64,000 bases of DNA, from the NCBI RefSeq assembly GCF_002896855.1, contig NZ_CP021850.1, positions 2,505,665 to 2,569,664 on the forward strand, written 5' to 3'. A program made the position numbers and the translations under genes. The stretch's first letter is position 1. Each line of letters opens with the position of its first letter. Shown here piece by piece: positions 1 through 64,000 of the stretch. This stretch comes from Clostridium thermosuccinogenes (GTDB taxonomy: Bacteria; Bacillota; Clostridia; Acetivibrionales; DSM-5807). The notes under the pieces were generated by a model. The model worked only from the letters and a program-made list of their open reading frames with translations, made no database searches and was not told where the DNA came from.

Positions 1-1126
1 CAAACCACACCTCATGGTTTGCTCCGTTTTCATCGGTATAGAAGAAGTAGGGAGATTGATATATATAGTTGTACCGGATTTCTGCCCCATACCGCGCTGC
101 GCGTCTTACTGCCTCCTGGGGAGATATGATCTCTGCCCGGGTGACACCCTGTACATAGGGAAGCCTCCAGTCATACCCATATAAAGGCACTCCCATCATT
201 ATTTTATTCCGGGGTATGGCTGTCACCGCATAATCCAGCACTTTCCTCACCTCATTTATCGGAGCAACCGCCCAGGGGCGACCGCCTACCCATCCCCATT
301 CATAGGTCATCAGAATGACAAAATCAACAATACTGCCATGGGCAGGATAATCATGAGCTTCATAAAGGGTTCCGGCCTGGCCGGCGCTTATCTTCGGGGC
401 AAGAGCCGTAGAAACCTTGTAACCTTCCGGACGCAGCCTGTTTACCACACGCCGGAGGAATTGATTATATGCTTCCCGGTCATTGGGATACAGATATTCG
501 AAATCTATGTTCAGACCTCCATATCCTTTCTGCCGCATTATGCTCATAATATTATCCAGCAGACGGTTCTGCACCTGTACGCTGCTCAGTACCGCATGAG
601 CCAGTTCGGAATCAAATCCGTTTTCCCCGAAATTTGTTACTACCATCAGAGGCATTACCCGCTCTCTTCTGGCTGCTTCCAGCACTCCAGCGTCATCCAG
701 CACGTTGAGGTCCCCATTGGGTCTTATGCTGTAACTAAAAGGCGACAAATAGGTAAGAAAATCTCCGGTATAGTTAACAACTTGCGCTCCGGATGCTCCC
801 ATCCTCGTTATATACCCATTAACCTCAGCCGACCTTCTGGGAATCCGCAGCACCTGGCCTACGTATATAAGCGCAGGATTTGTGATCTGATTCGCTTCCG
901 CCAGGGATTGGAGAGAGACGCCGTAGCGTCTTGCTATAGTGTATAAGGACTCACCCCTTTGTACCACATGCGTACCGCTGGGGGTGGGAATAACCAACGC
1001 CTGGCCCACCACAAGCACATTTGGGTTTGAAAGCTGGTTTGCCTGAATTATCTGGTTGACGCTGACCCCATAATATCTGGAAATCTGCCAAAGGGTATCG
1101 CCTCTATTCACAACATGGATTTGCAC
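1..1126 (-). CDS. LysM-LysM-GH18 spore-type cell-wall hydrolase (partial, runs off left edge)
   Basis: The reverse strand encodes two LysM repeats (residues about 2-47 and 50-95, each starting with a VV.RG(D/E)(S/T)L pattern) followed by a glycoside hydrolase 18 barrel. The catalytic stretch reads GGLNIDFEYL, matching the GH18 DGxxIDxE motif with the acid/base Glu present. This is the architecture of the YaaH/SleL family, which binds peptidoglycan through LysM and cleaves cortex muropeptides during germination. A GTG start at 1126 is chosen because GGAGGT lies 6 nt upstream; an ATG at 1132 abuts that ribosome site and is too close. The C-terminus lies outside the window. Role in germination is inferred from the family. 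Confidence 0.88.
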   Translation of the reverse strand, partial: MQIHVVNRGDTLWQISRYYGVSVNQIIQANQLSNPNVLVVGQALVIPTPSGTHVVQRGESLYTIARRYGVSLQSLAEANQITNPALIYVGQVLRIPRRSAEVNGYITRMGASGAQVVNYTGDFLTYLSPFSYSIRPNGDLNVLDDAGVLEAARRERVMPLMVVTNFGENGFDSELAHAVLSSVQVQNRLLDNIMSIMRQKGYGGLNIDFEYLYPNDREAYNQFLRRVVNRLRPEGYKVSTALAPKISAGQAGTLYEAHDYPAHGSIVDFVILMTYEWGWVGGRPWAVAPINEVRKVLDYAVTAIPRNKIMMGVPLYGYDWRLPYVQGVTRAEIISPQEAVRRAARYGAEIRYNYIYQSPYFFYTDENGANHEVWF

Positions 1127-1336
1127 CTGCATACCTCCAAAAATTACTTCATACATTAATTTATTAATTATGCTTCGAATATGTTCTTAATGATTCGTCG
1201 GGGTATGCAAATAGATGCAAGTTAATATTACAGCATAGGTAATATCATATTTGATTGAATCCCTTCGGAACTGCAATTCCTCACTTTAATTATCTGAACT
1301 CAAACCAAATTTAATAAAGTAAAGCAAAAATGTCTG

Positions 1337-1813
1337 TCATTTTGCAAATATAGCCTTTCTGGATTTCTCCAAAAGCAGAATCAAAGGATAACCCAGTCCA
1401 TAGCATGCTACCAGCTCTCCAAAAGCTACCGTTGCCATGCTTATCAAAAGCGGTACCTGATACAGGTAAGTAAGTTCCATTCCGATAATGACACCATTTA
1501 CTATTACCGGAGGCAGAGGCACCAGGTATTTTTTGGGCATCTTATAAGTCATAAATGCAGCAATCAGCGTCGCAGCGCTGCCAAAAATCATGTCTATCGG
1601 TCCCAATCCTCCATAAATATTGGCTATCAGGCAGCCTACAAACAACCCCGGAATAGCTGCCGGTGTGAACATCGGAAGTATTGTCAGAGCCTCTGATACT
1701 CTTATCTGTATCTGGCCGTTTTGCCCAAAACTGATAGGAGCAAATATGATGGTCAAAGCTGCATACATAGCAGCAATAACAGCTGCTTCAGTTATAAATC
1801 TTGTTTTTTTCAA
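1337..1813 (-). CDS. queT: QueT-family queuosine precursor (preQ1/preQ0) ECF transporter S component
   Basis: A 158-residue protein, almost wholly hydrophobic, with about five membrane segments. Landmarks typical of QueT are an N-terminal KTRFITEAAVIAAMYAALT segment, a QIRVSEAL.ILP motif, and PAAIPGLFVGCLIAN followed by GPIDMIFGSAAT. QueT proteins bind a queuosine precursor and work with the ECF energising module, which is not encoded nearby. The TTG start at 1813 is chosen because GGGGGA lies 8 nt upstream; reading to 1903 would add about 30 residues not typical of the family. The preQ1-I aptamer and terminator upstream strongly support the assignment. Confidence 0.88.
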   Translation of the reverse strand: MKKTRFITEAAVIAAMYAALTIIFAPISFGQNGQIQIRVSEALTILPMFTPAAIPGLFVGCLIANIYGGLGPIDMIFGSAATLIAAFMTYKMPKKYLVPLPPVIVNGVIIGMELTYLYQVPLLISMATVAFGELVACYGLGYPLILLLEKSRKAIFAK

Positions 1814-1892
1814 TCTAGCATTCCCCCATTTTTTAATTTTAGTTAGTCGATGACAAGTTCTAAGACATAAAAAATGCATCGACGGCATGTCC

Positions 1893-1904
1893 CATGTATA
1901 CATG
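1893..1904. repeat. Perfect 12-bp palindrome in queT leader
   Basis: CATGTATACATG is a perfect palindrome about 80 nt before the queT start. It is A/T-rich and may be chance; no known operator is recognised. Confidence 0.3.
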
Positions 1905-2068
1905 TATATATAAAGAGAAAATCACCGGTGAACTCCTCAAAGCTATGGAATGATCATCATATCACTTTATGCATGAACCAGGACTGCATCCATTTATTAT
2001 TATGAGTTTTATACCCCAGGCATATTTATTCACCTGTTTCGTCCGCAAAACCATCCTGCCCAGAAGCA

Positions 2069-2093
2069 TAAAAAAAAGGGCATACCCTGCCCA
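2069..2093 (-). terminator. Expression-platform terminator of the preQ1 riboswitch
   Basis: On the minus strand the sequence GGGCAGGGTATGCCC forms a 5-bp G/C stem with a 5-nt loop and is followed at once by eight T residues. It lies about 26 nt after the aptamer and well before queT, as expected for premature termination when preQ1 is bound. Confidence 0.8.
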
Positions 2094-2118
2094 CAGTACT
2101 ATATTCGTACCTAAAAAG

Positions 2119-2159
2119 TCCGTAGTTTTGTTTATAGACAGGATGGTTTCGAACTGTCT
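2119..2159 (-). promoter_or_regulatory. preQ1-I riboswitch aptamer controlling queT
   Basis: On the minus strand, stem P1 is AGACAG (2159-2154) with CTGTCT (2141-2136). The enclosed loop begins TTCGAAACC, and the 3' tail is A-rich, reading AAACAAAACTACGGA. This matches the layout of class I preQ1 riboswitches: a short P1, a C-containing L1 loop, and an A-rich tail that folds back as an H-type pseudoknot (TTCG with CGGA can pair). It closely resembles the Thermoanaerobacter tengcongensis type, which has AACAAAAC in the tail. The gene downstream is a queuosine-precursor transporter, the expected target. No covariance-model search was possible. Confidence 0.85.
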
Positions 2160-2175
2160 TATTAAATTGAGTATA

Positions 2176-2204
2176 ATTATAGCAGAAGCATATTAAATAA
2201 GCAA
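2176..2204 (-). promoter_or_regulatory. Promoter of the queT leader
   Basis: On the minus strand: -35 TTGCTT (2204-2199), a 17-bp spacer, and -10 TATAAT (2181-2176) preceded by TGC, an extended -10. Predicted transcription starts about 10 nt before the aptamer P1 stem. Confidence 0.75.
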
Positions 2205-2257
2205 GCATTTATTCTTTTGGCAATTCATGCATCCGAGCGCTTTCCGTGGAATATGTA

Positions 2258-2283
2258 AAGGGCTGCATTAAAGTGCAGCCCTT
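2258..2283. terminator. Stem-loop between queT leader and DeoR gene
   Basis: AAGGGCTGCA and TGCAGCCCTT form a perfect 10-bp stem with a 6-nt loop (TTAAAG). Neither side has a long T-tract, so it is a weak terminator or a boundary hairpin. Confidence 0.45.
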
Positions 2284-2405
2284 GCATGAGGATTTGTGCT
2301 CTCGACTTCCATCTCAAGAAGTTTTCATAAGTTATTTTGCACATATTAAAGGAACTTTATGCATGATAAAAAATATGGAGTTGTGTCAGGATTTTGTTTA
2401 TTTGG

Positions 2406-2434
2406 TTGAAGTTATTTGAGAAAGAATATATAAT
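2406..2434 (+). promoter_or_regulatory. Promoter upstream of the DeoR-family gene
   Basis: TTGAAG (2406-2411), a 17-bp spacer, and TATAAT (2429-2434). If used, the transcript has an unusually long leader of about 260 nt before the TTG start at 2704. Confidence 0.6.
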
Positions 2435-2703
2435 AAGGGTATGATTTTATCCATTGATGAGGATGACATTTAATTTTATATTAGCAAGTTGATTTCATCA
2501 TCAGGTTAGTTGAAGGCTGTAAAAAGAGTATGAAAACGACCTTCAGCAGCAAAATATGAAGTATTATGGTGTTTATGCATATCTGAAGCAATAAGGAGAA
2601 TGTGAAAGTTTATAATCCATGGACAACAAAGCACATAATTACATGAAGAATCGGTAGAGAAAAAGCAGCGCGCAAGAAAACAAGCAAAAAAGGAGTGAGC
2701 ATA

Positions 2704-3468
2704 TTGTTAGCAGAGGAAAGGTATGAAAAGATTCTGGAACTGTTGGAACAGGACCGCTCCGTAAAAGTATCCATGCTGACAAAGCTTTTTGGTGTATCCA
2801 TTGAAACTATAAGAAGAGATCTCGAGCACCTTGAAAAGCAGGGACTTCTCGAAAGAGTTTACGGAGGTGCGGTATTATCAAAGATCAGCAGCAGGCAGCT
2901 TCCCTTCAAAGCCCGTGAAAAGGAGCATCTGGAAGAAAAGCAGGAGATTGCAAGGATTGCTTCCCGCTTTATTTCCGAAGGTCAGTCCATAGCTGTTGAT
3001 GCCAGCACCACCGCCTTTGAAGTGGTAAAAGTCTTAAAAAGCAAATTTCAGAGGCTTACAGTGCTTACCAATTCGCTTCATGTTGCAAATGAATTGTCCA
3101 ATATGGAAAAATACAATGTGATTTTAACCGGAGGTATTTTGGAAAGTGAGGAATTATCCCTTTCCGGTATGCTCACCGAATATGCTATCAGTCAATTCAA
3201 TATTGATACTGCTTTTATAGGGGTCAGCGGAATTTCTCTTAAAGACGGCCTTACAGATTACAGGTTTGACCAGTTGCCCATACAGAAAAAAATGATTGAA
3301 GTCTCCCAGCAGTCTATTGTGCTTGCCCATAGCGATAAATTTGATTCTGCTTCCCTGATAAAAATCTGTGATTTGGATCAAATCAATATGATCATCACCG
3401 ATTCAAAAATCAAGCCCAATGTATTGGAAAGGTATCAGAAGGCCGGTATAGATATTATTAACAAATAA
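2704..3468 (+). CDS. DeoR-family transcriptional regulator of sugar metabolism
   Basis: A 254-residue protein that begins LAEERYEKILELLE. An N-terminal DeoR helix-turn-helix follows (about residues 5-55; SIETIRRDLEHLEKQGLLERVYGGA is diagnostic). The C-terminal DeoR sensor domain has the DASTTAFEV and LTNS phosphosugar-loop motifs and ends with a SDKFD-like segment. Such proteins repress sugar operons and are released by a phosphorylated sugar. A TTG start at 2704 is chosen because AAAGGAG lies 8 nt upstream; the GTG at 2695 overlaps that ribosome site. It precedes a same-strand OPA transporter and the isomerase locus, its likely targets. Confidence 0.9.
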   Translation: MLAEERYEKILELLEQDRSVKVSMLTKLFGVSIETIRRDLEHLEKQGLLERVYGGAVLSKISSRQLPFKAREKEHLEEKQEIARIASRFISEGQSIAVDASTTAFEVVKVLKSKFQRLTVLTNSLHVANELSNMEKYNVILTGGILESEELSLSGMLTEYAISQFNIDTAFIGVSGISLKDGLTDYRFDQLPIQKKMIEVSQQSIVLAHSDKFDSASLIKICDLDQINMIITDSKIKPNVLERYQKAGIDIINK

Positions 3469-3841
3469 ATCTAATCTTATGTTTTTATAAAGTTCATACA
3501 TAATACTTGAGTTATGCATGTGAGAATTTGTGTATATTGCTGAAATTATGAATTTATAGAACCTGAGCAGATTTTTAAAATAAATTACTAAAAAAATATT
3601 TATAAAACTAGAGCTTTAATAAAACCTAATTGCACAAAAAATAATAATTACTCCATATAAATACACATGAATGCTTTACTTTACACACAAAACATGATAG
3701 TATTTGTTGTGATGGATATAGTATTCTGAAGATTCCGTTGCAGCTTTGCTCTATATCTGTCTCTGTTATTTGTTTATAAGTATAAGATTTGCACCGGTCA
3801 AGGGTCGTGTACATTATTTAACATGGGGGCAAGCACGTTCT
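3469..3841 (+). other. Intergenic region before the OPA transporter
   Basis: 373 bases of A/T-rich DNA without a credible gene. It contains the promoter-like elements at 3675-3703. An open frame continuous with the transporter reaches back to 3746 but has no ribosome site. Confidence 0.5.
3675..3703 (+). promoter_or_regulatory. Candidate promoter of OPA-family transporter
   Basis: TTTACT (3675-3680), a 17-bp spacer, and TAGTAT (3698-3703) preceded by TGA (extended -10). The leader would be about 130 nt. Confidence 0.5.
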
Positions 3842-5113
3842 ATGAAAGAAAAACTTCTAAAAAGCTGGCAGATGCGAATCTTTATCCTTTGCTGGATCGC
3901 ATATGCCTTTGTTTATTTCGGGAGAGTAAACATATCTGTAGCCATACCCGAAATACAAAACGAATTCGGATGGGACAAGTGGCAAGTAGGGCTGATAGGA
4001 AGCCTTTTTTTCTGGATATATGGCATAGGGCAGTTGATAAACGGAAATATCGGTGACAGGATTTCCAGCCGCGTTCTGATTTTTGAGGGGCTTTTTGTAA
4101 CTGCTCTTGCCAACCTCTTTTTTGGTCTTTCCGCAAGCTTTCCGGTGATGATAATACTATGGTCACTCAATGGATATTTTCAATCCACATTGTGGGGACC
4201 AATTACTAAAACCTTGTCTTTCTGGTTTTCTCATGAAAGCCGGGGCAAGGTGGCAATATGGATATCCACATCAATGGTCGGTGGATATTTGCTGGCCTGG
4301 GGCCTTTCCGGACAGATACTGGCTTTGTTTACCTGGCGTTGGGCATTTTGTATCCCGGGAGCCGCCATATTGGTATATTCTGCAATATGGTATCTTAAGA
4401 TGAAGAACCACCCAATGGAGGTAGGTCTTGAATCTCCCAACAAATATGTGAATACCAAGCCGGACAGTGACACCTCCACCTATTCCGGGTTATCCTTCTT
4501 TCAGGTTTTTCTCAAAACCAAATTATGGTATGTGGTCATAGCATGTTTGACTCAGGGTATAATCAAAGACGGCATATCCCTATGGGGTCCTACGCTGCTG
4601 AAGGAAACTCACAACCTGGACATGGAATCCACCTCAGCCCTTATTGTTTTCATACCACTGATGAACTTTGCAGGCATCATGATGGCAGGATGGCTGAATA
4701 AAAGGCTGGGCAACAAGGAAAAACTGGCAACCGCCGTGCTCTTTGCCTCAGGAATGTTTTCCATCCTATTGCTGGTGTACTTGGGTAAATTAAGCCCGAT
4801 TGCAGGCTTGATCTTTTTGGGGCTTTCATCAGCTGCCATGTATGGGGCAAACACCCTTTTACTGGGGGTCATACCCATGAATTTTGCCAAATATAACAAA
4901 GTGTCATCCATAGCCGGATTTCTGGATTTCTGTTCATATCTGGCAGCAGGGTGCACTGCATCCATCACGGGACTCATTGTTGATAAGCTTGGCTGGAATG
5001 GTGTTCTGTCCGTATGGATTGTCTCTTGTGTAATAGGCGTCGTATCCCTTATGTCCAGCTGGAAAAGCGAAGAAAAACCAGGCTCGCCGACGCAGTTGTC
5101 AGCTCTTAGTTGA
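3842..5113 (+). CDS. MFS transporter, organophosphate:phosphate antiporter (GlpT/UhpC-like) type
   Basis: A 423-residue protein with about 12 membrane segments. The N-terminal ILCWIAYAFVYFGRVNISVAIPEIQNEFGW segment, the GQLINGNIGDRISSR loop between helices 2 and 3, and LWGPITKT are typical of the GlpT/UhpT/UhpC group, which exchanges sugar phosphates or glycerol-3-phosphate for phosphate. The ATG at 3842 is preferred because helix 1 follows after a short basic stretch (MKEKLLKSWQMR), as in the family; the ribosome site (GGGGG, 12 nt upstream) is loose. Substrate is unknown. The DeoR gene upstream and isomerase genes downstream suggest a sugar or sugar-phosphate substrate. Confidence 0.85.
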   Translation: MKEKLLKSWQMRIFILCWIAYAFVYFGRVNISVAIPEIQNEFGWDKWQVGLIGSLFFWIYGIGQLINGNIGDRISSRVLIFEGLFVTALANLFFGLSASFPVMIILWSLNGYFQSTLWGPITKTLSFWFSHESRGKVAIWISTSMVGGYLLAWGLSGQILALFTWRWAFCIPGAAILVYSAIWYLKMKNHPMEVGLESPNKYVNTKPDSDTSTYSGLSFFQVFLKTKLWYVVIACLTQGIIKDGISLWGPTLLKETHNLDMESTSALIVFIPLMNFAGIMMAGWLNKRLGNKEKLATAVLFASGMFSILLLVYLGKLSPIAGLIFLGLSSAAMYGANTLLLGVIPMNFAKYNKVSSIAGFLDFCSYLAAGCTASITGLIVDKLGWNGVLSVWIVSCVIGVVSLMSSWKSEEKPGSPTQLSALS

Positions 5114-5138
5114 CAGAAAGCAGTATCCCCTTTTATAT

Positions 5139-5185
5139 AAAAATGCCTTGAAAGCTTAATACACTGATCTTTCAAGGCATTTTTC
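5139..5185 (+). terminator. Terminator after OPA transporter
   Basis: AAATGCCTTGAAAG pairs with CTTTCAAGGCATTT across a 14-nt loop and is followed by further T residues. The 5' arm begins with A residues, so it can also serve the convergent isomerase operon on the other strand. Confidence 0.85.
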
Positions 5186-5325
5186 ATTATTGCTCCAGTT
5201 TAAAATTGATCTTGGCTAAAAATTGATCCTGTATAAATATTGATTCTTTTTAGGTTGCTTCAGCATTGACTTTTATCAATCAATAGCCAATGCATGCCGG
5301 CTGCCAGCAGCCAAATATCAAATCC

Positions 5326-6204
5326 TTATGCACCGATCTGTTCCAGATATCTTTTGAGATTCTTCAGACCGATAGCTATACCCTGCAGGGGATCTTCCAT
5401 ACCCTCAAATTCTATGGAAAGAACACCTTTATATCCGGCATTTTTCATTATCTTCAGGCATTGAAGGATAGGAACATCTCCATGTCCGATGATGGCACCG
5501 CGCAGGTAATTGCCTCCCCTGGACATGAACCAGCCATCCCCCGGGTTTGGCATCATGCCGGATTTGACATGGAAATCCTTAGCATGCACATGGAAAGCAT
5601 ATGGCATCATTCTTCCTACTGCTTTGGCAGGATCTTCGTCTGCACAGAGGAAATTGCCCATATCCACAAGAGCTCCAAAGTTAGGATGATTTACGCCGTT
5701 AATCAGTTTTTCCACTCTCTCGCTGTCCTGGCAGAAATAGCCATGATTTTCCACCATCGTTTTTATGCCAAGCTCCGCAGCAAATTCGGTAACAGCCCGG
5801 CATCCTTTTACAAGTATCGGCAAAACATCGTCAAACCCTCTCGCTCCCTTGTAAGAAGCCGGTACACCCCAGGTAGAGTCATGACGCATTCCCGGTGCGC
5901 CAAGAATGTGTGCCACTCGGACTTCTTCCTTAAGACGCTCTACTTCAGCCTGCCAGTCTCCGTTGGAGCCGTTGAGGAAATCAGCAGCGATGGTGTAGTT
6001 TCCCATCTCTATACCCACTCTCTCACACTCTTCCCTTACCTTCACGGCAAAGGACGATGGTGTTTCGCCCTCAGGCAGATTAAAGCCTGCAAATTCTATG
6101 ACATCAAATCCCATTTCTTTTGCTTTTGCAATAACATCTATCTGCTTCATGATTCCGGCGTTTACCAACCTACTGAAGCTATATGAGCTAACACCTATTT
6201 TCAT
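5326..6204 (-). CDS. Sugar phosphate isomerase/epimerase-like TIM barrel protein (copy 1)
   Basis: A 292-residue member of the xylose isomerase-like / AP endonuclease 2 barrel superfamily. It starts MKIGVSSYSFSRL and carries DVIEFAG, MVENHGYF (metal-ligand Glu) and HVHAKDFH (metal-ligand His/Asp), then a late SIEFEG segment. Members isomerise or epimerise keto-sugars or eliminate 3-keto-glycosides. The start has AGGTG upstream. It is the last gene of a three-gene minus-strand unit (spacing 91 and 85 nt) with an oxidoreductase and another isomerase. Exact substrate cannot be read from sequence. Confidence 0.85.
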   Translation of the reverse strand: MKIGVSSYSFSRLVNAGIMKQIDVIAKAKEMGFDVIEFAGFNLPEGETPSSFAVKVREECERVGIEMGNYTIAADFLNGSNGDWQAEVERLKEEVRVAHILGAPGMRHDSTWGVPASYKGARGFDDVLPILVKGCRAVTEFAAELGIKTMVENHGYFCQDSERVEKLINGVNHPNFGALVDMGNFLCADEDPAKAVGRMMPYAFHVHAKDFHVKSGMMPNPGDGWFMSRGGNYLRGAIIGHGDVPILQCLKIMKNAGYKGVLSIEFEGMEDPLQGIAIGLKNLKRYLEQIGA

Positions 6205-6295
6205 ATATCACACCTGCCTTTATTCGTTTACTAGCTTTGTTATGCTTCCCGGCAAAACAGATTAATCACTGAAATCCATAACGGAAAACCATCTA

Positions 6296-7360
6296 TCATG
6301 GTCTTATAACTACTTCCCTGCCGGTTCTTGATGATTCATATACAGCATCCAGTATCTTCATGAGCTCCAAACCATCTTCCGCAGGGCTTAAGCACTCTGT
6401 GCCATTGGCTACACAGTCCACAAAGTGGGCTATTTCATTCTTGAATATGGCGTTAAACCAATCGGTGTCCCTGGTAACTCTTGGAGTTATGTCAACAAGA
6501 TAATCATCCATCTCTGAGTACAGCTCCAGATTCGGTTCCATCTTCGCACCGGCTTTTGTACCAAAAATTTCGATATTTCCGGTATCATCCTTTAAATTGA
6601 GGCTGAAACTGGTTTCCACCGAAAGAACAGCACCGTTATCAAATTTGATCATTGCCAGAGCCATGTCTTCTACATCGCTATAGTCGCTGTAATCGGAGGC
6701 TTTGTACCTTTCAAGGCCTTTGATATGGGCCCTGGGTCCAATATTGCTGTAGGTTGCTCCTGTTACCGATACTGCCTTAGGTTTGCCCATTAGGTACCGT
6801 ACGAGGTCTATGACATGAACGCCAAGGTCTATGAGAGATCCGCCTCCGGATCGTTTAATATCGGAAAACCATCCGCCCGGATTTCCACATCTTCTGAGAT
6901 AGGATGCTTTTGCGAAATATATATCTCCCATGCGTCCGTTGTCGATAAAGTCTTTAAATATTTTGGTATCGTTTCCGAACCTTCTTACAAATCCCACCAT
7001 AAGCAATTTGCCGCTTTCCTTTGATGCCTGCAGCATTTCCTCAGCCTGCTGTGCATTCATTGCCATGGGCTTTTCGCACAACACATGCTTTCCGGCTTTG
7101 AGCGCAGCTATTGTGGCCGGCGCATGGGCATTATTCCATGTGCATACACTTACCGCATCCAGCTCCTCAAGCTTTAGCATTTCATTATAATCGGTAAATG
7201 TATGTTTAACTCCATATTTTTCAGCAAAAGCCTTTACTCTTTCCTCATTGAGGTCGCAGGCTGCATAAACTTCTACATTATCCAGGGCAGTATACCCCAC
7301 CATATGGGCATGGCTAATATTCCCAGTACCTATAATGCCTATCTTTACTTTTTTTGACAC
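6296..7360 (-). CDS. Gfo/Idh/MocA-family NAD(P)-dependent sugar oxidoreductase
   Basis: A 354-residue protein with an N-terminal Rossmann fold (KIGIIGTGNISHAHM, residues about 5-20), the family signature CEKPMAMN near residue 95, and a C-terminal alpha/beta substrate domain containing GGGSLIDLGVHVIDLVRYL. The family oxidises or reduces cyclic polyols, glucosides or keto-sugars. The GTG start at 7360 is chosen because GGGAGGT lies 6 nt upstream; the open frame extends ten codons further without support. It is the middle gene between two isomerase-like genes, suggesting oxidation followed by isomerisation or elimination. Confidence 0.9.
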   Translation of the reverse strand: MSKKVKIGIIGTGNISHAHMVGYTALDNVEVYAACDLNEERVKAFAEKYGVKHTFTDYNEMLKLEELDAVSVCTWNNAHAPATIAALKAGKHVLCEKPMAMNAQQAEEMLQASKESGKLLMVGFVRRFGNDTKIFKDFIDNGRMGDIYFAKASYLRRCGNPGGWFSDIKRSGGGSLIDLGVHVIDLVRYLMGKPKAVSVTGATYSNIGPRAHIKGLERYKASDYSDYSDVEDMALAMIKFDNGAVLSVETSFSLNLKDDTGNIEIFGTKAGAKMEPNLELYSEMDDYLVDITPRVTRDTDWFNAIFKNEIAHFVDCVANGTECLSPAEDGLELMKILDAVYESSRTGREVVIRP

Positions 7361-7445
7361 GTAAATACCTCCCTTAGAATATCGTGGCAAACAGACGTAA
7401 TTTTATTTCATCCCTTGCAGCTTATATTAGCACTTCTAATTCTTA

Positions 7446-8309
7446 TCATATATTGGAAATTTTGCTTTTAAGAAAGTCAACTGCCAGCCTTATATCCTTT
7501 TCAGGGTTTTCTCCCACTTCCCTTTCTATTGTGAGGAAGCCTTCAAAGCCAACATCCTTCAAAGCTTTCAGATATTTATCAAAGTTCACGTTTCCTTCTC
7601 CCAGAGGAACCTCCTTGAAACATTCGGAAAGATTCAAGTCCTCGATTCCCCCTTCGGCAAAGTAGCCGTATACCTTCTCACCGCCAACGTATTTAAGCAT
7701 TACCCCATCCTTTGCATGGGTATGAACAATGTATTTTCCGAGAGTGTGCACTGCTTCCACAGGGTCATCGCCTACCACCATTACAAGGTTTGCAGGGTCG
7801 AAGTTTACTCTTACGCCATTTGAATCCAGGCTGTCAAGAAAGCTCTTTAACGTGGTTGCCTTTTCCGGTCCGGTTTCTATTGCAAAATATGCACCAACCT
7901 CATCCCCATATCTTCCCAGCTCTTCACATGCCTCTTGCATTATTTTGCGTCTGGGATGGTCTACATCCTCCGGAATCACGCCTATATGAGTTGTAACCAC
8001 ACTGGTTTCCAGGTCTTTGGCCAAATCCATTATTCTCTTGGATTTCTCTATTTTCCACACATTATCTTCCTTTATCGCGAAACCATGGCCGCCAAGGTCA
8101 CCGCACAGAGCTGATACCACCAGCCCGTTTGACTTGATTATATCCAGAATTTCCTTCCGGCGTGCAGCGGAAAGGTTTTCAGGCGCCATTTCCCCATTGG
8201 TGGCATAGATCTGTATTCCGGCAGCACCAACCTCCTTAGCCTTCTTAATGCCTTCTACCAGGCCAAGCCGAAAAGAGTCAACCATAACTCCTATTTTGAA
8301 ACTACTCAT
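7446..8309 (-). CDS. Sugar phosphate isomerase/epimerase-like TIM barrel protein (copy 2)
   Basis: A 287-residue xylose isomerase-like barrel: [11 protein letters not shown] at the start, [32 protein letters not shown] (metal Glu), [10 protein letters not shown], and [10 protein letters not shown] (metal His), then [11 protein letters not shown]. The FAIETG and HTHAKDG motifs are those of the IolE/IolI/UlaE-like branch. The ATG at 8309 has GGGGTG 5 nt upstream; the longer open frame to 8375 has no ribosome site. First gene of the three-gene unit, divergent from the AraC regulator at 8461. Confidence 0.87.
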
Positions 8310-8377
8310 GCAAACACCCCATTCATTTTTTACTACTATTTTGTCATTTACTTTAAAATCATAATAACTTATCATAT

Positions 8378-8383
8378 ATTATA
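8378..8383 (-). promoter_or_regulatory. -10 box of the isomerase/oxidoreductase operon
   Basis: TATAAT on the minus strand, 69 nt before the start at 8309. The -35 at 17 bp is poor (TGAATT), consistent with a promoter needing an activator; the tandem repeats at 8418-8438 lie just upstream of it. Confidence 0.5.
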
Positions 8384-8417
8384 AAGTGAGAAACTTATTA
8401 AATTCATTAACAAGGTT

Positions 8418-8438
8418 GCACAATATTAGCACAATATT
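8418..8438. promoter_or_regulatory. Tandem direct repeat, probable AraC-family operator
   Basis: GCACAATATT occurs twice (8418-8427 and 8429-8438), offset by 11 bp, about one helical turn. It sits immediately before the ribosome site of the AraC gene and just upstream of the weak -35 of the divergent operon. AraC-type dimers typically bind such direct repeats. A related CACAATAT lies at 9574-9581 before the third isomerase gene. Confidence 0.6.
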
Positions 8439-8460
8439 GCTATGTTAAAGGTGATGGGGT

Positions 8461-9357
8461 ATGGATCGAGATCAGTTGCTTTACGAGAGTTGGGAAATGC
8501 CCGACCGGTACTTCCCTGTAATATTGCATCACACGGTTATTGACAACAGGAAAGGATGCATAATATTTTCCAACCATTGGCACGAGAGAATAGAATTTCT
8601 GTACTTTGTAAAGGGAAAGGCTGTAATTCGCTGCAACTCAAAACCTATCCACGTAAAAGAAGGGGATTTTATCGTGGTCAACAGTAATGACCTCCACCAG
8701 GGTGAAAGCGCCAGCGACAATCTGGAGTATTATTGCATTATCGTGGACACTTCCCTTTTGCAAAGCCGCTCGACGGATGCCTGCGAAGTAAAGTACATAA
8801 CTCCGATAAGCGAGAACAATATACTGTTCAAAAACAAAGTAAGCAATGATGACAATATTAAGAAGGCTGTCGGAAACATAATAACCGAATTTGAAAAGAA
8901 GGAAATCGGTTATGAAATGGCGATAAAGTCCTCCATATACAATCTGCTGGTCCTGCTCCTTAGAAATCACATCGAGCTCGTCCTGACGCCCAAGGAATAT
9001 AACACCAGGGTAAAGAATCTTGATAGGTTTAATAAAATACTCCAGCACATAGAAACCCACTATGCAGAAGACTTGAATCTTGACAATCTATGCAGCATGG
9101 CCAACATGAGCCGTTATTATTTCTGCCGTTTGTTCAGGCAGGTTACAGGGAAAACCTTGAGCGATTATATCAACAGCGTCAGGATCAATAAAGCGGAAAG
9201 GCTTTTGAAAGATTCATCCCATAATATAACCGAAGTGGCTATGATGGTGGGATTTGACAACATCAACTATTTCAGCCGGTTATATAAAAAATATAAAAAA
9301 GTACCGCCTTCTTCCATACATAAAGCTGCTCAAAACCCGGAATCCAAGGAGAATTGA
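8461..9357 (+). CDS. AraC-family transcriptional regulator with N-terminal cupin
   Basis: A 298-residue protein. Residues about 20-100 form an AraC-type cupin (FSNHWHERIEFLYFVKGKA, then GDFIVVNSNDLHQGE). The C-terminal 100 residues are a double helix-turn-helix: NLDNLCSMANMSRYYFCRLFRQVTGKTLSDYINSVR and then ITEVAMMVGFDNINYFSRLYKKY. The start has GGTGATGGGGT directly upstream. It is divergent from the isomerase/oxidoreductase operon and precedes the third isomerase, so it is the obvious local regulator; activation in response to a sugar ligand is inferred. Confidence 0.92.
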   Translation: MDRDQLLYESWEMPDRYFPVILHHTVIDNRKGCIIFSNHWHERIEFLYFVKGKAVIRCNSKPIHVKEGDFIVVNSNDLHQGESASDNLEYYCIIVDTSLLQSRSTDACEVKYITPISENNILFKNKVSNDDNIKKAVGNIITEFEKKEIGYEMAIKSSIYNLLVLLLRNHIELVLTPKEYNTRVKNLDRFNKILQHIETHYAEDLNLDNLCSMANMSRYYFCRLFRQVTGKTLSDYINSVRINKAERLLKDSSHNITEVAMMVGFDNINYFSRLYKKYKKVPPSSIHKAAQNPESKEN

Positions 9358-9382
9358 GACAATCAGCAAATGCCTTGGATTC
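9340..9382 (+). terminator. Weak hairpin overlapping end of AraC gene
   Basis: GAATCCAAGG and CCTTGGATTC form a perfect 10-bp stem with a 23-nt loop that contains the stop codon. No T-tract follows, so termination is uncertain. Confidence 0.4.
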
Positions 9383-9678
9383 TCCCCGCATGATTATGGA
9401 TGCATTGTTTGTTATGCGTTTTGTTCCTTTCAGAGCAGCAAACAACTATACCAATCAGTCATGATTGGCATAAGGTTTCTAATCCCACTTTAGACAATAT
9501 GCCATTTACCTTTTATCAGATACTTCTGAATTCAAACCGATTTAATATAGAATAATTAATTTATATATTACGACACAATATATCCTTTCCAGTTATGAAC
9601 ATATATGATATCATCTATATTGTACCGAAGGCAACTTTGGTATTAATATGTAATATTAACAGGTAAAGGGTGATGTTT
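9358..9678 (+). other. Intergenic region before third isomerase
   Basis: About 320 bases without a credible gene. It is A/T-rich, with a CACAATAT element at 9574-9581 and a perfect 10-bp palindrome ATGATATCAT at 9605-9614. No clear promoter is recognised. Confidence 0.45.
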
Positions 9679-10437
9679 ATGGGTAAAATAGGTCTGCAGC
9701 TTTTTTCGATAAGGGAGCTTTTAAGCGATGATTTTGCCGGTACTCTCGAAAAGGTGGGTAAAATTGGCTATGAAGGGGTCGAATTTGCGGGTTATTACAA
9801 CATACCTGCCAAAGAGATGAAAAAAATACTGGATGATACGAATCTCAAAGCGGCAGGAAGTCATGTAGGGATTGATGATCTTAAAAACAGCCTTGACAGG
9901 GTTATTGAGTATAACCTGGAGATCGGCAATAAGAACATTGTCTGCCCCTGGCTGCCCGTAGAGATGAGAGACAGCGCAGATGCCTACAAAAAAACAGCGG
10001 ATTTGTTCAACAAAATCGGTGATAAATGCAAATCCAATGGGCTACAGTTTGGCTACCACAATCATGAATTTGAACTGGAGAAATTTGACGGCATCTATGG
10101 TCTGGATATATTAGTTTCCAACACCCAACCCGAACTGCTACATATGGAATTGGATACCTTTTTCTTTGATTATTGCGGATTAAAAGCAGTGGATTTCATT
10201 GAAAAGTATGGAGAAAGGTGCTCATTGCTGCATATTAAGGACATGAAGAGCAAGGAAGAAAAGGTAAGCACAATAGTGGGCAGCGGCACCATTGATTTCA
10301 CCGAAGTGCTTTCCCTCGGCAGCAAGCTTAATACCTCATGGTATATAATCGAACAGGAGGAATTCGAAAAACCCCAGCTGCAAAGCATTGAGGAAAGCTT
10401 TAACAACCTGAAGAACATAATGGCCAAAATAAAATAA
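9679..10437 (+). CDS. Sugar phosphate isomerase/epimerase-like TIM barrel protein (copy 3)
   Basis: A 252-residue xylose isomerase-like barrel that begins GKIGLQLFSIRELL, with GYEGVEFAGYY, FGYHNHEFELE (metal Glu/His region), LLHMELDTFFF, and LLHIKDMK. The YHNHEFE and HIKD motifs are those of the group related to inosose dehydratase and 3-keto-glycoside lyases. The ATG at 9679 is chosen because AAAGGG lies 8 nt upstream. It stands alone after the AraC regulator, probably under the same control. Its 3' end is followed closely by a hairpin that overlaps the ribosome site of the next gene. Confidence 0.85.
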   Translation: MGKIGLQLFSIRELLSDDFAGTLEKVGKIGYEGVEFAGYYNIPAKEMKKILDDTNLKAAGSHVGIDDLKNSLDRVIEYNLEIGNKNIVCPWLPVEMRDSADAYKKTADLFNKIGDKCKSNGLQFGYHNHEFELEKFDGIYGLDILVSNTQPELLHMELDTFFFDYCGLKAVDFIEKYGERCSLLHIKDMKSKEEKVSTIVGSGTIDFTEVLSLGSKLNTSWYIIEQEEFEKPQLQSIEESFNNLKNIMAKIK

Positions 10438-10467
10438 GTTACATTTCCGGCCAAATTTAACTGACAT

Positions 10468-10511
10468 AAAAATCACCTCGGTATAGAAAATAATACTGGA
10501 GGTGATTTTTT
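10468..10511 (+). terminator. Terminator-like hairpin that contains the next gene's ribosome site
   Basis: AAAAATCACCTC (10468-10479) is perfectly complementary to GAGGTGATTTTT (10499-10510), with a 19-nt loop and a T-run. It looks like the terminator of the isomerase gene, but its 3' arm is the GGAGGTGA ribosome site of the LysM-CAP gene, whose TTG start begins at 10510. Confidence 0.75.
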
Positions 10512-11127
10512 GAGAAAAAAGATTGTTATATGCTTGCTATTTGCCATGTTGTTTGCCTTCCCCGTCTCAGCACAGACCGCCAAGACTCACACAGTCCAGC
10601 CCGGGGACACCATGTGGAAAATAGCTGTAAAATATCAGGTAGGTATCAGTGAGATAATAGCCAGCAATCCGCAAATAAAAAATCCGGCTCTTATATATCC
10701 GGGACAGAAGATAAACATCCCGAATATAGACAGCGTAAAAGCTCTTGAAAACGAAGTGATAAGGCTTGTTAATGCCGAAAGGTCCAAAAGAGGCCTGCAG
10801 ACTCTCACAGCCAATTGGGAGCTTTCAAGAGTGGCGAGATATAAATCTCAGGACATGGCTAATAAGGGTTATTTTTCCCATACATCTCCAACTTATGGTT
10901 CACCCTTTGCTATGATGGAATCCTTCGGAATCAGGTACTCAGCAGCCGGTGAGAACATAGCCAAAGGTCAGAGAACTCCTCAGGAAGTAATGAACAGCTG
11001 GATGAATTCACCCGGCCACAGAAGCAACATTCTCAGCCCATCCTATACTCAGATAGGTGTCGGCGTGGCAAAAGATTCAGCCGGCAGATATTATTGGACA
11101 CAGATGTTCATAAAACCCCTCCGTTAG
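10510..11127 (+). CDS. Secreted LysM-CAP (SCP/PR-1, YkwD-like) domain protein
   Basis: A 205-residue protein with a signal peptide (RKKIVICLLFAMLFAFPVSAQ, cleavage about residue 22), one LysM (residues about 27-73, HTVQPGDTMWKIAVKY) and a C-terminal CAP domain (EVIRLVNAERSKRGLQTL, YFSHTSPTYG, AAGENIAKG, NSWMNSPGHRSNIL, GVGVA). LysM should hold it at peptidoglycan. The function of CAP domains in bacteria is poorly known; relatives are found in sporulating Firmicutes. TTG start with GGAGGTGA 5 nt upstream; that site is locked in a 12-bp hairpin. Confidence 0.9.
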   Translation: MRKKIVICLLFAMLFAFPVSAQTAKTHTVQPGDTMWKIAVKYQVGISEIIASNPQIKNPALIYPGQKINIPNIDSVKALENEVIRLVNAERSKRGLQTLTANWELSRVARYKSQDMANKGYFSHTSPTYGSPFAMMESFGIRYSAAGENIAKGQRTPQEVMNSWMNSPGHRSNILSPSYTQIGVGVAKDSAGRYYWTQMFIKPLR

Positions 11128-11131
11128 ATGC

Positions 11132-11170
11132 ATTAAAGGGGCTGCCTCCCAGTGGGACATCCCCTTTAAT
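11132..11170. terminator. Shared hairpin between convergent LysM-CAP and GH18-SLH genes
   Basis: ATTAAAGGGG and CCCCTTTAAT form a perfect 10-bp stem; the loop itself can form a small CCC/GGG hairpin. T-tracts are weak on both sides. Confidence 0.6.
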
Positions 11171-11227
11171 ATAAAGCTTTAGTATAGACTTCCTTTGAAC
11201 AAATTGAATTTTCCAAAGATAATTTTA

Positions 11228-12859
11228 CTAATCTGCATGTGTGAAGTAATTTTCCATCTTGACCATCAGCTGTGCCATCTGTTCACGGCTTATACCTTCC
11301 TTCGGATAAAATCCTCCGTCGGGATACCCGGTAAATATGCCCAGCTGAGACATTTTCATGATGGCATCATAGGACCAGGATGATTCGTCGCGGCTGACAT
11401 CCCAGTATTTCCCCTGGGTGGTGGATGATTTCTTAGTATTACCGGTTTCCAGTATCCTTTCCAGCATAACCGCCATCTGCTCACGGCTTATAGGCGCTTC
11501 GGGCTGATAATATCCGTCTTCATTCCCTTTTATTATGCCATGCTCTTTCGCTATGATGATATCATTTTCCGCCCAGTGCCCTGCTGTATCGGGAAATCCG
11601 CTTTTATCACCTGTTCCCTCCAGTGCCAGCGCCCTCACGAGGATTGCGGCAGCTTCTGCTCTGGTAAGGTAGTTCTTGGGCTTAAATTGCGTGCTGGAAA
11701 CACCTTTGAACCATCCCTTAAGGGTAGCTGTCAGGATCGCTTCCCGTGCCCAGCTATCCTGTGCGTCAGTGAAATACACGCCATTTAACCAGAGATTGTA
11801 GTATTTCCAAGTGTTTTCCGTCTCCTGGCCAAGGCTCCAGCTTCCGGTACCTTTTAGATTATATTTTTTCACCAAGGTCAGCTTGTACTTTATCGACTGC
11901 TCGTTCTCATACCAGAAGGTGTAAGTTCCCGGTTCCAGTTTCTTTCCGGATATATAGTAAGCTGGATCGGTAGGCTTTATTGTAATTACCGCCTTTGGTG
12001 ACTGCTTGTTATAATCGTAGGTTACCCTGCCCCCATACATTTTAATCAGCGCTTCTACTTTGGAATTGCTTATGCCATAACCTCCGTAGCTTTTGCCACT
12101 GATCCAGTACCTGCCATAAAAAGCTATTCCCAATACAATTTTTTCTGACGGTACCCTTTTCAGCGCATACTTAATGGACGCTTCCACAAAATCGGCACTG
12201 GCTACAGGGCCTTCCTTGCCACTTTCATAGTGCTCATCATATGCCATCAGCATCAGATAATCACTATACTTAGCCAATCCGGCATAATCGTAGGATGCGT
12301 TCCATCCCTTGGTGGCATTAGATGGATTTACAGCTACTGCCACCGCAACTATTTTATCATCAGGCAGCTTTTCCCTGAGCAGCCTCACAAAATCGGTGTA
12401 GGCGTCCCTGTCATCCTCATTTAAGTTCTCCAAGTCAACATTTACTCCGTCCAGATTCAGCTGCTTCACCGCGTTGGCAAGCTGTGTGGCAAGCCGTTCC
12501 CTGTTGGCCAGGGCAATCCTTCCCAGTTCCCTGTCCCAATGATTGCTTATAAAAGGAACCACCTTTATTCCTTTTTTCTGAGCAGAGATTATGAAATCCG
12601 AACTCAGCTTGGTTGTCAATTTCAAAGACCCATCTTCATTTATTCCGAAGTAATCCGGAGCAATCTCGTTAAGAGAATTCGCAGCCTTTTCCATATAAGC
12701 GGAAAAAGCGATGGAGTTGCCGAAGTATGCATATGTCATGTTGAACTTTCTTTCCGACGCATATATATGTGAAGATATGCCGGTTGATATGACCACCAGA
12801 CAAATCATCGTAAAAATTATAACCTTTATTAATATATTTTTGACCTCTTTTATTCTCAT
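11228..12859 (-). CDS. Secreted GH18 glycoside hydrolase with C-terminal S-layer homology domains
   Basis: A 543-residue protein. A basic N-terminus and hydrophobic segment (VIIFTMICLVVISTGISSHIYA) form a signal peptide. The GH18 barrel spans about residues 38-345, with the catalytic motif LDGVNVDLENL (acid/base Glu present), YSDYLMLMAYDEHY and GIAFYGRYW. Three SLH repeats follow (about 365-540; FPDTAGHWAENDI and TRAEAAAILVRAL types), which anchor proteins to secondary wall polymers. ATG at 12859 with AGGGGG upstream; the frame extends further without support. Probable surface peptidoglycan or chitin-type hydrolase; it resembles the YvbX/YkvQ-like spore and wall hydrolases. Confidence 0.9.
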   Translation of the reverse strand: MRIKEVKNILIKVIIFTMICLVVISTGISSHIYASERKFNMTYAYFGNSIAFSAYMEKAANSLNEIAPDYFGINEDGSLKLTTKLSSDFIISAQKKGIKVVPFISNHWDRELGRIALANRERLATQLANAVKQLNLDGVNVDLENLNEDDRDAYTDFVRLLREKLPDDKIVAVAVAVNPSNATKGWNASYDYAGLAKYSDYLMLMAYDEHYESGKEGPVASADFVEASIKYALKRVPSEKIVLGIAFYGRYWISGKSYGGYGISNSKVEALIKMYGGRVTYDYNKQSPKAVITIKPTDPAYYISGKKLEPGTYTFWYENEQSIKYKLTLVKKYNLKGTGSWSLGQETENTWKYYNLWLNGVYFTDAQDSWAREAILTATLKGWFKGVSSTQFKPKNYLTRAEAAAILVRALALEGTGDKSGFPDTAGHWAENDIIIAKEHGIIKGNEDGYYQPEAPISREQMAVMLERILETGNTKKSSTTQGKYWDVSRDESSWSYDAIMKMSQLGIFTGYPDGGFYPKEGISREQMAQLMVKMENYFTHAD

Positions 12860-12966
12860 AGTGATTTTCCCCCTGTTTATAACATTACAGCATACAACAG
12901 TATTAATCAACAAGTAAATTATGTAAACTAAATCCTCAATATTTTGCACTGTGACAAAAAGGACAT

Positions 12967-12996
12967 TTGACATGTCCGCACCGTAAAGGATAAAAT
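12967..12996 (+). promoter_or_regulatory. Promoter of pepF
   Basis: TTGACA (12967-12972), an 18-bp spacer, and TAAAAT (12991-12996). The -35 lies within a small inverted repeat GGACAT/ATGTCC (12961-12977). Confidence 0.65.
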
Positions 12997-13057
12997 TAAC
13001 AGAAAGGCATGCAAAATAGTATCACAAAGCAATTTTTGAAAACAGGGAGGTAATCAT

Positions 13058-14827
13058 ATGGAACTAAGCTGGAGCCTTGATGAGCTGTATACGTCCTTTG
13101 ACTCAGAAGCTTTTAAACAGGACATAAGCAAATGCACAAAATTTGCGCATGAAATAAAGCAATGGGTTATGGAAAACACCGCCGATAAGGAGAGGCCAAA
13201 ATCCAAAATCGAAGAATTCATTGACAAAATGATCAATTTCTCTAGCATTATTTCGCGCTTAAGCGGTTATGCTTATCTGACCCAAAGCGTTGACGCAAAA
13301 AATAGGAAAGCGGACAAGATCATAGAAGAGCTTGAGAAAATCGCTAGTGAGTTGGCAGAGCCGGAAACAGTATTTCAAAAATGGATCAGTTCCCTGGAAA
13401 AACTGGAGGATATTATCGCTTCTTCAAAGCTGCTTTCGGAGCATAAATTCTATCTCATGGAAAAAGTTGAACAAAGCAAACATATGCTCAGTGACAAGGA
13501 AGAGGCCTTGATTGCAAAAATGGAAAGCACCGGTTCCAATGCATGGACAAGGCTGCAGAACTTACTCACCTCCACTTTGCTGGTGGATGTGGTTCTAGAC
13601 GGTGAAAAGAAGCAAATTCCTCTTCAGGCAGCCAGAAATTTGGCTTACGATAAGGACGCCTCCGTCAGAAAAGCAGCCTATGAAGCAGAATTGAAGTCCT
13701 ATGAAAAGATTAAGGACTCCTCAGCCGCTTGTCTCAATGGAATAAAAGGAGAGGTAATAACCCTGGCGGAAATGAGAGGATATGGATCGCCTCTGGAAAA
13801 GACACTCACTGACTCAAGAATGGATAAAGAAACCCTGGATGCCATGCTTACGGCTATAAAAGAGTTTCTTACCTGCTTCCATAGGTATTTCAGCAAAAAG
13901 GCCGAATTACTGGGACACAGCAATGGACTTCCTTTTTATGATCTTTTTGCCCCCATCGGAAAATGTGACATGGTATTTACTTATGATGAGGCAAAGGACT
14001 TTATAATAAGGAATTTCAAAACTTTCAGCAGCAAGCTTTCGGATTTTGCGGCCAATGCTTTTGAAAAAAGATGGATTGATGCAGAGCCCAAGGAGGGCAA
14101 ACGGGGCGGAGCCTTCTGCTACAACCTGCATGTCATAAAAGAAAGCAGAATACTTACCAACTTTTCCGGCAGCTTTAGTGATGTCACCACCCTGGCCCAC
14201 GAGCTCGGCCACGGCTATCATGGCCACTGCCTGAACCAGGAAAGCATCCTCAACTGCGGTTATCCCATGCCCCTGGCTGAAACGGCATCAAATTTCTGTG
14301 AAACCATAGTAAAAAATGCGGCATTGAACTCTGCTTCCAATGAAGAAGCCCTTGCCATCCTGGAAAACGATATATCCGACGCAGGCCAGGTGATAGTTGA
14401 CATATACAGCAGATATCTTTTTGAAAGCGAAGTATTCGAAAGAAGAAAAACCGGCCCACTGTCATCGGATGAGCTGTGTGAAATCATGATTGATTCACAG
14501 AAAAAAGCTTATGGAAAAGGCCTTGATCACAACCAGCTTCACCCCTATATGTGGGTATGCAAACCTCATTACTACTACGCCAAACGCAATTTTTACAATT
14601 TCCCCTATGCCTTCGGTCTGTTGTTTGCCAAGGGGCTCTACGCCGAGTTTCTTAAAAGAGGTTCCGCTTTCGTAGAAGAATACGACAAGCTTCTTGCAGC
14701 AACCGGCAAAAACAACATTGCCGATGTGGCAGGCATGGTCGGAATAGATGTGCGTTCAACAGAGTACTGGAGGAGCTCCCTTAAGCTGATTGAGCAGGAT
14801 ATAGAAAAATTCCTTTCCCTGACATAA
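13058..14827 (+). CDS. pepF: Oligoendopeptidase F family M3 metallopeptidase
   Basis: A 589-residue cytosolic zinc peptidase. The zinc site HELGHGYHG lies near residue 385 in TTLAHELGHGYHGH, with the third ligand expected in the downstream PLAETASNFCE segment. The N-terminal helical domain and the C-terminal HPYMWVCKPHYYYAKRNFYNFPYAFG segment are typical of the M3B PepF clade. It degrades short peptides. GGAGGTAATCAT precedes the ATG. Monocistronic between a good promoter and a strong terminator. Confidence 0.95.
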   Translation: MELSWSLDELYTSFDSEAFKQDISKCTKFAHEIKQWVMENTADKERPKSKIEEFIDKMINFSSIISRLSGYAYLTQSVDAKNRKADKIIEELEKIASELAEPETVFQKWISSLEKLEDIIASSKLLSEHKFYLMEKVEQSKHMLSDKEEALIAKMESTGSNAWTRLQNLLTSTLLVDVVLDGEKKQIPLQAARNLAYDKDASVRKAAYEAELKSYEKIKDSSAACLNGIKGEVITLAEMRGYGSPLEKTLTDSRMDKETLDAMLTAIKEFLTCFHRYFSKKAELLGHSNGLPFYDLFAPIGKCDMVFTYDEAKDFIIRNFKTFSSKLSDFAANAFEKRWIDAEPKEGKRGGAFCYNLHVIKESRILTNFSGSFSDVTTLAHELGHGYHGHCLNQESILNCGYPMPLAETASNFCETIVKNAALNSASNEEALAILENDISDAGQVIVDIYSRYLFESEVFERRKTGPLSSDELCEIMIDSQKKAYGKGLDHNQLHPYMWVCKPHYYYAKRNFYNFPYAFGLLFAKGLYAEFLKRGSAFVEEYDKLLAATGKNNIADVAGMVGIDVRSTEYWRSSLKLIEQDIEKFLSLT

Positions 14828-14840
14828 CTTCAAGCTGAAT

Positions 14841-14879
14841 GCCGGAGATGCTGCCTACCTAAAGGCAGTATCTCCGGCA
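14841..14879. terminator. Bidirectional terminator hairpin between pepF and yjbQ
   Basis: GCCGGAGATGCTGCC pairs with GGCAGTATCTCCGGC (one G-T wobble, 15 bp) around an 8-nt loop; it lies between convergent genes. Confidence 0.75.
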
Positions 14880-14924
14880 TGCTTTCATTCATTACTATTC
14901 TCTTATTATTTAATCTCCGGGTTT

Positions 14925-15341
14925 TCATTCCCCAATTATCTTTACCAGCACCCTTTTCCTGCGTTTCCCGTCAAACTCGCCATAAAATATCTGCTCCCAG
15001 GGTCCGAAGTCCAGCTTTCCGCCTGTAACCGCCACTACTACCTCCCTGCCCATTATAGTTCGTTTGATATGGGCATCGGCATTATCCTCAAAACCATTAT
15101 GATAATACTGGTCATAAGGTTTTTCCGGAGCAATCTTCTCCAGGAACCTTTCAAAATCCTTATGAAGTCCGCTTTCATCATCGTTTATGAAGACGCTGGC
15201 GGTAATGTGCATGGCATTGCAGAGCAGCAAGCCTTCCTTTATTCCACTCTCTTTCAGGCATTGCTCTACCTGGGGAGTGATGTTTATAAATTCCCTCCTC
15301 TGCCGGGTTTCAAACCATAGTTCCTTCCTGTAGCTCTTCAT
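14925..15341 (-). CDS. yjbQ: YjbQ / UPF0047 family protein
   Basis: A 138-residue protein with the UPF0047 signature: [43 protein letters not shown] and [13 protein letters not shown]. Homologues are small trimeric enzymes with a metal-like site of conserved His/Asp residues; a weak thiamine-phosphate synthase activity has been reported for some. The ATG at 15341 is preferred, with AAGGTGG upstream. No thiamine genes are nearby, so the true role here is open. Confidence 0.88.
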
Positions 15342-15622
15342 ATGTACCACCTTCCTTGTAAAAATATCATTATCTCCAATCAGCTAGTGCAACAAACTCT
15401 TTAATTAAAGCCGGTTTGAATTATGCCAAGCGCTGCGCAATTCTTTCCGGCCTTATAGCCCTTCTTTTCTCTATATTACCATCTTTTATTAATTTTAGGA
15501 ATAGATATGGCTGGTAGTGAATGCATTGACCCATATTTATAACCGAAATTTCTGCCCCCGGCAAGGATATTTTGTAATAGAACCCTTTACCCCGTCATAA
15601 ATAAGTAGGGGGGTGAAATTAG

Positions 15623-16204
15623 ATGATAGTTGTCAGGATAAACAAATCAATATTTGATTATATTAAGCCTGTTAGAATCATAATTCTTATACTATCCCTT
15701 TCCCTTAACATATATAATTTTTACCATAATGCTGTTATTACCCGGAAGTACAGAGCTTTGCAATACCTCACAAGCCATTTCAGTGAATCCGCCCTGATGG
15801 CTTTCGTAGCTTCCTCCAATTCTTCTTATAGCACCACAAATATTGAAATTTTTGATATTTCAAAGGGTGAAGTGATAGTAGAGGTAAAGCCCAGACCTTC
15901 GGTCCGGGAAGAAGCCATAAAATACTTAAAAGGCATAAACGGCATATATACAAAAGTAAATGCTTTCCCGGATAAAGGCTATATTATAAGGATTCCCCTT
16001 TCTCCCCCGGTGGCAGTTCAAAACCAGTGGCTGAACAGCTTTAATATAAAATCCGTAGACGGATTGTTCGTATTATTCCCGGAAGATGAAAAGCCTTATA
16101 TACTGGTTTTAGACGAAGCATCCAGACCCTTTTTTTATACCTTTGATATCCCCACGAATAAACTGTTGGAAGATCTGGACTTTCAGATAAAGACCATCAG
16201 TTAA
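15623..16204 (+). CDS. Unknown membrane-anchored protein
   Basis: A 193-residue protein not recognised. One hydrophobic segment (residues about 17-33, VRIIILILSLSLNIYNF) follows a short basic N-terminus, suggesting a signal anchor. The rest is a soluble, probably extracytoplasmic domain of mixed alpha/beta character (for example GEVIVEVKPRPSVREEAIKYLKGI, then KGYIIRIPLSPP and KPYILVLDEASRPFFYTFDIP). Strong ribosome site GGGGGGTG upstream of the ATG. A perfect terminator follows. Confidence 0.7.
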   Translation: MIVVRINKSIFDYIKPVRIIILILSLSLNIYNFYHNAVITRKYRALQYLTSHFSESALMAFVASSNSSYSTTNIEIFDISKGEVIVEVKPRPSVREEAIKYLKGINGIYTKVNAFPDKGYIIRIPLSPPVAVQNQWLNSFNIKSVDGLFVLFPEDEKPYILVLDEASRPFFYTFDIPTNKLLEDLDFQIKTIS

Positions 16205-16220
16205 AGCAAGGTGTATATGA

Positions 16221-16254
16221 AAAAACAGCTAATCTCTTCAGATTAGCTGTTTTT
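16221..16254. terminator. Bidirectional terminator between unknown gene and tRNA pair
   Basis: AAAAACAGCTAATCT and AGATTAGCTGTTTTT form a perfect 15-bp stem with a 4-nt loop (CTTC). It has T-runs in both directions, so it ends the rightward gene at 16204 and the leftward tRNA transcript. Confidence 0.92.
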
Positions 16255-16268
16255 GTTCTTTTTCCAAT

Positions 16269-16345
16269 TGGCGACCCGGAAGGGGCTCGAACCCTCGACC
16301 TCTAGCGTGACAGGCTAGCGTTCTAACCAACTGAACTACCGGGCC
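16269..16345 (-). tRNA. tRNA-Asp (anticodon GTC)
   Basis: 77 nt including an encoded CCA. Acceptor stem GGCCCGG/CCGGGTC, anticodon arm CTAGC-CTGTCAC-GCTAG with anticodon GTC, T-loop GGTTCGAGCC. It follows tRNA-Glu on the same strand, probably one transcript. Confidence 0.96.
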
Positions 16346-16433
16346 ATATTCATAAGAGCTGCTCAACTCAACGCAAAATTTATTATAAGGGCATTTTGCC
16401 GGTTTGTCAACTCTTACTTTATACTTAAGATTT

Positions 16434-16509
16434 TGGTGACCCGTAGGGGATTCGAACCCCTGTTACCGCCGTGAAAGGGCGGTGTCTTAGGCCGCTTGAC
16501 CAACGGGCC
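16434..16509 (-). tRNA. tRNA-Glu (anticodon TTC)
   Basis: 76 nt including an encoded CCA. Acceptor stem GGCCCGT/ACGGGTC, anticodon arm CCGCC-CTTTCAC-GGCGG with anticodon TTC, T-loop GGTTCGAATCC. It is first in the Glu-Asp pair and is preceded by a strong promoter. Confidence 0.96.
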
Positions 16510-16559
16510 GTATGAAATCTTAAGTGGTTTTTTGCCGCCTTTTTTGCAGCGACTTTTAT

Positions 16560-16588
16560 ATTGTAACCGGGACAGAAAAAAAAGTCAA
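16560..16588 (-). promoter_or_regulatory. Promoter of the tRNA-Glu/tRNA-Asp transcript
   Basis: On the minus strand: TTGACT (16588-16583), a 17-bp spacer, TACAAT (16565-16560). The mature tRNA begins about 50 nt downstream. The -35 touches the foot of the inverted repeat at 16588-16628. Confidence 0.85.
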
Positions 16589-16628
16589 GCAAATTTTAAA
16601 AAAACTTTGAATTTTTTTAAAATTTGCT
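16588..16628 (-). terminator. 17-bp perfect A/T-rich hairpin, likely terminator of the upstream small gene
   Basis: AGCAAATTTTAAAAAAA (16588-16604) and its exact complement (16612-16628) flank a 7-nt loop. On the minus strand it follows the small gene ending at 16670 and is followed by TGAC and eight T residues. It abuts the tRNA promoter. Confidence 0.65.
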
Positions 16629-16669
16629 CAAAGCCGCATCTTTCCTATAGTTACAGCCTTCCAGACTGC

Positions 16670-16942
16670 TCATTGCTGCTTTTGGGAACCACTATCCTGC
16701 AAAAGTTGCCCCTGGGCAGCTGAGGTCAAGATTACCTGACCGATATTGACTATGAAATTGCCCAGTGCGTTCTGCTGATCCGGATTCAGATTATCTGTCA
16801 AAAGAATCCCTATCAGGGAAGATAGCAATGCAAACTGCTTTGGCGGCAATGAAAAAAACCACGACGACGAAGCATCGTCTGCACCCTTGCCTTTCAAAAC
16901 ACCAATGTTTGTCTCTCTATAGCTTCTGTCGCTGTAAGACAT
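16670..16942 (-). CDS. Small unknown protein
   Basis: A 90-residue protein, not assigned to a family. The middle (SLPPKQFALLSSLIGILLTDNLNPDQQNALGNFIVNIGQVILTS) is rich in aliphatic residues and may form two amphipathic helices; the tail is Gln/Ser-rich. GAAAGGA lies 11 nt before the ATG, which is loose but acceptable. Followed by a long hairpin terminator, supporting a real transcription unit. Confidence 0.6.
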   Translation of the reverse strand: MSYSDRSYRETNIGVLKGKGADDASSSWFFSLPPKQFALLSSLIGILLTDNLNPDQQNALGNFIVNIGQVILTSAAQGQLLQDSGSQKQQ

Positions 16943-17079
16943 CTCTATTCTTGTCCTTTCTTTCGCTATCTATTTATGATTCTTGCATTCTGATTGCTCA
17001 TATGCTGCTATTATCAATATATGTTTATTTTCAGCAAGAGTGAATGTACGTCAGTCTATGATATGATATAATGCTGCAA

Positions 17080-17328
17080 TCAATGGCATTTGGCCTTAGT
17101 GCCTTTGTCATTCATTAAGGCAGCCTTGTTTCTGCAGTAGTCCGCTGCCAGAATACAATCCTTCCTGAAAATCCTCGGCTGATGCCTCAGATAACACATG
17201 GCCTTGATTTTGCTTTCATCCATATCAATGACCCTGATGTTCCGTTTTGTGATTTCTTTGCCGCTCTGATACATTATTGTTATAATCCTGTTCTGCTCCT
17301 GAGATGCTTTAAGTATGCTTTCCATCAT
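17080..17328 (-). CDS. Small WYL-like domain protein
   Basis: An 82-residue protein from the ATG at 17328, which has GGGAG 8 nt upstream. The sequence SQEQNRIITIMYQSGKEITKRNIRVIDMDESKIKAMCYLRHQPRIFRKDCILAA follows the beta-sheet pattern of WYL domains (hydrophobic strand, Gly turn, then R.FR and ILAA). It has no helix-turn-helix in this short form. The open frame runs back to 17577 but the extra 83 residues look non-coding. Stand-alone WYL-like modules may bind ligands or nucleotides; role unknown. Confidence 0.6.
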   Translation of the reverse strand: MMESILKASQEQNRIITIMYQSGKEITKRNIRVIDMDESKIKAMCYLRHQPRIFRKDCILAADYCRNKAALMNDKGTKAKCH

Positions 17329-17909
17329 AAAACCATCTCCCGTAAAATTGCTATCATCTAGATCTGGTTTTGAAATATCTGATTGAATAAATGATTGATG
17401 TAGTGCCTTTATAATGAGTGTGGTTTCATAGTCCGCGTTCCATAATGCATGCTTCGTGAGTTTCTTCGATGGCTGCTTTGATTCATTGCCTTTTATGCTT
17501 TTGAAAATAAACAGATATTTCAACTCATTAAATTGCTTAAGAATATTATAGCATAATGCCACAGAAAAATCAAACATATGTTCGAAATATTAGCGAAATG
17601 TTCCATTGAATTTTACTTTGCGCCTTATCAGCAGGCTAAGATAATGCACAATATTTTTCACACTATTGAGCAAAGACATTTCTAGTACGAAGGTAAAATG
17701 ACCAGCATCCATCAACCCAGAAAGGATAATGCTTTACTCTTGAGAAAGTTATACATTTAAATGAAAAGCTTTCACGTTTGGTTGCTTCATTGACCACCAA
17801 AGCTTTACTAGCTGCTATTTTTACAAACAAAAATGAGGCAGTTAGCACCACCCCATTTTATTGCTTCAAGCTTTCGATACAAAACAGTTTAATTTATGTC
17901 AAAGATAAA
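17329..17909. other. Gene-poor stretch
   Basis: About 580 bases with only low-quality open frames lacking ribosome sites. No strong hairpin, tRNA or repeat seen. It may hold the promoter of the WYL-like gene. Confidence 0.4.
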
Positions 17910-18119
17910 TTAAGCCTGCTTGCTCTCGAAATAATCATTCAACTGTTTCAGTACTTCATTTACATCCATACCATGAACAGCACATGCATCTTCTATGCTT
18001 TCGCCGGTCGAAGAAGGACATCCCAGACAATGCAGACCCATATTCAAAAATATAGGAGCAGTTCCCCTGTCCATTCTCAGAACATCAGCTATGATCATAT
18101 CACCAGTTATCTTAGGCAT
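17910..18119 (-). CDS. DUF1858 / hybrid-cluster-protein-associated redox disulfide domain protein
   Basis: A 69-residue protein that is a single DUF1858 domain: ITGDMIIADVLRMDRGTAPIFLNMGLHCLGCPSSTGESIEDACAVHGMD. The paired cysteines in HCLGCPSS are the conserved redox disulfide of the family often linked to hybrid cluster proteins. GGGGAGGG lies 6 nt before the ATG. No hybrid cluster gene is in the window. Likely cytosolic redox or ligand-binding role, not demonstrated. Confidence 0.88.
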   Translation of the reverse strand: MPKITGDMIIADVLRMDRGTAPIFLNMGLHCLGCPSSTGESIEDACAVHGMDVNEVLKQLNDYFESKQA

Positions 18120-18289
18120 TTCTTACCCTCCCCTTATTAAACTCAAAATATATTATACAATAATATTTAATAAAAATATACCCTTAAATTAACCTATCAA
18201 AACAGCCAATATAGAGCAAAAGCTCATGGCAGTAACTTCCTTGCGGCATAAATGCCTGTACAGGTGCTTTCTGACCCGATTTCCAAGCC

Positions 18290-18853
18290 TTAAGAATCGG
18301 CCATTTTCTTATTGATGTATTTTTGCCTTCCGCTTACATACAAATTTTCACCATAGGAATCGATTACAACAATGGCAGGAAAGTCCTTTACCTGAAGTTT
18401 TCGCAAAGCTTCTGTTCCCAGATCAGGAAAAGCTATTATCTCCTCGCTGATTATGGATCTGGCTATCAAGGCTCCGGCACCTCCCAAAGCTCCGAAATAG
18501 ACCGCGCCATGCTTCACCATGGCCGATATCACTTCATCATTTCTCATTCCTTTTCCTACCATACCGCTTAAACCCAACTCAATAAGTTTAGGAGCATATG
18601 CATCCATACGGTAGCTCGTAGTAGGCCCGGCTGAACCTATAACCTCCCCGGGCTTTGCCGGACACGGCCCAACATAATATATTACCTGGTTTCGGATATC
18701 GAAAGGCAATGGCTTGCCGTCGCGCAAAAGCTCTATCATCCTTTTATGGGCAGCATCCCGGGCCGCATAAATCACGCCGTTTATTCTAACCTCGTCTCCG
18801 GCTTTTAATTTTCTCACCGTTTCCTTATCCAAAGGCATGTTTAACTCTATCAA
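18290..18853 (-). CDS. Fe-S fumarate hydratase (class I), beta subunit
   Basis: A 187-residue protein matching the C-terminal half of class I fumarase/L-tartrate dehydratase: PLDKETVRKLKAGDEVRINGVIYAARDAAHKRM, YYVGPCPAKPGEVIGSAGPTTSYRMD, GMVGKG and HGAVYFGALGGAGALIA. With the alpha subunit it interconverts fumarate and malate. The TTG start at 18853 gives MIELNMPLDKE, the usual family N-terminus, with GGTGAG just upstream. Longer reading to 18910 is less likely. It lies 68 nt after the alpha gene in one operon. Confidence 0.92.
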   Translation of the reverse strand: MIELNMPLDKETVRKLKAGDEVRINGVIYAARDAAHKRMIELLRDGKPLPFDIRNQVIYYVGPCPAKPGEVIGSAGPTTSYRMDAYAPKLIELGLSGMVGKGMRNDEVISAMVKHGAVYFGALGGAGALIARSIISEEIIAFPDLGTEALRKLQVKDFPAIVVIDSYGENLYVSGRQKYINKKMADS

Positions 18854-18921
18854 AAATCTCACCGCCAAATATAATTTTCCATCAATTTTGATTTCGGAAA
18901 AGATTGTCAACCATCCGGCTC

Positions 18922-19764
18922 TTACAATTCCGCTTCCGCATGTCTTGTGGCATGACAGCTCATGTTTACCGCTACTGGCAGACCGGCTATATGGGTAGGG
19001 AAAACTTCCACATTCACCGCCAGGGCAGTCAGCCTTCCTCCCATGCCGGCCGGTCCGATACCAAGGTTATTAATGGTTTCCAGCAGCTCATTCTCGAGAT
19101 CATGCACATAATCGATATTGCTTCTCCTGTCAATAGGTCTTAAAAGCGCCTTTTTGGCCAATAGCGCCGCCTTTTCCATGGTACCGCCAATTCCGACTCC
19201 TACAACCACAGGAGGGCATGGGTTAGGTCCGGCCTTATCCACTGTTTCCACCACAAAGCTCTTAACCCCTTCAATTCCGTCGGAGGGCTTCAACATCTTT
19301 ATTGCGCTCATATTTTCACTTCCAAAGCCTTTCGGGGCCACTGTAATCTTCAACCTGTCCCCTTCAACTATACTGTAGTGTATGACAGCAGGCGTGTTGT
19401 CCCCGGTATTTACCCTGTGGATGGGATCTCTTACCACGGACTTTCTTAGATATCCTTCTTCATAGCCCCTTCTTACGCCTTCGTTAATTGCATCTTCCAG
19501 TAGCCCTCCAGTTATGTGAACTTCCTGGCCTATCTCAACAAATACCACAGCCATCCCCGTATCCTGGCATATCGCCATATTATTTTCCCGGGCAATACAG
19601 GCATTTTCAATCAATTGGCTTATCACGCTCCTGCCTATATCGGAATCCTCTTCCCTAAGCCCGCTTTCCATGGCATTCAGTATATCGCCGTTCAGATAGT
19701 AATTGGCATCAATGCACAATTTTTTCACCGTATCTATTATCAGCGCAGTATCAATATTTCTCAT
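18922..19764 (-). CDS. Fe-S fumarate hydratase (class I), alpha subunit
   Basis: A 280-residue protein matching the N-terminal half of class I fumarases. It contains the [4Fe-4S] ligand region NMAICQDTGMAVVFVEIGQ, the PAVIHYSIVEGD segment, GPNPCPPVVVGVGIGGT and the C-terminal MSCHATRHAEAEL. The ATG at 19764 has GGGAGGA 5 nt upstream; an extension to 19830 is not supported. First gene of the two-gene fumarase operon, oxygen-sensitive as usual for anaerobes. Confidence 0.94.
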   Translation of the reverse strand: MRNIDTALIIDTVKKLCIDANYYLNGDILNAMESGLREEDSDIGRSVISQLIENACIARENNMAICQDTGMAVVFVEIGQEVHITGGLLEDAINEGVRRGYEEGYLRKSVVRDPIHRVNTGDNTPAVIHYSIVEGDRLKITVAPKGFGSENMSAIKMLKPSDGIEGVKSFVVETVDKAGPNPCPPVVVGVGIGGTMEKAALLAKKALLRPIDRRSNIDYVHDLENELLETINNLGIGPAGMGGRLTALAVNVEVFPTHIAGLPVAVNMSCHATRHAEAEL

Positions 19765-19872
19765 ATCTTCCTCCCGACATAAAAGGAATGAGCAATTGGC
19801 AGTTGGAACTTCGCAGCCTTTGCCCGTCAATCCGTAATAGACTTTGTGATGTATTCTCCACCCAATAAAGAA

Positions 19873-19901
19873 ATTCTAATACAGTAATTGTAAAAAAGCA
19901 A
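19873..19901 (-). promoter_or_regulatory. Candidate promoter of fumarase operon
   Basis: On the minus strand TTGCTT (19901-19896), a 17-bp spacer, TAGAAT (19878-19873), about 100 nt before the alpha-subunit start. Confidence 0.5.
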
Positions 19902-19938
19902 GTAAAGTATAAATATTAAAGATTTATTCACATTTGTC

Positions 19939-19947
19939 TGATATAAT
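19939..19947 (+). promoter_or_regulatory. Extended -10 of the Usp-like gene
   Basis: TGATATAAT (19939-19947) is an extended -10; the matching -35 at 17 bp is weak (AAGATT). It lies 42 nt before the TTG start at 19989. Confidence 0.5.
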
Positions 19948-19988
19948 TAAGTTTAGGCTTATATATGGACTTGGAAAGGGGTTATGAG

Positions 19989-20381
19989 TTGAATACACCA
20001 AAAAAAATACTTGTTTGCGTTACTCAGCAGAAAACTTGTGAAAGGCTTATCAAAAAAGCAGCCAAGCTTAAAGACAGCCCGGAAGATGAGCTTTTTGTCA
20101 TACATGTTGCGAAAAACGAATGGAATTTCCTTGATAATATAAAAGAAGGTGAAGCGCTGGAATATCTTTTTGATATATCAAAAACTGTTGGAGCAAATCT
20201 GACTGTGTTAAGGTCGGACAGCATCGTCAAGACGATCAGTGATTTTGTTCATGATAACAGGATTAATTATGTAATATTAGGAGAATCTCCCAACGACCAT
20301 AAGGAGAATAAATTTGCAGAAGAACTGAAGTCACAGACAAAAAATGTAGAGATTATTGTCATACCTCAACAGGAATTTTGA
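19989..20381 (+). CDS. Universal stress protein-like nucleotide-binding fold protein
   Basis: A 130-residue alpha/beta protein: KKILVCVTQQKTCERLIKKAAKL opens like the Usp part of KdpD (ILVCV...S..LI..A..LA). Then come a DELFVIHVAKNEW strand, a TVLRSDSIVKTISDFVHDNRINYVILGES segment and VEIIVIP at the end. The family binds ATP or nucleotides or acts as a small regulator. TTG start with GAAAGGGG 7 nt upstream. It is monocistronic. Confidence 0.78.
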   Translation: MNTPKKILVCVTQQKTCERLIKKAAKLKDSPEDELFVIHVAKNEWNFLDNIKEGEALEYLFDISKTVGANLTVLRSDSIVKTISDFVHDNRINYVILGESPNDHKENKFAEELKSQTKNVEIIVIPQQEF

Positions 20382-20511
20382 TGTTAATTATAAAAATTTG
20401 TAATTTTGTGTATTTTGAAGGAAAATTATACACCTTTTTGTAATAAATTTCAATATATATTTGTAACTACATTAAAATATAGTTCTTCCTGCCTAATTTG
20501 AAGCTAAAAGC

Positions 20512-20540
20512 TTGACTTGATGCGACTTTCATTATAAAAT
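20512..20540 (+). promoter_or_regulatory. Promoter of hup
   Basis: TTGACT (20512-20517), a 17-bp spacer, TAAAAT (20535-20540). The 5' leader is about 25 nt. Confidence 0.8.
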
Positions 20541-20542
20541 AA

Positions 20543-20549
20543 TGTCGAA
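20543..20549 (+). promoter_or_regulatory. Candidate Spo0A box at the hup start site
   Basis: TGTCGAA, an exact match to the 0A-box core, lies 3 nt after the hup -10, on top of the predicted transcription start. A 7-mer can occur by chance. Confidence 0.4.
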
Positions 20550-20572
20550 TTCCAAATATAGGAGGTTAACTT

Positions 20573-20848
20573 ATGAACAAGACTGATTTAGTTAATTCTA
20601 TCGCAGCAAAATCCGGACTTAACAAGAAAAACAGCGAGGCTGCTCTCAATGCTTTCATCTCTTCTGTTGAAGAAGCTTTGGCAAAGGGAGATAAAGTAGT
20701 TCTCGTTGGTTTTGGTACTTTCGAGGTTAGAAAGAGAGCTGCAAGAAAAGGCAGAAATCCTCAGACCAAGAAGGAAATCACAATACCAGCATCAAACGCT
20801 CCAGTATTCAAAGCAGGAAAAGGCTTAAAAGATATAGTTAACAAATAA
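20573..20848 (+). CDS. hup: HU-type nucleoid DNA-binding protein
   Basis: A 91-residue HU/IHF-family protein: MNKTDLVNSIAAKSGLNKKNSEAALNAF, GDKVVLVGFGTFEVRKRAARKGRNPQT (DNA-binding arm region) and IPASNAPVFKAGKGLKD. It bends and compacts DNA as a dimer. A textbook AGGAGG precedes the ATG; single gene with strong promoter and terminator. Confidence 0.98.
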   Translation: MNKTDLVNSIAAKSGLNKKNSEAALNAFISSVEEALAKGDKVVLVGFGTFEVRKRAARKGRNPQTKKEITIPASNAPVFKAGKGLKDIVNK

Positions 20849-20865
20849 GTACCGCACTACAAACC

Positions 20866-20906
20866 AAAATGCGCCCCGCTTACAAACCAAAGGCGGCGCA
20901 TTTTTT
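20866..20906 (+). terminator. hup terminator
   Basis: AAAATGCGCC and GGCGCATTTT form a 10-bp stem, followed by further T residues (six T in total after the A). Confidence 0.9.
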
Positions 20907-20931
20907 ATGGCCATTTTTCAGTTTAAAAGAC

Positions 20932-21018
20932 AGACTACGGTCTTTACCGAAGCCATTATGCAGTATGTAGATGCGGAATTTCCAACAGCTTAAGGATAGA
21001 CTAAAGCCTTTGCCGAAG
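20932..21018. repeat. Two imperfect 21-bp direct repeats between hup and spo0A
   Basis: The 21-mers at 20932-20952 and 20998-21018 share the pattern AGACTA-N4-CTTT-N-CCGAAG (16 of 21 identical). They lie downstream of the spo0A stop codon. The second can form a small AGCCTT/AAGGCT hairpin. Confidence 0.45.
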
Positions 21019-21040
21019 GCTCGGCCTAGGTGCGGCACTG

Positions 21041-21847
21041 TCACTCAATACCCAGGCTTAGCCTCGCTTTATCGGCTATAAGTGCAATAAACTCCGAATT
21101 GCTGGGTTTACTCCTGATTTTATTCGGGCAATATCCAAGAGTTGATTCTATGTGCTTAAGATCCCCTTTTTTCCATGCTCCGTCAATTGCATTTCTTATT
21201 GCGCGCTCCACCCGTTGAGGTGTGGAATTAAATTTTTTGGCAACGGACGGATACAATATCTTGGTCATAGAGTAAAGAATATTTGGGCTTTTAATCACCT
21301 GAATAACCGCTTCCCTTATGTACTGGTATCCTGTCACATGGGGAGGCACACCGACACTGCGTATAAGATTGGTAACCAACGTCTCCATGTCATGTTTAAA
21401 AGAATGGCTATCCTGGAAGGTTTTCTTTTTTAACTGCTGCTTTTCATGATTGAAAAGAGTATAGCATTTATACTTGTATATTTCTCGGATTCTGGACACC
21501 AGAACGTCCATATCAAAAGGCTTGACAATATAATATCCTGCTCCCAATGCCATCGCCTTTTGAATAAAAATATCCTGTCCCAGTGCAGTAAGAACAATAA
21601 AAGAAGGTTTGTTGCCGGATTTGACCGAAGACATTTTTTCCAGAACGCCAAGCCCATCAAGGTTGGGCATTATGATATCCAGTAATACAACATCGGGTTT
21701 CAAGGATTTTATCATGCTGATGGCTTGTAAACCGTCCCGGGCAATACCTGCAACATCCATATCACTAACACGGCTTATATATTCCTGAAGGAGATTGCCA
21801 AACTGCACATTATCGTCGGCAATCAATATGGAAATTTTCTCACTCAT
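21041..21847 (-). CDS. spo0A: Stage 0 sporulation response regulator Spo0A
   Basis: A 268-residue protein. Receiver domain (residues 1-120): acidic pocket DDN near the start, phospho-acceptor Asp in VVLLDIIMPNLDG, and Lys in YYIVKPFD. The C-terminal Spo0A DNA-binding domain has TGYQYIREAVIQVIKSPNIL, LYPSVAKKFNSTPQRVERAIRNAIDGAW and the NSEFIALIADK end. It is the master regulator of sporulation. The start is odd: GGAGG abuts the ATG and an AGGAG lies 13 nt upstream, so translation initiation is probably weak. No spoIVB lies upstream, unlike in most clostridia. Confidence 0.97.
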   Translation of the reverse strand: MSEKISILIADDNVQFGNLLQEYISRVSDMDVAGIARDGLQAISMIKSLKPDVVLLDIIMPNLDGLGVLEKMSSVKSGNKPSFIVLTALGQDIFIQKAMALGAGYYIVKPFDMDVLVSRIREIYKYKCYTLFNHEKQQLKKKTFQDSHSFKHDMETLVTNLIRSVGVPPHVTGYQYIREAVIQVIKSPNILYSMTKILYPSVAKKFNSTPQRVERAIRNAIDGAWKKGDLKHIESTLGYCPNKIRSKPSNSEFIALIADKARLSLGIE

Positions 21848-22144
21848 CCTCCAAATTCAACTCCTAAAGCAAATTGGGTAACGGACATGAAATATGTTCG
21901 TCAATATGAAAAGCTACTATTTCTACCGGCTTCATCTTATATTAAAGCAAAGACAATAACTCACCAACACAGCTCAACGTTCTAAAAGGCGAAAAAATTT
22001 TCCGCCTTCTTGTGCAAACAACCGGTATCTCCACCTATAAAAATCATATAACATATTTCAGTCTTATTATAAATTATAACAAATAAAGTAATTTTTTGTA
22101 TACAGGTTTTATCGTAACCAGCAATTTGCTTATGATCCTAGAGT
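21848..22144 (-). other. spo0A upstream region
   Basis: About 300 bases. Two overlapping TATAAT boxes on the minus strand (about 22062-22080) could drive spo0A, but their -35 elements are poor. A hairpin at 21986-22008 lies between them and spo0A. No exact 0A box seen. Confidence 0.4.
21986..22008 (-). terminator. Hairpin between aroK and spo0A
   Basis: AAGGCG and CGCCTT flank an A/T loop that can extend the stem (AAAA/TTTT). It may end the aroA-aroK transcript or act in the spo0A leader; the T-tract is short. Confidence 0.4.
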
Positions 22145-22645
22145 TTATTTTAAATTCAATTGCTTTATTATATCCTCAGCTATATCTTTGGCTTCCCTGA
22201 CAGAGCAATCGATAGTTATATCCGCATATTTTTGGTACAAGGGTTTTCTCTCATTGTAAACATCCAAAAGGCTTTTGCCTTCTTCCCTGGCAAACCTCCT
22301 CCCGGGAGATAGCCTGCTTACTACCGTCTCGTAGCTGATATCGAGAAAAATGACTGTTCCCATCGCCTTGAGGTGGCTCATCGAAGCCTCTCCATATATA
22401 ACGCTACCGCCGGTGGCAATCACGCTATTGGCTGCATCAAGGCTGTTTATAACCTCATCCTGTATGCTTAAAAACTTATCTAAACCATCAAAGTTTACAA
22501 TATCCTTCAGGGGCTTCTTCGCCTTCTCCAGGATCAGCTGGTCCGTATCTATGAACCTCCTCCCCAGAGCCTTTGCGAGATAACTCCCTACTGTGCTTTT
22601 CCCTGAATTGGGCATGCCAATCAATATAATATTATTGATATTCAC
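22145..22645 (-). CDS. aroK: Shikimate kinase
   Basis: A 166-residue P-loop kinase: Walker A GMPNSGKST (residues about 10-18), FIDTDQLI substrate/Mg motif, ATGGS (GGG-motif variant), and lid SPGRRFAREEGKSLLDVYNERKPLYQKYAD. It phosphorylates shikimate at O3 in aromatic amino acid synthesis. GTG start with GGGAGAG 7 nt upstream. It follows aroA by 36 nt, the next-but-one step of the same pathway, so the two are an operon. Confidence 0.94.
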   Translation of the reverse strand: MNINNIILIGMPNSGKSTVGSYLAKALGRRFIDTDQLILEKAKKPLKDIVNFDGLDKFLSIQDEVINSLDAANSVIATGGSVIYGEASMSHLKAMGTVIFLDISYETVVSRLSPGRRFAREEGKSLLDVYNERKPLYQKYADITIDCSVREAKDIAEDIIKQLNLK

Positions 22646-22681
22646 ACTAAATCTCTCCCTGATAAATAAACTAGATCATAT

Positions 22682-23959
22682 TTATGACTGTTCGACAAGC
22701 TCGGCATTTCCCCCGCAGGCTTTGACTAAATCTACGAATTCGGGAAATGTGACGCTTATGGATTCAGCTGTGTCTATTACCGTATCTCCGTCTATATTCA
22801 ACCCCGCCACGGCAAGAGCCATCACAATGCGATGATCCCCATGCCCGTTCAAAGGACAGCCCTTTAACTTGCTCTGACGGATAATCAGTCCGTCGGGAAG
22901 CTCTTCCACATCAGCTCCAAGTTTGCTCAACTCTTCATACATTACGCGAATTCTGTCCGTCTCTTTCAACCTGGCTTGGGGTACATTGATAAGACGGGTT
23001 TCCCCTTCTGCAAAGCACCCGGCTACAGCCATCGCAGGAAGAGCGTCGGGTATTGAATTCATATCGATTTCCCTGCCTATGAGCTCACGTCCTGAAATAG
23101 TTATGTTTTTACCATCAATCCTCACTTCAGCCCCCATGCTTTTCAGGATGTCCAGCACCTGTCTGTCTCCCTGGGGGTCCGAAATATCCAGGTTCTCCAG
23201 TATAAATTCACCTCCGGAGATGGCTGCCAGCACCATAAAAAATGTGGCCGAAGAAAAGTCTCCCGGTATTACTTCCTTGAAAGGCTTATATTTTTGGCCT
23301 CCCGGTATGTAAAAGGTCTTGTATGAGCTGTTTTCATACCTGATATTCTGTTTATCCAGCCACCAAAGGGTGATATCCACATAAGGCACCTCATTTAATC
23401 GTATTATATCTATTTCAGTATCCTTCTCCAGAAGTGGTGTGCTTATAAGCAGCGCTGAAAGATACTGGGACGTGACCGAATCAAGGGGTGTCCGGCCTCC
23501 GGTCATCCTTCCCTTTACAACTAACGGTGCCCTGCCGTCCCCTCTTGTGGAAAAAGCCTGCGCACCAAGGTTATTAAGAGCTTCGAGAAGCGGTCCTATA
23601 GGCCTTCTACGTATCTGCTCATCCCCGGTGAAAACCGAATATCCGTCTCCCAAAGCCGAAGCCGCAGTGGCAAACCTCAAGGTTGTGCCGGAATTTCCCA
23701 CATCTATAACATTATCCGGAACCTTCGGAATTCCGTTAAATCCGTCAACAATATACCGATCCTTTTCTATTTTCACGTCTGCTCCCATAGCCTTGCATGT
23801 TTTTACCGCCGATACGGCATCATCAGATATCAAAGGATTTATTATCTCAGACCTGCCCTCCGCCAAGCTTGCTATAAATAAAGCCCGGATGGTATGCGAT
23901 TTAGACCCTGGGATTTTGACTCTCCCGCTGGTTTTGGACCTGCTGACCTTCAACAGCAT
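22682..23959 (-). CDS. aroA: 3-phosphoshikimate 1-carboxyvinyltransferase (EPSP synthase)
   Basis: A 425-residue inside-out barrel enzyme with PGSKSHTIRALFIASLAEG, the GNSGTTLRF motif, SSATFFMV, the LKETDRI motif and GDHRIVMA. It joins phosphoenolpyruvate to shikimate-3-phosphate. The ATG at 23959 is preferred (GGGAGG 10 nt upstream); the ATG at 23968 is only 1-2 nt from that site. Residue context NSGTTLRF fits a glyphosate class call only with alignment. First gene of the aroA-aroK pair. Confidence 0.96.
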   Translation of the reverse strand: MLLKVSRSKTSGRVKIPGSKSHTIRALFIASLAEGRSEIINPLISDDAVSAVKTCKAMGADVKIEKDRYIVDGFNGIPKVPDNVIDVGNSGTTLRFATAASALGDGYSVFTGDEQIRRRPIGPLLEALNNLGAQAFSTRGDGRAPLVVKGRMTGGRTPLDSVTSQYLSALLISTPLLEKDTEIDIIRLNEVPYVDITLWWLDKQNIRYENSSYKTFYIPGGQKYKPFKEVIPGDFSSATFFMVLAAISGGEFILENLDISDPQGDRQVLDILKSMGAEVRIDGKNITISGRELIGREIDMNSIPDALPAMAVAGCFAEGETRLINVPQARLKETDRIRVMYEELSKLGADVEELPDGLIIRQSKLKGCPLNGHGDHRIVMALAVAGLNIDGDTVIDTAESISVTFPEFVDLVKACGGNAELVEQS

Positions 23960-24165
23960 TTTGTACATTCCTCCCTACCATGCTACAATTGAAACTAACA
24001 TTTAAACTATATACTAATATACATAATAATATAAGTCAAATAATATCGCAGATGCTGCATGTATTTGTTTATTTTTATCTATACTGCTAAGCTTCCTGAT
24101 TTCTTCTTCCTGCTTCTTTATCCTATCTCTTATATCAATAGTATACCATAACATGTAATGATTGC

Positions 24166-24209
24166 ATAAAAAACCGGCAAGTACGGCTCAACATGCCTTA
24201 CTTACCGAT
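24166..24209 (-). terminator. Terminator of the VTC-DUF4956-CotH operon
   Basis: On the minus strand CGGTAAGTAAGGC and GCCGTACTTGCCG form a 13-bp stem with one mismatch and a 7-nt loop, followed by GTTTTTTAT. Confidence 0.85.
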
Positions 24210-24263
24210 TATCCGACTCCTTAGGCTACAGCTGCGGGTAAACCCGTTGCCAGCTTTATATAT

Positions 24264-26546
24264 TTAATAACTTCTCCTGTATTTTGATGCGAATACGATA
24301 GCCGTGATCAAAAGCGCAAACAATCCGCTAATCACAGCTATGCTGTTTTTGCCGTATTGCATGATATCTCCGGCCGCATTGCTCTGAATACCGCCTCCCC
24401 CATCGGGCGTCCATCCATTTCTAATACCGGGCATTCCCTGTCTGAACCGGCTGCCCATGTCCTGCAGGAATGCTATCTGTTCATCTGTCAGCCCCAGCTC
24501 CGTCAATTGGGCCTTTTGCTCTTCCGTCAGGTTTCCTCCATCCGCACTTCGTATGACCTCCATAGCTTTTTGCATTGTAGCCATATCAGGCATTACCGCG
24601 TTATCACCGAAAAAAAACGCCGGTGCTCCTTGTCCGTTTGCATTACCTGCCCGGTTTGGGCCTCCCACCATGCCACGGCCTCTGCCGCCCATTCCATTTC
24701 CTAAATCGCTTAAATTTAAACCATCAGCTGAAACAAGTGCGCTTGGATTTGCTCTTTGTCCTTCCGTTGTAGAGGGTATTGTTCCCTTGAGCTGACCCAG
24801 GATGCTTTCTGCCCGGAGCTCTCCCAATTTTGTCAAGGCCGGCAATGCCTTTTTATATTCCTCAAAGGTGCAAAAAGCTGTAGGGTTCTTTTCCACATAG
24901 CCTGCAATCAGATTGTCAAGCTGTTCTATCTTGTCCGCCCATTTCCCATCGCTGAAGTACCCGTTTACGATTTCATTCATATACTCATGATACCTGGCTT
25001 TGTACTCTTCATTTTCAAGAAGTTTAGCGAAAAGCGGCCTGTCTTCAAGGAATACACCGCTTACCGGCGTATCGATCGGAAAATTCACAACATCGGAAGC
25101 GCTGCCTGATTGGAATCCTCCAAAGGAAAAGTTGTAATCCCATGGCAAAATAGTAATTTTCCCATTCTTCTCATAGATGTAATAATTTTGAGCCATATTT
25201 GATGAATAACTGTCAAGATTTACCACCACAGTATGAGCTGCCATATAACGCAGAATTTTATCCACATCGAAATAGGTTTCCAATTCTGTTCCGGTGCTTA
25301 AATTTTTGAGCGCTTTGATGACCCTTTGATGGTCCGCTGAAGTTGTTTTCCCGATGGCATTATTAAAGATAGAGGAATAACTGCTCTCATTATCATCGGT
25401 GTATTTAAGGTCTCCTCCGGAGGAACCACGTCCACCCATTCCCCCTCGTCCAAATCTGCCAATATTGCCGTTTTGAGCTTCTGACCTCATATTTGGCATG
25501 CTTTGGTTGGGCATTGCTTGATTTCCCTGTGTGTTTGCATCGCCAGAATGCTGCTGATTTTGTCCCCATCTCCCGTTTCGGATTTGTATGTCCCTGCTGC
25601 CATTATCCTGTGGCAGCCTGACATCATTGCCTGACTGCTGCCCTGCATTATTATCCGGCGGTTGCACACCCCCATTAGCCGATGGCTGCATACCTCCATT
25701 ACCCGACGGCTGCCCCATACCATTATTCGGTGGCATCATGCCTTCATTTTCTGTTGAATCTTTGTTTCCATCACCCGGTGCTTGCATTCCTCCGTCATCC
25801 GATGGCTGCATGCCTCCATTTATCGGTGGCTGCCCGGCGGCATTCCTTGGGGACGGCATACCATCAGGTATATTGGGCATTTGCCCATTGTTTGGCATCC
25901 GGTTGCCATCATTATTGCCCATCTCCATTGATTTAACATTGTACAGGTTTCCTGCCGCATCTCCGTATACTCTGCTTAAATAACTGTCATCATAGGCTTC
26001 TATGGCGAGGTATAAGCCCCATGGTTCGCCATTTACCGATATATTGGCAAAATCATAGAGAGGTGTATCCACTCCGATGTAATTGAAAATATCATAGGAT
26101 AGATACTCTTTCATATAAGAATTGTCGCCCAGCATGTTGTTTACAACAAAGGTGTCAAGGCCAAAACAGGTCTGTCCTTTGATATATTCGTCAAATTTCA
26201 GTCGGAAGCTGAACCTGTCGGTGGTGCTGTCCCGTGCCACCTGAGTAAGACTTGAATTGCCCTTTGGCCGTATGCCGACATTCTGAAATTTCGTACCATT
26301 TATGACCACATCCACCATTATATATTCTTCCGCCATGGCATTTTCAAGCATGGACTCCCACTCGGACTGATCCACAATAATGTCTATATCGATGATGTCA
26401 CCGCCGAACAGCTTGGTCTCATATAATTGTACCGTCCCACTGTTGACAGTTTCAGCGTTGGAAAGGTTTATCAGCAGCAGAGCTGCAATCAGTGCTATAA
26501 TAACTGCAACGGCAGTAATCCAATTTATATATTTACTTTGTATCAA
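24264..26546 (-). CDS. CotH-family kinase, membrane-anchored, with Gly/Pro/Asn-rich insert
   Basis: A 760-residue protein. An N-terminal hydrophobic segment (ITAVAVIIALIAALLLINL) and a C-terminal one (SIAVISGLFALLITAIVFAS, then basic residues) suggest the body is outside the membrane. The CotH kinase fold has VGIRPKGNSSLTQ, RFSFRLKFDEYI, NNMLGDNSYMKEYLSYDIF, GEPWGLYLAIEAYDDSYL, and the catalytic LPWDYNFSFGGFQ. Residues about 215-385 are an inserted low-complexity tract with repeats like GGMQPSxxGG. CotH proteins phosphorylate coat proteins on Ser. TTG start at 26546, GGGAGG 8 nt upstream. Last gene of the operon with DUF4956 and VTC proteins. Confidence 0.88.
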   Translation of the reverse strand: MIQSKYINWITAVAVIIALIAALLLINLSNAETVNSGTVQLYETKLFGGDIIDIDIIVDQSEWESMLENAMAEEYIMVDVVINGTKFQNVGIRPKGNSSLTQVARDSTTDRFSFRLKFDEYIKGQTCFGLDTFVVNNMLGDNSYMKEYLSYDIFNYIGVDTPLYDFANISVNGEPWGLYLAIEAYDDSYLSRVYGDAAGNLYNVKSMEMGNNDGNRMPNNGQMPNIPDGMPSPRNAAGQPPINGGMQPSDDGGMQAPGDGNKDSTENEGMMPPNNGMGQPSGNGGMQPSANGGVQPPDNNAGQQSGNDVRLPQDNGSRDIQIRNGRWGQNQQHSGDANTQGNQAMPNQSMPNMRSEAQNGNIGRFGRGGMGGRGSSGGDLKYTDDNESSYSSIFNNAIGKTTSADHQRVIKALKNLSTGTELETYFDVDKILRYMAAHTVVVNLDSYSSNMAQNYYIYEKNGKITILPWDYNFSFGGFQSGSASDVVNFPIDTPVSGVFLEDRPLFAKLLENEEYKARYHEYMNEIVNGYFSDGKWADKIEQLDNLIAGYVEKNPTAFCTFEEYKKALPALTKLGELRAESILGQLKGTIPSTTEGQRANPSALVSADGLNLSDLGNGMGGRGRGMVGGPNRAGNANGQGAPAFFFGDNAVMPDMATMQKAMEVIRSADGGNLTEEQKAQLTELGLTDEQIAFLQDMGSRFRQGMPGIRNGWTPDGGGGIQSNAAGDIMQYGKNSIAVISGLFALLITAIVFASKYRRSY

Positions 26547-26576
26547 GAATTGCACCTCCCGCCGATTTTTTTTTGG

Positions 26577-27248
26577 TTATTGCATGTATTCGCCGTTATA
26601 GCTTACAAGCACGGCATTTTCCACACCAGCTACCGAAAGGAGTTCGTTGACAACACCTGCGGCCATGTCAGCAAGGCGGACTTCTACTGTCAACTCAATA
26701 CCGTTCCTCGATACCGTTTTAGCTTTGACCATACTCTTTTTGGCCTTTGATTTTATAAGACTTATAGCTTCTGCCTCCGCTTTGTCGTTTTCGCAATTTA
26801 CAACTATCAAATAAGGTGTATCCGTACTTTTTCTGTTTACAAACACGAGCAATATCAACCCAATGAAAACCGTACCGATGACCGCAAGAGGGATAAGTCC
26901 TGCACCGGTCACTATGCCGGCGGAAATTGCCCAAAACAAAAATGCGATGTCAAGAGGCTCTTTAATTGCTGTTCTGAAGCGGACGATGGACAATGCGCCC
27001 ACCATGCCGAGGGACAAGATTATATTTGATGTAACTGCCAGAATGATGAGGGTGGTGATGAGGGTCATCGCCATGAGCGAAACACCAAAAGATGCTGAAT
27101 ACATAACCCCTGAAAAAGTCTTCTTGTAAACAAAAAATATATACAGCCCGATGCAAAAGGCGATCACCATGGCCATCGCCACGTCTAAAAATGAAAAAGA
27201 TACCGCTTTTTCTAAAAAACTGCTTTTAAAAACATCATTGAATGTCAT
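26577..27248 (-). CDS. DUF4956 membrane protein
   Basis: A 223-residue protein with about four membrane segments in its first 150 residues, the family core SLGMVGALSIVRFRTAIKEPLDIAFLFWAISAGIVTGAG, and a C-terminal soluble alpha/beta domain (YLIVVNCENDKAEAEAISLIKS...). The family is named from structure-less alignments and is widely found beside CotH and VTC-domain genes. ATG at 27248 chosen because AGGAGG lies 8 nt upstream; the ATG at 27254 is too close. It lies 30 nt from the CotH start and about 97 nt after the VTC gene. Confidence 0.88.
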   Translation of the reverse strand: MTFNDVFKSSFLEKAVSFSFLDVAMAMVIAFCIGLYIFFVYKKTFSGVMYSASFGVSLMAMTLITTLIILAVTSNIILSLGMVGALSIVRFRTAIKEPLDIAFLFWAISAGIVTGAGLIPLAVIGTVFIGLILLVFVNRKSTDTPYLIVVNCENDKAEAEAISLIKSKAKKSMVKAKTVSRNGIELTVEVRLADMAAGVVNELLSVAGVENAVLVSYNGEYMQ

Positions 27249-27345
27249 GTCCATTTCCTCCTGAACTCATATTTTTCATAAGCTGCTTCAAACCATAAAA
27301 CTGATGATCTGAAAAATCTTGCTCTATAAAATTCTGATCTTTAAA

Positions 27346-28023
27346 TCATAATGCTCTGCATACTGCATATTTTGAAAATGCGGTTGCCTGTCTGCTGTTT
27401 ACTTGTATGGCATCTGCTATCACCCGGGGCAAAAAATCATCGTATTTAACTTCAAAGATAATGATTTTGGATACCTTGCGGCAAGGAAGCTGTGGATTCA
27501 AAAATTGTGCCACGTTGCTGCTGGTCAGTATGTCTTTGTCTATGGTAAGCCTCACATTTCCGGCAGGATACTCAAAGGCACATCGGGTATAATCCACAAT
27601 GCTTTTAGGACGAAGCAGTTGTGTGTGCATTTTGACATAGAGCTCCAAAAACAGCGGATTACTGCTTTCTTTCAAAAACTTCAGGTTTCCGTTCAAAAGC
27701 ATCTGACATTGCTCTTTTGAAATGACTGTGGATTGTTTCAGGCAAAGCCCGCTTCGTTTGCTCTTTTTTTCAAGCCTTATAAAGGAAGTATCGTCATTAT
27801 AATAACGTATGCGGAATTTTTCCCTGTCCTGTACGCCATCAACCTTTTCCCGGAGGGCTTTGTCATACAGGTTGTCAAAGTATAAGCTCCGCACTTTGTA
27901 ACTGCCGTCAGGCGATGCATTTTCATCATATTTTGTGAGATATTTGAGCCTTGAAACCAGTTCCAGATAGTCAAAATAGTTGATATAGTGCTTTATCTCA
28001 TGGCGGAATTTCTGTTCTTTCAA
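27346..28023 (-). CDS. VTC-domain (polyphosphate polymerase-like) protein
   Basis: A 225-residue protein with a tunnel-fold VTC domain: KFRHEIKHYINYFDY at the N-terminus, VRSLYFDN, REKFRIRYYN, IRLEKKSKRSGLC and VDYTRCAFEYP, giving the basic and acidic tunnel residues of the family. Yeast Vtc4 makes polyphosphate from ATP; the bacterial stand-alone forms are largely uncharacterised. TTG start at 28023 with AGGAGG 7 nt upstream. First gene of the operon VTC, DUF4956, CotH. Confidence 0.85.
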   Translation of the reverse strand: MKEQKFRHEIKHYINYFDYLELVSRLKYLTKYDENASPDGSYKVRSLYFDNLYDKALREKVDGVQDREKFRIRYYNDDTSFIRLEKKSKRSGLCLKQSTVISKEQCQMLLNGNLKFLKESSNPLFLELYVKMHTQLLRPKSIVDYTRCAFEYPAGNVRLTIDKDILTSSNVAQFLNPQLPCRKVSKIIIFEVKYDDFLPRVIADAIQVNSRQATAFSKYAVCRAL

Positions 28024-28240
28024 TTTCATCCCTCCTTCTACCATAACGTATAAAGCTCCAAGCTCAATAATTCCATGATATCAGCCTTGCGACCGATAAA
28101 AGCTTTTTATTCTTCACTGGTGTTTTTATGAAATTAATCATACTGTGGCTGTCTGATGTATATTTGTTGTTTATGTGATTATTTGGTGAACATTTCAGAA
28201 AAGCTAGTTTTGATTTGGTATTAAACAAATTTCAGTTAAA

Positions 28241-28256
28241 TTTTACAAGTGTAAAA
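28241..28256. promoter_or_regulatory. Inverted repeat upstream of VTC operon, operator candidate
   Basis: TTTTACAAGTGTAAAA has perfect 7-bp arms with a 2-nt centre, about 220 nt before the VTC start. Confidence 0.4.
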
Positions 28257-28380
28257 TAGCATGCATGAAAATCGCATATCACCAGAAAATTCGTCTATTT
28301 ATAAATGGGATATTTCTTATGGTCTTTAAGGCGGGTTTTAGATAGATTATTCTGTTTAAGATGGATTATTCTATACAGAA

Positions 28381-28412
28381 GGCTTTGCAGCTTCTAACCC
28401 TGCTACAAAGCC
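28381..28412. terminator. Hairpin downstream of response regulator repeats
   Basis: GGCTTTG (28381-28387) pairs with CAAAGCC (28406-28412); an inner AGC/GCT adds to the stem. It may end the response-regulator transcript. Confidence 0.4.
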
Positions 28413-28460
28413 CTTATTATAAAATTATAAAAAATATTCTCTTTACACAGAAATGCCGGT

Positions 28461-28611
28461 TAAAGCCTATTCCATCAATATAGCAGCTGTCTTTAGCTTA
28501 GTTACTCATTAAATGCCTATTTTATCGTTATAACAGCCATATTCAGCTTAGCTGCTCATTAAATGTCTATTTCATCAATATAACAACCGTTTTTTAGCTT
28601 AGCTGCTCATA
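28461..28611. repeat. Three imperfect 50-bp tandem repeats
   Basis: Units at 28461-28510, 28511-28560 and 28561-28611 follow the pattern (A)AATGCCTATT..ATC..TATAACAGCC, then AGCTTAGCTGCTCATT. Units 1 and 2 agree at 37 of 50 positions; unit 3 has a 1-nt insertion. They end 5 nt before the response-regulator stop codon, on its downstream side. Confidence 0.75.
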
Positions 28612-28616
28612 TTCAG

Positions 28617-29291
28617 CTACCCTTCAAACCGGTAGCCAACGCCGCGCAGCGTTGTGATATGAGAGGCATAATTCCCAAGGGATTTTCTCAAAAGCTTTAT
28701 ATGCGTATCCAAAGTTCTGTCATCACCATAAAAATCGTATCCCCATACTTCCTTTATCAAGTTTTCCCGCGTAAGGGCTATGTTCTTGTTTTCAGCCATA
28801 TATACCAGCAAATCGTATTCCTTGGGAGTCATGTCAACTTTTTTTCCGTCCACGAAAACGCTTCGTCCCAGAATATCGATTTCAAGTCCTCCAAACTTAA
28901 GGCGTTTGTTCTGGGTTGCCATCGTCCTGTTCTTATTGCGCTTCACAATGACATTGAGCCTTGCCATCAACTCTTTGGGAGAAAAGGGCTTGACCACATA
29001 GTCGTCTATACCCATTTCAAAGCCAAACAGCTTGTCATATTCCTCACTCCGGGCTGAAAGCATAAGTATGGGTATATCCTTTATTTTTTTAATCTCTTTG
29101 CAAGCTGAAAAACCATCCAATTTTGGCATCATCACATCCATCACGATTACGTCAAAATCCTGCTGCTTGCATAAAGCTACGGCTTCCATGCCGTCGACGG
29201 CCTCAACAACCTCGTTTCCCTCAAACTCTGCGTATTCTCTTATGACATCCCGTATATATTTTTCATCCTCGACGACAAGTATTTTGTACAT
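28617..29291 (-). CDS. OmpR/PhoB-family response regulator
   Basis: A 224-residue protein with a receiver domain (EDE pocket, Asp in FDVIVMDVMMPKLDG, Thr/Ser in LMLSARSEEYDK, Lys in YVVKPFSPKE) and a C-terminal winged helix (VDMTPKEYDLLVYMAENKNIALTRENLIKEVWGYDFYGDDRTLDTHIKLLRKSLG). ATG at 29291 with AAAGGTG upstream. It is divergent from a sensor kinase and lies downstream-to-upstream of the VTC operon, which it may control. Confidence 0.94.
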   Translation of the reverse strand: MYKILVVEDEKYIRDVIREYAEFEGNEVVEAVDGMEAVALCKQQDFDVIVMDVMMPKLDGFSACKEIKKIKDIPILMLSARSEEYDKLFGFEMGIDDYVVKPFSPKELMARLNVIVKRNKNRTMATQNKRLKFGGLEIDILGRSVFVDGKKVDMTPKEYDLLVYMAENKNIALTRENLIKEVWGYDFYGDDRTLDTHIKLLRKSLGNYASHITTLRGVGYRFEG

Positions 29292-29635
29292 GGCCTTCAC
29301 CTTTCCATATGCTGCGGTATTTTATAGAATATGAACATCCAATATGTTCCATTGATAATTTCAACATGTCCAATTTTATATTTTACCATACTCAAAAAAC
29401 ATTTCAAAGAAATCAAAAACCGGCATGCGTAATTTGCAATAAGCCTATATAATGGTTATCATAATATATATCGTGGACAAATACTGTGCAAATATTAAAG
29501 AATGCAGCATGCCTCCTGGCCGTTTATGACCAAGGCAGCATAAATACGGTTTTATCACCGGAGGCGGTTATATCGGAACAATACCAAGGGACAAAGTTTA
29601 TCAAAATTGCCTGCGATGGGTGGGGTGTTAATTTT
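29292..29635. other. Divergent promoter region between response regulator and sensor kinase
   Basis: About 340 bases. It holds an inverted repeat at 29333-29349 and, rightward, a TATAAT at 29448-29453 with a poor -35. An open frame continuous with the kinase reaches 29486 but lacks a ribosome site. Confidence 0.45.
29333..29349. promoter_or_regulatory. Inverted repeat before the response-regulator gene
   Basis: GAACAT-N5-ATGTTC, 42 nt upstream of the ATG at 29291. A candidate autoregulatory site. Confidence 0.35.
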
Positions 29636-31126
29636 ATGAAGTTTAATTTCAGATCCTTAGGTTTCAAGCTTTGGATATACTATATTTTGTTTTCTGCCAT
29701 AATATTGCTGTTATTGTGGCTTCTTCAGATTGTCTTCATGAACAGCTTTTACGAGAGGATGAAAACCGAAAATATTGAAAAAATAGCTGATACAATTAAG
29801 GATAGCTATAAGCAGGAAGATTTTAGATCCATCATCGACCGATATACTTTTAAAAACTCAATCCTCGTCTTTATAACAGACCTGCAGGGAAACATCATCT
29901 ATGCTTCGGATGAACATGGCTCAGGCGGTCCCGGCAGTTGGGATTTTCCCAGCAACAGAGTGCCCCTTCCCTTGGAGAACGCAGCAAGGCCTCTTCCTAA
30001 GGATTACGGTATTTTTCTTCAAAAGCTGCTCCAAAGTGAAAATGGTAAAATTACCTATACTCTGTCAGGGGGCAGATACAGAGGCAAAATCCTCGTCTAC
30101 GGCGCAAAGCTGCAGGATGCAGTCCTGTATATCAGCACTCCCCTTGAACCAATAAACTCAACCACCAATATTCTGAAAACACAGCTTTTGTATGTCACCG
30201 TCATTGCACTGCTTCTGGGCTTTGTTATCGCATTCTTCATAGCAAAAAAGCTGGCAAAACCTATTTCCAATATCACCAGCACTGCTGGACAGCTGGCTTT
30301 GGGCAATTACAACATACAATTTCAAAAAGGATATTGCACCGAGATAGACGAACTGGCTGCCACCCTTAACCATGCTGCCAAAGAGCTGTCAAAGGTGGAA
30401 AGCTTGAGGCGGGATCTTATTGCCAACATGTCCCACGACCTTCGCACTCCCCTTACTATGATAAAAGCTTATTCTGAAATGATCAGGGATATCTCCGGAG
30501 ATAACCGGGAAAAGCGGGAAACTCACCTCAAAGTAATCATGGAGGAAGCCGACAGGCTCTCATCCCTCGTCAATGATATACTGGACCTGTCGGTAATGCA
30601 GTCCGGGAACGAATCCCCAAGGCTTGTCAACATCAATTTAAGCGATATCCTGAAAAGAGTTCTTTCGCGTTTTGAACCTTTATCTGAACGGGAAGGCTAC
30701 ACCATCAAAGCAAAGATTGAGCATGATCTTTATGTCCTTGCGGATGAGAAGCGGATGGAGCAAGTATTCTACAACTTGATAGGCAATGCGGTCAACTATA
30801 TCGGAGAAGACAGGATGATCCTGGTCAACCTTATTGATTCAGGCGGACGGGTTCGCTTTGAGGTCAGGGACAATGGCTGTGGAATACCGGAGGAAGATCT
30901 TAAGTACATATGGGAAAGATACTACAAGTCAAAGAACCATAAGCGCTACGTTGTTGGCACCGGGCTTGGCCTGTCCATCGTGAAAAGCATACTGGACATG
31001 CACGGTGCAAGGTATGGTGTCCAAAGCAAGGTAGGACACGGCACCATGTTCTGGTTTGAGCTAAAAAGGAATATTATTAAAATAGCAAAAAACCCGGCCT
31101 GCTCAAAATCAAGCAAGCCTTTCTAA
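29636..31126 (+). CDS. Membrane sensor histidine kinase
   Basis: A 496-residue kinase. Two membrane segments (residues about 12-30 and 195-215) flank an extracytoplasmic sensor. Then come a HAMP (KKLAKPISNITSTAGQLALGNY), the H-box SHDLRTPLTMIKAY, N-box NLIGNAVNY, G1 VRDNGCGIPEEDLKYIW and G2 GTGLGLSIVKSI. The ATG at 29636 is chosen from GGGGTG 9 nt upstream. It is divergent from its likely partner regulator at 28617-29291. A terminator hairpin overlaps its last codons. Confidence 0.92.
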   Translation: MKFNFRSLGFKLWIYYILFSAIILLLLWLLQIVFMNSFYERMKTENIEKIADTIKDSYKQEDFRSIIDRYTFKNSILVFITDLQGNIIYASDEHGSGGPGSWDFPSNRVPLPLENAARPLPKDYGIFLQKLLQSENGKITYTLSGGRYRGKILVYGAKLQDAVLYISTPLEPINSTTNILKTQLLYVTVIALLLGFVIAFFIAKKLAKPISNITSTAGQLALGNYNIQFQKGYCTEIDELAATLNHAAKELSKVESLRRDLIANMSHDLRTPLTMIKAYSEMIRDISGDNREKRETHLKVIMEEADRLSSLVNDILDLSVMQSGNESPRLVNINLSDILKRVLSRFEPLSEREGYTIKAKIEHDLYVLADEKRMEQVFYNLIGNAVNYIGEDRMILVNLIDSGGRVRFEVRDNGCGIPEEDLKYIWERYYKSKNHKRYVVGTGLGLSIVKSILDMHGARYGVQSKVGHGTMFWFELKRNIIKIAKNPACSKSSKPF

Positions 31127-31146
31127 AGGCAATGCTTGATTTTTTT
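31105..31146 (+). terminator. Terminator overlapping the kinase stop codon
   Basis: AAAATCAAGC pairs with GCTTGATTTT, with an inner AGCCTTT/AAAGGC stem, followed by T residues. The stop codon at 31124-31126 sits in the loop. Confidence 0.85.
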
Positions 31147-31191
31147 ATCCGGAATATTTCAAAATGCAAGTTATCGGTTGATTCAACCTTC

Positions 31192-32334
31192 CTAAAGGAC
31201 ATTCTTTGGCGGTGGCGGTCCGAAATACTGATAGTAGTTGCACATAATTCGCCCGTTGTACAGCTTTCTCTTTTTATCCGCCTTGCGGCCAAAGAATTTT
31301 TCAAACTCGGGATGGGAAGTGATGATGTAATAAGACCATGTGTCAAAGGCACTGAACACAGTCCCCATCTGCCTGTAGAGCTTTTCAACTTCCCTCATCT
31401 CGCCCAATCTTTCGCCATAGGGCGGATTGCATATGATAAATCCATACTTGTACCTCGATCTTATATCAGCCACCGGCATCCTCTGAAGATGAATAGATGC
31501 CTCTACCCCAGCCTCTCTTGCATGGTACCTGGCCAGGCTCATTGCCTCTTCGCTTATATCCGAGCCATGAATTCGCAGATCCTTTCCGTACTCCGCAAGG
31601 TCATTGGCCTCTTCCCGGGCTTCCTTCCACAATCCTGAAGGTATGTTTGGCCATGATTCGGCTGCAAAGCTCCTTTTTATTCCCGGGGCGATATTGCATG
31701 CAATCATTGCGGCTTCTATAGGTATGGTGCCTGAACCGCAAAAAGGATCTATAAGTACACGATCCTTGTTCCACCGGCTTATCATTATCATCGCAGATGC
31801 CAGCGTTTCTTTCAAGGGAGCTCCGCCCACAAGCTTCCTATAGCCCCTCTTGTGCAAGCCGGCACCGCTGGTGTCGATAGTCAGGGTGGCAACATCTTTT
31901 AAAAGAGCCACCTCAATCCTATACCTGGGACCATTTTCATCAAACCATTCCCGTTTATATTTCTTTTTCAGTTTTTCCACCACTGCCTTTTTTACGATTG
32001 CCTGGCAGTCAGGCACACTGGCCAGCTTCGAATCTATTGACTTCCCTTCCACGGGAAATTCAGCGTTTTCAGGTATCCATTCATCCCACGGAAGAGCCTT
32101 TGTCTTCTCAAACAATTCTTCAAAAGTAACAGCTTTAAACTCACCTATTTTTACCAGCACACGGTCTGCAGACCTCAGCCAGAGATTTGTACGGCATATC
32201 GCTCTTTCATCACCGGCAAAGGTAACCTTTCCGTTTTCAACGAACTGGTCGTCATAACCCAGTCTTTTCAGTTCCCTTCCCACAACAGACTCAATTCCAA
32301 AAGCTGCAGTTGCTATCAGATGTATTTTCCCCAT
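31192..32334 (-). CDS. THUMP-domain class I SAM-dependent RNA methyltransferase (RlmL/YpsC-like)
   Basis: A 380-residue protein. Residues about 1-160 are an N-terminal ferredoxin-like/THUMP RNA-binding part (ATAAFGIESVVGRELKRLGYD). The methyltransferase has IDPFCGSGTIPIEAAMIACNIAPG (SAM loop), IHGSDISEEAMSLARYHA and the NPPYGERLG catalytic motif for N2-guanine methylation. It likely makes m2G in 23S rRNA. Stand-alone gene on the minus strand. Confidence 0.92.
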   Translation of the reverse strand: MGKIHLIATAAFGIESVVGRELKRLGYDDQFVENGKVTFAGDERAICRTNLWLRSADRVLVKIGEFKAVTFEELFEKTKALPWDEWIPENAEFPVEGKSIDSKLASVPDCQAIVKKAVVEKLKKKYKREWFDENGPRYRIEVALLKDVATLTIDTSGAGLHKRGYRKLVGGAPLKETLASAMIMISRWNKDRVLIDPFCGSGTIPIEAAMIACNIAPGIKRSFAAESWPNIPSGLWKEAREEANDLAEYGKDLRIHGSDISEEAMSLARYHAREAGVEASIHLQRMPVADIRSRYKYGFIICNPPYGERLGEMREVEKLYRQMGTVFSAFDTWSYYIITSHPEFEKFFGRKADKKRKLYNGRIMCNYYQYFGPPPPKNVL

Positions 32335-32508
32335 TTTAAAATTCTCTCACTCCATTCGGTATGCTCACAAATATTATGCTTAATATTATCATAAAAAAAA
32401 CAGGTTTGGAATGAGTTCTGTCAAGCAAATTATTATATGCCGGTGCAACTGTTTTTCAAGTGACAACATAAATCACATTTGACATTCAGGTATTATAATA
32501 AGCTCCAA

Positions 32509-32889
32509 CTACTGTAAATCTCCCTCCGGCAACTCCACTCCTTCAACCATCAGTTCTGATTCTGCGGAGGGATTCAGGACTTCATCCATAGTTATCTGCA
32601 ATATCTGAGCCAAAGAAGCCCCTCCTGAAATAACCTTGGTGAACTCATTTATGGCTGTAGCGAAATTTTTGTCGTCGGCATATTTCTTTATTAATTTTTT
32701 TATCCCATTGAATAATTTTTGTTCATCGTTGGCGTTTATCTCGTCTTTGAAGATTTCTGCAAAAACTAAAGGTACGTTTTTTTTGTCCTTCTCTATATTT
32801 TCAAGACTCTCTATCAGTTCCACCATATTCATAGTACCATTTTTAGCTATGTGAATCACCTCTTCATATCTCAATTGCTTGTTTGTCAT
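32509..32889 (-). CDS. Unknown small acidic protein
   Basis: A 126-residue protein not recognised. It is mainly helical and charged (NMVELIESLENIEKDKKNVPLVFAEIFKDEINANDEQKLFNGIKKLIKKYADDKNFATAINEFTKVISGG), with an acidic tail. The ribosome site is weak for both the ATG at 32889 and a TTG at 32895. Kept because codon pattern and length look coding. Confidence 0.55.
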   Translation of the reverse strand: MTNKQLRYEEVIHIAKNGTMNMVELIESLENIEKDKKNVPLVFAEIFKDEINANDEQKLFNGIKKLIKKYADDKNFATAINEFTKVISGGASLAQILQITMDEVLNPSAESELMVEGVELPEGDLQ

Positions 32890-32940
32890 CTGCAATAATT
32901 ATTTTCTGAAATTAAGCAAAAAATAATACTCTAAAAAGCG

Positions 32941-33156
32941 CTAGAAAAATTTATGATTTGCATCATTCTTATCACTTTTCGCATAAGAACTGTTTCTGTC
33001 CATGTTTTTACCTATGATTACACCTGTAAAAATTCCTACAGCGGCAAGCAAAAAAAACAAAGGTTTTTTTGTAGCAGAAAATCCCAATATGGAAAGTATA
33101 CCACCTACTGCGGCTCCTATAAGCATTCCAAGTTCTGAATAACTGTAATCCTTCAC
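32941..33156 (-). CDS. Small membrane protein with glycine-rich helices
   Basis: A 71-residue protein from the GTG at 33156 (AAGGAGAG 7 nt upstream). Two membrane helices: MLIGAAVGGILSILGFS and PLFFLLAAVGIFTGVIIGKNM, both with small-residue spacing as in glycine zippers. The tail is polar. No family recognised; it resembles YtxH-like or small holin-like proteins only in general. Confidence 0.6.
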   Translation of the reverse strand: MKDYSYSELGMLIGAAVGGILSILGFSATKKPLFFLLAAVGIFTGVIIGKNMDRNSSYAKSDKNDANHKFF

Positions 33157-33451
33157 GAAGTATCTCTCCTTCATCTGTTTATATGATACCGGCAGCAAAC
33201 CTTTATAGCAAAATCACAATTGCCATTTAAGTTCAGCTTACTTCGGAAACGTCAAATTTTAACACATAATAACAATAATATAGACGTAATAATTCAATAA
33301 AAGTTTCATAAAATTAAACATAATGCAATCAAATCAGCCAAATTTTACAGAGATAACGTCAAATCGTTTAAATTCACCCTTGGAACTAAAGCAGTTGAAA
33401 TGAAGTTCTCCGGACCTTGTATAGTTCAAAGGGATTTCCCCCTTTGGCCGC

Positions 33452-33505
33452 AAAAAAAGAAGCCGGACAGCCAGCAAAAGCAAACCGCCTGACTTCTCTT
33501 TTTTT
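33452..33505 (-). terminator. Terminator of IGETVT paralogue A
   Basis: On the minus strand, AGAAGTCAGGC pairs imperfectly with GCTGTCCGGCTTCT, followed by seven T residues, starting about 10 nt after the stop codon at 33513. Confidence 0.7.
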
Positions 33506-33512
33506 AGCTGAA

Positions 33513-33947
33513 TTATACGGCATTATGCACAAAAGATACAATGGAATCAATCGGTATATCCGCAACAGAGCCAACCGTGTATACCGGATAACCATTCCAT
33601 CCACCGGCAGTAATAGCTCCTACCTTATTTGCAGGAAGCACCAGTCCGCTCGGCCATCCATCATGTCCGCCAAAGGCATATTTCCCTCCATCCCTGTATC
33701 CATAACCTATATCAAAGTTCGTACAAGCATTGCCTAAAGAGCAACCCGGAGGCGGCCCTATTCTGGTCAGAAGTCTCACAAAGCAGGAGTTCACAGCCAG
33801 AATTACACCGGTAAATCCTGATCCTGACTGGCCTCCGCTGGATGTAAATATGGTTACGGTTTCTCCTATATGCTTTGCCAGTAAAGCAGCAAAACTTTCT
33901 TCGGATTTCCTGATATCCTCGCTAGCTAATATGCCGTCTTCTGCCAT
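33513..33947 (-). CDS. Uncharacterised 'IGETVT' family protein (paralogue A)
   Basis: A 144-residue protein. Core: FAALLAKHIGETVTIFTSSGGQSGSGFTGVILAVNSCFVRLLTRIGPPPGCSLGNAC (about residues 19-75), then a Gly/Tyr-rich linker and a second conserved end TVGSVADIPIDSIVSFVHNAV. The core alternates hydrophobic strands as in short Sm-like beta barrels (a strand, GG turn, GxFTGVI strand, VRL strand), but that is inference. No signal peptide. GGGGATGAAAA precedes the ATG. Paralogues lie at 34094-34858 and 35911-36348. Confidence 0.85.
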   Translation of the reverse strand: MAEDGILASEDIRKSEESFAALLAKHIGETVTIFTSSGGQSGSGFTGVILAVNSCFVRLLTRIGPPPGCSLGNACTNFDIGYGYRDGGKYAFGGHDGWPSGLVLPANKVGAITAGGWNGYPVYTVGSVADIPIDSIVSFVHNAV

Positions 33948-34093
33948 TTTTTCATCCCCTTTATACCAAATCGCTTAGACTATTCCTAATACTACAGTAT
34001 TATGTATATCAAAAAAATGTGACATTTACATAAATTAATTATTGTTTATAAGCTTTTTCAGCCGTAAAACGATCGGTTTTTACTTGTATCCAT

Positions 34094-34858
34094 TTAAATC
34101 GGGTTATGTATAAAGGAGACAATTTTTTTAACCGGTATATTTACAATTGACCCTGCTCTACCCAATATGCCGACCGGCGTACTTCTGCCCAAGGTGTACG
34201 GTGCTCTAGCTTTATAATAGCAACGGCAGCAAGCGACCTTGCATACCCTTGCCAATCCGCATGAAGGCACCGGTCCGATTTGTGAAACCAATCGTATGTA
34301 CTCATTCGTTACATTCATAAGAACTCCGGTAAAGCTTCGGCCGGATGCTCCTCCAGCTCTTACAAAAACGGTTACCGTTTCTCCTATATATCGGCGCATG
34401 TGCTTTGCAAACTCAATCCTTGCAGTTTCCATATGCCCTGAAGTATCTATACTTTCCAAGGCTTCCAAATTTCCTGCGGCTTTTGTAGTTTCTATATATC
34501 CTGGAATTACTGAATTTCTTGTAGCTTTTGCTGTCTCAATATATCCCGGAATCACTGTGGCTTTTGCGGTTTCTATGTCTACCGGAATCACCGAAGGTCT
34601 TGCAGCTTCTGCATCTCCCGGATTACGTAAAACTTCACCTTTACTTACTGTAGAAGACTTTATTTTATCCCTGTTTGCACTGATGGTTTTTCTGCTAGCT
34701 GTGTTCAATATCGTATTATTTTTGCTGCCTTCGCTTTTTGCGGCAAATCTTTCGCTGCTTTTTATTCCCTCAGGAAGTTGTGCCGGAATGCCTGTCTTTA
34801 TAATTTTGCTTCTTTTTCTTCTGGCAAAGCCGATACCATACATCCACCATCTTCGCAT
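34094..34858 (-). CDS. Uncharacterised 'IGETVT' family protein with repeat-rich N-terminal extension (paralogue B)
   Basis: A 254-residue protein from the ATG at 34858 (GGGGGG 6 nt upstream); the frame is open to 34957. The N-terminal 150 residues are basic and polar with three imperfect repeats of the form VIPxxIETAKAT. The C-terminal domain is a diverged family core: RRYIGETVTVFVRAGGASGRSFTGVLMNVTNEYIRLVSQIGPVPSCGLARVC, ending NIPVKKIVSFIHNPI. It has extra cysteines (CKVACCRC). Function unknown; perhaps a larger scaffold version of the small paralogues. Confidence 0.8.
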   Translation of the reverse strand: MRRWWMYGIGFARRKRSKIIKTGIPAQLPEGIKSSERFAAKSEGSKNNTILNTASRKTISANRDKIKSSTVSKGEVLRNPGDAEAARPSVIPVDIETAKATVIPGYIETAKATRNSVIPGYIETTKAAGNLEALESIDTSGHMETARIEFAKHMRRYIGETVTVFVRAGGASGRSFTGVLMNVTNEYIRLVSQIGPVPSCGLARVCKVACCRCYYKARAPYTLGRSTPVGILGRAGSIVNIPVKKIVSFIHNPI

Positions 34859-35299
34859 TTGCATCCCCCCACCTATATGAATGCCATCCCAGGGAATATG
34901 AATCCCCCTGCTTTGAGCATAAGCATAAATTCTGTTTGCTCTGGCATATCCCGGCAAGCAGAGCTAAATCCACTTTCCGGCGAAATAAATCCAGTTTGTT
35001 CACAAGTGGAAAATAGTCTTACAGCCACCGGTTCTCTTCAAAGGTTTTATCACTACTTATCAGAATATAAAGATTCTAAGGATTTGTTACCCTGAAAAAG
35101 CTAAGCCTTGCTCCTTTCCACATGTTACTGCAGCAGCATACCTTCCGTTAATATGCTCATTTGACATTTGCTGTTGCTTCCCTACCGCATGCTGTTGCAG
35201 CAGCCTGTTTTATAAACATATTTTGCAGAGAAGATGTAACATAATAAGTTTACAGAACATAGGATATATGGGCATCATATTAAGAAACGGGATGGGATA

Positions 35300-35659
35300 A
35301 TGAACTATAGGGAAATTGAAGAGTTCAAATCTACACTTATGCAAATATTGAAAAAAGGATGCAGAGTAAAAATTGATACCTACGGCATTGATGGGAAGAT
35401 CATTGGAGTAGGCTTCAAGCCTTATTGGACAAATCCTGCCGATTCCAAAATTGACAAAGTGGAATTTGATATATTGTGTGATAACGGAAAAATCATGCCT
35501 TTTTACTTGCAAAACGTGATCGGGTCCCACATCAAAGCTCAGGATGGTAAGGACCTTGGCAGATCCAGGAATCTGTGCTTGGAAATATACACTTACTCAT
35601 TGAGTAGAGCATCAGATTCAGAGCCTTATGACAAACTATCCCTTCTAATATATAAATAG
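35300..35659 (+). CDS. Unknown protein, possible distant Sm-like relative
   Basis: A 119-residue protein. The region ILKKGCRVKIDTYGIDGKIIGVGF, then KIDKVEFDILCDNGKIMPFYLQNVIGSHI, has the strand-turn-strand pattern of a small beta barrel like the flanking paralogues, but I see no clear identity. Ribosome site GGGATGGGATA overlaps a GATG; start ATG at 35300 is probable. Confidence 0.65.
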   Translation: MNYREIEEFKSTLMQILKKGCRVKIDTYGIDGKIIGVGFKPYWTNPADSKIDKVEFDILCDNGKIMPFYLQNVIGSHIKAQDGKDLGRSRNLCLEIYTYSLSRASDSEPYDKLSLLIYK

Positions 35660-35910
35660 AAGCATGAATTTTAAATATTATCGGCTGACGGTATTTCAGA
35701 TATGGCTATAATGAGCTAAATATATCCTAAAATGCGCGCATAAGCTTAACGAAGGAATAACGTCATATTGCCCAAACAGCATCTGACCTCTTTAATACAC
35801 AATCAACCGCCATAATCTGGAATACATAAAATAGTAACATAAAAAATACTGCTGTCATAGTATGTAATGACAAACAACCCATTGCTAATAAAGAAAGGAG
35901 TGGCTATATA

Positions 35911-36348
35911 ATGCCTGATGGAGTATATGGCGGTGCAGGAACATTTTCAGGTGGCAATTTCGCTGCTTTGCTCTCCAATTATATAGGTGAAACGGTAACT
36001 ATATTCACAAGCAGCGGAGGCCAGTCAGGATCAGGTTTTACAGGAGTTATTCTTTCAGTAAACAACGTGTTTGTAAGGCTTATTACCAGAATTGGTCCTC
36101 CTCCGGGATGCTCACTGGGTAATGCTTGCACAGGCTTCAATGTAGGTTATTATCCGTCTTACGGCGGCTGCGGTGATGGCCATGGCGGTTACGGTCATGG
36201 CGGATTTGGTTCCGGTCCTATTGCTCCGGCCAGCGAACTGGGCGCCACAACGGCAGGAGGCTGGAACGGATATCCTGTATATACTGTTGGTTCGGTTACT
36301 GATATACCCATTGCATCGATTGTTTCCTTTGTTCATAATGCAGTATAG
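35911..36348 (+). CDS. Uncharacterised 'IGETVT' family protein with Gly/His-rich linker (paralogue C)
   Basis: A 145-residue protein nearly identical in core to paralogue A: FAALLSNYIGETVTIFTSSGGQSGSGFTGVILSVNNVFVRLITRIGPPPGCSLGNAC and the end TVGSVTDIPIASIVSFVHNAV. The linker reads YPSYGGCGDGHGGYGHGGFGSG, a Gly/His/Cys tract that could bind metal. AAAGGAG precedes the ATG. It is on the opposite strand to A and B. Confidence 0.85.
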   Translation: MPDGVYGGAGTFSGGNFAALLSNYIGETVTIFTSSGGQSGSGFTGVILSVNNVFVRLITRIGPPPGCSLGNACTGFNVGYYPSYGGCGDGHGGYGHGGFGSGPIAPASELGATTAGGWNGYPVYTVGSVTDIPIASIVSFVHNAV

Positions 36349-36370
36349 GCATATAATAAACAATCAGTCA

Positions 36371-36404
36371 AAGCAGCTATTGGCTGTACCACCAATAGCT
36401 GCTT
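36371..36404 (+). terminator. Terminator of IGETVT paralogue C
   Basis: AAGCAGCTATTGG and CCAATAGCTGCTT form a perfect 13-bp stem with an 8-nt loop, followed by ACTTTTAT. Confidence 0.8.
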
Positions 36405-36614
36405 ACTTTTATGAGTATCCTTTATTCATGCTGTTATCAATCTCAGCAGCAAAGTGCTAAAAATCCAAAGCATTTTCAATACTTTTTGTCTGTAATATCA
36501 TAAAATAAAATTATTTGTATAAAATCCCATCGGTTATGCCATTTTCAAAACAGCACTGATTTAGTATAATTTATTCATGCATTAATTCAAAAACATTGTG
36601 AAAAAGGTGAAACA

Positions 36615-37925
36615 ATGGAATTGGGCAATGGGCAAAGCGATGTCAGATTTGACCTGAAAAAAGCAATTAAATGCGTTGATGCTTATAGCAAATCTGTCGG
36701 TATTGAATGCATAATAATAGATTCTGACGGCAATCCTCTTTATCTCACCGGTGGCAGAAAGGATATCTGTATATTTTGCAGCAGGATGCAAAACCCTTTA
36801 AAGGGAAGCATTAACTGCTCAAATGTTCATCTATATGGAAGTTATCAGGCAGAGAGATTCGGAGGCAAGTATGTGTTTTTCTGTCCAATGGGCATGGTAC
36901 ACTGGGCATCTCCCATATCGGTGGACGGATCAATGCAGGGAGCAGTGCTTGCCGGACCGGTTCATATGGTTGAACCCGATCAGTTCCCGATAGATGATAT
37001 AGCCAGCATGAATCAGATAGAAGAATCCCATCTGGATGAGTTCAAGATGTGCATTGAAGAAATACCCGTAATAAGGCCGGATGTTGTTGAAAATATGTCC
37101 GAGCTTTTACTGATGGTGGCTGAGCAAATATCTGCTCCCCAGTCCTCAAAATATTTTTATGAAAGAGAAAGCCAGGAGCAGCAGTCCGATATTTCAAAAT
37201 ACCTGCAGCATATAAAAACAATGGGAGGAAATGATGAAAGCCTGTCTGCCTATCCCATTGAAAAAGAAGAAGAGCTTCTGTCTCTTATTTCCATTGGTGA
37301 CAAGGCAGGTTCCCAAAAGGTGCTCAATGAAATCTTCGGTTATATATTCTTTTCCTCAGGAGGAAATTTCGAAGTAATCAAAGCCAGGGTTCTTGAGCTA
37401 ATCGTCCTGCTTTCCAGGGCAGCTCTTAAAGGCGGTGCTGATGTTGAGCAGATATTCGGTCTGAATTACAAATACTTAAGCCAGATAAACAGCTTCCACT
37501 CAGTGGAAGAGCTTACTTACTGGCTCTCAAAAATCATGATGAGGTTTACGGATTGTGTATTCAACCTGGCTGATGTCAAACATATCGACGTTATCTATAA
37601 AGCCGTCGATTATATAAAAAGAAATTACATGAAAAAGATAACCCTTGAAGAAGTGGCAGCAAATGTGTATTTAAGCCCATCGTATTTCAGCAAGATTTTC
37701 AAGGATGAGATGAAATGCAATTTCAACAATTACCTAAACCAGATCAGGATAGAAGTGAGCAAAAAGCTTCTTGCCGATGATTCCATCGCCCTTGTTGATA
37801 TTGCCAATCTGGTTGGATATGAAGATCAGAGCTATTTCACCAAGGTTTTCAAAAAGCTTGTCGGCATCAGCCCCGGTAAGTTTCGCGAGGCCAGATGCAG
37901 CAAAATAAACCTGCAGCAGAGGTAA
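36615..37925 (+). CDS. PocR-sensor AraC-family transcriptional regulator
   Basis: A 436-residue protein. Residues about 10-175 are a PocR-type sensory domain (CSRMQNPLKGSINCSNVHLYGSYQAERFGGKYVFFCPMGMVHWASPI, with conserved Cys/His and aromatic residues that bind small molecules). The C-terminal AraC double helix-turn-helix has ITLEEVAANVYLSPSYFSKIFKDEMKCNFNNYLNQIRIE and IVDIANLVGYEDQSYFTKVFKKLVG-like segments. AAAAAGGTG precedes the ATG. The relatives near 1,2-propanediol operons suggest a diol or similar ligand, but no such genes are nearby. Confidence 0.88.
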   Translation: MELGNGQSDVRFDLKKAIKCVDAYSKSVGIECIIIDSDGNPLYLTGGRKDICIFCSRMQNPLKGSINCSNVHLYGSYQAERFGGKYVFFCPMGMVHWASPISVDGSMQGAVLAGPVHMVEPDQFPIDDIASMNQIEESHLDEFKMCIEEIPVIRPDVVENMSELLLMVAEQISAPQSSKYFYERESQEQQSDISKYLQHIKTMGGNDESLSAYPIEKEEELLSLISIGDKAGSQKVLNEIFGYIFFSSGGNFEVIKARVLELIVLLSRAALKGGADVEQIFGLNYKYLSQINSFHSVEELTYWLSKIMMRFTDCVFNLADVKHIDVIYKAVDYIKRNYMKKITLEEVAANVYLSPSYFSKIFKDEMKCNFNNYLNQIRIEVSKKLLADDSIALVDIANLVGYEDQSYFTKVFKKLVGISPGKFREARCSKINLQQR

Positions 37926-38175
37926 ATTCTTGCTCTGCTGCTAACTATATATATCATAATTATCAGCCGGACATGTCATAAATATAATAGGCTTAAGAAA
38001 CGCTCTTAATACCGTAATTTTTAAATACCATTATTTTGAAATTTGAAAATGCCGCAATTTTACCTCCACAATTTTTCATGAATTTGGGTTTTAGATTAGT
38101 TGTTCACTCCTATATTAATAATTAACTCAAATAAAAAAAGCAGCTCTGAGAAAAATAAATGTGGAGGTGAATAAA

Positions 38176-38931
38176 ATGAATGCAAAATCGCGTTCAATAA
38201 TTGCCATCACAGCCACTGCTGCTACTTTTTTGATCACATTCAGCGCTTGTGCCACTCAGCAGAGAACTACTCCACAAACCACGCGTACCAGGCTCCAGCA
38301 GCAGATGACACCAGGTAAGCTAGGCAACAATATGGATAACAACTTAGGCAACAATGCAACAGGAAATACAGGCATGCGTTTTGATGTAACGCCTGAAACA
38401 AACCGTACCACCACCGGAGCCAATATAGGAACAGGTAACAATAATAACGGCAGAAATGGTAACTTTTTAGGTATGGGCAATAACAACAGGAACGGCAACC
38501 TTCTGGGTATGGACAATAATAACAATGGAAACGGCAATTTCTTAGGCATGGGTAACAATGGCGGCCAGGCTCCGCAAACTACTGCAGGACCTTCTGACAG
38601 AAGCAAAGCTGCAAGCATAAAAAGAGGTCTGGAATCAATGCCGGGAATCAATAATGTGGATGTCGTAGTTATGGGAGATACTGCCGTTGTTTCCTATGGA
38701 CGCAAAAATGGTGCTGACAATGCTAATGTTACAAACCAGACAATAACAAACAGAGTAAAACAGATTGACAATACAATAACAAACGTGTACGTCAGCGATT
38801 CCGCTGATATAGGAAGTCAGATCAGACGTTTGTCCAATGACATGATCAATAACAAGCCATTGGATGAAATTACGAATTCCTTCAATAAGCTGATAAATAA
38901 GATTAACCCTAACACCAATGCACGCAGCTAA
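38176..38931 (+). CDS. YhcN/YlaJ-family sporulation lipoprotein with Asn/Gly repeats
   Basis: A 251-residue protein. A signal peptide with lipobox FSAC (Cys about residue 25) marks a lipoprotein. Residues about 85-135 are low complexity with the repeat NGNFLGMGNNN three times. The C-terminal YhcN/YlaJ domain runs from SKAASIKRGLESMPGINNVDVVVMGDTAVVSYGRK to SFNKLINKINP. The family is found in spore membranes of Bacillus and Clostridium. ATG at 38176 with GGAGGTGA upstream. Confidence 0.85.
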   Translation: MNAKSRSIIAITATAATFLITFSACATQQRTTPQTTRTRLQQQMTPGKLGNNMDNNLGNNATGNTGMRFDVTPETNRTTTGANIGTGNNNNGRNGNFLGMGNNNRNGNLLGMDNNNNGNGNFLGMGNNGGQAPQTTAGPSDRSKAASIKRGLESMPGINNVDVVVMGDTAVVSYGRKNGADNANVTNQTITNRVKQIDNTITNVYVSDSADIGSQIRRLSNDMINNKPLDEITNSFNKLINKINPNTNARS

Positions 38932-38956
38932 AACAGTCTGCTGCGGACAAAAATCC

Positions 38957-38985
38957 ACTGGCTGCGAAAGCAGCCAGTATTTTAA
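38957..38985. terminator. Bidirectional hairpin between YhcN gene and acyltransferase
   Basis: ACTGGCTGC and GCAGCCAGT form a perfect 9-bp stem with a GAAA loop; ATTTTAAT follows on the plus strand and GGATTTTTG on the minus strand. Confidence 0.75.
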
Positions 38986-39075
38986 TACCAATCTTCCACC
39001 ATTTATACTACAGCTTTCAAATTATGATTTAGGCATATGATACTCTTTTGAAATTATTCATCATTTTCCATGTCA

Positions 39076-40059
39076 CTAAGCACGGCTGAACCTTATAAGA
39101 TAGCGAATCATAAGCATCAGAAGTACTGAATACAACAATCCCTGAAGAGTACTTACTAAAATAATTATGTTGGTGCTTTTTACAGCAAAAATTATAATAT
39201 TGCTAAGAATCAAATACACAAGGGAATTCTTGCCTATCGGTTGTAATGCCCCGACTAACATAGATGACTTTGAAAGAAAGGACGAAAGAAGATAATACAT
39301 ATAAAGCGCAAAAGCAGGCAATATCAGCCACATTATGGTAGGAGGAAACCTTCCTGGCAGAGCACCACCGTTTTTAATAATACTGACGATTGAAATTCCA
39401 CTTAAAAGCAATGAGCCAAAAAAGAACTTGATGTTAAATCCTATCTTGTATTTATGAAAATACATTCCAAGGATAAAGAACGGCATATACTGCAAAACCG
39501 GAAAAGCATAAAACTTCGTAATACCAATCAATAAACCCAGTTGGTTAATCTTTATCTTATCATATGGAATGAATGTAGTTAAAAACAAAGTAAAAAATAC
39601 AATCCAAAATACCATCCTATTATGCAACAACATTTTAATCGGTTTAAAAAGCAGCACAACAAAAAATACGTACAGCGCAAAGGATAATAAAAACTCAGAA
39701 TATCCAGGTATATCTGACAGTGTAATAATTTTCAAAATGTTATTCATATTGGGCTGCCTTTTATCTATAAACAGCCTGTAGCTTATACCGGAGATGTAAA
39801 AAGCAATTAAAATCCTGAAAGCAGAAATTATGATTTTTCTCCAGACCTCTTTAAAGCTCCTGCCCATATAGGCGATATCTATTACATAGCCAAAGCAAAA
39901 CACAAAACCCGTGAATGTAATTATATTGGCATAATCACTGATGATTTTTGACGCCGGATAAAGGTTCATATCACCAAAAAACTGTAACACATGGGCAAAA
40001 ATCATTCCAACCACAAGCAAACCTTTAAAAATATCAGCCTTAACATCACGTTGTGACAC
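39076..40059 (-). CDS. Acyltransferase 3 family membrane protein
   Basis: A 327-residue protein with about ten membrane helices. The start DVKADIFKGLLVVGMIFAHVLQFFG carries the family's K(G)LL..GMI..H pattern with the catalytic-like His in the first helix. Such proteins move acetyl or acyl groups onto sugars or membrane polymers. GTG start with AAGGAGGG 5 nt upstream. It lies downstream of the GH127 operon, separated by a strong hairpin. Confidence 0.8.
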   Translation of the reverse strand: MSQRDVKADIFKGLLVVGMIFAHVLQFFGDMNLYPASKIISDYANIITFTGFVFCFGYVIDIAYMGRSFKEVWRKIIISAFRILIAFYISGISYRLFIDKRQPNMNNILKIITLSDIPGYSEFLLSFALYVFFVVLLFKPIKMLLHNRMVFWIVFFTLFLTTFIPYDKIKINQLGLLIGITKFYAFPVLQYMPFFILGMYFHKYKIGFNIKFFFGSLLLSGISIVSIIKNGGALPGRFPPTIMWLILPAFALYMYYLLSSFLSKSSMLVGALQPIGKNSLVYLILSNIIIFAVKSTNIIILVSTLQGLLYSVLLMLMIRYLIRFSRA

Positions 40060-40099
40060 AATAACCCTCCTTAAAAGCTTTATTCATTTTATATACAAT

Positions 40100-40127
40100 A
40101 CAGCAGAGCGAAACCTCGCTCTGCTGT
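40100..40127 (-). terminator. Hairpin after the GH127 operon
   Basis: ACAGCAGAGCGA and TCGCTCTGCTGT form a perfect 12-bp stem with a 4-nt loop, 68 nt after the GH127 stop. The T-tract is poor on the minus strand. Confidence 0.7.
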
Positions 40128-40194
40128 GTTAACACTTATTTGTCTCGGTTATTTGCATCCGCCAGTCGATATAAGTGTTCATCAGTTTCACATC

Positions 40195-42075
40195 TTAATC
40201 TTTCAATAAAAACCATACGTTCATTTCATTAACCCCTCGGTTTGCCCATGCATGATAAGGAATCAGGTTCAGGGTAACTTCCTGTCTTTCTATTGGCTCA
40301 GCAGAATAAAGCCCGTCTATTCTTCTGCGAACTTCCGCAGGACCGCTTATGCCAATCAGCCTTGTATTTGCAATCTCTTTCTCATATATCTGCCACCTTG
40401 TATCTCTTCTAATGCGTACATCCCTGAGATTGAAGCGGTTATCGGCTCCCTCAGCACAAAAAACGATGGGGCCCCGTTTTAACGCTGCCCTGCCGCAAAT
40501 GTCCCTTACTTCCGGATTTGCCTCCACTGTTTCTATCTGCATATCAAGATTCAGTTCTATCATGTCCCCTGTTCCCAATAACCTGTCAATATAGGCATAG
40601 CCATCTTTTAGGGTAAACTGGCATTCTGAATCATTTACCTTGATGTCAAAGGACCTCGCCCACTCCGGTATATGAAGCGCAAAACTGAACCCGCAGCCAT
40701 CTTTTACACTAAAGACAATTTTACCGTCATATGGGTATTGGGTATGTTGTTCAATATTGACAATTTGATGCTCCAAAGGAATTTCAGCTTTGCTGTCCAT
40801 ATAGCAATGGGCAAAGACAGTATCCCCGCTGCTCGAATAGGCAAAATCACCAATGGATTCGATAAAGCGCAGAATATTAGGTGGACAGCAGGAACAGTCA
40901 AATACTTTTGCCCTCTCCATAATAGGCAAATGCTGCATCAATCCTCGGGGACGCGAATCATTAAAGGCTTTTTTCTTAGGATCAGCATATAAAGGATTTT
41001 CATAGAAGAAGCTGTCTCCTGTCAGTGAAACACCGGAAAGGGCAGTGTTATAGATTGCCAGTTCTGCTGCATCGGCATATTTCCCGTTTGGGCTGATTAG
41101 CCACATACGCCGGGCAAAAAGAGCAAGAGCAATAGAAGCACAGGTTTCGGCATACGCTGTTAACTCAGGCAGATCATAATCATAAGTGAAAGCCTCTCCC
41201 CTGTAAGTTGATCCTAAACCACCGGTTATATACATGCGTTTTTGTGTGATATTGTCAAACAACTTGTCGCATGCATTATAAAGACTTTCGTTCTTGTTAT
41301 GCAGAGCCAGGTCTGCCATCCCTGAATATAGATAAAGCGCCCTGACGCAATGACCTTCTGCTGTAAATTGCTCACGCACTGGCAAGTGCGACTGCATGTA
41401 CTCCAGGCTTGCGAAATCATAGGTTTTGTCCCGTTTGCTGGTACCACGGGTATCAATAAAATACATAGCCAACTGCAGATAACGGTTTTCTCCTGTATGC
41501 ATATAAAGCTTGTACAGAGCCAGTTCAATCTCCTCATGTCCGGGAGTATCAAACGCAGCAGAATGTTCAATGCGAAACACCCTGTCAATAAGGTCTGCAT
41601 AACGTTTCATAATTTTCAGGAACTTATCCTTACCCGTAGCTTTATCATAAGCTATGGCCGCTTCAATCAAATGCCCTGCACAATAGAGTTCATGGTCGGT
41701 ACAGCGAGTAAACCGTGCTTCAGGCTCGACAACGGTGAAATATATGTTCAGATAGCCATCTTCAGACTGATAGGCTTCCATGAGATCAACCAAATAGTCT
41801 ATTTTTTTCTCCAGTTCTTTATCCCTGCTTTTCTGCAGCTTATAGGCTACCCCCTCAATCCATTTTGCTATGTCGGATTCCCAGAATATATGCGGTTTAT
41901 TGGGTTTACCCTCTCTCCATTCACCCTTTAAGGCCTCAAACCTTCCTGTCTCTTCAAAACGCTTGTAAAGAGCGTCAATAGTGATGTCTTCCATCAGTTT
42001 CTGTTTTTCCGCCCAGAAGCCGCCGTTTATCGAAACTTTCTCAAATCCGACCGGGCATCCGCCATATTGTTTCAT
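40195..42075 (-). CDS. GH127 beta-L-arabinofuranosidase-like glycoside hydrolase
   Basis: A 626-residue cytosolic protein with a GH127 (alpha/alpha)6 barrel. The catalytic Cys motif is FDCSCCPPNILRF, in which the zinc-bound Cys is the nucleophile of HypBA1. Other landmarks are YLNIYFTVVEP, ELYCAGHLIEAAIAY, GHCVRALYLYSGMADLAL, ITGGLGS and the acid/base region ETCASIALALFARRM. It releases L-arabinose from beta-L-arabinofuranosides or similar. ATG at 42075 with AAAGG 9 nt upstream. No signal peptide, so it acts on imported oligosaccharides from the adjacent ABC system. Confidence 0.9.
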   Translation of the reverse strand: MKQYGGCPVGFEKVSINGGFWAEKQKLMEDITIDALYKRFEETGRFEALKGEWREGKPNKPHIFWESDIAKWIEGVAYKLQKSRDKELEKKIDYLVDLMEAYQSEDGYLNIYFTVVEPEARFTRCTDHELYCAGHLIEAAIAYDKATGKDKFLKIMKRYADLIDRVFRIEHSAAFDTPGHEEIELALYKLYMHTGENRYLQLAMYFIDTRGTSKRDKTYDFASLEYMQSHLPVREQFTAEGHCVRALYLYSGMADLALHNKNESLYNACDKLFDNITQKRMYITGGLGSTYRGEAFTYDYDLPELTAYAETCASIALALFARRMWLISPNGKYADAAELAIYNTALSGVSLTGDSFFYENPLYADPKKKAFNDSRPRGLMQHLPIMERAKVFDCSCCPPNILRFIESIGDFAYSSSGDTVFAHCYMDSKAEIPLEHQIVNIEQHTQYPYDGKIVFSVKDGCGFSFALHIPEWARSFDIKVNDSECQFTLKDGYAYIDRLLGTGDMIELNLDMQIETVEANPEVRDICGRAALKRGPIVFCAEGADNRFNLRDVRIRRDTRWQIYEKEIANTRLIGISGPAEVRRRIDGLYSAEPIERQEVTLNLIPYHAWANRGVNEMNVWFLLKD

Positions 42076-42097
42076 ACTCTTCATCCTTTCATTGTTT

Positions 42098-42952
42098 TCA
42101 AGCTTTCAAACCTGTCAGTGTAATTCCTTCAATGAGATATTTCTGGCCTACAAGGTAAACAATAATGCATGGGGCAACTACCAGTGTGGAAGCAGCCATA
42201 AGCAGATTCCACTTGGTGGAATACTCGCCCCTGAACTGCAAAAGTCCCAGGGAAAGGGTAAACTTTTCAGGTGTATTAAGGTACATTATTGGGCCAAAAA
42301 CATCATTCCAGCATCCAAGAAATGTGAACAGCCCTACAACTATTATTGCGGACTTTGACAGCGGAATTATTATCTGCAAAAAAATCCTTATATGTCCAGC
42401 ACCATCAATTGTCGCTGATTCATCCATATCTTTGGGAATGGTCATGAAAAACTGGCGAAGCATAAAAATATTCGTAACCCCTCCCCCGAAAAACGCGGGA
42501 AGGACTAAAGGCCAATAAGTATCTATGAGCTTAAGGTTGCTCCACATTATAAACTGGGATATGATTGTGACTGAACCAGGAAGCATTATGGAAGACAAAA
42601 TAATCATAAACACTATGCCGCGTCCTTTCCATTTTATGCGAGAAAACGAATACGCGCACATGGCACTGGTAAGTACTGTTCCAACGATATTTACAACCAC
42701 CAGGAAAATCGTGTTGAGGGTATAATCAAGAAACGGCATGAACTTCGTAGCGTCTTTATAGTTTTGCCATATCATCTCTTGTGGCCAAAAAACAAACGGA
42801 TCCATGATGTAAATCTGTGTGCTTTTCATAAAGGATGAACGTACCATCCAGTAAAGCGGGATGATACAAATCAGCGACAGCAGAAGAATAAAAGAATAAA
42901 AGAGGATACGTTTCACAATATATGCAATTCGATTTTTACCTGTCAGTGCCAT
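42098..42952 (-). CDS. ABC sugar transporter permease, MalG type (CUT1)
   Basis: A 284-residue protein with about six membrane segments and the EAA loop DMDESATIDGAGHIRIFLQIIIPLSKSA. The start has GGAGGAG upstream, and its ATG overlaps the stop of the first permease by one base (translational coupling). It is followed after 22 nt by the GH127 gene. Confidence 0.93.
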   Translation of the reverse strand: MALTGKNRIAYIVKRILFYSFILLLSLICIIPLYWMVRSSFMKSTQIYIMDPFVFWPQEMIWQNYKDATKFMPFLDYTLNTIFLVVVNIVGTVLTSAMCAYSFSRIKWKGRGIVFMIILSSIMLPGSVTIISQFIMWSNLKLIDTYWPLVLPAFFGGGVTNIFMLRQFFMTIPKDMDESATIDGAGHIRIFLQIIIPLSKSAIIVVGLFTFLGCWNDVFGPIMYLNTPEKFTLSLGLLQFRGEYSTKWNLLMAASTLVVAPCIIVYLVGQKYLIEGITLTGLKA

Positions 42953-43908
42953 TATTCGTCTCCTCCTTCATAATACACCCATTTTTTAGATGTTCTAAAC
43001 ACAAAGGCAGTAAGCATGAGTATTGTTATGAATAGCAGCCACGCCATTGCAGACGCCTTGCCCATGTCCATGTATGTAAACGCCTGGCGCCAAAGGTTGT
43101 AAACATAAAACAGAGAAGCATTGTTCGGGCCACCATTGGTCATAATATAAGACGCGTTAAATACCTGCAACGCTCCTATTATTCCCATAACAAGATTATA
43201 AAACATGGTAGGTGAAATCATGGGTATTGTGACCTTCCATAGTTTATGCCATGCATTGCCCCCGTCGATTTCCAAAGCTTCATAGTAAACTCTGGGAATG
43301 TTTTGCAATCCTGCCAGAAAAATAACTTGCGTAGCACCTGTTCCCCATATTCCCATAAATACTATGGATGGGATTACTGTTTTCTCCCCCCAGATCCATT
43401 TGCTTTCCGGTAAACCCAGAAAATCGAGGATGACATTAAAAAGTCCGAAATCCGGATTCATCAGAAGAAGCCACACAAAACTGTTGGCAACTGCCGGAAC
43501 AATGCTGGGCAAATAGAACAATGATCGAAAAAATGCACGCCCCACCATTGGACGGTTAAGCATAAGAGCAATCATAAATGAAAAAATCAGGTTTGCAGGA
43601 ACTGCAAGAACCGTGTATTTTACTGTTGCCTTTACAGAAGCCCAGAATGCAGGATCAGATCCGTCAAAAAGACTTATATAGTTCTTTAATCCTGTAAAAA
43701 CTGATGCGCCTATTACATTATAATCGCATAAGCTATAATAGGCACTTAACGCCATTGGAACAATGTTGAAGAACAGAAAACCCAAGATGGCAGGAAGTGC
43801 AAATCCCCAGCCAGCAATGTTTGTCAACAGTCGACGACGGGACATGGTAGATGAGTTGCTTTTTGTGGCTCTTTGCGTTTTAAAAGCTGTAATACTTCCT
43901 TTTGGCAC
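42952..43908 (-). CDS. ABC sugar transporter permease, MalF type (CUT1)
   Basis: A 318-residue protein with about six membrane segments and the EAA loop YYEALEIDGGNAWHKLWKVTIPMISPT. GTG start at 43908 with GGAGGAG upstream; the longer open frame to 43974 is unlikely. Partner of the downstream permease and of the binding protein upstream. No ATPase gene in the operon, as is usual for CUT1 systems that share one. Confidence 0.93.
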   Translation of the reverse strand: MPKGSITAFKTQRATKSNSSTMSRRRLLTNIAGWGFALPAILGFLFFNIVPMALSAYYSLCDYNVIGASVFTGLKNYISLFDGSDPAFWASVKATVKYTVLAVPANLIFSFMIALMLNRPMVGRAFFRSLFYLPSIVPAVANSFVWLLLMNPDFGLFNVILDFLGLPESKWIWGEKTVIPSIVFMGIWGTGATQVIFLAGLQNIPRVYYEALEIDGGNAWHKLWKVTIPMISPTMFYNLVMGIIGALQVFNASYIMTNGGPNNASLFYVYNLWRQAFTYMDMGKASAMAWLLFITILMLTAFVFRTSKKWVYYEGGDE

Positions 43909-43956
43909 ATTATCTCCTCCAATCGAATTTTCGTAAATCAAGCAACAGAGTTTTTT

Positions 43957-44001
43957 TAAATCCTTGATATACATGAATTTTCCATGTATATCAAGGATTT
44001 A
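43957..44001 (-). repeat. 19-bp perfect hairpin between binding-protein and permease genes
   Basis: TAAATCCTTGATATACATG and its exact complement flank a 7-nt loop (43976-43982). On the transcribed minus strand it is followed by AAAAAA, not T, so it is not an intrinsic terminator. Such hairpins commonly protect the 3' end of the highly expressed binding-protein mRNA. Confidence 0.8.
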
Positions 44002-44014
44002 TCTACCATCTCAC

Positions 44015-45430
44015 TTATTTGTCTCTACGACCTTTGACCTCGGCATTCAACTGGCTGATTGCACCACGAATTGCATCAGCATATGAAGATTCGCCTGCCC
44101 ACACAGGATCCAATGCCGGAGTAAGAACGTCGTTGATTTTACTGAAATTCACAACCCAACTTGTTGTCGGAGGTTCTGCTGTGCCATCGAGCATCGGCAA
44201 GCAGATGCTTTCATAATAATTTGCCGGATGCTTGTCAGTTATCATTTCCTTAAGATATTCTTCAGTGTATCCGCTCTTAACGGATGGCAGCCATAAGCCG
44301 CTCTTTTCCAAAGCGCTTACAGCGCCAGGTGAGCACATATATTTAAAGAATTCCCAGGCAGCTTCTTTCTTAGGAGTATCCAGAATGCTTAAGCAACCCG
44401 CAGTCATTACAGTTTTTGCCTTACTACCGATTTTGGGCAAAACTGCAACATTATATTCCACTCCATCCGCCATAAGGTCGCTGTTGGTCCATTGTCCGTT
44501 AATAGACATGGCTACCTTGTTGGTTGCAATACTTTCGGAAAGGCCTGGCATTGTCTGACTGGCAATAGGAGTTGGAGATACATGATGTACCCATATGAGG
44601 TCTGCCATCTTCTGCATTGCATTAATCGCTTCCGGAGAATCCATTCCTGTTGCTGTACCATCGGCATTCAGGTAGTCACCGCCGGAAGATAATACCAAAG
44701 GCATATAAATGGCCCACCATTTTCCGAAAGTTACACCATACGTATCTATGTTTTCAGGGTCAAAACCAGGGTCCAATGCGTTCTTTCCATTCTTGTCAAT
44801 GGTCAGTTTTTTTGCATTTTCTACAAAGGTATCCCAATCCCAGGCATTCTCATATTTTGCCGGTGGTTCTTCCACCCCATACTTTTTGAACAATGCCGGG
44901 TTGTAGAACAAGCATATGTTTTGCGGGCCGATACCATAACCAGCCATGAAGTTGGGATCCCTCATGTACTTCAGGTTATCAATCAAATCGCTTCCATCAA
45001 ACTCAGGGTCATTTTTTATCAAGTCCAGAATATTCACAAGTTTACCTTCTTCAGCAAGGGGATAAAGCAAAGTGTCCGAGTTCAGAATTGAAATTTCAGG
45101 GGCGTCGTTGGCAGCGATCATCGCAGTGATCTTTGTGTCATATTCGCTTGGAATGTTCAGATTGGTTACTTTGATGTTCGGGTTTTCTTTCATAAAAGCG
45201 TTGATAGCCGCTTCATAAGCATCCAGAGTAGCTCCGCCATCCCAGTTGCTGAAGCGGATTTCCACTGTCTTATCTGATGATGTAGCGCCACTTGTTGTAC
45301 CTCCACTTTTTGAATCGCCACTTTGGGCCGTATTACCAGTCTTGTCCGCAGAAGTGTCCGTGGAGGATGAACATGCTGCTGTTGAGAATAGCATTACAAT
45401 TACCATTAGAACAGCAAACATTCTTTTCAT
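44015..45430 (-). CDS. ABC transporter extracellular sugar-binding lipoprotein
   Basis: A 471-residue CUT1 family binding protein. Signal peptide MKRMFAVLMVIVMLFSTAAC with lipobox AAC, a Ser/Thr-rich linker, then the two-lobed fold (VEIRFSNWDGGATLDAYEAAINAFMKENPNIKV at the start, ITAMIAANDAPEI). ATG at 45430 with AAAGGAG upstream; the open frame to 45523 is not supported. First gene of the uptake operon. Substrate probably an arabinofuranoside oligosaccharide by association with GH127. Confidence 0.93.
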   Translation of the reverse strand: MKRMFAVLMVIVMLFSTAACSSSTDTSADKTGNTAQSGDSKSGGTTSGATSSDKTVEIRFSNWDGGATLDAYEAAINAFMKENPNIKVTNLNIPSEYDTKITAMIAANDAPEISILNSDTLLYPLAEEGKLVNILDLIKNDPEFDGSDLIDNLKYMRDPNFMAGYGIGPQNICLFYNPALFKKYGVEEPPAKYENAWDWDTFVENAKKLTIDKNGKNALDPGFDPENIDTYGVTFGKWWAIYMPLVLSSGGDYLNADGTATGMDSPEAINAMQKMADLIWVHHVSPTPIASQTMPGLSESIATNKVAMSINGQWTNSDLMADGVEYNVAVLPKIGSKAKTVMTAGCLSILDTPKKEAAWEFFKYMCSPGAVSALEKSGLWLPSVKSGYTEEYLKEMITDKHPANYYESICLPMLDGTAEPPTTSWVVNFSKINDVLTPALDPVWAGESSYADAIRGAISQLNAEVKGRRDK

Positions 45431-45472
45431 TTTTATTCTCCTTTCCGAATAATCTTCATTGATTTTCGGTAT

Positions 45473-45484
45473 TACAGCGCTGTA
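45473..45484. promoter_or_regulatory. Perfect palindrome TACAGCGCTGTA upstream of the uptake operon
   Basis: A 12-bp perfect palindrome with a GCGC centre, 43 nt before the binding-protein start. It has the shape of a LacI-family operator; no LacI gene is in the window. Confidence 0.45.
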
Positions 45485-45531
45485 TACCTTTTTCCTTAAG
45501 TTCAATATATCACACAGAAACAACCGAAATA

Positions 45532-45556
45532 TATAGAATAAATCTCATATTCTATA
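45532..45556. promoter_or_regulatory. 9-bp inverted repeat upstream of the uptake operon
   Basis: TATAGAATA and TATTCTATA separated by 7 nt, in the gap between the two-component genes and the binding protein gene. Possible site for the AraC-type response regulator or a promoter feature. Confidence 0.4.
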
Positions 45557-45609
45557 ACAAATCAAAGTAGTTGTATGATAAACCAAAACAATATCATACT
45601 CCTGTTCAT

Positions 45610-47409
45610 TTATAGTTCGCAGGGAATGGTCAAGTAAAAGGAAGTGCCCTTACCCAATGTGGATTCTACATGTACATGATATCTTTCGCCATATATTAAG
45701 GTTAACCTGCGGTGAACGTTGGAAATTCCAATTCCCTTGTCCTGGGAAGCCCGGAATACACTATTTTCAATATCTTCTTGCGTCATACCCTTCCCGTTGT
45801 CCGAAATTATGAAGTTCAGTGTATCCTCCTTTTTTTCTAGCGAAATATGGATGACACCACCTTCTGTAAGTTCTGCAAACCCATGAATTATTGAATTTTC
45901 CACCAAAGGCTGCAGGAAAAACTTTGGTACTTTATAAATAAGCAGCTCATCAGGTATGTCAATTTGCATTGTAAATTTCCCCGTAAAGCGAGCGGACATA
46001 ATGCGCGAATAATTCTGTATCCATCGCAGTTCATCGGACAGCAATATTTTCTCCTCCGTATTTTTAAAAGTATAATGCAGCATTTCCGAAAGGCTCACAA
46101 TCAAATCGGATATTTTTTCGTTGCCGTCTTGAATAGCCAGCATATTTATGGTATTTAGCGTATTATAGAGAAAATGGGGATTAATCTGCAGGCTTAAAGC
46201 CATAATCTGAGTATCCTTTTCCCGCAGGGATATTATATAGTTCTTCTCTATCAAATTCATGATTTCAGTTTCCATGTAGTTAAAGGTTTCGGCCAATGTT
46301 TTAAAATCCCCTCCCTTTGGAACAGGCGTATCGGCAGTGAATTCACCTTTGGCTATACGGCGTGCAGAACGAACCAGAACCGCAATAGGTTTTGTAATCG
46401 TATTTGAAAGCAAGACAGCTATGATGACGGAAGTGATTAAAATTACTATAATCATCTTCTTCAATAGATCTATAATTTCATTTCGCATATCTTCCATCAA
46501 AGCTCTCATAGGAACCATCATAACCATCGTCCAGCCTGTGCTGGTTATAGTATCATAGCATAGCAATGTGTCTTCATCAAGAAAATTGATGTTTACATAG
46601 CCTGAACTTCCTAAAAAATTACATACTTCAGGAGGGGACATTGAAGCAATGGAAAATCGATTACTGTTTGAAGAAATAACTATTCCATCTTCATCCATAA
46701 TGAAAGTTTCGATGCCGTTATGATCATACATCTGCCGCAGTGCTTTCTCTGTCATAAATACCATGAGGACAGGCGGCTCCACATCCTCCGGCAGAGTATA
46801 CCGGATGCCGTTTTTTGAGTACTGAAAATTCATTGAGCGGATCATTGTAATAGGATAGCGGTAATCATAATTTTCCTTGGTCATAAGAAATTTTGAATCA
46901 AAGCGTTTTCCAAAGTCATATCCTCCAATCCATTTCACGGCTCCTCCGGACTCAGAGGAAATTCCAAGAAAACCTGATTTTCTCACTTGTTCCGTGCCTA
47001 AAATAATCTGGGTACTATTCTGTCCGAAAATCCATCCGGGTGAATAAAGTATCGTCTGGTAAACCTTATCAATCAAAGAAAACTGTTTGCCCAGTTCCTC
47101 TTCTACAACACGCTCAGCCATCATGATTTCACTGGTACTCATTTGGTTAATAGTTGAAAAAACATCATAGCATCTTTGATTGCTCAACAGGATGTGGGAC
47201 GCGTCTTCTATGCGGTTAAGCTCAGCTTCAATAAGTTCATTGCTCCGCTGAACAATCGAATAAACATTTTTTGAAGTGCTTTCCGCCATATCTTCAATAT
47301 AAAAAGAAAAAAGTCTGTAGGCAACAGAAAATGACAACATCACCATGCAAAGCACTAAAACAATTATCAGCTTTGAGCGTATTGTCAAGGAACTAATCAA
47401 TTTGAGCAT
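45610..47409 (-). CDS. YesM-family sensor histidine kinase
   Basis: A 599-residue kinase. Membrane segments at about residues 12-32 and 290-315 bracket a Cache-like extracytoplasmic sensor. Then come HAMP (PIAVLVRSARRIAKGEF), and a LytS/YesM-type His kinase with the phospho-accepting INPHFLYNTLNTINMLAIQ, DNGKGMTQE and GIGISNVHRRLTL. ATG at 47409 with AGGAGG 10 nt upstream. It follows its response regulator after 5 nt. It should sense a sugar outside the cell and control the uptake operon. Confidence 0.93.
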   Translation of the reverse strand: MLKLISSLTIRSKLIIVLVLCMVMLSFSVAYRLFSFYIEDMAESTSKNVYSIVQRSNELIEAELNRIEDASHILLSNQRCYDVFSTINQMSTSEIMMAERVVEEELGKQFSLIDKVYQTILYSPGWIFGQNSTQIILGTEQVRKSGFLGISSESGGAVKWIGGYDFGKRFDSKFLMTKENYDYRYPITMIRSMNFQYSKNGIRYTLPEDVEPPVLMVFMTEKALRQMYDHNGIETFIMDEDGIVISSNSNRFSIASMSPPEVCNFLGSSGYVNINFLDEDTLLCYDTITSTGWTMVMMVPMRALMEDMRNEIIDLLKKMIIVILITSVIIAVLLSNTITKPIAVLVRSARRIAKGEFTADTPVPKGGDFKTLAETFNYMETEIMNLIEKNYIISLREKDTQIMALSLQINPHFLYNTLNTINMLAIQDGNEKISDLIVSLSEMLHYTFKNTEEKILLSDELRWIQNYSRIMSARFTGKFTMQIDIPDELLIYKVPKFFLQPLVENSIIHGFAELTEGGVIHISLEKKEDTLNFIISDNGKGMTQEDIENSVFRASQDKGIGISNVHRRLTLIYGERYHVHVESTLGKGTSFYLTIPCEL

Positions 47410-47414
47410 TTTTT

Positions 47415-48986
47415 CTACCACCTCCTGTACTTTCTTCTGTATTGCTGGGGTGATATACCATTTTCCCGGCGGAAAACACGGTTAAAATAACTGCAGTCAC
47501 TGAAACCTACACGCAGGGAGATGTCCTTTATCCTGTCATTGGTTTTTGAAAGCAAGCTGCACGCTTTCTGCATGCGTAGAGAAAGCAGATAGGAAGAATA
47601 GGAAAGACCTGTTCTTTTTTTTATCAAAGCAGAAAGATAGTTGGGATTGAAATGAAAACGGTCTGCTATCTCTTTCAGGGAAAGCTCTTCATTCAGATGC
47701 TGCTCTATATAAGCAATGCAGGAATCAATAAGGTCGGTGCTTTGTGCTTTGGAAATGTGGCTTTTCAAATGCACACACAACAGTAAAAGCTCCTCAGATA
47801 TGGAAAACAACTCATCGAAAGAATTGCATCTGCTGTATTTCATATAGGCGCTGTTTTGCAGATCTTCAAACTCACGGTAAAGCACCGAACCTTCAAAGCT
47901 ATTTATAATGGAAACAACAAAAGAGGAAACCCGATTTCTCACTTTTCCAGGATAATACGGAGGATCGTGCATCAATTGCTCCTTCATTCTCCTGATTTCA
48001 TTGCATGCAGCTTTTGAATCGCATTTATGCACTGCATCACGTATTTGCTGTTCAATACGGCTTAATGAGGGGAGGGCCAGCTCCAGGGAAGTGCACAGCT
48101 TTTCGTAGAGAAGTACTCTACCCTGAGAATAATAAAAACGGTAGGAAAGCGCTTCATAAGCTTGAGAATATGCTTCCGACGCCTTTTCCAGCAAGCAGGA
48201 TGCATTCAGGGAAATACCGGCATAAAGCTCAAGCTTAAGGTCTTCACGGATCTCTACAATAAAATTCTCCAACTTATGCCGTATGGTATCGGGTGATTGG
48301 TTCGGTATTATAAGTATGGCTTCATTAATCGGCTTTGCATCGTAAACAAGAATCGATTTCGTATTAATCTTTCCAATCAACGCTTCAAGAGTCTCATATG
48401 AAATATCTGCGTTTCTGCTTCCCGGGGCTTCCCAGTAAAGACATGCTACTACACCATGATTGCAAAGGCGATCCGCACAACGCAGCTTAGCTCTTTCCTG
48501 TTCGGAGAGCCGTCCTTCAAGCAGGCTTTGTAAAAGCTTGCTATCTTCCTGTTTTTGCAGAACCTCCGATAATCTGTAATAATCACTCAAGAGAAGATCC
48601 TTTGCCTTTTCTGCTTCCCTTCCTCTGGCAACTTTATTAATAGTTTCACGAAGATCCGAAACACGGAAAGGTTTGACTATATACTCCACAGCCTGGTACT
48701 CAATTGCTTTTTGCGCATATTCAAAGTCCTTATATGCGCTTATCATTACAAATTTTGTTTGTGGGAACTCACTGGATGCTATCCTGAGCAGTTCTATACC
48801 ATCCATAATAGGCATACGGATATCACACATTATCAGCTCAGCCGGCTTTTGACGGAGAATCTCCAATGCCTCCAGTCCATTCTTTGCAATAAGCACTTCG
48901 GTTTCCGGACATATTTGGGATACTATGGTCTTCATACCTTCCAAATGAGCAGTTTCATCATCTGCTATTATAATACGTTCAAACAC
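47415..48986 (-). CDS. YesN-family response regulator with AraC DNA-binding domain
   Basis: A 523-residue protein. Receiver domain (residues 1-120; Asp in LIMCDIRMPIMDGIELL, Lys in YIVKPFRVSD), a long central region, and a C-terminal AraC double helix-turn-helix (LSLKEIADRFHFNPNYLSALIKKRTGLSYSSYLLSLRMQKA and IKDISLRVGFSDCSYFNRVFRRENG). It pairs with the adjacent YesM kinase to control the binding protein-permease-GH127 operon downstream. Confidence 0.94.
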   Translation of the reverse strand: MFERIIIADDETAHLEGMKTIVSQICPETEVLIAKNGLEALEILRQKPAELIMCDIRMPIMDGIELLRIASSEFPQTKFVMISAYKDFEYAQKAIEYQAVEYIVKPFRVSDLRETINKVARGREAEKAKDLLLSDYYRLSEVLQKQEDSKLLQSLLEGRLSEQERAKLRCADRLCNHGVVACLYWEAPGSRNADISYETLEALIGKINTKSILVYDAKPINEAILIIPNQSPDTIRHKLENFIVEIREDLKLELYAGISLNASCLLEKASEAYSQAYEALSYRFYYSQGRVLLYEKLCTSLELALPSLSRIEQQIRDAVHKCDSKAACNEIRRMKEQLMHDPPYYPGKVRNRVSSFVVSIINSFEGSVLYREFEDLQNSAYMKYSRCNSFDELFSISEELLLLCVHLKSHISKAQSTDLIDSCIAYIEQHLNEELSLKEIADRFHFNPNYLSALIKKRTGLSYSSYLLSLRMQKACSLLSKTNDRIKDISLRVGFSDCSYFNRVFRRENGISPQQYRRKYRRW

Positions 48987-49370
48987 AGAATACCCCCTTC
49001 AGCATTTTTATTACTATAGGCGATTCTCCTGGACTGTTAAATCTGAAGCTTTTCCGCTTTATATATTAGCCTTGCATGAGTAATAAAGAACGATTTTCCA
49101 TTAGATCATCAGTAACTTACTTGGTTATTAAGCATATGTTTTATGTTTGTACAAAATAATATCACAGATTCAACCAAAATAGGAGTCTTTTCAACAAATA
49201 TTTTAGATATGCATAATAAAATAGGAGGGAAAATATTTATCTTCCCTCCTACCCTATTTAAGACTTATAACAATATAACAACATTTTTATCAGCAGAATT
49301 TAGCTTCAATATCCATCTCCCGGCAGGAGATCTCTCTTTAGCCTATACTGCCTCAATGCCTTCAGGAAAG
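48987..49370. other. Intergenic region between the two-component operon and nifJ
   Basis: About 380 bases without a gene. It holds the nifJ terminator (49223-49250) and must hold the promoter of the two-component operon, which is not clear by eye. A small frame at 49143-49382 is not gene-like. Confidence 0.45.
49223..49250 (-). terminator. nifJ terminator
   Basis: On the minus strand AGGAGGGAA and TTCCCTCCT form a perfect 9-bp stem with a 10-nt loop, followed by ATTTTATT. It lies about 120 nt after the stop. Confidence 0.75.
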
Positions 49371-53000
<3,630 letters not shown>

Positions 53001-53194
53001 TTATTCGCTATGCCGTATGGTAAATTATTGAAGGCATAGTCAAATACATATTCAGATAAAATTCTACCCCATATGGACTCTTTTTACAACTCTTTTTTAC
53101 CAATTGCTTCTTGCTTTTTTTGACCGGTTGCAGGTACATCCTTATTCAAAACACCGCTCATATTTTATGCTAAGAGGATGTGAAATTTGACAAA

Positions 53195-55087
53195 TCAATC
53201 GTTTTTTTCAGTCTGCTGACTTTCTTTCTCTTGCTTCTCTTCTTTTGTCTGCTGATTTTCTTTTGCCTGCTGCTCTTCTTTCGCCTGCTGCTCTTCTTTC
53301 GCCATCTCCTCTAAATCCTTCTCCGTATACCTTCTTTCCACACCAAGGTAATCCAAGGTTTGCTCAATTATCTTTCCTGCTACTGGTCCGGCTACAGTAC
53401 CGCCACCAAAGGAATCTCCTCTGGGATCAAACAATGCGATGAGAACTGTCACCACCGGATTGTCCGCAGGGGCGAAAGCAGCAAAGGATGCTACATAAAC
53501 ACCAGTTTCCGTTGTCTCGGCCGTTCCTGTTTTACCTGCGACCCTGTAGCCTCTCACATAGGCATTTTTTCCTGTTCCCTCAGTCACTGTTCCTTCCAGG
53601 ATTTCCTTCAATGTCTTGGATGTTTGCTCCGAAATCACATTTCTTATTACTTCCGGCTCGAATTTTTTGATTACGTTTCCTTCAGAGTCGGTAAGCTCTT
53701 TTACCAGCCGGGGCTTCATGAGCTTTCCTCCGTTAGCAACGGCATTATACGCCGATATTATCTGCATGGGAGTGATGTTAAACCTTTGTCCGAAGGAAGC
53801 GGCAGCCATATCTATCTCCTTGGGTTCACGCTGGAATATTCCCTTTTCCTCCCCCGGCAATTCTATATTGGTCCTGTCGTAAAAGCCAAAAGCCCGAACA
53901 TACTTGTAAAATTTCTCTATTCCAAGATTCTGAGCAACCCTTACAAAAACCGAGTTGGGAGATTCATATAAACCTTCTCTTAAGGTAGTCTTTCCTTTAT
54001 ATTTATAACCGTCATAAGATTCGATAGTCCAACCGCTTATACTTATGGGCGAGTCATCTATAACATCATCCGGCTTTGATGTTCCTTCCTCCAGAACAGC
54101 TGCTGCCGTTATTACCTTAAAAGTGGAGCCAGGCTCATAAGTGTTGGATATGACTTTATTTCTCCATACTTTGCTGTTCAGTAAATCCACATCTTCCTGA
54201 GTGTATCCTTTCCATGTCTCCGGGTTGATACCAGGCAGATCCGGTGCTTCATAGGGATTGTTCAGATTAAAATCAGGCTTTGACACCATCGCCAGTACAT
54301 CGCCATTCCTGGGATCCATGACAACAGCTATGCCTCCCCCTACTGCATTGTAACCTTCTATCGCTTCTTCCAGCGCCTCCTCGGCAAAAAACTGTATTCT
54401 CTCATCAATTGTAAGCACCACATTGTAGCCATCCTTCGCTTCTATGGCTTCATCGGAGGAAAACAACAGCGTCCTGCCGCTGGCATCCACATCGCTAAAT
54501 ATCTTTCCCGGAGTGCCCTTCAAATACTCTTCCATGGATTTTTCAATGCCCTGCAGTCCCTCCCCATCCATATTTGTAAAGCCTATCACATGGGATGCAA
54601 GGTTGTTATTGGGATAATAACGTTTTGTGTCATCCACCAGATATATTCCTTCTATGTCCTTTTCTTTAATGAAGTTTAAAATTTTCTCTGCTATTTCATT
54701 GTCAGCTTTCCGCTTTATTATTTCAAAGTAAGTATCCCTCTTTAGTTTTTCAATCACATCATCGTATTTTACGCCAAGAATGCTCTCCATGGTTTCAGCG
54801 ATTAATTTCAGGTTTTCTTCGGATTTATCCATTATTTTCGGATTAGCAACAATAGTCTTTACAGGAGCATCTATCGCGAGGGTATTGCCGTTTCGATCAT
54901 ATATTTTGCCCCTCTCCGGGCTGATGACCTGAGTGTCACTTTTCTGTGCAAAAGCTTTTTTTGCCAGTTCCGACCCTTCCAAAAGCTGGAGATATGCTAC
55001 TCTTACCACCAATACTACAAATAAAAAAGAAAAGAGCAACAGTAAGAACAACAACCTCTTTTTCATTTTTAAATCCAGCTTTGACAA
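53195..55087 (-). CDS. Class B penicillin-binding protein (SpoVD/PBP2-like) with Glu/Gln/Lys-rich tail
   Basis: A 630-residue transpeptidase. One N-terminal membrane helix (KKRLLFLLLLFSFLFVVLVVRVAYLQLL), a dimerisation domain, and a transpeptidase with SXXK in EPGSTFKVITAAAVLEEG, SxN in ESPNSVF and KTGT in RVAGKTGTAETTETG. There is no PASTA domain; the last 35 residues repeat KEEQQA. TTG at 55087 has GGGAG 8 nt upstream. It may act in spore cortex or septum synthesis; no ftsW/spoVE gene is nearby. Confidence 0.9.
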   Translation of the reverse strand: MSKLDLKMKKRLLFLLLLFSFLFVVLVVRVAYLQLLEGSELAKKAFAQKSDTQVISPERGKIYDRNGNTLAIDAPVKTIVANPKIMDKSEENLKLIAETMESILGVKYDDVIEKLKRDTYFEIIKRKADNEIAEKILNFIKEKDIEGIYLVDDTKRYYPNNNLASHVIGFTNMDGEGLQGIEKSMEEYLKGTPGKIFSDVDASGRTLLFSSDEAIEAKDGYNVVLTIDERIQFFAEEALEEAIEGYNAVGGGIAVVMDPRNGDVLAMVSKPDFNLNNPYEAPDLPGINPETWKGYTQEDVDLLNSKVWRNKVISNTYEPGSTFKVITAAAVLEEGTSKPDDVIDDSPISISGWTIESYDGYKYKGKTTLREGLYESPNSVFVRVAQNLGIEKFYKYVRAFGFYDRTNIELPGEEKGIFQREPKEIDMAAASFGQRFNITPMQIISAYNAVANGGKLMKPRLVKELTDSEGNVIKKFEPEVIRNVISEQTSKTLKEILEGTVTEGTGKNAYVRGYRVAGKTGTAETTETGVYVASFAAFAPADNPVVTVLIALFDPRGDSFGGGTVAGPVAGKIIEQTLDYLGVERRYTEKDLEEMAKEEQQAKEEQQAKENQQTKEEKQEKESQQTEKND

Positions 55088-55177
55088 TATAAACACTCCC
55101 ATCATAAGTATAAAACGGTTTCTATAATCTTTGAATCTTCTCCTAATTCTTCATGTTCCCTATAAATTTTATCACAG

Positions 55178-55360
55178 TTATTTGCAAAGGTAATACCTGT
55201 TTATAATCTCATCAAGCTTTCTGCTGGCTTCTAAAACTTCACTGTCGCAATTGTTTTCTTTTACCAGTATTAAATCTTCCAGTTCCCCTCTTAACTTTTG
55301 TATCTCATTATCGGTCTCGCATTTAATAACCATTATATCGTCTTTTGTTCCTGATTGCAT
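55178..55360 (-). CDS. Spo0E-like aspartyl-phosphate phosphatase
   Basis: A 60-residue helical hairpin: IQKLRGELEDLIL then SEVLEASRKLDEIINRYY. The Spo0E motif (S/x)xxLD.LI.(x)Y is present in slightly altered form. Such proteins dephosphorylate Spo0A~P and hold back sporulation. AAAGGAG precedes the ATG. Its presence with Spo0A in the same window fits the control network; contact with the nearby PBP gene is by position only. Confidence 0.8.
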   Translation of the reverse strand: MQSGTKDDIMVIKCETDNEIQKLRGELEDLILVKENNCDSEVLEASRKLDEIINRYYLCK

Positions 55361-55884
55361 AGAAAAACTCCTTTAATCTTATGTATTTTGATTTCATTTT
55401 CATATATAATTGTGAATTTGCTATGAAAAGATAATGAAGAATAATATATTCTTTGATACAGCAGTTGGAATTGTCGCCAAACAGCTCAAAGGAAATCAAA
55501 TATTAGCTGTGCTGCGGCATAAATCCAATTTACAAGCCTTCCATATTTTCTGCCCTTGCCACATCACTTCCCCCCAAAGACTAAATACCCGATAAACCTA
55601 TCGGTATGCTCTACTTTGAGTTTTACATTTTCTATACTTTTTAAGCTTACAAAATGTATTTTATATTTCCTATCGGAAAATCGTTCAATAAAATGAATTT
55701 AATTTTGCCTTTAATTTAATATTTTAAATAAACTCAAGGTAAATTATTCTTCATATGTAATCTATTAGTATGATAAATTAAACATACTACTCTTTTTCAC
55801 ACGAAAAAAGCCCACTTTCGGAGCATATAACGAAAGGGGCTTTTTCTTATATTAAAATCTAATGGATAATCTTTACTGCAACAG
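55361..55884. other. Intergenic region between Spo0E-like gene and etfA
   Basis: About 520 bases, A/T-rich, with the etf terminator at 55803-55846 and no credible gene. A promoter for the Spo0E-like gene should lie here but is not obvious. Confidence 0.4.
55803..55846 (-). terminator. Terminator of the etf operon
   Basis: AAAAAGCCC-A-CTTTCG and CGAAAG-G-GGCTTTTT form a 15-bp stem with one mismatch and a 10-nt loop; T-rich on both sides. Confidence 0.85.
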
Positions 55885-56892
55885 TTAAAGGTTATCGATG
55901 ATTTCAGGAATAATTTCAAACAAATCACCCACAACTGCAATATCTGCAATCTGCATCATCGGCGTATCCGAATTTTTGTCAATAGCTATTATCGTTTCAC
56001 AGGACTGCATCCCCACCAGGTGCTGGATCTGTCCTGAAATTCCACAGGCTATATAGACTTTTGTCTGGACGGTCTGTCCCGTCTGCCCCACCTGGTGAGC
56101 ATAGGGAATCCATCCAGCATCAACTGCCGCGCGGCTTGCTCCTACGGCACCACCCACTTTTGCGGCAAATTTCCTTAAAAGCTCAAATCCTTCCGGTCCC
56201 TTCACTCCCCTGCCACCGGAAATTATTATCCGGGCATCCCCAAGGTTTACAGTAGCCTCATCGGTGTGGAACACCTCGATTATTCTTTTAATTTTTGCAG
56301 CATCAGCTTCTTCAACATTTTCCCGGATTATTTCACCGGTTCTGCTCATATCCGGCTCAAGAGCTTTCATTACTCTAGGACGGACTGTTGCCATTTGCGG
56401 GCGATGAGTGGAGCACCGTATGGTAGCCATGATGTTTCCGCCAAAGGCAGGCCTTGTCTGCAAGAGATCCCCGCTGTCAGCATCTATATCCAGGCCGGTG
56501 CAATCAGCTGTCAGCCCGCAGTTGGTCATTCCTGCAATACGAGGTATAAGAGCTCTGCCCCTTGCAGTGGCAGCTCCCAGCAATATCTCCGGCTTGTATT
56601 TGTCTATCAGCCTTACCATGACCCGGGCCTCAATCTCATCTACAAAGCCATAAAGCCTCGCATCGTCAACCACAATCACCTTATCCGCTCCATATGCTAT
56701 GAGCCCCTGGGCCTGATCGCCAATGCCATGAGCCATTACCACAACCCAGACCTGGGATTTTCTAGCATCTGCCAGAGACCTGGCTGCTCCTATAAGCTCA
56801 AAGGTAACAGGCTGGATTTTTCCCGAAAGCAGTTCGGCTAATACCCATACATTGGAGAATTTTTCTTTTTCATTGCTATTGGATAATCTCAT
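55885..56892 (-). CDS. etfA: Electron transfer flavoprotein alpha subunit
   Basis: A 335-residue FixB-family protein. The N-terminal VWVLAELLSGKIQPVTFELIGAARSLAD domain, and the FAD-binding C-terminus (VGASRAAVDAGWIPYAHQVGQTGQTVQTKVYIACGISGQIQHLVGMQSCETIIAIDKNSDTPM) are intact. It has no ferredoxin-like extension. ATG at 56892 with GGAGGA 7 nt upstream. It follows etfB after 15 nt. No acyl-CoA dehydrogenase is adjacent, which is unusual for butyrate-type Etf. Confidence 0.95.
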   Translation of the reverse strand: MRLSNSNEKEKFSNVWVLAELLSGKIQPVTFELIGAARSLADARKSQVWVVVMAHGIGDQAQGLIAYGADKVIVVDDARLYGFVDEIEARVMVRLIDKYKPEILLGAATARGRALIPRIAGMTNCGLTADCTGLDIDADSGDLLQTRPAFGGNIMATIRCSTHRPQMATVRPRVMKALEPDMSRTGEIIRENVEEADAAKIKRIIEVFHTDEATVNLGDARIIISGGRGVKGPEGFELLRKFAAKVGGAVGASRAAVDAGWIPYAHQVGQTGQTVQTKVYIACGISGQIQHLVGMQSCETIIAIDKNSDTPMMQIADIAVVGDLFEIIPEIIDNL

Positions 56893-56907
56893 ATCTTTTT
56901 CCTCCAA

Positions 56908-57696
56908 TTACAATATGCTGCGAATTCTGAGTTCCTGCACCAACTGTTTTGCACAATCCTCGGGCGAACCTTCAATTCTTTTTGCCACGGTATTACGCGG
57001 CGGAGGTGGTGCTGTTTTTACAACCCTGGTCGACGAACCATCCAAACCAATTTTATCCATATCCACTCCGATATCGGAAGGTTTCCATACAGGTATCTCT
57101 ATCTTCTGAGAAGCCAAACGGCCTTTCAACGTAGGCACCCGAGGCGTGTTGATATCCTTCAGTACTGTAATAACCGCAGGAAAATCCAATTGACATATAT
57201 CATACCCGTCTTCATGCATCCTTTTTACCTTTATACCCTTTGAATCCGCATCCTCAACCTTCATGACATAAGTCGCCTGAACCCAATCCAGATGAGCTGC
57301 TATTTCCGGACCCACCTGGGCGGTATCCCCGTCAATTGCCTGCTTGCCGCATATGACCAGATCGACATCCCCTATTTTTTCAATTGCTTTAGCCAGAACA
57401 TAGCTTGTCGCCCATGTATCAGAGCCGCCAAAAGCTTTGTCGCTCAGGAGGATTGCTCTATCGGCACCAACGGATATGGCCTCCCTCAAACTGGACATAG
57501 CCTTCTCAGGTCCCATTGAAATAACTATTACTTCACCGCCAAACTTTTCCTTAAGCCTTACTCCCTCTTCAACAGCATAGGTATCAAAAGGATTTAAAAT
57601 AGCCTTCGAGCCTTCCCGGATTATTCTTTTGGTCTCCGGATCGATCTTGGCTTCATTGGTAGCAGGTACCTGCTTTACGCATACTACTATCTTCAT
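56908..57696 (-). CDS. etfB: Electron transfer flavoprotein beta subunit
   Basis: A 262-residue FixA-family protein: MKIVVCVKQVPATNEAKIDPETKRIIREG, NPFDTYAVEEGVRLKEKFGGEVIVISMGP, DLVICGKQAIDGDTAQVGPEIAAHLDW, then FPAVITVLKDINTPRVPTLKG. ATG at 57696 with AGGAGGACTT upstream; the open frame to 57741 is unsupported. It lies 213 nt after the MTHFR-like gene on the same strand and 15 nt before etfA. Confidence 0.95.
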   Translation of the reverse strand: MKIVVCVKQVPATNEAKIDPETKRIIREGSKAILNPFDTYAVEEGVRLKEKFGGEVIVISMGPEKAMSSLREAISVGADRAILLSDKAFGGSDTWATSYVLAKAIEKIGDVDLVICGKQAIDGDTAQVGPEIAAHLDWVQATYVMKVEDADSKGIKVKRMHEDGYDICQLDFPAVITVLKDINTPRVPTLKGRLASQKIEIPVWKPSDIGVDMDKIGLDGSSTRVVKTAPPPPRNTVAKRIEGSPEDCAKQLVQELRIRSIL

Positions 57697-57909
57697 AAAA
57701 GTCCTCCTTGCATAATGCCGCTGCAATATTTTCACAATCACCCAAATGCATTAATCCTATTGGAAACATCTATCTTCTTAATAAAAACTTAAATTAATTG
57801 CCGTACCAGCTAATTTGTGATAGCATTGCCCAAAATCAGCTGAATCGTAAAGCCTGTTTATTGCCTGACTCTTGAATGTTTCACCGTCACCTGCTTTGCT
57901 GATTTTAAA

Positions 57910-58710
57910 TCAAAGCCATGTATTCTCCAAAAGATGATATTGCGTCTTGAATCCCAATAGCGCCAAGTATACACCGCATCCAGGGTAGAGCTTATGCAGC
58001 ATTTTCAACGTTTCTATAGGATCATACTCCGTATCCTGTGGAATCTCATATCCCACCGCATCTGAGAGAAGGTAAAGCTTTTTGCTCATCCATGCCTCAA
58101 CGATCACCGGTATATCCGGATGCTTTTCCAAAAGCTCATCCACCATCTTATTCTTTTCGATGATGGGCTGAGTCACTATAAAAGACGCTCCTGCCTTCAA
58201 CTTCCTTTCCAGCTTCTCAAACTCATGCTCCGGCGGCTCATAGGGATTGAAGGCCACACCCAGGACAAAAGTATCAGGATACTGTTCTTTGATGTATTTT
58301 AACAGTTCCACAGAAGTAACCGACTCCACAACTCCTTCCACTCCGATATCGGAAGGGCGCAGCTTTGGCAGGCGCTCCGAGCCGTCGCCGCTTATTACCA
58401 GCAGATATTTAATGCCCAGAGATTTGCATGTATCAAGAATTTTGTGCAGGTCCTCTTTGGTATGGAATGTGTTCAGATGAATCATCACCTGTTCGGGCCG
58501 GACCTCAAGACCCAGCTCTTCAATCATCTCAGTACCCTGAAAAGAAAGGTGCCCCATTGCGTTATCCGTAATACAGGCACAATAACCACTCTCCAAAACT
58601 CTGTTATATTTGTTGGCAAAAAGCTCAAGATCAGCCTCCAGCTTTTCGGTGTCCTGCTTTGGAGGTAAAATTTCCACATGGTATATCTTGTTTTTGATAT
58701 GATGTTGCAT
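57910..58710 (-). CDS. Methylenetetrahydrofolate reductase-like (MetF-type) protein
   Basis: A 266-residue TIM barrel. Family landmarks are VEILPPKQ at the start, YCACITDNAMG, MIHLNTFHTKEDLHKILDTCKSLGIKYLLVISGDG, LGVAFNPYEPP and AGASFIVTQPI (the FxxTQ flavin-loop motif). It is shorter and diverged at the end from E. coli MetF, like those of anaerobes. AAAGGTGG precedes the ATG. No MetV-type zinc partner is seen, but etfBA follows on the same strand, hinting that electrons come through Etf. Confidence 0.85.
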   Translation of the reverse strand: MQHHIKNKIYHVEILPPKQDTEKLEADLELFANKYNRVLESGYCACITDNAMGHLSFQGTEMIEELGLEVRPEQVMIHLNTFHTKEDLHKILDTCKSLGIKYLLVISGDGSERLPKLRPSDIGVEGVVESVTSVELLKYIKEQYPDTFVLGVAFNPYEPPEHEFEKLERKLKAGASFIVTQPIIEKNKMVDELLEKHPDIPVIVEAWMSKKLYLLSDAVGYEIPQDTEYDPIETLKMLHKLYPGCGVYLALLGFKTQYHLLENTWL

Positions 58711-59020
58711 GGGTCAAAACCACCTTTCAAAAATGTTCTTAATTTCTTGGACCTCACAAGAAGAATATTATTTCGTCTTGATTATATGGTATCGAAAATA
58801 TCATTTCAATAAATACAGCCAAACATCATAAAAGAATGCCAAAAAACAATATTAGTTACCAAAACAAAAAAGCAGACGGTGCATATGCACTATCTGCTCT
58901 TTTGATTGTGAATATTAAGATGATTATGAGTTCATGACAAGGATTGGCATTTATCTCCATAGACTGGTTTTGTTATGGGGGTGATACCGAAAAAACTTCT
59001 CTTTCCCTGTAAAAATTCAT
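58711..59020. other. Intergenic region between the ABC/GH operon and the MTHFR-like gene
   Basis: About 310 bases without a gene. The main feature is the terminator at 58868-58903. Upstream of the MTHFR-like gene I see no SAM or other known riboswitch. Confidence 0.5.
58868..58903 (-). terminator. Terminator after the GH5-like gene
   Basis: On the minus strand AGCAGA..GTGCATATGCAC..TCTGCT makes a long stem with a 2-bp internal mismatch, followed by TTTTTTGTTTT. Confidence 0.85.
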
Positions 59021-60085
59021 TCATCTGTCAAGGGTCAGCTTTTTAAATATATCAATTTCCTTCTGATCATAAGGAGATAAATCCGCATGGAAAAGGTCAT
59101 GCTGCCATTTGCTCAAATCAAGCCCCGGTATGTTTCTTATGCTTTCCCACGGCTCGTAGGTTTGAGTTTTTCCGGCCACCAGGCCCCAGTTATAACAGCC
59201 GATCTTCTCCCTTTTGAAAAGGGGCAAATGAGTTTCAACATTATTGCCAAAGGGTCGATGCAGCCATTCGGTGATAATCATTGGCCTGTTATATTTTTTT
59301 AATTGTTCAATTACCTTTACAGAATTGTCATAATCCCCGTAAAAGTGATATGTAATGACGTCGGAAAGCTCCAAAGCCCTTTTTTCAATCTCCATTATAT
59401 CATTATTAAAATTCAGCTTTCCGTCGGGGAAAGACCATGCATCGGCTGTCAAAGGCTGTATGGGATTTATCGAACGAATCAGTTCAAACACAGCTTCCAT
59501 CTTTTTCATGCTTTTTGAACCGCGGTTTGAGTTTCCAGGCTCATTTAATATATCCCATACAATAATTCGTTGGTCGTCCTTGAATTTGCTCACGATATCC
59601 CTTACATACTCCAATATATTTTCCTCTTCTTCCTCCACATCCATAACCTGATAGCCTATGGGAGGCTCCTCATTAAATTTTGCCGGTGGGAAACCTCCGT
59701 GATAGCCAGGAGTGGGATCCGGCTGCCTGCCAAAAGTTGCCTTGCCATAGTGCTCCTTAGGGCCGCAGCAATCATCAAAAAATACAGCCATCATGGTTAT
59801 TCCATATTTCTGCGCCATATCCAGGAATGTTTCAATTCTTTCAAGAAACCCCTTGCGCTGATACTTCCACACCTGGAAAGGAAAGAACATCCGGACGCTG
59901 TTCATTCCGGTATCTGCTGCCAGCTTAAGCTCCCTGTTCATCGTTTCAAGCTTTTTATCAAATTCATATTCCTGCCAGATTTCAAGATAGCTTATGCAGT
60001 CGCTGGGAATATAGTTGCAGCCGACTATCCATTTTTTTGAATTATACCAATCCCACGCTTTTTCACAGCTCCATTTTTCTCTCAT
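59021..60085 (-). CDS. GH5-like clan A glycoside hydrolase, cytoplasmic
   Basis: A 354-residue TIM-barrel enzyme without a signal peptide. SVRMFFPFQVW, the acid/base in VWDILNEPGN, TYHFYGDY and the nucleophile in MIITEWLHRPFG are the clan A pattern; the family is GH5-like, exact subfamily unclear. It likely hydrolyses imported oligosaccharides. It starts 12 nt after the lipoprotein stop. Last gene of the operon of two permeases, a lipoprotein and this enzyme. Confidence 0.82.
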   Translation of the reverse strand: MREKWSCEKAWDWYNSKKWIVGCNYIPSDCISYLEIWQEYEFDKKLETMNRELKLAADTGMNSVRMFFPFQVWKYQRKGFLERIETFLDMAQKYGITMMAVFFDDCCGPKEHYGKATFGRQPDPTPGYHGGFPPAKFNEEPPIGYQVMDVEEEEENILEYVRDIVSKFKDDQRIIVWDILNEPGNSNRGSKSMKKMEAVFELIRSINPIQPLTADAWSFPDGKLNFNNDIMEIEKRALELSDVITYHFYGDYDNSVKVIEQLKKYNRPMIITEWLHRPFGNNVETHLPLFKREKIGCYNWGLVAGKTQTYEPWESIRNIPGLDLSKWQHDLFHADLSPYDQKEIDIFKKLTLDR

Positions 60086-60097
60086 ATACTATCCTCC

Positions 60098-62110
60098 TCA
60101 TTTCTTATTGATATGAAATTCTGCGCATGTTTCAGGACCCGTATTTTCCATTTCGAAAGTTACAATGGCCCTTTGGCTGGATGCATTATCCGGAATATAC
60201 TCACTAATGTTCACATCAAATTCTTTAAAGTCCTCGACAACGACTATTTTATCCACTTTCTTTTTAGTGCCCCACCTCAGGGTTTTTTCCCTGTTTGCAA
60301 AATTTTCCGGGCAAAATGCAACAGAGTATGTGTAATCCTTTCCGTCAAAGAAATCTATTCTGACACCCAGATAGGCATTTTCATTGCTAAAATTAAGATT
60401 GCCATAAGTTTTGGTGGATACATGCATGATTTCCGGCAACTCTTTAAAGGTTACACCTGCCACAGAATAGGCCGATACATTCTCTCCCATCCCCAGGTCG
60501 ATTCTCCATGATTTTCGGTCGATAAAGGAATAGTTATTTTTGTCCCTGTCTTCAAAGTAGTAATGCAGCCTGATATCTTCAGGAAAATCAACATATCTGC
60601 TCTTTGGATCAAAATCCTTAATTCCTTTATCTCCCACTAAGGTTATATAAACGGTAGCGCCAGGTTCTATTACGGTGTCAGGTATTTTGCCGTCATGCAT
60701 ATCCCAGCTCTCGCATATTTCCAGGTCTTCCTTTGCACCGTTAAAAAAGCTGGCATTATTCTTGTCTATCCGGTACAGTCTGCCCTCCTCCGGCTTGAAG
60801 GGAAGCCCTTCGAGAGTGGTTTTCAGATTATAGGTTTCAATGCCGGTATTATACAAAAGGATGGCTGCTTTGTTATCTTCATAAGATACCATTCCGTCGA
60901 TTGCAGGGTTGGATGTTTGAAGCTCCGCCCTTGCCACCGGCATATCCGCATAAATTTTAAAGGCATTGTAAATAGCTTTTTTTGTCCCATCCCTATAAAT
61001 TATTCCATAGGCATCGCCCACCACGGTTGACTCCAAAAACTGAGCCCAGGATACCACGGTTATGTCCGGAGCTGCCAACATCTCATTGAGCATTTTGAAT
61101 ACATGGGGGGCAACCTCATAAAAATTGTTAATGCTGTCTTCACCCGGCAGCCATCCATTGACATAGGCTATTTCATTCAAATGTATCTCGGTTGTTTTAA
61201 ATTCATCGTATTTGCTCAATGCCTGCTTTACAATCCTATACTTCTGGTCATATCCTCCATTCAGCCAGTAATGATGATATGAGAAGAAATCCAACGGCAG
61301 CTTTTCCTTGACGACCATATCAAGAAAAGCATTTGTATTCTGTACATTCTCCGGTGACGCCAACGCCGGTCCGCCTATAACTGCATCAGGATCTCCGGCC
61401 TTTATAGCCAGGCTGCCTATTCTATAGAGCTCCATGTATTCTGCAAAGGTTCCCGCATAGAACACATTTTCCAGGTCAGGCTCATTATATATTTCATGAT
61501 ATCCTATCCTGATTCCGGCTTCCCTAAAATGCCTTGCGAAATCCTCCAGGATCTTCCCATATTTATCCAGGTCAGTGGGTCCTCTGCGATGGTCCCCTGA
61601 ATCCTGCAAAGGCTTTGGTATATATGTCCAAGAATAGTAAGGCAGAACCTTCAGGTCATTGAACATTTTGGACAGGTAATCAATCTTCTCGAAATCATAG
61701 GTTATATTATCCTTGGTTCCTCCAACTACATCACATAATGCAAAATCTTTCGCACCTATGCCCGTATCTATGCGCAATGAATCACAATATAAATCTTCAA
61801 TAGCTTTAAAATCCCTGTCATAATTTTTTATTGGCACCAGTCCGCTATTGAACATGGAGAATTTCTTAACTAACGGAGGGCCGACCCTCTTGCTGAAATC
61901 CGCAGCTACCACTACATCCTTAACTTTGACTTCTTCCATAATTATATCTTCTTCAGTCTGATTGTCGGCAGTTGTGGTGCTTTCATCAGCAGGCGCAAGG
62001 GTAGCTGAGTCCGACGATGGCTTTGAATTATCCCCCGTGCTTTGGCATCCAAATAGCGGAAGGCAGATGATCGCTCCCAGCAAAAGATATATTAAGACCT
62101 TTTTCTTCAT
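60098..62110 (-). CDS. GH39-like glycoside hydrolase lipoprotein
   Basis: A 670-residue protein. Signal peptide and lipobox (LLLGAIICLPLFGC, Cys about 22) followed by a Ser/Thr/Asp-rich linker. A clan A barrel follows with the acid/base in YHEIYNEPDLENVF, SYHHYW, and a nucleophile candidate in EIHLNEIAYV, then a beta-sandwich module (residues about 490-665). The order resembles GH39 beta-xylosidases. A lipoprotein glycosidase inside a permease operon is unusual. Start ATG at 62110 follows the permease gene by 6 nt. Confidence 0.8.
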   Translation of the reverse strand: MKKKVLIYLLLGAIICLPLFGCQSTGDNSKPSSDSATLAPADESTTTADNQTEEDIIMEEVKVKDVVVAADFSKRVGPPLVKKFSMFNSGLVPIKNYDRDFKAIEDLYCDSLRIDTGIGAKDFALCDVVGGTKDNITYDFEKIDYLSKMFNDLKVLPYYSWTYIPKPLQDSGDHRRGPTDLDKYGKILEDFARHFREAGIRIGYHEIYNEPDLENVFYAGTFAEYMELYRIGSLAIKAGDPDAVIGGPALASPENVQNTNAFLDMVVKEKLPLDFFSYHHYWLNGGYDQKYRIVKQALSKYDEFKTTEIHLNEIAYVNGWLPGEDSINNFYEVAPHVFKMLNEMLAAPDITVVSWAQFLESTVVGDAYGIIYRDGTKKAIYNAFKIYADMPVARAELQTSNPAIDGMVSYEDNKAAILLYNTGIETYNLKTTLEGLPFKPEEGRLYRIDKNNASFFNGAKEDLEICESWDMHDGKIPDTVIEPGATVYITLVGDKGIKDFDPKSRYVDFPEDIRLHYYFEDRDKNNYSFIDRKSWRIDLGMGENVSAYSVAGVTFKELPEIMHVSTKTYGNLNFSNENAYLGVRIDFFDGKDYTYSVAFCPENFANREKTLRWGTKKKVDKIVVVEDFKEFDVNISEYIPDNASSQRAIVTFEMENTGPETCAEFHINKK

Positions 62111-62116
62111 TCCATT

Positions 62117-62995
62117 TCATCCTTTCACACTACCTAAAACCAGGCCTTTAGTAAAATATTTCTGAAAAAACGGATAGGTCACCAGAACAGGAAATGAGCC
62201 GAGGAATATCTGCGCAGCCTTATAGGTTTTATCACCAAGAACTGAGAGTTTTTGTATTTCCTCAGGGGTTAACTTATTAAAATCTATACTGATGACAGCA
62301 GTCTGCAAATAGGTCATAACGGGATACTTATTGGGATCGTTTAAATATATAAGCCCGTCAAACCAACTATTCCAATGACCTAATATTGCGTAAACGCAAA
62401 TTGTGGCCAGCGCCGGCAGAGATAAAGGTATGTATATGGTAAATAATATTCTCCATTGGCTGGCCCCGTCTATCAATGCAGCCTCCTCCATCTCATTGGG
62501 CAGCCCGCGAAAGAAGTTCAGCATCAAAAGGATATAAAATATGGGAACCGCCCCCGGCAGGATCAATGCCCATATGCTGTTCATCAGTTTCAAGTCTTTT
62601 ACCAGTATAAAAGTAGGTATCAATCCGCCGCCAAATATCATGGGTATAAAGAAAATCCAGGCATAAAACGTTCTTTGCTTGAATCTGGATGTTTCCTTTG
62701 ATAAGGGATAGGCTGCCAGCACAGTAAACAGCAGATTTACTGCCAAGCCAAGCACCACCCTTATTAGTGAATTGTACATGCCTTTCCAAAAAAGTTTATT
62801 TTCGAGGATATATTCATAGCCGACCAAAGTAAACTTTTTAGGCCAGAAAGTTACTTTTCCGCTTGTCACCATCTCATTTGCGCTTAGGGATATCGCAAAA
62901 ATGTGTATCAGTGGAGCAAGACATATAATTGCTACCGATATAAGAAATATTGTGTTTATAAAGTAAAATACTCGTTCACCCCTTGTTGCTCTCAT
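62117..62995 (-). CDS. ABC sugar transporter permease, LplC/MalG type
   Basis: A 292-residue protein with about six membrane segments and the EAA loop EMEEAALIDGASQWRILFTIYIPLSLPALAT. GGAGGAG precedes the ATG. It lies 12 nt after the first permease and 6 nt before the lipoprotein. Confidence 0.93.
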   Translation of the reverse strand: MRATRGERVFYFINTIFLISVAIICLAPLIHIFAISLSANEMVTSGKVTFWPKKFTLVGYEYILENKLFWKGMYNSLIRVVLGLAVNLLFTVLAAYPLSKETSRFKQRTFYAWIFFIPMIFGGGLIPTFILVKDLKLMNSIWALILPGAVPIFYILLMLNFFRGLPNEMEEAALIDGASQWRILFTIYIPLSLPALATICVYAILGHWNSWFDGLIYLNDPNKYPVMTYLQTAVISIDFNKLTPEEIQKLSVLGDKTYKAAQIFLGSFPVLVTYPFFQKYFTKGLVLGSVKG

Positions 62996-63007
62996 CTGCT
63001 CTCCTCC

Positions 63008-63916
63008 TTAGAAAATTCGATAATCCGCCACTTTATATGCCAGGTAATAGGATGTGGAAATCAACACCAACGAAACAAGGGATTTGAAAAGCCCGATTGC
63101 AGTTGAAAGGCTGTAATTGGCATCCAGTAGACCTACTCTATATATTAAGGTATCAAGAATGTCTCCGGATCGGTATACCTGCGGACTATACAGATTAAAT
63201 ACCTGGTCGAAATTTCCATTCAATATGCTGCCGATGTTCAAAAGGGACAGCAAGATTATTATAGGCAGCAAACCCGGTATGGTTATGTGCCATATCTGCC
63301 TCCACTTGTTTGCGCCATCCACAATTGCCGATTCATACAAACTAGGGTCTATTGACACTATTGCAGCTAAATATACTATTGTTCCGAATCCAAACTCTTT
63401 CCATACTTCCGTTCCGATCAGAACAGCTGGAAACCATTTGTTGCTTCCCAAAAAGAATATTGGCTCAAAGCCCAGCGCTTTAATAAGCTTATTGATAATT
63501 CCGTAGGACGGCGAAAAAATATCCACAAAAACCCCTGCCAGTATGATCCATGATAAGAAATGGGGAAGGTAAACTGCAGTCTGAATTGTTCTCTTTAGCT
63601 TATTATTGCGGAGTTCGTTGAGCAGTATCGCAAAAATAATGGAAGTCAACATGCCTAAAAATAATTTCATAAAGGATATGAAAATCGTATTGCGCAGCGC
63701 TATATAAAAATCTTGCATTTTGAAAATGTAAGTTAAATTCTTAAGACCTACCCAAGTCTGCTCCCCAAACATTCCTCGGGCCGGTATGAATTTTTGAAAT
63801 GCTATTTTCACGCCATACATGGGAATATAGTTAAAAATCACCAGCATAATGACGCAAGGCAACAACATAAGGTGAAATGGTAAATTGCGTTTGAAATCCC
63901 TCAATTTTGCGTTCAA
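63008..63916 (-). CDS. ABC sugar transporter permease, LplB type
   Basis: A 302-residue protein with about six membrane segments and the EAA loop LYESAIVDGANKWRQIWHITIPGLLPI. FHLMLLPCVIMLVIFNYIPMYGVKIAFQKF is typical of LplB proteins that import complex oligosaccharides. TTG start with GGAGGG 8 nt upstream. First permease of the operon; its binding-protein gene probably lies just past the right edge. Confidence 0.93.
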   Translation of the reverse strand: MNAKLRDFKRNLPFHLMLLPCVIMLVIFNYIPMYGVKIAFQKFIPARGMFGEQTWVGLKNLTYIFKMQDFYIALRNTIFISFMKLFLGMLTSIIFAILLNELRNNKLKRTIQTAVYLPHFLSWIILAGVFVDIFSPSYGIINKLIKALGFEPIFFLGSNKWFPAVLIGTEVWKEFGFGTIVYLAAIVSIDPSLYESAIVDGANKWRQIWHITIPGLLPIIILLSLLNIGSILNGNFDQVFNLYSPQVYRSGDILDTLIYRVGLLDANYSLSTAIGLFKSLVSLVLISTSYYLAYKVADYRIF

Positions 63917-63955
63917 GATTTTATCCCTCCAGCCTGTCTACACAAAGCGAATGCG

Positions 63956-64000
63956 ATTGAACCGGGTGATGAATTGTTGTGGTTTACCACCCGGTTCAAT
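63956..64000 (-). repeat. 13-bp perfect hairpin before the LplB-type permease
   Basis: ATTGAACCGGGTG (63956-63968) and its exact complement (63988-64000) flank a 19-nt loop. On the transcribed strand no T-tract follows, so, as at 43957-44001, it is probably the mRNA-protecting hairpin after a binding-protein gene. The stem may extend beyond the edge. Confidence 0.7.

Follow-up and report, generated by a model that had tools for sequence, protein, structure and literature searches.

Many coat proteins of Bacillus have, to our knowledge, no counterpart in Clostridia, and clostridial coat assembly is poorly understood for this reason. A described spore protein with a ring-forming barrel is GerQ, which forms C9 rings via a continuous antiparallel sheet between the subunits, with rings that stack into filaments (PMC11405398; neither "Hfq" nor "Sm-like" occurs in the text of that paper), and for which recruitment of CwlJ has been reported. 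The sporulation sigma factors that act in the mother cell can be told apart by their promoters, as the combination of AC at −35 and CATA at −10 belongs to sigma-K rather than to sigma-E (PMC3789822; PMC3416734). In C. difficile both factors use a common −10 element, and the −35 element is ATA for sigma-E and AC for sigma-K (PMC3789822); the Bacillus sigma-K consensus is KCACM / GCATANNNTA (PMC3416734). Hence, the individual elements considered below, which are the Sm fold, sigma-K-controlled coat genes, and the GerQ precedent, are already known. Here we analyze a family of small proteins from Clostridium thermosuccinogenes in which these elements appear to be combined.

Three paralogues with a split core

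The analyzed DNA is a stretch of 64,000 nucleotides (referred to as the window). Its ORF list contains three frames, A, B, and C, at the positions where an earlier sequence-only reading had placed three paralogues with a common core and a conserved C-terminal end. The main genes of the locus are as follows:

33513..33947, minus strand: paralogue A (ORF), 144 aa, pI 5.1; helix and β1–3 core, Gly/Tyr linker, β4–5 C-terminus
34094..34858, minus strand: paralogue B, pI 10.2, 254 aa when counted from the likely ATG; the core follows a basic arm with imperfect VIPGYIETAKAT repeats
34094..34957, minus strand: open frame of B as it extends to a TTG at 34957 (ORF list)
35300..35659, plus strand: D, member of a conserved partner family, 119 aa; a helix and six strands are predicted
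35911..36348, plus strand: paralogue C (ORF), 145 aa, pI 5.2; helix and β1–3 core (17–60), Gly/His/Tyr linker, β4–5 (128–142)

In pairwise comparisons, A and C were 73% identical over 136 aa (E 2e-57), and B shared 32–37% identity with A and C (E about 1e-22), with the likeness restricted to two regions, the core and the (D/N)IPxxxIVSF(V/I)HN motif at the C-terminal end. The same pattern is retained in the 139 distinct members that we collected; an 87-row alignment was used for structure and composition, and 133 members for the promoter count. A, B, and C are thus paralogues with a split core, as had been proposed, and their similarity is far beyond chance. They are the only three copies of the family in the host genome (4.73 Mb, one contig). 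Two subtypes were distinguished in the family, the A/C-type with a Gly/Tyr-rich linker and the B-type with a basic M(F/L)FxRRR N-terminus.

The linkers differ in the manner described by the sequence-only reading, being Gly/Tyr-rich in A and a Gly/His/Cys tract in C, with a basic N-terminal arm and extra Cys in B. Across the family, the linker is composed of 23% Gly and 10% Tyr, and two Cys mark its start (C67 in 91% and C73 in 98% of the members). Both A and C are acidic; in the 145 aa of C, Lys and Arg together number 2. A metal-binding role had been considered for C and is rejected here, because its His tract is not conserved in the family (His makes up 1.6% of the linker residues over 87 members).

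The true start of B is probably the ATG at 34858 (MRRWW...), behind GGTGGGGGG, and is preferred because B orthologues begin with M(F/L)FxRRR. The basic arm that follows contains additional Cys and 36/45-bp DNA repeats, which at positions 34468–34591 of the window encode VIPGYIETAKAT-like units. No such units were seen in the other B-type proteins aligned, and the repeats likely represent a lineage-specific expansion.

Database and literature searches

Neither A, B, nor C had a Pfam or NCBIfam match above the cut-off, and only the SH3 domain of RimP gave a resemblance, which stayed below threshold. The Pfam models of Hfq, GerQ, and DUF2642 (PF10842) did not match A, B, C or the 87 aligned members, with limits for Spore_GerQ (PF09671) of E < 1 for A, B, and C and E < 0.1 for the 87 members. 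Neither the host nor 147 Clostridia gave a match to the Spore_GerQ model; B. subtilis GerQ was detected by the same model. No match was obtained in a search of PDB sequences with the family profiles A2 and A3. In the literature search, we found no paper containing the motif strings of the family and no clostridial spore proteome naming it. The family and its partner D are absent from the family libraries and the literature reached, and the description of the family as undescribed holds.

Predicted fold

AlphaFold2, supplied with the 87-row alignment, predicted a helix (17–22) followed by five strands (28–33, 43–50, 54–59, 128–133, and 137–142), and modeled the linker (63–123) with low confidence. 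The pLDDT of most core blocks was about 90, and the overall value of 62.8 is due to the linker. In comparisons with VIA-align, the top match of the model was GerQ (8zra_A) with Z 9.3 and rmsd 2.9 over 70 residues; LSm and Hfq came next (Z 8–9.2), among them 6xyj, an E. coli Hfq whose L4 insert is long (Z 9.0). Foldseek alone returned nothing significant for the model of C (best E 0.44). Because the scores of GerQ, LSm, and Hfq are tied and Foldseek is not significant, "Sm-like barrel" is the safe statement. At this level the prediction is a confident one, an Sm-like five-strand small barrel, and it agrees with the Sm-like or SH3-like barrel suggested earlier from the core pattern. Profile–profile comparison (hhalign) did not reveal descent of the family from GerQ, Hfq, or RimP; for GerQ the result was not significant, and the probability was about 1% and the pair E 0.05, with a GerQ alignment of only 4 sequences.

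Sigma-K-type promoters

The promoter data are the strongest functional evidence for the family. The motif AC-N15-18-CATAnnnT was present upstream of 94 of the 133 members compared with 21 of 546 control ORFs, which were the other ORFs from the same loci (shuffles 5.5/133; Fisher 5e-62; the members are related and the counts are not independent events). When similar upstream regions were removed, the motif remained in 57 of 91, with a spacer of N17 in 42 of the 57. The extended consensus was GTAACA...TTAACATAAnATRTA, and its −10 end lies ~47 nt upstream of the start codon. The elements found in the window are:

35834..35863, plus strand: sigma-K-type promoter of C, GTAAC-N17-CATAGTAT, exact strict match
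35236..35265, plus strand: sigma-K-type promoter of D, GTAAC-N17-CATAGGAT, exact strict match
33995..34023, minus strand: GTCAC-N14-CATAATAC upstream of A, a weak sigma-K-like element that the strict pattern does not match
35062..35090, minus strand: GTAAC-N16-TATATTCT, possibly a weak sigma-K-like promoter for B; the ATG follows after ~200 nt

Exact matches to the strict N17 motif occur in the window only before D and C. A search of the whole 4.73-Mb host genome with the extended form gave 8 matches, including the D and C sites, versus 2 matches when the motif is read backwards. The six further sites include one before a YtxC-family gene, one before an asparagine-synthetase-like gene, and one before a Pro/Gly/Gln-rich small protein, and they provide a thin positive control for the sigma-K pattern. 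These promoter sequences argue firmly for sigma-K control of C and D. For A the case is weaker, because its element is a short-spaced variant (N14, below the usual 16–17). It is not firm for B, as only 1 of 12 B-type genes has the strict motif; in the candidate promoter of B itself, the first −10 position is changed from C to T.

Two further observations concern these promoters. In the B-type genes of six loci (L014, L020, L024, L029, L061, and L100), a TATGATATAnTA-like element is located downstream of AAC and may be a relaxed sigma-K promoter or that of another sigma factor. Elsewhere in the host (C1:2179519-2179551), a sigma-K-type promoter precedes a 152-aa protein (locus L172, ORF 1011–1469, minus strand of the locus) that has a Pro/Gly/Gln-rich N-terminus and an aromatic, probably β-rich C-terminus, has no Pfam match, and is possibly another unannotated coat protein.

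The partner gene D

The sequence-only reading had ascribed a similar strand pattern to a fourth small protein of the locus, D. This likeness stands loosely, but no paralogy is detectable (hhalign probability 0.2%), so that D as a fourth paralogue was rejected and D is treated as a separate family. Its model (pLDDT 85) consists of a helix and six strands. Foldseek alone gave no significant match for D, and its best structural match was YojF of B. subtilis (PDB 1NJH, 88 aligned). The Z of 7.5 lies in a range that models lacking a true relative also reach, and no relation of D to YojF was found in sequence.

D is a conserved partner of the family. Relatives of D were present in 24 of 60 order-level genomes, and all 24 also carry the family (P 1.6e-11, a value that ignores relatedness). 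According to a reading of the coordinates, 16 of 25 D matches adjoin a family member, and the arrangement B(−), D(+), C(+) was found again in several genomes. The sigma-K motif was detected in 13 of 15 distinct D upstream regions. D would be co-expressed with C and is a probable assembly partner.

Distribution and genomic context

The family was found in 30 of the 60 order-level relatives, mostly with 2–4 copies per genome, and in 101 stretches of a species-level genome collection. Among the matches listed (80 of 101), all were from Clostridia or other Bacillota, and the carriers included Acetivibrio, Ruminiclostridium, Clostridium, Defluviitalea, Anaerocolumna, and many MAGs. The family is widespread in spore-forming Clostridia. 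Copies on plasmids and phages were looked for and none were found, and a mobile-element origin was rejected on this basis.

In a class-wide sample, all 11 family-positive genomes contained spoIVA, and none of the 36 genomes lacking spoIVA contained the family (Fisher 0.04). The order-level sample cannot test this link, because nearly all of its genomes (56 of 60) are spoIVA-positive; one family-positive relative without a spoIVA match (G037) has 6% contamination. Since half of these order-level relatives lack the family, it is not a universal coat part. The spore-layer role that had been called plausible gains support from the promoter enrichment and from this distribution within spore formers.

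A spore lipoprotein gene had also been named as a neighbor. The gene is real, but it is 1.8 kb off and lies behind a PocR/AraC regulator gene:

38161-38931: spore lipoprotein YhcN/YlaJ, profile match E 1.9e-19

Downstream of A, a small glycine-zipper-like membrane protein is encoded at 32941–33198 of the window, with no family above the cut-off. Farther away, at 24264–28044, one strand run encodes a 763-aa protein with a CotH kinase domain, together with a membrane protein (DUF4956) and a protein with a VTC domain.

Proposed role and alternative explanations

We consider it likely that A and C, and probably B, are sigma-K-driven mother-cell proteins with a structural role in the spore coat or the outer layers of the spore. 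RNA polymerase with sigma-K would transcribe C and D in the mother cell at a late stage of sporulation, and A and B would probably be transcribed in the same way. On the model of GerQ, the Sm-like core would most likely self-associate edge to edge into rings or filaments, and the strongly conserved β4–β5 segment (VGSVxDIPIxxIVSFVHNAV) would fit a subunit interface. The Gly/Tyr-rich loop that joins strands 3 and 4 is predicted to be disordered and starts at the two conserved Cys; it would project from the assembly and could pack the layer or cross-link oxidatively in the coat. B, which combines the core with a basic arm, may bind the acidic A/C assemblies and link other coat parts to them, and D, made together with C, would join the assembly as a probable partner. 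Of this picture, the paralogy, the promoter type, the conserved partner gene, and the fold prediction are computational results, and the placement in the coat, the rings, the cross-linking by the loop, and the parts played by B and D are inferred.

Other readings of the same data have to be weighed against structural coat proteins. GerQ, the top structural match, is reported to recruit CwlJ, and D is a compact conserved partner, which would suit a sigma-K-driven recruitment platform in the mother cell that serves coat maturation or germination instead of forming bulk coat material. However, several paralogues per genome with Gly/Tyr/Cys-rich loops would suit bulk structural proteins better, and no cwlJ-like cell wall hydrolase was seen near 33513–36348, unlike gerQ, which is adjoined by a cell wall hydrolase on two plasmid records (Priestia/Paenibacillus). 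A platform of this kind is unlikely in our view. We give still less credence to RNA-binding proteins of the Hfq/LSm kind, whose rings, with a long L4 loop, would act as RNA chaperones in the spore or the mother cell. The predicted fold class, with the Hfq (6xyj) and LSm scores given above, and the basic arm of B (pI 10.2) would agree with such proteins, but the β4–β5 turn reads, by eye, DIPI instead of the basic Sm2 signature of Hfq, and the Hfq Pfam model is silent in A, B, C, and the 87 aligned members. Canonical Hfq is encoded elsewhere in all 18 genomes tested, including the host with its single Hfq match (PF17209; G000:C1:2043269-2043457). Given the acidic character of A and C and the separate Hfq of the host, the Hfq-like RNA role suggested by the sequence-only reading is unlikely.

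It is very improbable that the link to sporulation is incidental and that a related sigma factor drives A, B, and C for another stationary-phase surface structure. The presence of the family in only half of the order-level relatives and the promoters of A and B, which are not clean sigma-K matches, could be read in this way. On the other hand, published data on C. difficile and Bacillus assign the AC / CATA pair to genes expressed late in the mother cell (PMC3789822; PMC3416734), A, C, and D have no apparent secretion signal as judged from their sequences, and the genomes without spoIVA in the class-wide sample (0/36) do not carry the family.

Comparison with known systems

The C-terminal SH3 domain of RimP (DUF150_C, PF17384) matched 24 of the 87 members weakly (best E 2.1e-5). 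Kinship with RimP was rejected, as hhalign was not significant, the family has no N-terminal RimP domain, and the host genome contains a separate rimP; the weak matches probably reflect a common small-barrel geometry. With the Sm/LSm/Hfq superfamily, the family shares the predicted order helix-β1-β2-β3-loop4-β4-β5, but it differs from it by the acidic character of A and C, a very long loop 4, a sporulation promoter, and the absence of a recognizable RNA-binding signature. GerQ (PDB 8ZRA) resembles the family in its Sm-like barrel of a helix and five strands and its association with spores, both of which are predicted for the family, and in a low-complexity region joined to the barrel. This region is N-terminal in GerQ and an internal loop in the family, which also differs by two highly conserved Cys and by a locus without a linked cwlJ-like gene.

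It is conceivable, and we propose it tentatively, that Clostridia have a coat system of their own built on the Sm fold, with no relation to GerQ or only a deep one, in which several acidic Sm-like paralogues, whose Gly/Tyr/Cys loops could be cross-linked, the basic B, and D co-assemble into ring or filament layers. If this is true, the Sm ring, whose known role is that of an RNA machine, would recur as a building block in spore coats. With its ring-forming type of fold and its sigma-K-type promoters, this widespread and unannotated family offers concrete candidates for the building blocks of the clostridial coat. Taken together with GerQ, it allows a test of whether rings of the Sm type serve, outside RNA biology, as a scaffold in bacterial spore coats in general.
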